From: Dioscorea cayenensis subsp. rotundata
Lineage: Eukaryota; Streptophyta; Magnoliopsida; Dioscoreales; Dioscoreaceae
Length of the DNA stretch: 64,000 nucleotides
Assembly (NCBI RefSeq): GCF_009730915.1
Contig: NC_052474.1
Coordinates: 21,115,501 to 21,179,500 of the forward strand
Reading direction: 5' to 3'
The notes beneath the pieces were generated by a model that ran no database searches, was not told the DNA's origin, and saw only the letters and a list, made by a program, of their open reading frames with translations. Positions 1 through 64,000 of the stretch are shown piece by piece. Position 1 is the stretch's first letter. The number at the start of each line of letters is the position of its first letter. Made by a program: the position numbers and the translations under genes.

Positions 1-3000
1 GCACAACTTGCAAACTTTAATCGCCTATCACCTGTGTTCTCGTCCAGAAGACACTCCTCTGCCTCTTTGATCAACTTCAATGCAAGATGGTATTTATCAT
101 CAGACATGACCCCTAAATCAATCAGCTGATGACAACGTTGGGATAAATAACCATAACGATCCATTGAGTCATTCAGTTCAACATCAACAGAGGAACGAGC
201 TAAAGCACACAACTGTTTGCAGTCCTTTTTCCAACGATTAAGAATGTAATGTGATGGAATCTCATATATCTGTTGTGACTTCAGCACAGAAAGCGCATGC
301 CGGCATAAGAATCCTTTAAATTGGAAACAACCACAAATGCATTGGACTTGGAGGTCATCTGCATTGTACAAAACTTGATGATCTTTATAAACTGTTTTTT
401 TCCCATCTTCCATATAAACTGATTCTTTCACTTCAAAGGTAGAGATTGATCCTTCCTCTTTAACCAGCAAAGCATCACAATACATTGTGGCCTTCAGTTC
501 ATCCTGAAATTTTTTGAACAAATTGAGAGTGTATTGTTTAGAAATCTGCTCTTCCATATAAAATTTTGAGATCAAGTGTCGACTTTTGTTTAGTGATTCA
601 GAATCTGCTTGAGCTTCCTTCTCATACTTAGCTAGTAAAGCAGCTTCGTATTTACAGATAAACTGCTTGAAGGGACTCTCCTTATGCACCAGCCCTTCGA
701 AAAATGCCCCCATACTTTCAGTACGATTAGTTACAGACATACCTGCCCAAAAAGAATCTTTAAGAAAAGCAGGGACCCAAGAGTGCCTAATGTCATAAAT
801 CAGGCGAAACCAGTCACTGCCTTCAAGACCATAATACTCAATATTTTTCTTCCACTCACATTCAAACTCTTCTACAGTCAAAGAGTCACATACTACTTTC
901 TTCAATGCATCCTTAACAGCTTGATGCTCTGGAAAATTTCTCAATTTTTCTGGTATCTTTCTCAAGATTTGCCACAGGCATATACGATGGCGAACATCAG
1001 GGAAAACATGGGAAACTGCATCTTGGATTGCCTTACAGTGATCAGTAATTATGGCATTTGGGGGCTTCCCCGACATACACGCTACCCAAGCCTTAAACAA
1101 CCAAACATAAGACCCAATGGTTTCATCGGAAAGCATACCACAACCTAGCAATACAGGCTGACCATGATGATTAACTCCAATAAATAAAACAAGAGGTGTA
1201 GAGCATTTATTACTCAAATGTGTCGTATCAAATGAAACCACATCACTGAAATACTCATATGCAATCCTAGACCTTGAGTCGGCCCAGAATACACTTCTTA
1301 AACGACTTTCCTCATCTAAATCAACCAAGTGAAAGAAGTTTGAATTTTTCTTCTGCATGCGTGTAAAAAACTGCTGCATAGCTTCATTATCTCCTGGCCC
1401 AATCTTCAAGTGGCCTCTTTCAACTGAATTTTTTAACTCATCTTCATCAATTGGTAAATTTTCACTTCCGCTGTCACGTAAGAGTGTATGGGCAAACCTG
1501 TTAGGTCGTATCACCCTATCACTAGAAAGTATTTTGAAGCATTTCAAGTATCGTTTCATCGATGGGTTTAGAGGGTGATTATGCTCAGTATTCGCTTTCT
1601 CCAAATGCAACAAACCGTCAGCATGTCTCTTCAACCTAATTGATGCTGGGCAGTTTGTTTTTGCTGTCACTCTCGACTGGTAGCGTTCACTTCCTCGGCC
1701 CTTCCCCCACTTGTGACAAACAAGTATTAACTGGTAGCATTCCCCATTTGTAGTAAAAGTGGACCTTCTCACAGCTGTACCGAATCCCAACTTCTGAGCA
1801 TATTGCTTATAAAAATTGCACGCCTCTACATAGGATGTAAATGTCATCCCTACATGAGGTATACTTTCTCCTCCATTTGCATTATCCACATTCACCTGAT
1901 CTTCTTTGGTACCTGCACCTATTTGATCGTCATTTTTAGGAGATTTGTATCCTTCATCCTCGTCCAAAAGGGTATCCTTGACAGACCCATCTGAAGTATC
2001 CTAACAAAAGGAAAGAAACTGATATAGGTAGCTAGAAAATATTAAAGCACAAGAAGTACTACTACATGTTACGCCTACAACATGCACGTCTTCTGAGAAC
2101 AAGCTAAAGGAAAATGAAAATTCTTACTTTCTGTGTTTTCACAATCTACTCTAGTGCCTGTGTGATCCCCATTCAGGAAAGCTTCCTCGCCTTCGCAATG
2201 GGCTTCTTGCATGGAAGAAAATACCCCCTTGTGCACATTTAAGGATCCATTGACTAAAGGCTCATCTGCCATCACCTGATCAAATAAATAGTTAAACAAG
2301 AACCAGCAATTGAAAATGAAAATAAAAAGATAGCACATACATTACTCTTTAGCATGAGATTAAACACAAGGATCCTCGGCATAAACTTTTATCAGCAATA
2401 TATACCCAATGCAAGAATGTAAGCTTGAGATAAGCAACCAAACTGAAAATTTTCTTAACACTACTCTTCATTCACAGTGCTATTCCCACCACATATCCCA
2501 ACTTTTCATATATACATAATTAAAAAGTAAAATCTTAACCAAGCAAGTAACTCCCAAAAAACAACAACAACAACAATGATATGAATTTTACAAAACAAAA
2601 TAACAACAAAAAAAAAACTTTTTTTAATTTTTGGTAGTTTGCAAACCTATTGTGCACACACTGTAATTTGCAATTTCTCAATAAAAAACTCAAAAGGAGA
2701 AAGAAAACGATCACATTTCAAGCAACAAACTTGATTATTAAACAGCTCAAGAATTCCATTTATCATCAATAAACAAGAAATAATACAAACAAACAAAAAA
2801 ATTAAATTTTTTTAACGAATAAATCATGCAGCTCTCCGATCCTAATCCAAACAATAAAAATTAGGTCAAAAAAAGCAAAGACCTCACCTTGAGGCGTGAT
2901 ATCAATACCAGAGACGTATCCAATTCTAGGGCAATAGCTAGGGTTAGAGAACGAACTAGGGTTTCAGGACCGCGCCGAGAGAGCGAGGAAGACGAGAGGA
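1..3000 (-). CDS. FAR1-RELATED SEQUENCE (FHY3/FAR1 family) transcription factor, partial
   Basis: Domesticated MULE-transposase-type factor; family members bind DNA and regulate light and other responses in the nucleus. The first coding exon is 2128..2272 (start codon at 2272, beginning MADEPLVN). The large second exon runs from about 1990 off the left edge; an acceptor at 1990 keeps the reading frame, whereas the nearby AG at 2001-2002 does not. Visible domains in order: a FAR1 N-terminal zinc-binding region (about 1660-1850, with YVEACNFYKQYA, CHKWGKGRG and the later HNHP), a MULE transposase core (about 1000-1260, DTTH, TDHCKAI, HRICLW) and a SWIM zinc finger (about 300-350, CICGCFQFKGFLCRHAL). 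A 5'-UTR intron probably spans about 2275-2888, and AGGGTTT telo-box-like motifs lie in the UTR exon near 2940-2965. The end of the protein lies outside the window. The family call is secure; the orthologue is not determined. Confidence 0.9.
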
Positions 3001-3534
3001 ATGGGAATGGAGGCTGAGGTAAGAGTGCACGGTGAGAAATTTGGTGCGCTTGGATTTAATGAATTCATAAACAGACCGAAAATTTAGACTCTGAGAAAAG
3101 TGACCTCACAAAAAGGACTAATCAGAATGGCAATTTATGGTTGGGTGAGCTTATAAGGTGAGTTAATTGATTTTCTAACAGAAATTATTAAATGGTTTTG
3201 CACGCCAAATTAAGAGTCCAAAATAACCGAGATATGTTTTTCACATATATCCCTCAACAATCATAATTTTGCATGAACCTCCATAGAATTGCATACTTAA
3301 CAGACACAAAAAAAACACAAACACACAGAGATATATATATATATATACACTAATAAAAAGTTACAAATACAACTAATAAGTATAAATATTATTTATAAAA
3401 TTTTCAGAGAATTAAGCTCTATTAGCGAACTTAGCTTAGTCTTTTTATGTTGAGTGTTTATTTTGGAAAATACTCAAAATTAAATTTTAAAGACCAAAAA
3501 AAGTGAGAGTACACGTCCAATTTTAATAACTGTC
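3001..3534. other. AT-rich spacer upstream of the FAR1-related gene
   Basis: Promoter side of the FAR1-related gene up to the retrotransposon insertion. It contains a short (AT)n tract at about 3333-3348. I see no gene. Confidence 0.6.
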
Positions 3535-3539
3535 ACCAT

Positions 3540-3690
3540 TGATAGAGGATGGAAATAAGTATTTAGCCAGCTCACAATAGATGACCCCTTTGGGTCATAT
3601 TTATAGAACCAATAAATATACAAGTATAAGTGTACGTATGTATATACACATATACATACACAATGTACATACATCAATATATATCTAACA
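3540..3690 (-). repeat. 3' LTR of the copia element
   Basis: 151 bp, starting tgatagagg and ending atatctaaca on the plus strand. It differs from the other LTR at about five bases, mostly transitions, plus one single-base indel. Confidence 0.96.
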
Positions 3691-3703
3691 CGCCCCCTCA
3701 AAC
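3691..3703 (-). promoter_or_regulatory. Polypurine tract of the copia element
   Basis: On the minus strand this reads GTTTGAGGGGGCG and directly abuts the 3' LTR. That is the position of the plus-strand DNA synthesis primer. Confidence 0.8.
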
Positions 3704-6700
3704 TCACGGTGGGTCATAAACCGAGAGTTTGGCAATCAAAAACTGAAACCGTGAGATTGTATGTGCTTTAGTGAAAATATCAGCAAGCTGCTGTATAGAG
3801 GCAATATAAGGAAGAATAATACTGCCAGCAATATAATGATGACTAACAAAGTGAAGAGCGATCTCAAGATGCTTTGTACGTTCATGAAAGACAGGATTAG
3901 CAGCGATTTTAATGGCACTCTGGTTGTCACAGTGTATAGGAGTAGGGGCAGTGACAAAGACACCAAAGTCCATCAAAAACTGTCTCAACCAAAGAACCTC
4001 CTTAGCAGTAGAAGACATAGCACCATACTCTGCTTCAGCAGTAGAAAGAGCAACAGTAGATTGTTTCTTACTTTTCCAAGAGATAAGAGAATCTCCAAAA
4101 AAAAATACAGAAACCAGTAGTAGAACGTCGATCAGAGGCATCACCTGCCCAATCAGCATCACAATAGGCGCGCAACTCAAGAGAAGATGTGGCAGAAAAA
4201 AGTAAAGAGCGAGATATAGTGCCATGAAGATAACGAAGAACGCGTAAGAGGGCAGCGTAATGAGTAGAGCGAGGAGTACTCACAAATTGACTAAGAACTC
4301 GAACAACATATACAATATCAAGCCGAGTAATAGTCAGATAAACAAGAGCACCAACAAGCGCACGATAGCGAGTAGGATCAGGCAGAGGCTCACCATCAGA
4401 AGAGGAGAGCCGGTGATGTAGCTCAATAGGAGTTGAGGCAGGTCGAAAATCGCTGATATCGACCATCGAAAAAAATGTCGATATGTACTTCGCTTGGGGA
4501 CACCAAGTAACCCTCGACGAGAATAAGCAAACCTCAAGACCAAGAAAAATAACGAAGAGGACCAAGATCTTTCATCCGAAACTCGTGTGTAAACCGTTGT
4601 TTCAAACAAAGAACAATATCAACATCATCACCAGCTGATAACCATATCATCAACATAAAGAAGTAAAAATAGTGATGCCCTCGAGAGGTTTGCTGAGTAA
4701 AGAGGGCATAATCGAAGAGCTCTCGGTGAAACCAAGAGTAAGAACCACATTAGTGAAAATCAGCTCAAACCCGAGCACGAGGAGCCCGTTTGAGTCCATA
4801 GATAGCTTTCGCGAAGATGATGACATGTTGAGAAGGATGAGAGAAACCAGGAGGAGGAGTCATATAAACATACTCAGAAAGATTGCCATGTAGGAAGGCA
4901 TTGGTCACGTCTAACTGATGAAGTGGCCAGTGACGAGTAGTAGAAATAGCAAAAAGAAGGCAAACAGTAGTCAATTTGGCTACAGGAGCAAATGTCTCCT
5001 CATAATCAATGCCATACTCCTGAGTAAAACCACGAGCAACAAGACGCGCTTTGTGGCGCTCAATACTACCATCAGCTCGGGTCTTGACTCGATAAACCCA
5101 TCGACAACTGATAGGAGTAACACCAGATGGAAGAGGAACAAGATCCCATGTATGCATGCGCTGTAGAGCATTAAGTTCTTCAGACATAGCTTGTTGCCAC
5201 TAGGGATGTTTCACTGCCTCACGATAAGACTGTGGCTCGGAATGCGAGTGAATAGTGGCAAGAAAGGCTTGGAAATCAGGAGAATAAGAAGATGAGAGAG
5301 AAAGGGCGTACTGAGCAGGAGGCCGACGAGGGCGGTCTGGGTAACGACGGGGAACAACAGGAACATCTTCAGGAGAGGATGGGTCGGCGGAGAGAGGAGT
5401 TGAATCGCCAGAATCACCAAAATTATCAATGCACCCAGAGGAAGGGGAAGGAGGAACAGAGGAAGTGTCGATGGAGACATTTGGAAAGGGCACTGAATTA
5501 GCAGTTGTGGTAGAACTCGGAAGAACTATGGAGCGGAGAGGAGAAGATGCAGTGGTAGTAGAAGACTGAAGAAAGGAAAGATTTGGGGAGGATGAAGAAA
5601 AGTATGGAGTATCTTCAAGAAAAGTGACATTACGGGAAATACGAAGACGGTGAGAATGAGGATCATAACAGCGATAGCTCTTATGTTCAGAACTATATCC
5701 AAGAAAAATACACATGGTAGAACGAGGAGAAAGTTTGGTTAGCTCGACAGTGGGCAGAAGAACAAAACATGTGCAGCCAAACGTGCGAAGATGACCATAT
5801 GAGGGAGGAAGGGAGTATAGACGCTCATAAGGTGTGATACCAGATAGAATGGAGGTAGGAGTGCGATTGATGAGATAGACGGATGTAAGAATGGATTCAG
5901 CCCAGAATGATTGAGGGACAGAAGAGGCAAAAAGAAGTGCACGTGCAGTGTCTAATATATGGCGATGTTTACGCTCAGCAACACCATTCTGAGCAGGTGT
6001 ATAAGGACAGGACTGCTGTGGAAGAGTACCGTGAGGGGAAAGTAATGTGCGAAAGGATGTAGAGAGATACTCGCGTGCCCCGTCGGAGCGAAAAATCTTA
6101 ATACGTTTACCAAACTGAGTATATACCATTTGCGTAAATTGAGAGTAAATGGCAAAAACCTCAGATCGGGAACGCATTAAATAAAGACAGGTATATCGCG
6201 AGAAATCATCAACAAAAGAGATGTAATAGAAGAAACCACCAAGAGAAGAGAAGGGTGCAGGACCCCAAACATCAGAATGAACTAGATCAAAAGTAGATTC
6301 CGAAATAGATTCTCGTGAAGAAAAAGGAAGAGCAGTGGGTTTAGCAAGCTTACAACCCATACATGGATGTGGAGGAAGAGAAGAAACAGAGCCAAGATTA
6401 CCTGAACTTGTTAAGAGTTTCAGGCGAGAACTAGATAAGTGTCCGAGGCGACAGTGCCAACGATCAACAGAACATACAGAAGCGACAATATCAGAAGATG
6501 GAGGAGCTGGAAGATGAAGAGAATCTAAGTGATAGAGGCCGCCAACTCTACGCCCGATCCCAATCCTCTGTCCTGTAAGATTGTCCTGCACGGTACAAAT
6601 AGAGGAAGAAAAGGTAACTGTGAGACCATGATCAGTTAGCTGACTAACAGAAAGAAAATTGAGGGCTAGGCCAGGGACATGATGAATGTGAGGAATGTCA

Positions 6701-7077
6701 AATGAAGTGGACCGAAGACGACCACACTGCATGGCAGGATGAAGACTCCCATCAGAAGTACGAACACTAGAAAAGGTATGAGGCGCAGTAATAGAGACTA
6801 GGTTAGAGGTATTGGCAGTCATATGATGAGTGGCACCAGAATCTAAAAATCCGTATGAGGAAGACATACCGGAGGCAATGACGTAGCAGGAGGAAACACT
6901 GGAGGGCGAGAGCACGGCGCATAGCATGAATCGCCTCAGAGGTCGAGCAACTTGAGAAAGAAGATCGCGGAAGGAGAATCGAAGCGTAAAATGTAGGCGC
7001 ATGGGGAAGAAACAGGAGATCGAGGCGAGGGCTAGATCGGTGATGATCGCCGCAATGTCGCTGTCAAGCTTCGACAT
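3704..7077 (-). pseudogene. Copia pol: protease, integrase, reverse transcriptase, RNase H (broken)
   Basis: The longest open piece, 5200..7077, holds the aspartic protease signature (LDSGATHHM near 6830), the integrase zinc-binding residues (HCRLGH, then CMGCKLAK) and the integrase core (DVWGP, SDGAREYL, GVAERKHRH). A TAG at about 5199-5201 separates it from the reverse transcriptase piece 4765..5187 (RHKARLVARGFTQ, QLDVTNAFLHG). The YVDD catalytic motif lies near 4640-4655 in another frame. RNase H and the C-terminus are in 3704..4565 (SWKSKKQSTVALSTAEAEY, HCDNQSA). The family normally makes one polyprotein. Here several frame changes and a stop interrupt it, either through decay or assembly errors. 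Confidence 0.93.
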
Positions 7078-7084
7078 TGATTTT

Positions 7085-7858
7085 TTTCATATGACCAAGA
7101 CGCTTGCAGTAATGACAGATAACAGAAGACTGAGTGGAGGTTGATGAAACAAGAGCTGGTGGCACAGAAAGTACTTTAGGGGATCGTGGAGATGTGACAG
7201 CAAGAACTGTGTCTGTAGGAATAAGCCGTGGAGATAATGTGTTGAGACGTGTTTCTTCGGCAATAACACTACGAATAACATCATCAAATGTTGGAAGAGG
7301 GTCTCGATTGAGCGCTGATCGCGAATCGACCTCAAAAATCCGGGACGAAGACGCATCAGAAAGTCAAAGGTGCGCTGTGTTTGGCGAGACTGAGTGCGGA
7401 TTTTGCAACATGTGCATTTTAGGCATGTGGACGCTTCCAATGAATCAACCTAACGCCATAAGGACCGTAGGTCACTGACATATTCTCTAACAAAACGCTC
7501 ACGCTGCTGAATGTGAGTAAGATCTTGTAAAATGGCATACTGACGAGCAGAGCTGGAATGTTGAAACATATGAGCTAAGTGGTCCCACATTGCATGAAAG
7601 CGAGGGGAAGATGTCCAATTTCCATACGGACATCAATCTCACAAGACTGACAAATGATAATCATGGTACGATGATCAGCAAGGGTCCATGATGCATCCGG
7701 AGTGGAGGGTTGGGGAGAGGTACCGTCGACATGGCCAAGTAGATCCATACCAAGTAAAACAATGCGAACAATAGTAAACCATTCTCTGTAATTGGCGCCG
7801 CTTTAGTTTGATGTCGATTTGGAGCTAGGAAATGTGGAGTAGAGGAGGTTGATGCCAT
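7085..7858 (-). pseudogene. Copia gag region (frameshifted)
   Basis: Starts at an ATG at 7858 (MASTSSTPHFL), about 800 bp inside the 5' LTR. Further gag-like sequence follows in other frames around 7480-7560. A retroviral-type zinc knuckle (CHYCKRLGHMKK, with the last Cys in a shifted frame) lies at about 7065-7110. Frameshifts near 7780, 7440 and 7080 prevent one continuous product. The region between the ATG and the primer binding site (7859-8648) is an untranslated leader. Confidence 0.75.
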
Positions 7859-8648
7859 TTGTTGTTGATGGTTTTGGAATAGGAAATAATATGAGATGCT
7901 AGTAAGGATATGAAATAATAGTAAACATAATCCGTTTTTATAATATATATATATATAAATATATAAATAGACATGTACCGTAGAAAGATAAGAAAGAAAT
8001 CCAAAAAGAAAGTTTTTTTTTTAATAGGTATTATATATTATATATATTATATTGTACTGAGAATCAAAACAAACAGAAAAAGGTTAAAATTTTTGGGACT
8101 TGAGTGGCGAAATTCCCGGGCTTGGAGTCCGTGTCGGTCTTCTGATCGGGGAAGCAGTGGAGATCATCTTTTGAGAAAATCAAGCGGACGTCGGAGGAGA
8201 AAAGCGGCTGGTTCGGTTGAGAAGACAGAGAGACGAGCAAGAAGCTGTGCTGGTGATGATTCCGGAGAGACAAACGAGTGGTGGTGATGATCACGGCGGC
8301 AGAAGTAGCAACTGATGGTCCGCTACTCTTGATCAGTTACGGTTCATCGGTGAAAACATGCAGGCCTCGTCGTTAGGCGATCATCGGCATCAGGCAGAGC
8401 TCGTACAGGTTGGGAGTTGCCGATAACTCAACAACGGTGGTTTGGGTCGGCGGTTCGGCGAAGGATCAATGAGAGAATACGTCGGCATGAAGAAGAAGGC
8501 TGGCAACAAATACTTGACAAAGCTCAATAGAGAGCTAACAAAGCTAACAAAGCTTGACAGAAAGCAAACAAAGACTAGACGGAAAAGAATTCTGGTAAGA
8601 CAAAACTCATCGGAGAGTTAACAAAGACGCGGCGGAGATCGGCCGGCA

Positions 8649-8658
8649 TCTGATACCA
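8649..8658 (-). promoter_or_regulatory. Primer binding site for initiator tRNA-Met
   Basis: On the minus strand TGGTATCAGA follows the 5' LTR directly. It is complementary to the 3' end of plant initiator methionine tRNA, the usual primer of copia elements. Confidence 0.92.
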
Positions 8659-8810
8659 TGATAGAGGATGGAAATAAGTATTTAGCCAGCTCACAATAGA
8701 TGACACCCTTTGGGTCATATTTATAGAACCAATAAATATACAAGTATAAGTATGCGTATGTATATACGCATATACGTACACAATGTACATACATTAATAT
8801 ATATCTAACA
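8659..8810 (-). repeat. 5' LTR of the copia element
   Basis: 152 bp, paired with 3540..3690. It would contain the element's promoter on the minus strand. Confidence 0.96.
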
Positions 8811-8899
8811 ACCATCACAGTATAGAGGTGTGTGAGACATTTGATTATAATAGTATAAATAAATATGGTTAAAACGTAAAACAAAATATCTACATTGTC

Positions 8900-8935
<36 letters not shown>
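8900..8935. repeat. (AAT)n microsatellite
   Basis: About ten consecutive trinucleotide units in an AT-rich spacer between the copia element and the MITE. Confidence 0.9.
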
Positions 8936-9015
8936 TTAACTAACATAAATTCCATATCTTGCAATTAGTAAAAAAGTTTACCGGTGTCAACTATTGTATG
9001 ACACAAAATAAACAC

Positions 9016-9417
9016 TAAGGGGTCGTTTGGTTCGTGGTAATAACATATTACCACGTAATGAGATTACCATGGTAATATGAGTGAGAATGTTATATGGTTG
9101 GGAATATTGTGGTAATTTAATATAACTATGTTTGGTTGGAAACTCTTATTACCGGGAATAGTTCATTACCGTGTTTGGTTGTAATGGTAATCAATTTGTT
9201 AAAATATAAAAAGTTATAAGATTACCATGGTAATCCAAGATAGACACCAAATTTAGTGGTAATAGGATTACCATTTTCTTGGTAATATTTATAAGTTGGT
9301 AATGTGATATTACCATTCACATTATCACCGGTGCAATGCCAAATATGGTAATATTTTCAGATTACCACGTAACACGTGGTAATCTTTCCACATTACCGCG
9401 AATCAAACGGCCCCTAA
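9016..9417. mobile_element. PIF/Harbinger (Tourist-like) MITE
   Basis: The element is 9019..9414 (396 bp). Its terminal inverted repeats (GGGGTCGTTTGGTTCG, and GGGGCCGTTTGATTCG on the other strand) extend into GGTAAT-rich arms. It is flanked by TAA on both sides (9016-9018, 9415-9417), the target duplication typical of this superfamily. No coding capacity is seen; the interior is built from repeated GGTAAT and ATTACC words. Confidence 0.93.
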
Positions 9418-10349
9418 AAAAAAGGGCAAGAATTCGAATCTTTTCCTCAGTACTACAGTTTTTGTACTATTCATGCACTATACACACGGTCCTATACTAT
9501 TTATAACCCTGGGTGTAGGTCTCTTGGGGGACATAAATAATTATTTCACCCCTCCGATGAAAGAGAAATTTAGAGCTTTGAGAACAGTATGGTTTGTTAT
9601 TAGAGGAATTTTCTTCTAATTTTTTTCTTGTATTTAATCAGATTACTGAAATATGTAACTATTTATGGAAAGATAATAAAAATCTGTTGTTGCTGCTGGC
9701 ACATGAAATGGATTTTCAAATTCATTTCACAAAATAGATTTTGAAATTGGTACTAAAACAATTAAAAATCAACCAGTAACAAATTGGTACTCCCTGCATC
9801 ATTGGGGTAATATTTTCTATTTCCCTAGTATTTAATTCAGTACCCTTAATATGGTAATAATAAAATTAACTTTAAAATGAGTAAATGTACAAATTGGCAG
9901 TGACACATGAACCATGAAATTAGGGAAAATTAAGAGAGACGGGCTAACAAAAACCAAGCATGGTCCATGAACCATCAATATCATCTTGAAACCATAAGAC
10001 TGAGAAAAAGATTCATGAACCACCACCATTCATCAAAGAATCTTCCAATATACCAATTAACTGAATTAAAATGCAGACAGCTAAACCCTGAATCAAAGCA
10101 CAAGTAGACAATAAAACACAGATTATAGAAAAAGCTTTTTGGTACCAATTTGTCATACATAACATTCAACAGAAGTTCCAAATGAAAATTTCACAAATTT
10201 GAGCAAAGAACAAAATCTAAGACTTGAAAGTCAAAATTTGAAATGTGTTTTGAATAAAGACTGGATGAAGATCTAAGCACAATAAAAGTTCTAAATCCGA
10301 GATAGTAGGAAGAAATGCAAGACAGTAGGTCAAAATCCAGGTTCTGAGC
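9418..10349. other. Spacer and probable RPL5 3' UTR
   Basis: No gene recognised. The part next to 10350 (roughly 10100-10349) is likely the RPL5 3' untranslated region; the remainder is AT-rich. Confidence 0.5.
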
Positions 10350-13169
<2,820 letters not shown>

Positions 13170-13253
13170 CCCGCTTCTCTGATGGGGGCTCTCGCCTTCG
13201 CGGCGTTCGGAAAGGGGCAAAAAGGAGGCTTCGAAGGAGTGGGAGAAATCTGG

Positions 13254-13270
13254 TTTTATAAAACCCTAGC
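13254..13270 (-). promoter_or_regulatory. Telo-box and TATA-like element of the RPL5 promoter
   Basis: On the minus strand CTAGGGTTTTATAAAA lies about 90 bp upstream of the RPL5 start codon. The telo-box (AGGGTTT) is common in plant ribosomal protein promoters, and TATAAAA follows directly. Confidence 0.55.
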
Positions 13271-14742
13271 GGCCAAGATCTACGGCTGTCGTTCTTTGTT
13301 AGTAATTCAACGGCTAAGATTTCGTTTTGGGACTTGGCTCAATGTGGTCTAATGTGAGTATAGAAATATAAAACTATGTTTATAAAAAAAAAATCAATTA
13401 ATGTGATAATAATTATATAAAATTTTGACTCAAAATTCAATTAATGTTAATATGTTGGTTAATAAAATAAAATATCAAAAATAAATCACAATTTAATTAT
13501 ATGAGAAAAAAATTTATATGTATATTAATACGGTTAATTAGCTTAATTGTAAACAATAATTTTTATGAGAAAAAATTAAATTGAATGTAAAATCCACACT
13601 CTACAACTTCATTATATGTATGCTTCTGTTTTCTATTAACTTAAAAATTAAGAGTTTTTTTTTTACTTAGAAGTTAAATTAACCGTAATTTGTGTAGACA
13701 AAGTATGATAGTTACTTCTCAACACTTTTAAGGGGTATGTAAAATTTTTTATAGTCCTTCAACTAAACCCAAGTAAGAAAACTCTCTTATGAGAATAGTC
13801 CCATGTCAAAATATGAAAAATCCACACTTACAATGTCCTTTACTCTGTGCTTTAGAATAAAAATCTTTTTATTTTATATATTTCTTCATTTTATTTTTTG
13901 TTTTTATACTGTTAGTTATTTTCGAAAGGCTTATTTTATAGTTATTAAATATATTCATCATAACAAATATATATATATATATACACACGAAATATCATAT
14001 GTGGTATATGCAAATGATGAAAAAAGTAAAAGAGAAAAACTTGAGAAGGACAGATGGAGTTAGGATTTAGAGAGAAAGCGCAAGATGTGGAGGGAGAGAG
14101 TTGTTAGATGTTAATCCAACAACCCCGTGAACGTCAATAGAAGATATATCGATTCATATACATATATTCAATGCTCAAAGGCACCACAAGGTTCCTTTCA
14201 TCTTTTATTTTGTTCTTGTATTATATTATGCATATACTTGCACAACTTTTTACTAAGATATACTAGACAAAAAATTTCATACTTTTGGTTAGTTGGTAGA
14301 CTCTAGCAATCGGGAAAACATCATAAATCTTTACACAAATTAAAAAAAAAAATGCATTATAGTAATGTTTAACATGCCTAATCTAATACTTGAAAGTCTT
14401 CATTTAATTTTTCTATTAAATTATCTCGAATAGCAACATAGAACCGACATTTATACTCCAACAAAATTTACCTATGTTTTCTATAATTAAACCTCTCTTA
14501 TATATTTTTTTTAACAATATGTGGAGAATCTACATCAAAGATATAGAGTTAATTCATTTACAAATCTGCACCATCCTAAGTGATTTGAACTTTGAACCCG
14601 TATTCTCAATATTCTATATAAGGGATATGGTGTCAAGAGACTAAGAAATCAATATAAGATCAATTATTTTTCTTCAAACATGTTCTCTCCGGTTCTTTTA
14701 CTTGCTCATTTTAACTAATTCACATAGATTAAGAAAGTCAAT
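13271..14742. other. AT-rich intergenic region without recognised gene
   Basis: Spacer between the RPL5 promoter and a transposon. It contains an (AT)n run near 13968-13983. The one 86-codon reading frame (13803-14063) is low-complexity and I do not regard it as coding. Confidence 0.5.
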
Positions 14743-15119
14743 TAAGGGGGTGTTTGGTTAGATGTAATTCTAAATGCAGTGGATTTTCAATTACAATGTA
14801 ACTATAAAATACTTGGATTTGAAAATCCAGTAATGTAGAATCTGGTGTTTGGTTGGATGTAATTGAAAACATTGTATTATAGAATTTGGTGTTTGTTTGG
14901 ATGTAATTGAAAATATGGTATTACAAAATTATATTTTGTTTTTAAACATTATTATTAATAAACTATTTAATAAAAATTGTTATGATATTAATTACAATGT
15001 ATTAGTATATTTTATTAAATAATTAGGTCAAATTATTATGATATTAAAATAACCAAATTATTAAGATAATAATTAACCAATTCTTAAGAATTTCCCGATT
15101 GCAACTCCTTCAAATGCCC

Positions 15120-15310
15120 TCCGTTCGTCCCTCTTTTGCCTCCGCCTCCACCTCTACCGTCATCTCCATCTCCGCCACCACCATCTCCATCACTCCCACC
15201 ACCATCACCTCCGCCACCACCCTTACCACCTCCGTCATCTCTATCTCCACCACCACTGCCAACGCCGTCCCTGTCGCAACCATCGTCATCTCAATCCCCC
15301 CACCAATGCC
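15120..15310. repeat. Low-complexity CCACCATCTCC-type repeat
   Basis: Degenerate pyrimidine-rich trinucleotide repeats (TCC, ACC, CCG) inside the transposon. Open frames arise on both strands from the skewed composition and are probably not genes. Confidence 0.8.
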
Positions 15311-15560
15311 GTCCCTTTTGTAGCCTCCCCGGTAATAAACTCGTAGTTCAAAAAGTCCTTCGTTTGGTACACCAGCAAGATCCCTGAATGCCCCTTGTCC
15401 TCCTTCGTTCTGATCACGAACCGCCACGCCTCGGCCTCCTCGTCGTACCACGCCGTGGTCGGATCCCGGAAATCCTTCAGCCCCACGTCGAGCGGTGGGA
15501 TGAGGACGAGCTTCGCTTCTAACTTGTATGGACGAGTTGGTAGATCGGCGGAGCATGATA
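15311..15560 (-). pseudogene. Captured fragment of an acid (cell-wall type) invertase, GH32
   Basis: The minus strand encodes a short segment with DFRDPTTAWYDEEAEAWRF and then GILLVYQTKDFLNYE, the hallmark region of plant GH32 beta-fructofuranosidases. FRDP carries the transition-state-stabilising Asp. Only about 80 residues are present. The N-terminal nucleophile motif and the C-terminal domain are absent, and the fragment ends in low-complexity sequence. It lies wholly inside the PIF/Harbinger-type element, so it is read as transduplicated host exon sequence and not a functional invertase. Confidence 0.8.
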
Positions 15561-15605
15561 TGGTGCAGAGATGGTTGGAATTAATGGAAGGTGAGGGATT
15601 CTCAA

Positions 15606-15656
15606 ATAAAGGATTTGCTTTTACGGCCAATTTGGCCGTAAAACCAAATCCTTTAT
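15606..15656. repeat. 51-bp imperfect palindrome
   Basis: The two arms (15606-15630 and 15631-15656) are near-perfect reverse complements centred on GGCCAATTTGGCC. In single strands they would form a long hairpin. Confidence 0.9.
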
Positions 15657-15733
15657 CCGTACAATTAGAAGGTATTTAAAGTTGCATCAGGAAAAGAGAA
15701 TTCATACAAACAAACAATGGATTTTGGCACTTA

Positions 15734-15767
15734 ATGTATTTAGAGTTACATGTAACTCTAAATACAT
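15734..15767. repeat. 34-bp perfect palindrome next to the element's right end
   Basis: The sequence reads identically on both strands, with centre TTACATGTAA. It lies in the subterminal region of the PIF/Harbinger-type element. Confidence 0.95.
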
Positions 15768-15786
15768 CAAAACAAACACCCCCTAA

Positions 15787-16817
15787 AGGTAGTTGGTAAT
15801 CTAAAATTTATAACAAAATATATTAACTTTTCAATATTATTTTTATTTAAAATATGATTTAATAAAATGTGTAATTGAATATGATTTATTATACGTTATA
15901 AAAGTAAATTTAAAAAACCAATATTTAATACTTCATAAATTTTTTTAAATAGACAAAGTAAAAAAAATAAGAGAAAATCATTTAATAGTCCTTGCAACTT
16001 TTTCAAATATCTCCTATAGTCCCTTTGACATTTCAATTTTCTTTGCAGTCTCTTCTTTTTCAGTTTATTTATTTTTTAGTCCATACGTCAATTTTATTTT
16101 ATTTAAAAATACAATTTAGCTAGTATACGAAATACACTTCTTGTTTATTAGATATTTTTTTATTTAATATTGAATATTTACGTATAACTATATAAGTTTT
16201 CATTTAAAATATAACGTTTTTATTTAATATTTGTTTTTTAATGTTTAATATCTTATAGTTTTCAGATATCTATTTTTGTTTCCGCTTTAAAAATTATTAA
16301 AAAGCATTTCGATAAAAAAATCTCTGAAAAAGTATTATTACATAAAGTGTCAAAAAAAGGAGGGACTTTTTGAGGATATAAAATAGTTCAGAAATTTTTT
16401 AACCAAGTGAGAAAGTTAGAAAGATGATATAAACAATTTCTTAAAAAAAAAAAGCCCGGGGCAAGTGAAAAGGACCCCAGGGGAGTCCTCGCCAATTCAA
16501 TATTTCATAAAATAAAAAATAAAAATAAAAATAAAAATAAAAAATAAAAATTGAGATGGGCCCCACAAGCACATCCATATATCTAAAACAAAAAACAAGG
16601 ATTGGTTGATGGTGGGCACAAGCACACCAAGTGATGTTGAGGCACAAGTTCTTTGAGGAACCACAAGCTCTCACTTCCCTTCTCTCATCCCCAACTCCAT
16701 CACACCTCCATCTCCCGTGTCCTTCTCATCCGATTGCCTTCGGATAACAAGAGCAATCGATAGCTCTGATTGCGGTTTATTCCCCTTCTCTGTCTTCTCC
16801 TTGAAGCAGAGAAGCGA
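15787..16817. other. AT-rich intergenic region and rhodanese-like gene promoter
   Basis: No gene recognised up to about 16600. A (AAAAT)n-like tract lies at 16503-16552. The last 200 bp (CT-rich, about 16670-16817) is probably the 5' UTR of the downstream rhodanese-like gene. Confidence 0.5.
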
Positions 16818-19800
16818 ATGATTTCATTGCTTTCCACCAGGATGCTTCCTGTTTGCTCCGCCGCTCCCAGTTGCTCTTCTTATTATCAGGTGATTGCTTT
16901 TTGCATTTGAGTTTGATTGGTGCTTGTGAATTGTCTCAAATAGCTGCATTTGAGTTGAATTTCAATATATATAGTTTGATTAAGAAATTGTTGTTTCAGT
17001 TAGTGTCTTTTTGTAGCTTGTCATTGTCTCATAGATCTCACATTTTGAAGAAAGGATTTTGGTTGTGAAATAGTTGAGTCTGAAGCTTCTGTTGTGAGTT
17101 AATGATAAAAAAAAAATTGGATTTTGGAGTTTCTACTCGGTTATAGTGAAGATTTTGACTTTTTTTTACTTGTTATGGGGAGTTTAAGTCACTGATGCTT
17201 ATGAGAAGTAGAGAAAATAATTGGTTGTCGTGTTTGCAATTTTGTAAATTGGACTGGATAATGTCTTGATTCTGATGTTCATTGATGGAATTATTTTGTT
17301 GGATCACTTGGATGTGTTGTTCTCCTTTATAGATCTGGGATGACTATGTTTGCTCACCTTTGTTGCATTTCAACAAAGTATGTTGATGAAATGGTTGGTG
17401 TTTCTAATAGTAAGTGCACTCACTCTTCTTGCCTGAACATAGTTGCTGTCCTATGACAGATCTCAAAGGATCTAAGCCATTTTATGGGGTGTAGTGAGAA
17501 AATTAAAATATCATTTAGTTTATTCTGGAATGATCTCTCAGCCGGAGAGTTGTCTCCCTGGCAGGCCCCAGTAACCATATTGCTTGAGAAAGGCCAATAC
17601 AATGTCAAGGACTTCGCATGAATACAGAGCAAAAATATATACTCTCTCTATATATTCTTCTTTACTGTATCTGTTGATTAATACCTCATCTTCAATGCAT
17701 CACTTTTTTTTATTTCAAAGAGTATTGTTATAAAAGATCTGTGTATTCTTTGTAAGTTTTTTTCCTTTCTGCTTGTCAAAGAGGCTCCTCCTGTTCCAAG
17801 AGAGAAGTTGATAAATGTCATGCATTCCATGACAGTACTATATGGAATATTTAAGCTCGATATTCTTTTACTAGTAAAAGAAATCTCATTAATACTGTCT
17901 TAACCCATGGGTTGGCAGCTATCTTGTCATGTAGGCACAAGAGCATTTTATCCATTTCAGAAGGCTATACAAGAGAGAAACTTTATTGAGGAAAGGCTCT
18001 TCCTTTGCATCCATGATGGAGTTCATGGCCGGGAATCATCTTCGAGACTACATGCTGCAAAATGCATGAATTCTCTTGTTGTGGAAACCCCCGATGATCA
18101 TGGTTCCTATGATTCATCCATATTGTCTCCATACAACAATGATTTTGATGACATAGTGCGCTCATTTCCAAAAGAATATTTTGATAATGACACTCAAAAT
18201 CCAACCAACTCATCGTCAGAAGTGATTGGACTCTGGCCTACAAGTGAGGATTTACCAGGATCCAAATTTCCAAGCAGTAAATTCAGTGGTACTATTGAGC
18301 ATAAGATAAGTAACAATCTTATGGATGCACCACCAAGATCATCTTATGCAGAGCTACCGTCTACAGCTTCCCCTGGTGGATATGAACTTCTGAACCTTCC
18401 TGACTCTCTTAGTCAAGGTTCAACTGGACTGTCTGCGTCTTCCTCTTCTGGCTTTACATTTGCAGCTGATAGTATTCCCAGTATTTCCCCTGAGGATTCA
18501 CTGCCAGTTTCTGGGTCACTTGAGCAAACAAATGGGGATTTCCCTAGTCTACGACAAAGCGTTGAGGATTTTTTTTCTGGAGCTAGTGAATCAGTGGAAA
18601 CATCTGTGGCTAGATTAGAAGATACTGTGAGAAAAGCATATGATTCATTCACGTTCACAATTTCAGATGCGGTTGAGAGTGTTAAGAATTCGTTTGACAA
18701 TGCAATCAATGGTTTATTTTCTACAGCTTATAACACCAAAGAGCAAGCTGGTAGTAACTTGACAGGTCTTTCAAGTGAATTGGGAGAGAATGTATACAAG
18801 GCAAGTGCTTTCACTATTGATGTATTGAGGAGAACAATTTTCACCGTGGAGGATTCTTTGACAAATGTGTCTAGGTATATTGTTTATTTCTATGGATCAG
18901 CAAAGTCTTCTTTGCCACCTGATGTTAGGAATACGCTGAATTTATCTGAAGACAAAATCACAGAAATCTTTCAACCTTTTGGTTCTGCTGCTCAACAGGT
19001 ATCTTGTTTGCGGGTATCATAATTCATTGTCGTTTTTTATTAGTGTGTTATCTGATCCTCTTGTACTGTAGGCGTCCAAAATAATTGAAGAATTTGAAAA
19101 AAATGTTGGCCTGGATCCCAGTGACCCAGTTGTCTCATTTGTACTTCTCCTTGGAGTTTCAGCCACTCTTGGGTATTTGAATACCATTTCTTAAATTTTC
19201 TCCAATCCAATTGTTGAGCAATTTAACTAACCCCTTTTTGTCATTTATCTTGAACTTGCAGGGTTTCTTATTGGCTATTGGTATATGGCGGATACTCTGG
19301 AGACATATCTCCTGAATTGACCTTGGAGCTTCTAAAAAATGAAGATGGCACCGTGCTCATTGATGTCCGGCCTGAGGCAAGAGACTGTAAATTTCAGCAG
19401 CCTTTTCTTTTTTTGTGTTGTTTATTTAAGAATATTTGAGACTTTTCTACCTACATTATATTTTGCAATGTTTCTTATATATCTTTTCTTTCCATTTACT
19501 TATTTCTTCTGCTGAAAATGATATTCCTTTCGTATTTGATAAATACCACTTATTAAGATTTCTCTGACAAAAATTTGTTAAAATTTCTCTCTCACCAAAT
19601 TTTGTTATTATTTCCTTTCCTACATACATATTCTCTGATTTAATGATTCAATGTCTCAGTATCTTTCATATCAAGGTCTGTCAGGTCATTTCTGCAACAA
19701 TTTCAACTCTGATAAATGATAATCATGCTCCTGTCTTTTACTATTGGTGATGCATAAAGACTCCTATATTTGTGACATCATGTTTTGCTGGTGATGGCCA

Positions 19801-22800
19801 TTAATCTTGTTGAAGGCTTTAAGGGAGAAAGATGGTGTTCCTGACCTCCGCCGAGCAGCTCGATCTCGATATGCAAGCGTAGTTCTCCCTGAGGTTGGTT
19901 GATCTACCTTTCACAAGGATGTTTTCTGCTTGTAAAACCAATTCACATAGATAAGTGCCCTATGATTTAAGTCATGTTATTGAACATGCTTGATGTCCTT
20001 TTGTTTATTGTCAGGTGCTGATATCATAAAATTAATAATAATTATTGATTTAGTTGCATCCAGTTGCCACTTCTAATATTTCTCTTAGATTAATGGCAAA
20101 AATTTACGAGCTTAAAACAAATGGCTGAACCCATAATACCCTCTCTCTGAGAACTACAAGTGTTGCCAACTTATCTTTTGTTCTATGTTTATTGGTAGCA
20201 GTTTCATCATGTTGTCACTTTGTTTAAAAAAGAACACTGTGTCTCCATATGAATCAATTCTTTCTACATTTTCTCAATGCCAGAACTTTTCCCAGCTGAT
20301 GTCAATGTGCTTTTTGTCATATCAGATTGATAATTCCCTCAGGAAGCTGTTGAAGGGTGGAAAAGAAATAGATGATACTCTGATGGCAACTGTCATCAAA
20401 AACTTGAAAATTGTTCGAGTATGCCTATGCGACTTTCATATAATTTGCAAATTTTTTTTTGTTTTTTCTGGATTCTGCGAATAATAGTTTTAGGTCTATT
20501 GTACTGGTATAGGATGGGTCAAAGATCATTGTTATGGATACCAATGGTAACCGTGCTAAATCAATTGCCAGATCCTTGAAAAAACTTGGTGTCAAGGCAA
20601 GTGTTATAAATGCTACATTCAGAAAATAATATAGTGTCAATCTATATATTTTTTTATGTTGCTTTTTCAATTGTTAAACTTTGTCTTTGGATGACAGAAA
20701 CCGTACTTGCTACAAGGGGGCTTCCAATCATGGGTGAAGAAGGGTCTCCGCATCAAGGAGCTAAAACCTGAAAGTACACTGACTGTACTGAATGAGGTAC
20801 AATGAGATCATTTTTTATTTCATCACAACCCGAAAAGAAAAGGCCATTCATAGTTGTGATGGTAAATCATCAGGCCATAACCACATAACACATACCCATC
20901 TGGATATTTTAGAACAATATGATAAGGATAAATTTCAACTGTTGTCAAAATAGTTCACTGTCTTCAATATATTCTTTTCAATTTATATGCATTATGTCTT
21001 TAATTATGAAGATAGGAAGTATCCATTACATTCCCTAGAAAATCTGATATCGATATCTGCACATATACTTCGAGTAGTTTGTAGTGCTACTGCATTCTTC
21101 TTGTTCCTACCAGATCTATGATTTGGGGCATTCATAAATTCTGTTTGGTTCCTTAACAGGAAGCTGAAGCTATCCTTGCAGATGTCAAACCTACACCAGC
21201 ACTTGTTGTTGGATCGGCACTGGTGAGATGATAATAGTCCTGGCTCAAAGTTTGGCAATTTTTCTAATGATGTCTTGCTCTCCTCTTATTTTAAATTTTA
21301 GTTAGGATTTTTGTTTGATTGTTGACTAAATTTGAAGCTATTTTAGTCAAGTTGGTGATACGAAACTCCAAGTCTCAGAGATATATTTGTATGTTTATAT
21401 TTCATGTCAATTTTTGGACTTCTTGCTTGATTTTGTTTTGCCCAGATATCTCTTGAGCTATTTACAAAAAATATTGATATTGGCTGCTTATGTACAGGGC
21501 CTTTCTGCAGCCTTCTATGCGTTATTAGGTAAGCAATGCTTCTGTCAGACACCAAAAATTAACATCATTTTTCAAGGTGCATGTTCGTATTCTGATTTTA
21601 TATGGGAACTAAATGTATTATATTTTGTGGTAGTGGTCTTTCTAACTTGAAATTTCATATTCTGATTTTATTGAACCTGAATGAACTCCAATGGTGCATG
21701 TTCTCCTTTGAGCCATTACTTTTTCAGGACATCTGAACACCAATTTTAACTTGTTGAATAGGTCTATAGTTTGGGAAGCAAGATTGAGAAAAGGCTTTTA
21801 CTAACAATGGTCATTTAACTTCATCTAAGACAATAATTTATGACTGCAAAAATTTCAGAATTGACCCAGAAAATTATTAGTCTCGATTTTTAATTTACCT
21901 GCAAATAACCAGAATTAATTTTTTTATTTTTTTATTTTTTTGCAGAATGGGAGAAGACATTACAGGTCATAGCTATTATTGGACTTGGGCTGGTAATCTT
22001 TTTACAACTCATTGCTTTTTAACCTTCTTCAAATTCATCCATTGTCTTTAGCATTGCCATGGATTTATAAATTGCCTTAGGAACCTTGCATACAAATACA
22101 ATTGCTATACTGCATTCATTGTCCATTGTCACCATCCCATGAATTGGTGATAACTATTCAAACTATCTGATATATTCATACAACTGCATCCTGATGCTAT
22201 GTCCATTCATATGCTTTTTATAGGTGATGAATGATTTGGATTATTTTACTGACGAACCATAGCCTATACGTACTATATGCGTGAGAAAAATAACAAAGTA
22301 TCTGTTAGCAGGTCTAAGGAAAATCCTGGTTTTACTCCTACTTGCAGAACAAAATGAAATGACAGAATGAACTAAAATACAAACTTTACTAAGGTTCACC
22401 AAGATCAAGTCCTAGCAAAATTTCTAGCAAAATTTTCATGCATTTCTAACATGATACCATGAAATAGAATTCAATCCAATTTTTATTATGTACCCAGTTG
22501 GAATGGTCATAATAATTCATAAATAAGGAGTACAAAACCAGCTCCCTAAATATATGATCTTGTGCTACATCATGTTATAATCTAACATCCAGTATTTTCA
22601 ATTTTTCCAGACTGTCTACCGACGATTTGCTTCATATGAGAAGTCAGAGGATTTAAAGGAGGATATGAAGTAAATGATCTGTGTTTCATCAACACACTGT
22701 TACTCCATTATTTAACACTGTTTTACCATCTTTATCAATTATACTGCTCTCAGTTCATTTTCTTTTACAGGTTGCTATTCTCTCCTTTCCAAAAAGGGAG

Positions 22801-22982
22801 CTCAAGCCATTTCCTGGGCAGCTCAAAAATTGGAGCCAAACAAGATTGGGTTACAAACATCTCCCTCATCGACGGCTGTCCAAGATCGTGTCCTCCAGGC
22901 AGCAGCGAAGCATGAATCACAACCATCTGATTCCGAGACTGAAAACCTCCCGGAATCTGCAAGTCAGGCTTCAGAAGCTTAG
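16818..22982 (+). CDS. Chloroplast rhodanese-like domain protein (similar to Arabidopsis At3g59780)
   Basis: Exons: 16818..16889, 17919..18998, 19072..19172, 19262..19376, 19816..19893, 20326..20418, 20513..20596, 20698..20796, 21160..21222, 21498..21528, 21946..21992, 22611..22669, 22771..22982. The N-terminus (MISLLSTRMLPVCSAAPSC) looks like a transit peptide. A long Ser-rich segment with helical DTVRKAYDSF-type stretches follows, then hydrophobic VVSFVLLLGVSATLGVSYW. Next come the rhodanese-like domain (LIDVRPEALREKDGVPDLRR) and C-terminal hydrophobic helices. The usual catalytic Cys position reads VMDTNGNRAK, so sulfurtransferase activity is unlikely. Two introns use GC donors (after 19376 and 20596). 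One surplus A at 22791-22795 breaks the last exon: as read, the frame stops at 22913-22915, whereas the family frame ends at 22980-22982 (about 710 aa). The At3g59780 assignment is from memory. Confidence 0.88.
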
Positions 22983-24270
22983 AACTTGGCCTATCCTGGT
23001 ATTCCTCAATCTAAACATTCTCTAGAGGGTTTCAGATGTGCTGTAATAAATAATGCACAGATGATTCCATTGTCAAGATTTAACATGCTTGTTATGTGTC
23101 CTTTCTTTGGTGATGTATGAACAACTCATGCTATTGATTTTTCTGAAATTAGAATCTTGTTTGCAATCTGAAGTTGCAAGGAATAATGAGCACATGAATT
23201 CTTTTGCATGACATGATAAGTCTCATTGTATCAAATATTTTGGCTTTAATTGTCTAGAGTGACTTTTCATGGTTCTGATGTGATGATTGTGTGCTGAAGT
23301 TTGGAAAGGATTTGATCAGGCATAGCTTTGCTATTTCTGTATTTTCAATTGGTTCTAAATTGATAGCATTTATATCTTAATTAATGTTATGCAATCAAAT
23401 AAAATTTCAGATGTAAGAAAGGTATTCTTTTGTGGGGAAGGGGGATTTTGAGGATGTTAATCTGCCTTAAAAAGAAAAAGAAAAAAATGGGAGGTTCTGA
23501 GTTTCAGTTTGGAGTTGATTTTTTTGGATAATTGAATTGGTTCTTAAAAAAATTAGAAACAAAACAGTTCTCTTAGAAGCAGACAGCTTCTAGATAAGCA
23601 TTTTTAGGGTATGTTTGGGTTGGTTATTTATTTATTTATGTTAATATGGAATATTTATTTTATATAAGTAATATTTTTGGGACTATTTAAATGTGTTTAA
23701 GTTGGCTTATATGAAAAACAAAGGCATTAAAAACATAGTTTTAATATTTGAGAATCCATAATCTCAATAATTTTTTTTGTTGATGTCAGTGAAAACTAGA
23801 TCATTCAAGCAACCAAAATCTATTACCATTTCACCAATTACTAATCCAATACATAATCTTTAAAAGGCTAACACCATTATTAGCCTGTAAAATTAAATAT
23901 TGTTACAACATGATAACTTACAGAGACATGCAACATTACCCTACAAGTCATCTAAAGCAGAGATCACTTTAGATTTACATGTTAACCTGAAGCTTGTTTC
24001 TATAATATACATTTCACTTCTTTCTCTCAACTGCAGTAAAAAAAAAAAAAGGGATAAACAATATATACAGGTCTTGTGACAGATAACAACTGTCCCAAAG
24101 AAATAAACCATCATTTCCAATTTGAGCTGAAGCATTGAAAGTTTTTCAAAGCTGTCTCGGCCAGACTGGTTGTGAAATCTTTACTGACTTTGAATTCTGG
24201 TGAACATAACAGTTGAGGAATTGTTGAAGTCTAGATCAACTCATGCTATTGGGAATCCAGTAATAAAGGT
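22983..24270. other. Tail-to-tail spacer and 3' UTRs
   Basis: Lies between the 3' ends of the rhodanese-like gene (plus) and the CASTOR-like gene (minus). AT-rich. A GGGTATGTTTGGGTTGG motif at about 23607 resembles the terminus of a MITE, but I could not find a partner end. No gene seen. Confidence 0.5.
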
Positions 24271-27200
24271 TTATTCCTTCTCGGCAATTACCACAAACAC
24301 ATCTTTGGATGACCACTTGCGTCGTACATCTTTGGCCGGTGGATTAATGACGGCTCGTTCTGCATTTTCTAAACGGTAACCAATAACAATCTCTTTTCTT
24401 TGTCTGGCACGTAGAATTATCTCATAGAAATTCATCTCTTCGTCTTCACAAAGATAAAGATCAGCCGGTCGTATTTGAATCTCATTACCCTGTTCCAAAG
24501 GCAAGTCAATTGAAGATTTTAGACCTTACAGTCAGTTAACCATAAAAAATTTACAACTTCAGATAGAAATAACTTCATCATCAGATTGTTAGTCGCCATG
24601 CTATGTTATGTTATAAATTAAGCTACATGTGTATACAGTCAACAGAAATGAAGCCTCTTCCATTGTAAACCCTAAGAATAGATAGCACAGGGCCACGAAG
24701 CCCTCCGGATGAAGGCTAGAAGCCTAGAAGACCAGAAAAGGATCCACAGAAGGATTAAAAATGGCTTAAGTTCAAGGCTGACTGTTAACCAGATCCATTG
24801 CAAAAAGACCAGTTAATGAATCATGTAATGTTAACCAACAATAAAAAGTTCAACCGAAAATTTAAACTTAAGGATCCAACTCAATCATGAGCAAGCCAGA
24901 TTTTGTGATGTTCAAACTCAAAAGGTGATTTACTTCTTTGTAGGCCGAACACTTGAAGTTTTGAACAAGCTGCAATATATTATGGTGGTAACTTTAGAGA
25001 AATGCCTAACCTCCAGACAATAGGTCAAGTGGTCAACAATATTTGCAACCATGGGAGATGGGAAAAAACTGTTCATGAATTATACTTTAAGAGTCAGTTC
25101 ACATGGATTAAAAATCGAGTCCAATCTAATTGCTCTTGACCAACCAAAGGTATAAACTCCTTGTCAAGATCAACCAAAGGTATAAACTCAAGGAAAACTT
25201 ATACCACAAAACAAGATCAATTTTATTTTATTGCTACTAGGAAATATGAAACTGCAAGCCTTATGTAGGTCAAAATGGTAAAGATTGCAAATCAACTCCT
25301 ACACCTTCCTTAATTAATTGGTCCTCCTAACCGCGTGGCTGTGATGCAATGGTGATGGGCTAAGCATTGGACTTCTTTCTTACAATTTTTCTCAAGATTA
25401 CACAATTCTGCCTGTTTTATTACAAAATATTTTCAAGTGCATGTCATATACAATCTTTTACCTCATTTTGAAAAATCATTTGCATTGAAGAGTAATCAAT
25501 CCTTTCTTCCCCAATTATTCTGAACCATTAACTTCCCAACATTGCATCCAATACTAATAAGGGTAGTGAATATAAATTAATATGCAAGTGAACTCCTTAC
25601 ACTTATATATGGACATGTGGATATAGTTTACATAAGTAAACTTGCCTTTGTTAACTAGCCATACATTTAAAAGGCTTAATTTTCTAGATGTATATGTGGA
25701 TATAGTTCACATTGCCTTTTAGCCAATGTGAATGCTTATAAAAGAATGGGTTGATTCATTATTAATTAAAAGGATTAACTCTTTTTGGTTAATATGGCAG
25801 AGAAACTTCATAATCTACTGTCGGCCTCTACCAAATGAATGCCAATGGTGGGGTTAAGTTTTTTTTCCTCACATCCTTCTTCATGACCTAGCTTTTCTTC
25901 TTGGTCTTCCAAGTCTTATGCTATAAGAAAAAGCAATTTTACATTTATGTCCTGGTGTAAACTTCTCTTTATATTTGAAGCAAAATCCTCCTGTTCACAT
26001 GGTCTTGGGCAGTGCCAATGTGCCTCAACTTCTTCGAGGACACTTGTGCAACCCATGACAAGTTGTACGGAAGGAATTCCTTCAACTTCACCCACGAATT
26101 AAATATAGTCCGGCCAACACGAGTATCGCCATCTTGGCTAATCCTCCATCAAAGTTTACCAATTTCAATCAAGTACATGGCCACTAATAGAACTTGCTCA
26201 ACTTACGGGACCTTTGTTGCTTTGCAATACTTATTCATATCCCAAAGAAAATTCTCCAAATTTTTGGCACTCTGAGTGCTATCAAAAGATGACAAACCTA
26301 GAACAATTACTCAGGTAATGCTTTGGATTACTTCTAAGTTGAGAAATCCCACATCCTTAAAAGGTTCACATCCACCAAGAGTGCTTGTACCTCCGAATAC
26401 AACGAATACAAAATTTCCAACAACCGAACCAAACTAACACCTTTTTAATAAGATCCTCATACCTTTGACAAAGGCGAAGAAATAGTGCATCACCTCTAAT
26501 GATGGAACTAGGATTTTTTTCTAAAAGGTACCCATACAGAAAGGAATTTTTTCTAGGGAGGTCCAACAATAGATTTTACAAATATTTTTCTAAAAATATA
26601 ATTTTTTACACTATTTTTATATTATATACTGATTTGTCAAAATTCTAGGTGGCCAAACTATAGATTTTTATAAATATTTTTCTAAAAATATAATTTTTTA
26701 TAAATTAATTTGTAAAAAACTAAGGGCCAAACTATTGATTTTTTAAAATATTTTCTAAAAGAATAATTTTTGTACTCTATTTTTTAAAAAAATACAATTT
26801 TTATGCTGCGTGATTGACAATATATGGTTGCTTGCATGGTGGTTTGAATGGAATCATTACTCCACCGTCAAAGTCACTTCAAGCGTCTCCTTCAACCCAA
26901 GGAATAAACTCAAGAAAAGCTTATACTATAAGACAGGACTGATATAATTGTATTACTGCTAAGGAATATGAAACTATAATAATTATGATTAGTTATGAAA
27001 TTGATAAAAAGAGTGAATGACCAGGGGGCCTTCTACTTTTATACCCACAGCCTTACTTGTGATCACTCTTAAGTAAACTGAAATGTTGCATACAACCTAA
27101 TGCAATTCTCCTTTATTTCTTCCCCCAATTAGAACACCGACTAACATATGATTTATTTATTTTTCTTCCTCTAATTAGGAAATCAACCAACATATGATTA

Positions 27201-30200
27201 TTCCTTTCCTCTATTTAGGAAACATTGCATTATTATTTGTTGTCATACTTAGTTTTTTCATGGTCTCCTATTGTTGAGTTTGGTAACAAGTCCTCTTATA
27301 GACCTTTAAACTATGTTCAACAGATAATAGAATATAAAGACAAACTAAATCAAGGAAAGAACCCTATCTGAGTTATTGGGCCAAAGGCATTGTCCAATTG
27401 TACAAGACAGGATTGAACCTATTTATCTTCTTGTAAAGAGTTATCATTTGTATATTGCTTGAATTATGTACTAACAAACAAATAGAGATAACCAAAATAA
27501 ATATACTCTTGCAAGAAACAAAAAGATCTGGGAAGGAAAAATTGTACCTCTTCAGCAAAGAGCTCTTCCAAAACATCATTTATTTGCCTGTCCTCTGCAA
27601 CCATTGCAAGTGCCATGCTGACAAGTTCGTTCGATAGGACATAATCACTTATTTTTGACATGGATAACAAGTTCTTGGTCCTAGGGTCCAGGATTTCACT
27701 AATTATCACAGATTTGTCTGATGCCTGCTGCATCTCTCCGATCCAGGAACCCTGAGAAAAGCTTCCTCGAGGAACATGTGAAACCATCGCCTCTCTATAC
27801 GGAAGTCTCTTGGCCTGCAATGCATTGATGGTTAGTTTACTATAAACTACCTTGAAGATCAAAAGACAAATAAGTTGGGAACACCAGTTGTTTACAATTC
27901 ACTATAAGGATGTTCACATAAGTAGACACTAACTGTTGAACAAGCAGTCTAAGCTAGAAAGGCATTCAGCAGCTCTGAATAGGTAGTTCCATCTGAGCAT
28001 CATATCAATATCAAAACATGCATGCATACACAAACAACACATTGGTAGATGCAATTTCCTGGAAGATAAGAGTTAATTGTGGTGCTTCCCTTTATCTCTT
28101 CTTCTAATCTAGAAGTTTCCAAGACTAGCAAGAATTTGGCATGAGTGCTCTTTGGTCAGTTAAAATTATCAAAGACATTGGCGTATATTCATTATGTCCC
28201 ACTGAAAACCATATGAGAAATGTAAGAGAACATACCTGAATATCTCTAATAAGAAGTAAGGTTGCAAGAGACCTAGAATCAGCTTGAATTGCAGAATCTT
28301 CCAAAGATTCATCAGCCAAAATCAAAATCTGAACAAGAGAATATGCACAATTGTAGGTAGGAAAATTGCATACCATCAAAAATCATATTCATAAAAGTAC
28401 ATGAGAATTACTTACAGAATCAAATAATTGCAAGGGAAGGCTTTCCAAGTGCCGCCGAATGACGGCATTTCCTTCACGATTGACCAGAGATATATTCTCC
28501 AATCGACCGAGATCCAAACCCCCATCAATAAGTTTCTTATCCCTTTCATTCTCTGGCACCTCATTGAACATCCACAGTTCAGATCCAGGTGCTAGAAAAG
28601 CATCCAGCACCTGAAAGAAACATTGTTCACAAGAATGAAAACCGGAAATCATGTGCTTAATCAATGAGGAATAGCAGAATGAAAGAAGAGAATTTATGGT
28701 GTATTATTATATTAAGTTCTATGTCCAAATTCCATTGCCAACAACTGGCTTGCTAGCCAAAAATGCATTGAAACAACTTGACAAATGAGCATCATTAACC
28801 CACTCCCAATCTATCACAAGCAAGACAAAAGAGTGAAAGACATAAAACCTTACACAGAAAATTAATAACAACCAAATAATAACAGCTTGAGGTTAAAATT
28901 CTGATACACAAGAATGATTCAAACACTGATGCATGCCATGTAAAAATGGTGATGGATCTTTCCCATCCAACCATCCAAGACACCACAAACTGTAGCAAAA
29001 CATGAATACCAGCAGAGGTCTTCTTATCAGTCTTGTCCAGCACCATTGTACACATGGGGACTGAATCAAGGCTCCTCTAATCTAAGATCTAAGGTAAGAA
29101 AGGTTAGCTGTTAGCGTCAAGTACAGTCATTAACATGTGCATATGAATTCATCATTGTAATCTGATGGTTGATGGAACACAAATGTCAGACAACAGAAAA
29201 AAGATCATAAGAAACAAACTGGATCCATTAGAAACTGGACCAAAAACCTGAGGTCCTGTATACACCAAAAAAAATAAAAAAAAGAGTGACCGAAGGCAGC
29301 AAATTACAATTTTCAAGTAACAATAGCTCAAATTTACTCGATTATTGATAGGAAAAGAAGATGCATCGTTATAAAAATTGAAGCACATAATGAATTTTCT
29401 CTAAAATTTGAGATATAAACTATGAATCTGGTCATATTCGCAAATGTTGGTATTTCCCTAGAGAAAAGATAATGTTCTAAAATTAAAATTAAGGTCTGAA
29501 TAGTCATTTTAACACATGTTGAGAACAGCAATAAAATGCCTTATGACTGCAACAAAGACAAATCATCCATTCATAGAGGACAGGATGAAGGCTAGGTCAG
29601 AAAAATGGAACAGCATCCAGAGTTGGGACAAGTAGGCAATAAACAGAGAAATAGTTCAAGTTTTATAATAGCTTAATGCAAGCGGATCTAGTGCATGATT
29701 TGATGAGGAAAAGGATACATATACACGCAAGTTAGTAAGTTGCATCCATTCCATAACAGCTTTGTTTCATCTAACGGACTGTAAGGAAAGATTCCAGCAC
29801 TGTACAGCCTGCTCATGTATTTCACTTCCACACAAAAAAAAAAGACTATCTGCCTTAATACATAAATTTTCCTCCCTACTTCAAAGATGATAAACCCTGT
29901 ATAATTTATTACTGAATCATCTATGATCAAAACACTCAGAAAAGCATTACGATCAGAACACTCAGAAAAGTATTACGTGCAATCTCATTGTGGATCCTTG
30001 TGGAGTTTACCATAATCATATCTTCCATATCACGCCTCCAACCACAAAAAAGTATCCTTTCAGGAGATTTGGGATCAATAAAATCCTTTGGTAGGTACCC
30101 TCCTTGAACCTGCAGAATTAATACAAAAGAGAAGGTATTAGGGGCTTCAAAAGGAATAACTCACCACAATCATATCATCAATATCCCGCCTCCATCCACA

Positions 30201-33200
30201 AAGTAGAATCTTCTGTGGCTTTCTTGCAGGCCGGACAATGTCTATGTATACTGCTTCATGGACCTGAATGATAAAATTAATTGTACTTGTGTAAGTTGGC
30301 TATTGTACTATACTGCATATTAGCAATTTTCGGGGGGGATCAAGCCTAAATAATGCAAACTAGAAAAGGGTTTCGCTGGACAGACCAAGTAACAATCTCT
30401 ATCTCAATCCTTTTATCTTAGTAGAGCATTGATCCATGAACCTTTTTTGTCTTTTTTTTTTGTTGCCAATCTGTAACCTTGTTGTATAAACTAGAAACCC
30501 CTTGTTCCTATTAATTTGCACCACACAGATGAGACTCAATCCGTACCGTACTCTAAAATTAAATAACATCTGCGCAAACCAAAACTCTGCACTCAGACAA
30601 AAAAGTCATCAAATTCAAGACAAAGCTCCCCTGTTTTGGCTTCTGATACTCATTACACACAACATGCCCTAAGACACTAGTTATACACAAGATAACAGGA
30701 GGTCAAGACATTCACTGATTAACATCCTTCACTGAACAATACTAATATCAAGCACCAGCTTTTAAACACTTGCATTGCAGCAATTACATGCTTGAGAGCA
30801 ACATATAGAAAAATAAATGTCAAGAAAAAGGTTGGAATATTAATGTTGTGTTAGAGGCAGAAGCTATTTCTTTTCTCCCTATGGTTAACTAGGCAGACAT
30901 ATAAAATAAGAGCGAATACCTCAGAGCATAAAAACTAGAAAGTTGACATGTTAATTAAGAGTCACAAAAAACATTTAAAAAAAAATGAAAAATGAAGGCC
31001 GAAATTCAGCTATGGAACGAGACTTTGCTAAATATATATATTATGAAAATTCAACCATACATGACAAAAAAGATCCAATTCAATTAATTGTTGCATGAAT
31101 TAAGTAATGGTCAATGTGCACTGGTGTTAGGATTTCTATATAATTCATTTAAAAAAAAAGACAGATATTATGGAGAGATCAGGAGAAGAAATTCTAAATA
31201 TATCATCAGTTCAGAAATGTATAACCATATGAGCATAATCAGGCCATCCAAAGAAGAAGAAATCACCACAGGCAATATGGACGGAGAATAGGTATCATCA
31301 TCTTCTGCAATCACAAGTAATTCATCCCCCTCTTGAAGAACATAGGAATCATCAGGATTCAAAATGATCTTTCCTCCAGAAGATGCTACCTTCACTCCAC
31401 ATGGAACGGCATCAGGAAAGCTAATTAGCACATCTTCAAATGGCATCCCATCTAATTGAGGCCACCTTTTAATGTAAAACTCACAGTTTTCAAACCCCAG
31501 AATATCTTCCCAAATCTGCCAAAACCCAACAAATAATTGTGGTTAAGAAACAGAGATGAACAGATAAATGGAGCATTTGTTCATGCATTATTCTTCAAAT
31601 TGTTGACAACACTACCTACAACAAAATAATCATTTTTACATACTGAAATTTATCAGGAACGAAGGGCAGAAGAGAAGTGAACCAAACTGACAGTAGAGTT
31701 CAGTCAGATAGGAAACGATCTGTAGCATATATATGGAGACCAAAGATAAAATGAAGTATCAACCAAACGTATGCACACCACGATATATCTAAGCATAACC
31801 ATATAACTGATGAAGAAACCAAAAGCCAAGTAGCTATTTTCATAGAGAATTCAATTTTGGTTTTATCTGTCCATTGATAGTCAACGAAACTTGGCTGCTG
31901 CAATTTAGTGAATTGAACTGTAGATATCATGTTCTGTTAACACGAAGACGATCTTGTATAAGCAAACACCCAAAATTCATTTCAAGCAAACAATAATAAT
32001 AGGCATTCTTTCCTATATTCTCACCTATCAGGAATGGAATAAGATGATCTCCCTCACACATGCAGAATATATTTAACACAAGAGTTTTATCTATAAAAAT
32101 GAGCCTGTAGATCTTATTGGCCGGAAGCACATAAAATTACAGACGACATTCATGTGTAAATAAACACCCATGATTCATTTGAAGCAAACAACAATAACAG
32201 GTAGCCTTTCCAATATTTGCACCTATCAGGAGTGGAATAGGATGATATGCGTGGCAGATGCATATTTTGTGGTACGCACAATGTCTATAAAAATGAGCCT
32301 GTAGATATTACTGGCCAGAAGCACATAACAGTACAGATCAAACGGTATCAAAGAACAAGAAGGTTGAACTTGACCTGAGCAAGACCTGGTTGACGAGCAC
32401 ACTGAATCATCAAGCGTCCAATCACATCATGGGCAACAACAGTCTCAACAAGATCCCCTCCTACAAGTTTTACTAGAACCTCATTATCAAGATCACCCAG
32501 TTCCACCACTATGTGTCCTCTTAACCCTTCTTTAACTCCAGTTAAACTCAAAACAGTTCTCAATGCTCGTGCATCACTCTGAGATATATCCAATTAAACA
32601 AGTGATAAGTAAACATTACAAACTATAAGAACCATCCAAAGTTTCTGCTAGAATATGACCTGATCAGCATTACCATCTTCAGCCAGAACAACCACTGCAC
32701 GAGCTTTAGAAACAGATACCTGCCAAATGCCAGATGGTTTAGGACAAAAAAAAAAGGTTAGCTATCTAAAAGATGACTACAAACTGCAATCATTGAATAG
32801 GCTATATATTAAAGAGATGACCAAACACCACTATCCATTATCTGGCAATAACCAAGTGGGAAATACAAGCAGAAATCACACCATTTCTGGAAAATAATTC
32901 GAATTTAACATGGCAATGCACAGGGAAAAAAAAAAGATGACCTTCTTAAGATCAGCAAGAATTAGAGGGCTTCCACTTCTGCATATGACCGACGTTCCCT
33001 TAAAGTCAAACTCCATTTTAGCTATGTCAAGTTCCATTTCCTCCTTGTCTCGCTCTGCCATCACAACTACAGTTCCACCACCTAAACTCTCATTAGCAAT
33101 TGCCAACTGATTCAGTAAAGATCCCTGTTCCCACCCAAACATTAGATGGTAAGAAAGGGAAAAACCAGCAAGCAGATTTGCATATGTAAAAATGATACTG

Positions 33201-35775
33201 TTCATTCATGATTTCAATCCATGACTAGGAACAATCTAAGTAACCAATGGAATGCTCCTAGAAATTGCCAGCCTCCTGTATAAATCCTGAAAGGAATTTA
33301 TGATATGAAATATAAGCACAGTTGAAAACAATGTTTTTATCTTTTGGCAAAAATCTGACAAAATTTCTCTTCATTGAATAACTAAGACTAGTTAGCCCAC
33401 AACAGCCCTTCCGCAATGAGTTGAACTATTGATATCAGAAAGGCATAGAAGGAAAAAAAAAATGCTACTGAGAAACCAATAGCTTGCTAACATGGTACCT
33501 CAAGGTTTTACTTTAACAACCCTTTTATATTAAATGAATGAATTGTTGACATGGTACCTCCAGTAACAAGAAGTTGCAACATATATTTTGACACACATTT
33601 TTGACAAAGCACACCTTAGATTAAAAGAAATATTGCATCATCTATCTAGTAATTGCTAACTAGAAACCAATAGCTCACAGTCTCTGCACGGCAAACATCT
33701 ATATCATTTGCTCAAGACAAAACCACTGAGTCTCCAAGTGTATTATATCATTTACTTTTGAAATGCTAGATAAGAAATGAAAAGCAATGTACAAAAGCAT
33801 TGGATCTAGTACCAGCTTGTCACTCCAACCAAGTATCAGTGTGTGATTTTTTTCAATCACTTCACTCCTTCCCTTCCTCAGTGAATCAAACTTCTCAGAG
33901 ATTGCATCAGACACAAGCCCAAGCATCATGGCAAATATGAGCATTCCACCAAAACTGATAGACACAGAAACTAATTTGGGACCAATACCAACAGAATTGG
34001 CATGGTTCCCAGAATCAGCTACAAAGGTCCATGATAACCACAAACAATCTGCTAAAACATCATCTGTGACACCATAAAGAGCCAAACCGCCAAGGCATAT
34101 CAGCATCAAGGTAGCAAGTAGTAAAGCCGATGGTTTAGCATATGGATGAACTGATAGGAATAAATCAACTTGATAGGCTAACTGCTTGTTAAGAGAAACT
34201 CCTTCAGTATCCGATGACCTCAACCGTGAAATCCGATCAATATACTTGAGAATAATAAGAGGGATGGACAACATAGTGACTGAAAAGAACAGAGCAGAAT
34301 TTTTTAAATGTTTATTTGACGTATGTTCATCAACTTGTGGTGTAACGCTGGCAACATCCAAGTGATCATAGAAAGCACAAGCTTGTAATCTTCTATTCAG
34401 CATCAACATCTGGTCCTGTAAGAAAATAAGAGAGCCAAACTGATAAGTATATCAAAAAGGGAGACACCAACCTAGAATTTGGCATGTCCCTCAGATCCCG
34501 TTATTATATAAAATAGAGATTACCACTCATGAAAAGTTACAGCCTTAAAAGGACGGCAAAGTTAGAATGTAAAGAGTCAATTTATAAAGAAGTGCAAATA
34601 GATGGTAACCTATAAGACTTCACCTGTAGATTCCCAACTTGCCCCTGCAGTGAGAAATTTTTGTGAAGCAGAGAACTGAAGCATGCGATGATAAACTGCA
34701 AGAAACACCAGACAAATATAGACCAAAATAAGACCACCTTCATATGACAAAATTATTAATTTCAAACATTAACAAATGAATTTTCAAACTAGAAACAATG
34801 TGATACTGGTAACAGCACGAACAATCACATAGTCCAAGTGATAAAAAAAAAAACACAATAATGAACAAACACAATGCCAGAAAGCATATGATATCATAGA
34901 ATCAACAAATGCCTATCAGCATGAAGTAAGATTTCACTAACTACCAAATCAAAAGACATCAAATTGAGATTCAACAACAAATAAATCAGAAGATACATGA
35001 GAAAAATAAAAGATCAGTATCTTACTAAAAAGAGAAATACAGAACATGAGACTATGATCCTTGTGTATAAGCTTCACAAAAGTCACAGAAACAATATAGA
35101 AGATTAGAAAGAGTATAAATCTCACTCACCTAAAAACATTGACTCAAGACCTCCCAGATAAGAACCATAGGAAACAGAGAAGAAAACCAATCAAACGCAA
35201 ACCATAAACCCAATCAGAAGATTCAGAACTCAATAAACAAACATAAATTCAAGAAAACGTAGATGTGACATAAAAAAGGAACAAAATAATCCAAGAAAAT
35301 CGCACAAACCGCAGACAAAGCAGCCGCAGGCCGTCCGATCCTAGCCCTACTACCACCACCCAAAACCCCACCACCTCTAGCCCCAGTTGCCCTATCTTCC
35401 CGGCAGCTCTCCACTCCATCAGGCTTCCCCTTGTCCGCCAACGTCGATGGCGTATCGAAACAAACCTTCCTTTTCACAGCCGCATACCTCGGATCCCTCC
35501 GCCGGATGGGCGGCGCTGCAGAGGTGGGCGGGGAGGAAGTGGCGGATGAGGAGCTGAAACTCGAGCGCTGGGGCCTGGCATCGCGGAAGAAGGACTTTGG
35601 AGGCTGAGGCAGCTCGGCCAGAGGTGGAAGGGAAGGCGGAGGAGGGTTTTCTAGGGTTGATGAGGGGTCTAGATCGCGCCGGTGTGGTGGCGGGGAGGAA
35701 GGGGGCGGCGGAGGGGAAGAACCAGTCCCGGTGAACGGGCGGCGGTGAAGCCTCGGAGGAGTCCAAGGAGGACAT
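24271..35775 (-). CDS. CASTOR: CASTOR-like ion channel with a duplicated alternative exon
   Basis: Cation channel of the CASTOR/POLLUX (DMI1) family, which acts at the nuclear or plastid envelope and in symbiotic calcium signalling in other plants. Exons in transcript order: 35310..35775, 34624..34695, 33813..34415, 32942..33124, 32660..32719, 32375..32578, 31267..31515, then 30165..30263 and/or 30011..30109, then 28416..28610, 28236..28328, 27548..27814, 24271..24489. Features: MSSLDSSEASPPPVHRDWFF start, a hydrophobic segment across exons 1-2, further helices and the pore motif ADSGNHA in exon 3, first RCK-like domain from HTLILGWSDKL, and a second from ILLCGWRRD. About 900 aa expected. All internal exons are phase 0. 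Exon 1 needs a one-base frame change between the RDWFF start and RRRDPRYAAVKRKVCFDT. The final intron holds transposon debris. Confidence 0.93.
24490..27547. other. Last CASTOR intron with degenerate transposon remains
   Basis: A 3058-nt intron. Two diverged direct repeats (about 25145-25265 and 26893-26990, sharing TATAAACTCAAG...AATATGAAACT) bracket about 1.7 kb of unrecognised sequence. They could be remnants of LTRs. A 30-bp tandem duplication sits at 25142-25200. Confidence 0.5.
26560..26815. repeat. Three degenerate tandem copies of a 75-90 bp AT-rich unit
   Basis: Each copy starts with a GG(C)CAAACTAT-like word and continues AATATTTTTCTAAAAATATAA. Located inside the last CASTOR intron. 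Confidence 0.75.
30011..30109 (-). other. CASTOR alternative exon B (33 codons)
   Basis: Acceptor TCTGCAG after a pyrimidine-rich stretch, donor GTAAAC, phase 0 at both ends, no stop codon. It encodes VQGGYLPKDFIDP, a variable part, then RILFCGWRRDMEDMIM. The C-terminal half aligns residue for residue with exon A; the N-terminal half has diverged. It starts 55 nt downstream of exon A in the transcript. Confidence 0.88.
30165..30263 (-). other. CASTOR alternative exon A (33 codons)
   Basis: Acceptor ATTCAG, donor GTGAGT, phase 0 at both ends. It encodes VHEAVYIDIVRP, a variable part, then KILLCGWRRDIDDMIV. This is the version I remember from legume CASTOR proteins. Confidence 0.9.
31955..32340. 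repeat. Tandem duplication with a period of about 194-198 bp in a CASTOR intron
   Basis: Two copies (about 31955-32145 and 32150-32340) share AAACACCC, AGCAAACAA, CACCTATCAGGA and ATAAAAATGAGCCTGTAGAT at constant spacing. The copies are visibly diverged. Confidence 0.85.
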
Positions 35776-36757
35776 TTTGGTGATTAGATTGATCTTGGAG
35801 GGGTGTTTTTGGAAGTAGGGGTTTTTAATTAGGTCGTAGCTAGGTTTTTATTAATAGCACTAATGGTTTAATTAGGGTTTTAATGCAATGATTAACGAGT
35901 AAACGGCAATTTTTTTAATGAATCTTAATGTTAATTAAGGTTATTTTTAAATAAAGGATTTTTTTGAAATTATTGAAGAGTAAACGGCTGTTTTTAAAAT
36001 TAATTTTTTTCCGTTAATTATGTGTTTATTTTGTATGTTTTATTTAATGTGAGCTATTTTTTTATATAGAGAGTGCTTTTGTTGAGTAAAATATTCATTT
36101 TTTTTATGAAGCATATTTTATAAGAGAATATATATTTTTTAATTTTTTTACCTTAAATCTTGATATATTGTGAATTTTGTCATTATTTTCTTCCATTGCT
36201 GTCATGGTCTGAAATATAATTTTAATTAATAAAACTATACAAAAATTATAACTTTTTTTTTTTACAAATAGACAATAAAATATCCGTATTTAAAATAAAT
36301 CAAGACTTTCTAAATTTTAATTTCAAATCTCTTCAGAAACAAATATTTTATACAGAAAATCCAATACCAAACAGTTTTTATTATTGTATCATTGTTCATT
36401 ACTGTTATTTAATAATAATTGAACCAAATGCGCATACTAAATCAAATATAGAAACATTAAGTTCATTTAAATTTCGAGATAAGCCGCAATTTGAACCATA
36501 TAAATTTTGAAGTTTAGAGTTGCATGCATATATATATATTGCTTGTTTAATAATGCACTACAAAACTTGCACCATTTGCCTGAATAGTGAATACATAAGA
36601 GCAAAAAAAAAAACAATAGAGCTCCATACAAGACTAGTTAAAAGGAATTGCATACAAGATAATATAGTTCAAACAGAACAATTCTATTCCAAGAGCAGGC
36701 TGAGTCAGAGAGTCGAAATTGCCCGGAACGTAAAACAAAGTGGAACCACATTTCTCC
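35776..36757. other. Spacer between CASTOR start and RPL7 end
   Basis: AT-rich. The CASTOR promoter is on the left part and the RPL7 3' UTR on the right part. No gene recognised. Confidence 0.5.
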
Positions 36758-39079
36758 TTAGTTCAATTTACTAATGAATTCGTTGATGTCACTCCCCCGG
36801 TTACCCGTATCACCACCATCCTTGTATGACTTTTTCCTCAACGGCATATTTTCGGGTTTCTTAAGCTTGAGAGGCCATAAGAAATTGGTCACATCCTTGA
36901 AAGCGTGGTCCCAACGGTAGCAATCTCATGAACAATATCTTCGAGACAAATTATATTGTGTTGCCCTAGAGACTGTATCCCACCAAAAGAAAATTTTGTC
37001 ACACATTACTCGAAAGTAAGACACTTCTTTGAATAAATGAGAAGCATGTGCTTGATAAATATAATGAATTTGAATGGATAAATCAAGCTATTCAATATGC
37101 AAACCAGATCATAGATAAGCAACAATGATAATGTAGCTCACTAGGTTGTTTATATTCAAGCGGAGAACATAGCTTGAGAATTTCAGGATGATCTGAGAAA
37201 AAAAAAGGGTAAAACAACAATGATACAGATGTAGATCCTGATTCCAGATAAATGAGGATACCACATTCTATTCGGAAACTATGCTTTGGCTTGGAAATAA
37301 AAGCCTCAGTTATTTATTGCAATAGGTCCTCACCTTATTATCCTTGCCCTAATTCAACATGTCTTCAGTTTGGACATTTAAAAGCATCAAAGTTACAGAT
37401 ATAGATCCTGATTGCTAATAGGTGGTGACAAATTCAATTTGGAAAGGCTTCATATGTTGCTTTCATAAGGTGTCTACCTAGGTGCCTATGCTTTGACTTG
37501 GAGCAAAAGTTCTGGTTGTTAATTGCAGTGGATCCTCACCTTACTACCCTTGCCCTAAATCAATATATCTTTCAGGATCTCAGTTTTGGCTTGGCCATTT
37601 AAAAACATCATAAATGTAGATGTAGATCCTGATAACTGATAAAAGGTGACGACCCATTCTATTTGGAAAGGCTTCATATGTTGCTCTCACAAGGCATGTA
37701 ATTGGGTGCCTATGCTTTCGCTTTGACATAAAAGCCATGGTTGTTTATTGCAATAGATCCTAACCTTACTGTCCCTGCCCTAATACAACACCTCTTTCAG
37801 GATCTAACCTTTGCCTGCAACACTTAAAAGGCACATAAATCTAATGAACAGGTTCCTCACTGTAATACATCCCTCCCACCCCATTTTACGTGTTTTACTT
37901 CCTATCTATTTAAGCCAAGAGCTCGAGAAACCAGATAATTGAGATTTGATCGAAAAAGACAACAAAGCAAACTACAACATATGCAAATAACACGAAAGAA
38001 TCGAAGTAATCAATGAGAAAACCCATTGTAGGACCAGTCGTAGCCATGATATGGATAAATGAGATTTAAGTATGTGACATACATAATAAAGAAACTTGTT
38101 TTTAAGTGTTTGCATTGCTTCAATATGACAAAACAAATAAAATTAATTGCTCTTTGCATTGCTGAAGATTCTTCAATCTACAAACCCTAATCTTACTGAA
38201 GAAACTGTACCTGTTCAATTAAATTGTTATCAGTGAGAGGAAACCTCTGCCTTCCAATTCTTCCACACCCCTTCTTATAAACTAGATCCTTCACACTCAT
38301 TAAATTAGGATAGCTGCAAATAATCAAATCTCAATAAATGAATGAAAAAGAGGACAATTAGCTACCAAAATCTCAAATTTAATACACAAATACAACTTCC
38401 ATTACCCGTAAGTGATGAAAGGCTCTGCAGCCATCAACAACTTCGAAGTTACTTGATTAACTTTAACGAACACACCTTCAAAAATATGCCTCAATCTCAG
38501 CCTATTTAGTACTCTCCTAGTCTCAGGATGCATGCCTTGTGATCTAAATCAGACAAAAACATCACTAATTTCTTCAAATCTAATCCAAGATCAAAGAAAT
38601 AAATAATGCAAGTGGATAACAAAGTCAATTGCTTACCCATGAATTCGAATAACAAAAAGAAGCTTGGAATCAAATTTCTCTGGCTTTGCTTTTCTCTTCT
38701 TCAGCCTGTGCTTCATCCTAACAATGTCCAATTCCTGCTCAAGAGTGAGAATTAAGTTACAGATAAACAATCTAAAAACTAAAAATCCACAATTTTCAGA
38801 AGCAAAAGTGAATTTCTGCTCAATTCTAACATCTATTAACAAATACATACAAGGAAAAAAAGAAACAAAAATCACAAGATCGAGGGTGATTACTTTGTCT
38901 CGATACTCTTTGACGAATTGTTCCGGGCGTTTGATGGCAAGCTTCAAACTTTCTTGATTCCTCTGCTTCTTGGCCGCAAGCTGCCCCCTTCTCTTTATAG
39001 CCCAATCTTCATTATTCTTCCTCTTCTTCAGCACCGTCTCGTGGACAAAGTTCAGAGCTTTAGCGTCTTCTTCCGCCAT
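36758..39079 (-). CDS. RPL7: 60S ribosomal protein L7 (uL30), last exon frame-disrupted
   Basis: Structural protein of the large cytosolic ribosomal subunit. Exons in transcript order: 38894..39079, 38637..38734, 38406..38543, 38211..38313, 36758..36972. Start MAEEDAKALNFVHETVLKKR, basic N-terminal extension (WAIKRRGQLAAKKQRNQ), ELDIVRMKHRLKKRKAKPEK, FVIRIHG, HPETRRVLNRLRLRHIFEGV, GCGRIGRQRFPL and LGQHNIICLEDIVHEIATVG. In the last exon the frame is lost right after ATVG: a surplus base in the C run 36910-36912 and another at about 36899 lead to an early stop at 36889-36891. The family's normal C-terminus (NFLWPLKLKKP ... INEFISKLN, stop 36758-36760) remains in another frame. It is either an assembly error or a truncated copy. 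Intron 4 carries tandem repeats. Confidence 0.92.
37225..37850. repeat. Degenerate tandem repeats in RPL7 intron 4
   Basis: About two and a half copies of a roughly 220-bp unit start at about 37225, 37393 and 37613. Each contains TAGATCCTGAT, GGTGCCTATGCTTT or a similar word, TTTATTGCAATAG and CCTTGCCCTAA. The first copy lacks an internal block of about 50 bp. Confidence 0.8.
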
Positions 39080-39150
39080 TGGAGCACCGAGGAGAAGAGC
39101 GAGAGGAGGCGGCGGAGGGGAAAGACCAGGGTTTCTATGAATAGATTAGT

Positions 39151-39797
39151 TTAAAGGCTAGAGCTGTTAAATCGGGCCTGACCGGGCTCCGCCAAAAGCC
39201 CACCATATGGCGGGCCGGTCCGGGCCGGGCCAGTCCAGCCCGTCATTTTGGCGAGCCGATAAAATGTTTAACCCCACGAAACCCATTTTGGGTTGTGTTG
39301 GGCATACCGGCCACCAAAAATATAAAAAAACTAAAAAAAATATTATATTTCATGGTTCTTACTTCTTACATATTTATATATTTCACATAACCTAGCTATA
39401 ATACAAAAAAAAAAATTAACAAAATCTAAAAAATAACAAAAAAAAATAAAAACATTCATTACTATTACCATGTTTATCAAAATTATAGATCCCATTAAAT
39501 TTGAAAAAGTTTTAAAAAAAAAATCAATACGTTAAAAAAATCAATATCTTTTTTAAACCCTTCTATATATATGTATTTAATTTTTTTAAACATGTCAGCT
39601 TTATAAAAAAAATTTATATAAATGATAGGGTATGGGCTAACACGCACCTGACCCATCCCAACTCACAACCAATGCAAATTGATTGTTTCAACCCCCTCCA
39701 AACGGGTCTATAAAAAACCAACACAACCCATTTTATTTTAGTTGACAATGTGAGCTGCCCACCTAACTAGGCCCAAATTGATAGCTCTATTAAATGG
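39151..39797. mobile_element. hAT-type non-autonomous element
   Basis: The element is 39159..39789 (631 bp). Its ends are TAGAGCTGTTAAATCGGGCC and, from the other strand, TAGAGCTATCAATTTGGGCC. Flanking 8-mers ttaaaggc (39151-39158) and ttaaatgg (39790-39797) agree at six of eight positions, fitting an aged 8-bp target duplication. The left arm is rich in GGGCCGGGCC; the interior is AT-rich and non-coding. It lies about 80 bp upstream of the RPL7 start codon. Confidence 0.75.
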
Positions 39798-39799
39798 TG

Positions 39800-40060
39800 A
39801 GACCTTAACGGGTTGGATTTTGAAATATGGATCCGAACCGAGTTAGATCATATACTACTACAAATAAAAAAAATTCTTGGGGGTGTTATTGTAAAAAAAA
39901 AATCACCATAAGTAAGGGTGAAGCCTTAACGAATTGGATTTGGCATTTTTAGATTTGATCTAACAATTTATTACAAATTAGAAAATTTTTGGGTGGTGTT
40001 GCAAAAGAGCCGATGAATAGAATTGAACCAACTGTCACGTGACATGCACGCCAAATTTCC
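39800..40060. repeat. Two adjacent diverged copies of a repeat also found at the delta-COP promoter
   Basis: Copies at about 39800-39905 and 39911-40056 share CCTTAACG..TTGGATTT, GATC.AAC and TTACAAAT words with 50880-51037. The second copy ends with GAATTGAACCAACTGTCACG, continuing into TGACATGCACGC; the same block occurs at about 51004-51035. Confidence 0.8.
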
Positions 40061-40310
40061 ATTGCAAAGATTAGGGTTGTTAATTTGCCTTGGACCCGAT
40101 GGGGAATCCGATTCTCTACTTTAATAGGGCCAAAGCTGGCTTAAAATTCATGAAACAAGATTGGGGCCGGAATGAAGATGTAAAACCCCATCGGGGACGG
40201 AGCGGGGGAACGCCTTGTCCCGTCCCCGAATATATAATTTTGATATAATATTTTAATACGATATTAAAAAATTATTTATATTAAATAATATTATATATTA
40301 TTAAAAACAA
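40061..40310. other. GC-rich then AT-rich spacer, possibly an older transposon end
   Basis: Contains CCCCATCGGGGACGG and CGTCCCCGAA words. Similar G/C-run words reappear at 50740-50790 beyond the MULE, so the MULE may be nested in an older element. I could not define its ends. Confidence 0.35.
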
Positions 40311-41261
40311 GGAAAATTACCTGTCACCCTCGTAATTTTCAAAACTTCCCAAAAACCCCTCCTACTTTTACACACCACTGGACGAAATCTTCCGTTAGTG
40401 CTTTAACTTCCTTTACCCCCACCGCTCACTTCAAATGGGTCCATGTCAGAAATCCCATTTTATTCCGAAAATGATGGGAAAGGAAAGCCAAATCACATCA
40501 TGTTCAACTCAAGGGCCGCTTTTGGGCTTTCGATGACAATGCCAAGGAGAGTTACATTACATCTTGTTGTTCTCCCTCATTATCATACACGAAATATATA
40601 AATCTGCTTTCTAACGTAAAAATGAAATTGATTTCCATCCTGACTGGTCAAGTGCACTTCATCTTCAAAATGAGTCAGTAGTCGATTTTATCTGTCGTAG
40701 GCGTAGCATGCGCCATTGTCGCCTTCTCATTTATGGTTGTAAAGTTAGATTACTGACTAGAAGAAGCAAGAATTACGTACTCAGTTCATTTCGTTGTAGA
40801 AAAGTCTCTTTCCTCGCTTATGGTTATCTATTCAGATATTTTAAATAATGTTTAACTATTTGCTATTATCCGCTTAAATATTTTACTAATATGTTTAATA
40901 ATTGTCATATCCGCTTTAACATTATCTTTACATGTATAACTATTCATAAACGTAAATTCTCAAAGTCTCGCAGTAAAACCGGGTGATCTTTTTCGCTTGA
41001 TCCGAATCGCTGGCACGCTGCACGTGGCAGTGGCAAGGTTATGAGTATCCCGCAGTGAAGAATTAACGACGGCATTAATTCTTACGCACTGTAACATAAA
41101 TTTCCCCGAACACCCGCTCGCTCTCATCACCAACGTCGGCCACTGCGCTTAACTTTTTTTCTCGTGACACTGAAGAGTCACCGCTGTGGACTTCACACCA
41201 TAAATAACTCAGGAAGAACCCTCCCCTACGGACAACCACTCGCTCGCCGTCCTCATCATCC

Positions 41262-41298
41262 TCCTCCTCCTCCTCCTCCTCCTCTTCCTCCTCTTCCC
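41262..41298. repeat. (CCT)n microsatellite
   Basis: Run of CCT/CTT triplets within the MULE. Confidence 0.9.
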
Positions 41299-43079
41299 AC
41301 GGACAACCACTCTATCTCGAAAGGATGTTTCGTGAGCCTTTTTCCCTTATCTCGAGAATCACTCAGCCGTAATCACTCGAACTCAGTTAAACTATCTTTT
41401 TCGCCTGTCAAGTCCCTCTCACAATCGCTCGAACGCGAGGGATTCTCCAGCCGGACGACTTTCGGGAAAGCAATTAAGAGAGCATTTCGACTTGGGCTAT
41501 GAAAAGAAAGTTTTCACGTATTGCGTGATCATGGAGGATTCTCTAGAGGAGGAGATCACGAAACATCCTTTAAGACTGGGGTCGACATTTACCACTCGAG
41601 ACTTCTCGTTAACGCTTAAGAAAACGACGACGGTACAAATCGTTACGCTCGTGTTTAACTATCGGATCGCCGCTTAAGTCCTACCACGACACATCGATTA
41701 ATAGTCGCTTTTCATGAACGTGTGTTGTTTAACCTTTTTAATCGTCAGTACGCTTTGCAGAGTTCAAGTCGATGCGCTTTGTTATGCAACCGCCGTGAGC
41801 ATTCGAACGCATGCACACTTGTTTCGCTATACGAGGGTCGAGTCGTGAGCGTCCAAAGTCCGAGCGGACGTTGTAAATGTCAGTAAATGTTGTAAATCTT
41901 TTGAAATGTTGTAAATGTTGTAAATCTTTTATAAATAAAACGAAACAATCGTGATTTGATCGCGAACTTCAAATTTAAACAGAGACCTAGTAAAAACAAT
42001 GTGGGAAACAAAAAACGTCATTGTAAACAATAGAAAAAGTTAAACAATACTCAAGTTACTCTTTAAACAACGACAACCAGTGTTTAAGAAAATACGTAAA
42101 TACTGTTTAAACAAATGACCAGAGGTACCCATCTAGCAACGCCGATGTCGACGAAAGTATTCAATTTAAACAATAACATATTATTTACATGATATAGTAC
42201 TTTAGTTAAACAGCTAACCGCTCTTTTTAAACACTATATGTATCCGTTTTAAACATAAAAAGCTCGACGCTTACTAGCAGACTCATGTCGAGTCGAGAAC
42301 TTTCATTCGAACGATGATCAAACATGTCTTCCTCGCGACAATGACATATATTTTCCCTTTGCCCTTGGGATGGAGGGAAAAATACCGCCCAATCACATCA
42401 CGCCTAGTCTAACCTCTATCGATACAATCCGGCACTTTTTGTTCTGCAGCTCGACCGCTGCTTGTTCTTTACATCTTCTACTTCTTCTTCGTGCGCTTCG
42501 CTTTTGTTCTTCATTTCATTTGGCTTGTACGATTTGGTTTTCTAATCGATATATTATGGAGAGTTTTTGTGGTATTGCTAGATTCAACGGGAAGGAAGAG
42601 TGCTAATGTTCACGACTCGCACTTCTGGGAATTGGTGTTACTGAGATATGTGAGCGATGGGGTCCTCAAGTTTCTCTTGTCGTGGTTAAGTTCATCACAC
42701 CGCATGGATATAAAACGGTCTTTGCCCAATAGAAAACGATGTTGACTTCCATCTGGGATGTGTCACGCCCACTCCATCTTCAAATGTGTCGTAGTCGATC
42801 TTGTCGTCGAGACGTAAAAATGCGCCATCGTCGAATCCTAATCGAAAACGAGGTTTACCTATCAGAAGTTCCTTTCTTTTAATTATTTCAGCTTGTCCGG
42901 GGTCATTATTGTTTAAATACGTCCGCCATCGGGTTAACATATCGTACTAGTCCTTTACGTTATTAGTTAATTGTTTAAGTATTTAATTTAACGTTTAACT
43001 ATTGTCATTATCGCTAAACATTATATTCTCCGCTTAACATATTGATCTTTTCATTCGATCGACGTGTTAGGGCGGAATT

Positions 43080-45050
43080 CGATGACTCGCGAGTGCTCCC
43101 ATTCATCCCTATGGTGACTCGACGGCGTGGATGTCTTCCTTCCTCGTCGATCATTCTCGAAGTGTTGTCGCTGGATATTGGTCAACGCTTTTGACTGTGT
43201 CGAACATTTCAGTGGATGTACTTTCAAATCATGCAATCAAAAGGAATTTTTCGACTTCAAATTCATAAAGAACGAAAAACATCGAGCGATCGCGGAATGC
43301 GACTACGATGGTTGTCGCTAGGCCTTCATGCATCAAAAAGAGTATAACAAAAATACTTTCGTAATCAAGACAATCAACCCGTCACATCACACTTGCGGTG
43401 GTGGCATAGGTTCGGCCACATCCGAAAAGCGCCCAAAAATGGGTTAGCGCGACGAGTGATTCGTAAGCTCGAGACCGTCCCTCAGACAAGGCCATCAACA
43501 TTCGAAGGACATGTTATGGGAACATGGTGTCCACATACCATAGCCAAGCGAGGCTTGGTTGGGAAAAAGAGCATGCCCGGGTGGTCCTCGACGGCAGCCG
43601 ACATCTCCAGTCATGATCGCTTGCTTTGGTATGTGGATAAAAGTGGTCGAGACAATCCTGCAGTCGTTGCGATCGTGGAGAGAGACGCTGATCGCTTTTA
43701 AACGTGCATTCTTTCTCTTCAGTAGCGTGTATTGTGGGATTCAAGAGGGCTTGCAGGGCCCAGTCATGCTTTCTCGATGGTACCCACCTCCTCGAAAAAT
43801 ATCGGGTACACTCTTTTGCGTCACAGGGAAAGATGGTAACAATGGTTTTTCCACGCCGCCTTCAGGTATAGTCGATGATGAGACCGATGCCAATTGGACT
43901 TGGTTCATATCTAAGTTGGGCGATGCCTTATACGAGAGTGGAGATTATCATGAGATACTACCTTCGTGCGGACAGTCCAAGGGCCTCGTGAGCATCATGC
44001 GAGAGTCTTCCTGCTTCGCCACATGCGTGCATCGCCTCGACATCTGGAGGCCAATTTTATGAAAGCCAATGTCGGACTTGGGAAGGCATTGAGGGAGGAG
44101 GCTCGGTCTATATGCTTCCGTCATTATGTGGCATCCACGGCTAAAGATTTCGACGATACCGTGAATGAACCGCTAGGCCATATCACCAAGCTCATCATCG
44201 TTGATTAATAAAATCGGATATGGCACATTGGTCGAATTATCTCGCTCGGAGGTGATCGCTGGGGTGAGATGTATTCCAACGTCGTGAGTCGCTCAATGCT
44301 TGATCAAGGGAAGCTCGTCATTTCCGATGGACGAAAATGGTGCGACTCCATAAGGTCTCGCGAATGTTGATTTACACCTTTAACATTTAGTATTACCCTT
44401 TAAACATTCTCAATCTTTGTTTAATTACACTTTTCTCGACTTTTTAAAATATTAATCATTTCGTTTATTTAATTACAATAATGTTTAAACATGTTGACGA
44501 ATTATTTAACCATCAACGTCTTTGTTTAACCTTATTTGCCGTGTTCAAGTCGATGCGCATGTTATGTGCACCCGTGAGCAAGCGACGAATGGGAGACCCT
44601 ACTTATGCCGGACATACATCTCGGGTTAGAGATCATCTGTTGTGGACGTACCGAAATCTTCGTGTTGGTCGTCTGTGTCGATGATCATTACGAGCGATCG
44701 ACCAAATGCAAAGAACTCGCGGGATCTCGCCATCGAACTTGTTCGTATCGGCGGTGGCAAGTTTATGGTATCCTCGCAAACATGCTGGCGTGGCAGAATA
44801 ATGCAGATGCATACCAACGTACATCGAGTTTATGAGCGGGTACTTCACCGTCGAAACAATTACAAACCGGCATACAAGGAAGCTATATTCCCCATACCCG
44901 ACGTATGCATATGCCTTCGATGAAATCGTGAGCTTCGCTTTCATGACACTTTCGGACTATGAGGCGCTGGCACGCCTAGACGAAAGAGGATCGAGTCGTA
45001 GCGCTTTGATGTCCGGCATGAAGTTACATTGCGCAGCCACGCCAGGGTGA
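43080..45050 (+). pseudogene. mudrA-type MULE transposase, broken by many indels
   Basis: Pieces in changing plus-strand frames line up with a MULE transposase: an N-terminal MuDR-type zinc region (FDFKFIKNEKHRAIAEC at about 43250; IKTINPSHHTCGG at about 43370), a VIRKLETVPQTRP stretch, and the catalytic region with FLDGTHLLEKY (about 43773). VTGKDGNNG, DDETDANWTWFISKLGDALY and HLEANFMKANVGLGKALREE follow. A SWIM-like CS.RRWQVYGI segment comes near 44740, and AYKEAIFPIPD near 44880. At least six frame changes occur over about 1.9 kb while residues between them stay well conserved. As read it cannot make a full protein. Confidence 0.85.
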
Positions 45051-45139
45051 TCCCGCGACAATCGACGATCTTGTAATGAAACCGTCACGACTCAGGCATT
45101 GTTAATAAACCGACTGATGACGCATGGGAAACATTGTGT

Positions 45140-45740
45140 ATTTATAACGAATTGAATGTATTTACACGGAGACATTGTTATTTTAAACGGATACAATCGT
45201 AATTTGAAATATTTCAAATCGATGTTTAAAGCGATATATGGTATATATAAACAATGAAACGGAAATGCATACACAACTACAACGTAAAATTAAACGAAAC
45301 GAATGAAATCGAATGAAATTTAACCTCGCTTCTGCAAATTGAAAACAAACAAAATTTACATTGAGATATACAAAGTCATGTTCTTCAAAACAAAAACAAT
45401 GAATCGAATTGTGTATTGATGGGCAACTTTTCCAGTATTTAGTTAAACAATAAGTGCATTCATTTAAACAGAGAAAGTGTTATTTTAAACGGGTACAATC
45501 GTAATTTGAAATATTTAAAAACCTCGATGTTTAAACGATATATACTATATTTAAACAAACGAAAGTGAAATGTACTACAATCACAACGTAAATTAAACAA
45601 TGAAATGAAACTGAATGGAATTTAACCTGCTTTACAATTCAAAACAAACAAAATTTACATTAAGATATATAAGTCATGCTCTTCGAATACGAAAACAATG
45701 AATTGAATTTGTCCAGATTACATTTGAAAACAAAATCGAT
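45140..45740. repeat. Tandem duplication with a 302-bp period
   Basis: Two copies share TGTTATTTTAAACGG (45176 and 45478), ACAATCGTAATTTGAAATAT, GAATTTAACCT-like words and AACAAACAAAATTTACATT. Non-coding, inside the MULE downstream of the transposase. Confidence 0.88.
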
Positions 45741-48700
45741 ACCGATATACTAGACATATTATTCAAAAGAATGACTTTAACCCGCTGGCGACACACTTTG
45801 TCATGGACGTCGACCGCCCTCCCTCCTAAGTACGTAATATACCGCATCCGAGGTAAGGAACGCCTGCGTCTCACGAGTGCAGTGAACTCTCACCCCTACG
45901 TATCGCTTCGATAAACCGCGATGACGTAGACGCTGAATCGACGCTTCCTTGTTTTTGCGCTGGGGCTTCGTAGGTTTCGCACGAGCGGGACATTGCCGCC
46001 GACTCGCTTAACTCCATATCGACACAAAGGTCGAATAGGATTCCGGCCAGCCGAGAGATACGCAAGTCCAGATTAGAACATACGATTTAAATACCGTGAT
46101 GTAGATTAATCTGGACATAATTAAAGGAAACTACCATGTCCAGCGCCCTGTCGCTCGTAATTCTCGGACACGAAGAATAACGCCCGTATTCTTGTTTATC
46201 ATCGCGGAGACCGACCCACGTGGAAGTGGTCGTCCGTGATGACTCGCGAGGACGCACAATTTCGAACTTCCATCTGCGAGGTCACAAGCCATGCAAGCAT
46301 CCCCGATCGTAGCCATAGTGTCAGCGCATACGGGCGTCATTCCCAGCTCGACATAAAGCAGCGCCAAGCGTTGTCCGACGATTAGAAAGCGCCGCTTCTT
46401 CTCAAGGTGATACGGCTCGTCGCTCGGCAGACTATGTTATCACGTCAGCGCATCACATCATCGCATCATCGTCGTCGCAAGCAGGTAGCATAGCACCCGT
46501 GCTGGTCGTGAGGCCGAGTGGCCATTCTTCCTGCAGACAAGATGCGAGATTAAACGCGATGATGGTATTTAGAGACCATGTTGCAGGACATGTTTAGAAA
46601 CGATATTATCAATCAAGTTATACATGATATTATATATACTTAATTAAAGCGGTGAAGGCGAAACTTAATGATAACATAATGGTATTAAACACTATTAGGT
46701 AATAGTTAAACACTATAAGAAACCCTTTAAAACAATATCATAAAGCGTTACATACCGAATCCATGCGGCGGTTGAGGAAGATCCTCGTGACTCCACCTTT
46801 CTACATGTTATTGTTAAAACGACTAGAATGACCGTTTCTTCTTCTTGAATAAAAAGCTTTCGTAAAATGCAGTCCCAATTTTGATTGGCATGATCATCTC
46901 TCTGAATTTACTTTCGGTCGGGGTCTTCATCAGCGTCTTCCTTGATGCGAGGGCGATAAGCGGCAGCATCGGCTGACCAGCGTCAACACATTGTTCTTGT
47001 TGTGGGATTGTATGCGGCTTCGATCTTGAGGGGCAGCGGCGGCGGCACTCAGCCAGCAGACACTTCCTTACGTGGTTCTTGTTGGTGGTGGGATTGTGTC
47101 TGCTTGGGCTGCGTCTTGTCGACTGACGGCGGCAGCGGATTCGGCGATCTTCTGGGCGTGGCCCGTAACCAGCGACATGGGTCAGGAGAGCCTTTTCCTT
47201 AACGTTGTTCTTGACCTTGAGAGTTGTGTCACTCTGATCGCAATCTCGGCCGGCCGGTTCAAGGTAAGCAATTTCATCGAGAAGGAGTCAACATTGCTTC
47301 TCAGCTTGTGGCGGCAACCACATCATCTCTGATGTCCTCCTGGTGGTAGCCGTCTATAAATCGGCAATGACAGGACTCGATGCTTGACATCGTGTAGATG
47401 GTATTGCTATTGTTTAATACGATCGACCAGCGGTGGAGCGGAAGCCGATGTGTTCTCCTCTTTTACATGAGTCTCTTGAATGTGGCAGCATGGAATGACC
47501 TTCTAGATGATATAGATTTGTCGTCAAATTCCGGCGCCTAGATTCGTCGAGGTCTTTGATTCTTTTCGAGGATGGCGCTGACCCGATTTGTGAAAAACGT
47601 CCTTCCGGCGCCTCCGCTGACTGACGACGAGGCTTCGGTCCGTCAATGTCGCGTACTGCGTAAGAGTTGGTGACATCTTACTTTAATGTCACCGGTGGGT
47701 ACGCCTGCCGATTAGGACTACCGTGGTGGGGGCTATCGTTGTCGTGTAGCGGGGGTTGTTCGTCTACTTGGGGTAGGGGAGGGCTTCTCCGTCGAGAATC
47801 GTCTTGGCGTGGTGCAGAGTGCGGAAGTAGGAGAGCGGCGTCCGGTAGCGCGCGCGATGAGAGGCACCCTCTCATCTGTAGCCGAGCAAGTGGTTCGGGA
47901 GCGATGGCGTCGTCCGTGCGGTTGGCGCCCGACAAATAGTTCTTCTTGACGTTGACCGGAACCATTTCGAGGAAACTAACATATGTAAACCAAACAGTTT
48001 CAGCGAGAGATCGTTCATTTTAAACTATAAAAACTATATATTTAGCGTTATAGAATATATAATTAAGCGGAGAAACGAAATATTTAACGGTTATGAATAA
48101 TAGGGTTAAGCGGTAAATACTAAAGTTAAGCGCTAAATAAATGTTTAAACATTAAAGACTTATTGAACATTGTCCGTGATTTATTACCTCTTTTTCCATC
48201 GATGATGACAAGCTCGTTTCTCAAAGTCTTTGCTTCCGGTGGGAAGTACTTTCGCGTATTACGACGTCAGCAGGTCTTCTTAGAAAGCGGACTTTCTTCG
48301 TTGGAATTCATTTCGTGAAACCAGTGACGTTAAAAGCGGCCAGAGCAACCATAATGTACTACCACATGTTGGTCTTCTTCCAGGCGCATCTATCTTGCGC
48401 TTTCGGGCGGGCGGCAATGGAATATCCTCCATAAGCGGCAATAAATCGCGCTGCGCCCGTGCGTGTCGCCCGTGATTTGATAGATCATCGGCCGACCCGG
48501 CGATCAGGTTCGGAACCGAAGCATGATGTATTTGGAAGAGAGTACATCCCCATGAATGCGCCCATCGGGGTTGAAGCAAATTCTTCTTCTCCCCTCTGTC
48601 AGAACTAAGTTGCACGAGTGCTCTTGATGGAGTCTCTGTGTCTCTAATCAGGTCTTTGATAGATCTACAGAAGCCTTGAGCCATTTTGGTTTTCTTCTTA

Positions 48701-49492
48701 CGAAGACCATCGTCGCCGTGTGTGAGACCAAGAACGAGGGCCACGTCTTGAGATTAGGCTTCGAGCTTTCCCGATCACGAATTTGTTAGTGCGTTCGCCA
48801 TTGCCTTTCGCGAAAATCAAAGAAGGGCCCTCTCTTGGTATATGACTTGACTCGGTATTGACGCAAGCGGTGTCCTTGAATAATCTCGATTAATGGGGTC
48901 GTGTGCTCAATTATTTAAGACCCTGGCCGATTGTGAAATATGGCGCCCGTTAACTAGGTTGACGCCGTAATCCACAAACTGCGGTATTGACAAGAACTTA
49001 GCGGAAATATAAGGTTTAAGCGGTAAGCTCTCGGTTATTAAACAGAGATATAAAATGAAACAGAGACCCATTTTGTTGTTAAGCAAGAGACGAGAATATG
49101 AAACAGGGGAGACAACAAATGTTAAACTGTAACATCTCATTTCTTAAACGTCAACTCATTTCAGCAAAACTACAGCCATATCCAAACGAAACGGGGAAAA
49201 GTACATTATAAATAATGCACAAATCATAACAATCGACTATTTCGATAGTGTATACATACGAAAATGCAAAACAAAACAAAACCCCAGCCGAGAAATCTCC
49301 CTGCAGACTAACAAAACCCCAGCCGAGAAATCCCCCTGCAGACTTCAATATCTTCCAACAAAAACAGGAGCACAAAACAAAACCGAAAAATCTTTCTTTA
49401 TAACAGAACAGTTAACATAAAACCATACTCAATACTTTAGAGTGCAAACCCCAGTGATGCCAACTAGTTGCACGCGGGGACTTCTCCTTCGA
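45741..49492. other. CpG-rich MULE interior without recognised gene
   Basis: Short open frames occur on both strands (for example minus 48280..48744 with PPARKRKIDAPGRRP, and minus 46131..46367), but I cannot match them to a family. Given the indel density of the transposase next door, a second gene here could be hidden by frame errors. Confidence 0.5.
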
Positions 49493-50492
49493 NNNNNNNN
49501 NNNNNNNNNNNNNNNNNNNNNNNNNNNNNNNNNNNNNNNNNNNNNNNNNNNNNNNNNNNNNNNNNNNNNNNNNNNNNNNNNNNNNNNNNNNNNNNNNNNN
49601 NNNNNNNNNNNNNNNNNNNNNNNNNNNNNNNNNNNNNNNNNNNNNNNNNNNNNNNNNNNNNNNNNNNNNNNNNNNNNNNNNNNNNNNNNNNNNNNNNNNN
49701 NNNNNNNNNNNNNNNNNNNNNNNNNNNNNNNNNNNNNNNNNNNNNNNNNNNNNNNNNNNNNNNNNNNNNNNNNNNNNNNNNNNNNNNNNNNNNNNNNNNN
49801 NNNNNNNNNNNNNNNNNNNNNNNNNNNNNNNNNNNNNNNNNNNNNNNNNNNNNNNNNNNNNNNNNNNNNNNNNNNNNNNNNNNNNNNNNNNNNNNNNNNN
49901 NNNNNNNNNNNNNNNNNNNNNNNNNNNNNNNNNNNNNNNNNNNNNNNNNNNNNNNNNNNNNNNNNNNNNNNNNNNNNNNNNNNNNNNNNNNNNNNNNNNN
50001 NNNNNNNNNNNNNNNNNNNNNNNNNNNNNNNNNNNNNNNNNNNNNNNNNNNNNNNNNNNNNNNNNNNNNNNNNNNNNNNNNNNNNNNNNNNNNNNNNNNN
50101 NNNNNNNNNNNNNNNNNNNNNNNNNNNNNNNNNNNNNNNNNNNNNNNNNNNNNNNNNNNNNNNNNNNNNNNNNNNNNNNNNNNNNNNNNNNNNNNNNNNN
50201 NNNNNNNNNNNNNNNNNNNNNNNNNNNNNNNNNNNNNNNNNNNNNNNNNNNNNNNNNNNNNNNNNNNNNNNNNNNNNNNNNNNNNNNNNNNNNNNNNNNN
50301 NNNNNNNNNNNNNNNNNNNNNNNNNNNNNNNNNNNNNNNNNNNNNNNNNNNNNNNNNNNNNNNNNNNNNNNNNNNNNNNNNNNNNNNNNNNNNNNNNNNN
50401 NNNNNNNNNNNNNNNNNNNNNNNNNNNNNNNNNNNNNNNNNNNNNNNNNNNNNNNNNNNNNNNNNNNNNNNNNNNNNNNNNNNNNNNNNNNN
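49493..50492. other. Assembly gap of exactly 1000 N
   Basis: Unknown sequence; the round length suggests a placeholder of unspecified true size. Long reading frames that cross it are artefacts. Confidence 1.
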
Positions 50493-50869
50493 GGGCATTC
50501 GTCCAAAAATTTGAAACTCACTCCGTTCACATCCGATTCTGCAGGGGTTTGGGGGTTTGAAAAAGCATAGACTTTAAAAGGAGGGGTTTTTGGGGATTAC
50601 TGAAATAGAGTGTTTTTGGCAATTTTACAAACTTAAAGGGTTTTTTTGGCAATTTCCACAAAAAACAATTATATTTGATTTATTTAATACATGCAAAAAA
50701 AATTTCAGGGACTAAGAATCTCCAAATTCTAGGAATCCCTGTGAGACGAGGACGGGGAAAAAATTTTCCCCGAACCCAGGTTCAAAGATAGGGTCAATGA
50801 TGGATTTGATAAATCAAATTTAAGCCCAGAAAATACATTCATGGTGAATCCCAACCCAGTTGACATATT

Positions 50870-51040
50870 TTGCCAAGGGTGAGGTTTTGACGGGTCGGAT
50901 TTTGGATCCAAATCCGAACCGAGTTAAATCACAATTTATTACAAATAAAAAAAAATTTCGAGTAATTGTTGAAAAAAAAACATACAAGACGATGAATAAA
51001 TAGAATTGAACCAACTGTCACGTGACTTGCACGCTCGAAA
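50870..51040. repeat. Third copy of the promoter-type repeat, with G-box
   Basis: Shares about 150 bp with 39800-40060, including CACGTGAC (G-box core). It lies directly upstream of the likely delta-COP transcription start, so it probably belongs to that promoter. Confidence 0.75.
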
Positions 51041-51130
51041 CCCATTATATTCGACACCGAAAAGAAACCCGGTTCATTTCACTCCCAGATCCGCCATCGG
51101 AGATCACCTCCTCTCGCAGGCAAGCTTCCA

Positions 51131-51134
<4 letters not shown>

Positions 51135-51163
<29 letters not shown>
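51135..51163. repeat. (CT)n microsatellite in the delta-COP leader
   Basis: About 14 CT units in the 5' UTR or first intron of the delta-COP gene. Such tracts are common in plant leaders. Confidence 0.95.
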
Positions 51164-51165
<2 letters not shown>

Positions 51166-51852
51166 TCGCTTCCTCTTCATTCGATCCTTTTTCTCTTAAA
51201 TTATTCTTTGATTCATCTAGTTTCGTGCAAGAGAGCTTCAGATCCATTGTTTTCCGGTGTATAATTCTGAAATTTGGGCTGTTTTTGATCCCTAGATCTT
51301 TGATTGGGAGTTGTATGGAATGATAGGGTGATGGTTTTAGGAATATCTAGATCTGTGTTTGCAGTATGGAACTGATGGTTTCTTAGATTTCGAGAGTGTT
51401 TTGTTGCCGGATTTTGCTGTTTTAATGGATTTGGATTGGTTTTTGGCTTGAATCTTTGGAGGGTGGAGGGAGATCTGGTTTGATATCTGTTGTTTGAGTC
51501 TAACTTTGGGGATTTTTTTAGATGATTTGGAAGCCAATTGGTTTATGATATATATGCATTTCATGATCACTGTGATCTTGCTCAATTTTTCCCACTCTGC
51601 GTGGTCGTACTATAAACATTGAACATTTTTTTGACCTTGTTGAAAACAAAATTTCATCTTGATTTGCTAACATATGGTTTTATATTTGAAGGTCCCTTTG
51701 GTAATGTTCAATGTTATGCTTTGATGATGTTTATTTCTGTGTTTATACTGTTGCAGACTTGCAGGTGCTTTGTCAGGCGAAGGCCTTTTCTGCCCAATCA
51801 GTTTCTCTCAGCTCTGTAACTACCAGTTGTTTGGATTTCTTTTTCTTTAACA

Positions 51853-59083
<7,231 letters not shown>

Positions 59084-60172
59084 CTTGTATTGCCCTTCAT
59101 GATTCAGAGTCACATACCAGTTTCGTCATCCCTCGGGTTACATAATACAATTACAAGCCCTTTGTTGTGATCTTTTATTCTGTGTGTCGTTGCCGATGCC
59201 AATTCATAATAGGACTAGAAGTTTGGAACAAGCTTGTTCTTTCTCTGCATTTCTCTTTGTCAATTTGTTTAGGAATCAGATGTCTGGATGTTGTGCAAGA
59301 TATTTTCTTGTTTCCTTTTAGGCGAGATCCGAAATATTCTGATGATTATATAACTTTTCTAATGTATGTCCTATTTTGAGTATTAATTTTTTTACAAAGA
59401 ACTGTGTTTAGTCTGGGAATTTTGAACCCTTTTTTTAAATATTATTTGGTATTATTTGGATTCTCTTGCATGAATGGCAGTTTGCTAATCTTTCTAAATA
59501 AGTATTTTAAAATATATATATATATATTTTTTTTTTAATAATTCTCTTGTAGAGACTGCAGAGAAGCTGTATTTCTAGGCTTATATCATATGTATCTTCA
59601 AATAATATTATTTTTATAAAATAGAATTATTAAGCATACTTTTAAACATTAATTTATTTATCACCATCAAAATTCAAAATATATTTTTTAATCTTATAAC
59701 TTGATTTGAAAACATAAAAATTAAAACTGGCAGAAATGTCTAGTGTGAAAAATGAGTCACACAATAATGCAGACACCTAAGATCAGCAATGAATCAATTT
59801 AATTCACAGAAAATCAATTCAAACTACTAAACAAGATGAAATCAAGTCTTTGAACAATCTTGATGAAGCACAGATACATTACACTTCAAAAATGACCTTC
59901 ACATTACAAATCATGTTTGCACACGTACCACATCAAAATACTGCTTTATTTCCACTCTTACAGAGTCATCAAACATCTCTTGTATTTCCCAGTAACTCAA
60001 AATAGTGCAAACATTAGCCTTCATTCTAAACCTATATATACTGGTACTTGTGGTCAACTGGGCTTGCCAACAGATGCTTCCAAAACCCAGATTGAAATGC
60101 CCAAGTCATGCACTGGTAACAAGCTCTCATATATATATATATATATATATAAAGGGTATCTAACCACAAGGA
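59084..60172. other. Tail-to-tail spacer and 3' UTRs of delta-COP and FAS1
   Basis: Holds AT-rich sequence with (AT)n tracts at about 59512-59526 and 60129-60151. No gene recognised. Confidence 0.6.
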
Positions 60173-63100
60173 TTATTCAGTACCAGTATGGCATTGGTTA
60201 CCTTCCGGCATGGGCTCAGGTTTACCACATGGTTTGAGAGGAGAGACTGAAACTCTGGCAGGCTCCCCCGACGGTGGCAAGCATCGCTTTGAGAAGAAAG
60301 CTGAAATGCCTCTAGGCCTTGTTGGTTTGGCTGTACGAAGATATTGCATTTAAATAAGTCAATGGGTAAAAATACGGAAAGGTTAACTTGAAAATCTATC
60401 TACTGTTTATGGCCATCAGGAATCAATATTGGCATATGGATAAGTGTGATACCAGGAGAGGATGATAGCCCAAGCTTATCCAAGATCTCTTGCTTCACCT
60501 GCAAAGAAAAAGTTTCCAATTTAATTTTATAAAGCATCAGTTTATTTCAAGTTCAATAAATAAAAGATACAAAGTTTGCATCATTTAGTTTAGGACTTTG
60601 CATAAATCACTCTTCAATGCAAGTATGAAGATATGAAAGCTTCAACTATAAGAAGTACATAAACACATAGCTAAGTACCTGCCACCGGTTATCAACAAAG
60701 GATGCAATTTCCCGCACTTTATTGCGTAACTGTGACTTTGGGGTAGTTGGGAATTTACGTTGTAATGATTCTAGCACCTTATTCATACCTTCAGAACATG
60801 ATCTGATCGATTCAACCTGCAAGATTTGCACAGTATTCAATGAAAACAGAAACCGCATAAACTCATGCCTATAACTATAAATAGACCATGAGCCAATGGG
60901 ATTATGAGAGCCAATGCTGAAAATCTTCTTAAGCTGTTAAGGGACATCCCACAGTAGGCTGAAGGCTATTACAGCAAACAGCATTGAGACTGCATAAAGC
61001 TTTCCATTGCAACCACCAGACATGGTTATCAGCAGAAAGCCACCCAGATGGTACATCATGTCAGTTTATTATCAATTATAATCAAGTTATTTCTTATCCA
61101 CTTACAAATTTTGGCAAGTCCGCATCTTGAATGGCTGCCATAGATGTCATTGGTGAAGAAAAGCTTTCTTTCTGCGAATGACTGATCTCATGATCCGAGT
61201 TTAGTAGATCATGATTTGCAGGTATTTCTACAGCAGAGCTTCCAGGACATGCCCTCATGCATATCGCTTGCAAACATATCTGCTCGAGCTTAGCCGTCCC
61301 AGCGAGATCTTCAGTCATCAGCAGCTCTGTCTTTTCATGCATTAGGTTAGATATAATCAATGGCTGGCACTTTTTAAGAGCCTGATCAGTCCAACTGCAC
61401 AGATATTTCTGATGTCGTAACAAAATCCTGAATTCCTCAGTTTCAGCCTCTGGCTCACAACAGGGTGAGCATTTACTCTTATCTTCTTCAGATTGAATTC
61501 CCTGAATTTTTAACCAAATTGAAAATTGTAATAAGAGGTTTCAAGTTTTTAATTGTGCCCTCCAAATAATGAAATAATACTTAATATTATAAATTGCATT
61601 AGTAATGTATCCATATTTGGCTGTTTCATTAGCTGTATATGGGTAATGGAAGAAACAGGGAAAGGAAGAGAACTGCTCAATACATTATATAATATTGAGC
61701 CACCTCATTCAAAAACAAAATATGAAAAACAAAACTCAAGCAAATTAAACATTAGTGAATGAGAATACAGGATTCAAAAAAGTTCAATATTTAGCTTCTT
61801 GAGCAATCCAATTCATATTGAGTTAATGCTAGTTTAGGCACTATTTACACAGGATTAGAACTTATTCAAAAATAGGAGATATATAAAAAGCTGTACATGA
61901 AAATGTTAATAAATGCTGTACCTCATTTTCTGATAAATAACCGTCAGGAACAAAGAAGCCATCTTCGGCTTCATCATCATCATTCATCATGTTTCCTTCA
62001 TCCAAAGTTTCCTCCTCATCATCCTTGTCAATATCAGAAAGACTTTCACCAGGATCTTCCTGCAGAAACAGAAATCAGTGACTTTAGAATAAATACTCAA
62101 AATAATGGATTCCAAAGTAGAAATAAAATATGCACCTCTTCCCATTCTTCATCACTGTCAACATCGTAGTCCAGATTGGGTTCCTTCTGCAAAGGGTGGC
62201 GAGGCCCGACCACAGTACTGAAACATGCAGATTTATCAATAAGAAAACAATCTTTCCAAAAAAGGATGAAAAATGGCACCATATCTTTTCCATTAGAAAC
62301 TATTCATTGAATCAATATGATAAAACTGACCTTTTTTGGCTCCATGTACCATAATATGCAGGCCTATGGCTTTTATCAAACTGCAATAATTTCTTATTCG
62401 ACAATTTGGATGTAGTTCTGGTAAAATTTCTTCCAGTGAAGCATGAAATATCATTTGAGACAGATTCATCACATCCATCAACAAGGTTGACAATACCCAG
62501 TTCAATGCTACAATCCAATTTATTTGGTGTGGTTGGCTTCTCAAGTGGTCCTATCTTAAGCTCTTTGACCAACTCCATCTTTGGGTTGTGCCGAACACCC
62601 CAGCGACAAGTTCTGTTGTGTTGAGATAGCTTATGCCAGCCAGCAACATGCGCCCTGTGATACATGGTCTTCTTTAAAACAAATCTAGCAGCAATCCACA
62701 TAGTTCTTATTATTAGCAACATTAAATAAAACACATCAGTTTTTACTTTTCTCAGATTCATAGGATGATTCCTTGTCAGGGATCTCATGTCTCCCACAAA
62801 CCGAATCTATAAATATTAATAGACATTCTTACACTTATTTCTTGTGTCACTACTGCAATTGACAAGAGAAACAGTAGTGTGCGGTTTTGGTTGGAGAATA
62901 AATCAGGATAAGCAGAATGAGAATTTTGCAATTTGAATTTGCATTGACAAACTTACCTTTTCAAAGCTATTATGAACTTTGACTTGATTAATACTAATTA
63001 AACAAATAATATTCAATTCAAGTTGTATTAGTCTAATCAAAGATGAATACTCATTAATAGTTGAGAATTTGTTAATATTAATTAGATTTATATTGATTAA

Positions 63101-64000
63101 AATAATTCACTTTTTAAAAAATAGTTATTCCTATTCCAAGTTATTAGGTTTGGTTGAATAACTTTGGAATCCTTAGGCAGGTTATCCCAAATTACTCCGC
63201 AACCAAACATGGTCCAAAAGTTTAAAACAAAGACACCCTATGCATTCTCCATGACAATGACCAAATTTCAAAGTTATAGCAAAACAATGTTTCTCAAAAT
63301 ACATCTAAAAAGTAGAAGAACTGAATAGTTAATAAAGAACGTCAATCACCTGAAGATCTCCTCTAAAGACAAACAGTCTTGCTGGGAAAGGGTAGCATCC
63401 ATCATAGATGTGGTTGCATTGACAAAAATTTCACTTTTGACAGGAGAACCAGCCATCATATTTGTTGTTGATGTTACCTTTTCAGTGTTATCTCCTTTGC
63501 TATCATTCTTCTTGCTTTTAAGAAAACGCTCCATGATTGTAGCTTGCTTTTGTATAGAAAGTTGCTTTTTTGATTCAGTTTCTTCTTTCTGCCGGCGTTT
63601 TTGATCCCTCTCAGCCTCTTCCTGCTGCCTCTTTAGTTGCCTTTTCAAATCAGCCTCTTCTTTCTCCCGGCGCCTTTCCACTTTTTCAGACTCTTCTTTA
63701 AGCCGTTTGAGTTCCTTCTCCTGCAGGGGAAAAAAGAGGAAACACCAGTGGGATAATTAGGAGGAAAAAAACCTTACTCTCTAGCTATTAGCAGCTGCAA
63801 TGTACTCATCAACTCATATCAAGCTAGCTAAATGAAAAGACAACTAGGATCATGAAATAGCAACATGACTCCATACACAAGTTGAAAAATTTAACTATAT
63901 GCCAAAACTATAACAATGCCATATAAATGAATGGTGAGAATGTGTTAAAGAAATAAAAATAATATTTTTATAAAAAAAATCCACTTTCCAATCACACTGT
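60173..64000 (-). CDS. FAS1: Chromatin assembly factor 1 subunit FAS1, partial (N-terminus outside window)
   Basis: Large CAF-1 subunit; the complex deposits H3-H4 onto newly replicated DNA in the nucleus. Exons visible, in transcript order: 63350..63720, 62331..62654, 62136..62217, 61922..62059, 61106..61501, 60679..60816, 60453..60498, 60173..60330. The first visible exon is the KER-type charged coiled coil (KEEADLKRQLKRQQEEAERD) with ERFLKSKK. WHKLSQHNRTCRWGVRHNPK, LLQFDKSHRPAYYGTWSQ and RHPLQKEPNLDYDVDSDEEW follow. An acidic ED domain comes next (DDDEAEDGFFVPDGYLSENE), then the C-terminal winged-helix region (KFPTTPKSQLRNKVREIASF) and ISAFFSKRCLPPSGEP near the end. Junction phases fit throughout. 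The 5' exons lie beyond 64000. Confidence 0.95.
62875..63220. mobile_element. Candidate MITE in a FAS1 intron
   Basis: The left end has TTTGGTTGGAGAATAAATC, and the right end read inward has TTTGGTTGCGGAGTAATTTG. The interior is AT-rich and non-coding. The inverted repeats are imperfect and I could not fix a target duplication. Confidence 0.45.

Follow-up and report, generated by a model that had tools for sequence, protein, structure and literature searches.

A probable pair of mutually exclusive exons at the RCK1-RCK2 junction of the yam CASTOR channel

Introduction

In animals, very old mutually exclusive exons that change the encoded protein are well known, and to our knowledge few are known in plants. 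The calcium-gated RCK channel BK (Slo) has STREX-type splice variants that change the linker between RCK1 and RCK2, and in this it resembles the CASTOR pair described here; STREX is, however, an optional insert and not a replacement pair, and BK is a potassium channel. The tandem alternatives of animal alpha-tropomyosin and the 4a/4b pair of OGDH, which are arranged in a similar way, have their branch point less than ~50 nt from the donor (PMC7969005), and in animals a donor-to-branch-point distance below ~50 nt is held to block the joining of adjacent exons (PMC7969005, PMC5740500). According to PMC7969005, the OGDH pair alters calcium sensitivity too.

CASTOR of Lotus japonicus is described in PMC6697748 as a calcium-regulated calcium channel that is required for nuclear calcium spiking. 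Its solved structures (6o7c, 6o6j, 6o7a) represent the same channel as that encoded by the yam gene, with two RCK domains. In the Lotus structure paper the RCK1-RCK2 linker comprises residues 553-580 and is described as 'like a rope', RCK2 starts at residue 581, H463 is inserted between R589 and R590, and D442, a Ca(I) ligand, bridges to R590; the D442A channel is leaky without calcium. The paralogue POLLUX/DMI1 (7vm8) possesses, at the same place as CASTOR, an exon of the type called B below.

The window analysed here, a stretch of 64,000 nt from Dioscorea cayenensis subsp. rotundata, contains a CASTOR gene in which two alternative versions of this exon, A and B, are arranged in tandem (Table 1). 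Our main reading, to which we assign a probability of roughly 0.76, is that A and B are mutually exclusive, that their joining is sterically hindered, and that they specify two channel forms likely differing in calcium behaviour. A search of the CASTOR/POLLUX literature, covering titles and main-text passages, returned no description of the pair; the sequences of the A and B isoforms are already known as database models, and as far as found in those passages the pair itself is not discussed.

Results and Discussion

The CASTOR gene of yam

The gene is located on the minus strand. Its soluble part is closer to Lotus CASTOR (6o7c; 1002 bits) than to Medicago DMI1 (7vm8; 874 bits), which identifies the gene as CASTOR. 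Of 490 positions of its protein, 481 match P0087 of Dioscorea alata. In two close relatives, P0101 with A and P0180 with B, a domain scan found the Castor_Poll_mid and RCK domains.

Table 1. Coordinates of the CASTOR gene, its exons and the introns around A and B in the window, and position of the yam POLLUX gene.
Feature	Position	Strand	Remarks
CASTOR gene	24271..35775	(-)	exon 1 ATG to stop
Exon 1	35310-35775	(-)	placement
CASTOR exon	34624-34695	(-)	
CASTOR exon	33813-34415	(-)	
CASTOR exon	32942-33124	(-)	
CASTOR exon	32660-32719	(-)	
CASTOR exon	32375-32578	(-)	
Common upstream exon	31267..31515	(-)	RCK1 end, Ca-site residues of the EDDD motif
Intron preceding A	30264..31266	(-)	1003 nt; 1157 nt when B is the acceptor exon
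Exon A	30165..30263	(-)	33 codons, VHEAVYIDIVRPARKPQKILLCGWRRDIDDMIV
A-B intron	30110..30164	(-)	55 nt
Exon B	30011..30109	(-)	33 codons, VQGGYLPKDFIDPKSPERILFCGWRRDMEDMIM; type of the crystallised Lotus CASTOR
Intron following B	28611..30010	(-)	1400 nt; 1554 nt when A is the donor exon
Common downstream exon	28416..28610	(-)	RCK2
CASTOR exon	28236-28328	(-)	
CASTOR exon	27548-27814	(-)	
Last CASTOR exon	24271-24489	(-)	
Yam POLLUX	G000:C4:19281500 (L003:6501)		same contig as CASTOR, ~1.9 Mb away; B-type exon of 102 nt

As placed, exon 1 displays a one-base frame break: it starts in the CASTOR frame (MSSLDSSEASPPPVHRDWFFPS) and is then displaced by one frame close to a run of AAAG (minus strand, 35595-35598), at a place where D. 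alata P0087 is uninterrupted. The break is either a sequencing error or a broken allele. The last intron (24490-27547, 3058 nt) contains, at ~25960-26010, a possible decayed piece of a retroelement gag, judged by eye from its motif. Elsewhere in the window, ORFs on the minus strand at 3704-7077 resemble, by eye, the integrase and reverse-transcriptase/RNase H parts of Ty1/copia elements, and at ~49470-50490 about 1 kb of letters is unreadable (X in all frames), corresponding to an assembly gap or a masked stretch.

Exons A and B

The original prediction described A and B as two exons of 99 nt each, with open frames, AG/GT splice sites and phase 0, separated by 55 nt, and on recheck all of these values and the coordinates proved exact; the common upstream and downstream exons are also of phase 0, and both are multiples of three. 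This agreement in phase was rejected as proof of an exclusive pair, and taken alone is weak evidence, because every other coding piece of the gene placed between 34695 and 24271 (10 out of 10) also has a length divisible by three. A and B are adjacent internal exons of equal length and the same phase, and their sequences are related: 57 of 99 nt are identical (39 of 48 over the last 48 nt), as are 13 of 33 residues. Translated from exon 34624-34695 onward, the A form and the B form each give 748 letters, the final stop counted, and neither is interrupted by an earlier stop. By frame, the two exons can be exchanged between the same neighbours; joining of A to B would hold the frame as well, so that splicing is the sole barrier to a joined product.

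As a control for chance, the introns of the CASTOR gene were searched for AG...GT intervals of exactly 99 nt; of the 18 found, three are open, and none of these three resembles A or B. Compared with the 584-Mb genome, exon A gave one full match and one weaker match, the latter corresponding to the B-type exon of POLLUX.

Distribution in plant proteins

Plant proteins were drawn from a collection clustered at 90% identity, in which isoforms are merged, by taking the best 120 of 269 matches to an A-aimed query, 120 of 930 to a B-type query and 120 of 793 to a Cryptomeria query, together 253 distinct proteins. Among the matches listed, 99 have A then B, one has A, A and B, 34 have A only and 119 have B only (P0117, counted as B only, also has a shortened piece of A); the A-aimed search puts two-exon proteins first, and the proportions of the types are not to be read as frequencies. 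Models with both exons or with A belong to more than 80 genera (hand count among the matches listed), including grasses, orchids, gingers, magnoliids (Persea, Asimina), eudicots and Cryptomeria, and also a protein whose tag, Gb_17779, we read as Ginkgo. The idea that the yam gene is unusual in retaining both exons was rejected, models with both exons or with A being this widespread. The Ginkgo-tagged protein (P0021) is nearly equidistant from CASTOR and POLLUX, with 780 and 790 bits, and so is P0027 of Cryptomeria, with 783 and 764 bits. No name of a fern, lycophyte or moss was recognised among the best 120 of 793 matches to the Cryptomeria query. P0003 of Xanthoceras, a protein of 493 aa, displays a triple array composed of two identical copies of A followed by B.

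Age and constraint

A tree was built from 191 distinct segments of 33 residues each, 78 of type A and 113 of type B; the two types separate in it with a support of 0.986 and no segment misplaced. Both gymnosperm A segments group with A and the gymnosperm B segments group with B, which dates the A/B duplication to the seed-plant ancestor or earlier. Over the 94 two-exon models the mean pairwise identity is 0.78 for A and 0.77 for B, compared with 0.74 and 0.69 for the flanking exon parts; it reaches 0.94 in the second half of A, and A and B of one protein have an identity of 0.40. Judged by these identities, A is under as much constraint as B and the neighbouring exon pieces.

Position in the channel and predicted effect on gating

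Alignment to the solved Lotus CASTOR, a construct of residues 312-853 on which the numbering is based, places the exon at residues 565-597, with B aligning gap-free to 566-596, and confirms that the segment comprises the linker and the start of RCK2. The crystallised Lotus protein has the B version, whereas the yam gene carries A and B; no solved structure with the A version was present among the structure-search matches. The choice of exon would exchange the RCK1-RCK2 linker and the first RCK2 strand and leave the GWRRD core in place, and in either form the arginines of this core would clamp the two N-lobes to each other at the Ca(I) site. Both clamp arginines, R589 and R590, are nearly invariant (134 and 135 of 135 A segments, 219 and 219 of 219 B segments; these and the following totals include five models with A running into the middle of B). 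At residue 581 (Lotus numbering) 133 of the 135 A segments have Q and all 219 B segments have E; at residue 593 all 135 A segments have D and 200 of the 219 B segments have E.

Since the rope-like linker and the residues round the clamp differ between A and B, we infer that the two forms most likely gate differently, in calcium dependence or in leak, and would so give different nuclear calcium signals. Symbiotic calcium signals are driven by this channel, and the exchange falls in its gating ring, at residues partnering D442; if the A form gates differently, CASTOR models for cereals, yams and trees would need a second channel. Structures predicted for Ananas P0101 (A) and P0180 (B) from 25 sequences each had mean pLDDT values of 40.5 and 39.3 and were not used.

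Splicing of the A-B intron

In the proposed transcript the common upstream exon would be joined to either A or B, and this in turn to the common downstream exon. Plant introns usually need ~60-70 nt to be spliced, and a literature search for a minimum plant intron length returned no figure; the smallest of the other introns of the CASTOR gene are 81 and 87 nt. The A-B intron contains a branch-point-like CTAAT, the A of which is 27 nt from the donor, and a second candidate, TTAAT, at 47 nt. With the donor of A only ~27 nt from the likely branch point of B, direct A-B joining would be hindered; the ~50 nt threshold comes from animal work, and the yam branch point is a consensus match, whereas the branch points of alpha-tropomyosin and OGDH, which are animal genes, have been mapped. 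When the yam intron is read through it adds VSYSF and then a stop, and D. alata P0087 ends identically. The intron is retained as 18 in-frame codons (54 nt) in models of Phragmites, Eragrostis, Populus, Cucurbita and Andrographis, and as 22 codons (66 nt) in a model of Papaver armeniacum. That a 54-nt A-B intron is read through and not removed fits sterically enforced mutual exclusion and the steric argument of the original prediction, by which A-B joining in yam would be blocked.

Read-through from A into the intron meets a stop in D. alata P0087 and P0251. The latter is grass-like, comprises 38 member sequences on 21 contigs and has an apparent A-B intron of 52 nt. It is one of the 'lgn' proteins, which derive from contigs of ~3-6 kb; these contigs are too short for CASTOR with its introns and were therefore taken as transcripts. 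Among the matches listed, seven CASTOR 'lgn' proteins were found, six with B and one with A plus the intron.

Named models point to alternative use of the two exons. For each of Curcuma, Ananas and Sorghum, the models X1 (B) and X2 (A) have the same length, and all differences between them fall inside the exon; in Ziziphus X1 and X4 differ there too, X4 being additionally without 23 residues of the upstream exon. The claim of mutual exclusion gains from these isoform models and is opposed by a direct A-to-B junction in 88 of the 94 two-exon models; in five further models the junction from A lies in the middle of B. The names on the A-B-joined models are mostly of the 'hypothetical protein' sort, and six are 'isoform X' (Cucumis melo var. 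makuwa, a Populus hybrid, Solanum stenotomum, Nicotiana attenuata, N. sylvestris and Salvia). These joins may mean either that some plants do splice the A-B intron or that the models are wrong.

If the 88 joined models, six 'isoform X' names included, are taken at face value, B would be constitutive and A an optional cassette, and a longer A+B channel with 33 extra residues, which the preserved frame permits, would be a normal product. We consider this unlikely: 34 of the 253 proteins are A-only models, which in three species have no difference from the B model outside the exon, several models retain the 54-55-nt intron, and the fold would have little room for a duplicated first RCK2 strand. 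It is less probable again that A acts as a control exon, with most transcripts that include it retaining the A-B intron and ending up truncated or degraded, so that less CASTOR is made. P0087 and P0251, which run from A into a stop, are what such a function would produce, but the retained 54 nt are open and in frame in the five other models, full-length A-only isoform models exist, and A is as strongly conserved at the protein level as B.

This conservation, at 0.78 over 94 models and 0.94 in the second half, also argues against A being a disused relic of an old exon duplication, as do its intact open frame and splice sites in yam and the named A-only isoform models; although no transcripts from yam and no A in the sampled legumes were seen, as a relic would have it, we regard this explanation as highly improbable. 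Mutually exclusive splicing is thus preferred, and both A and B are presumably used in yam.

POLLUX, legumes and grasses

The predicted resemblance of B to POLLUX was borne out: against DMI1, B scores 37.2 bits and A 30.7 bits. POLLUX/DMI1 differs from the yam CASTOR, which has A, in that all 16 POLLUX-like proteins among the matches listed are of B type and no A-like match was found in the 787-nt intron of the POLLUX gene of the yam genome.

The original prediction also assigned A to legume CASTOR and B to grass CASTOR, and this was contradicted. The crystallised Lotus protein is of B type, grasses such as Sorghum have both exons, and named legume CASTOR proteins are B only in 36 of 36 cases from 19 genera (best 120 of 930 matches to the B-type query, which would rank A-only proteins lower); no legume names occur among the best 120 of 269 matches in the A-aimed search. 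A was likely lost in legumes. The nodulating Morella has A, and the loss therefore does not simply follow nodulation. As a wider and tentative reading, which we rate at somewhat below an even chance, seed-plant CASTOR would be two channels by exon choice, a choice that would set leak, calcium dependence and spike pattern, and legumes would have dropped A near their origin. If so, just one of two gating modes is seen in the plants used to characterise CASTOR; the structure and recordings behind the present comparison are from Lotus, with the B version only in the solved sequence.

In the wheat group of grasses (P0061, P0062, P0065-P0067, P0094 and P0102), exon A has GMRRD instead of GWRRD, a change at the position of Lotus W588; 7 of the 135 A segments have it and none of the 219 B segments.
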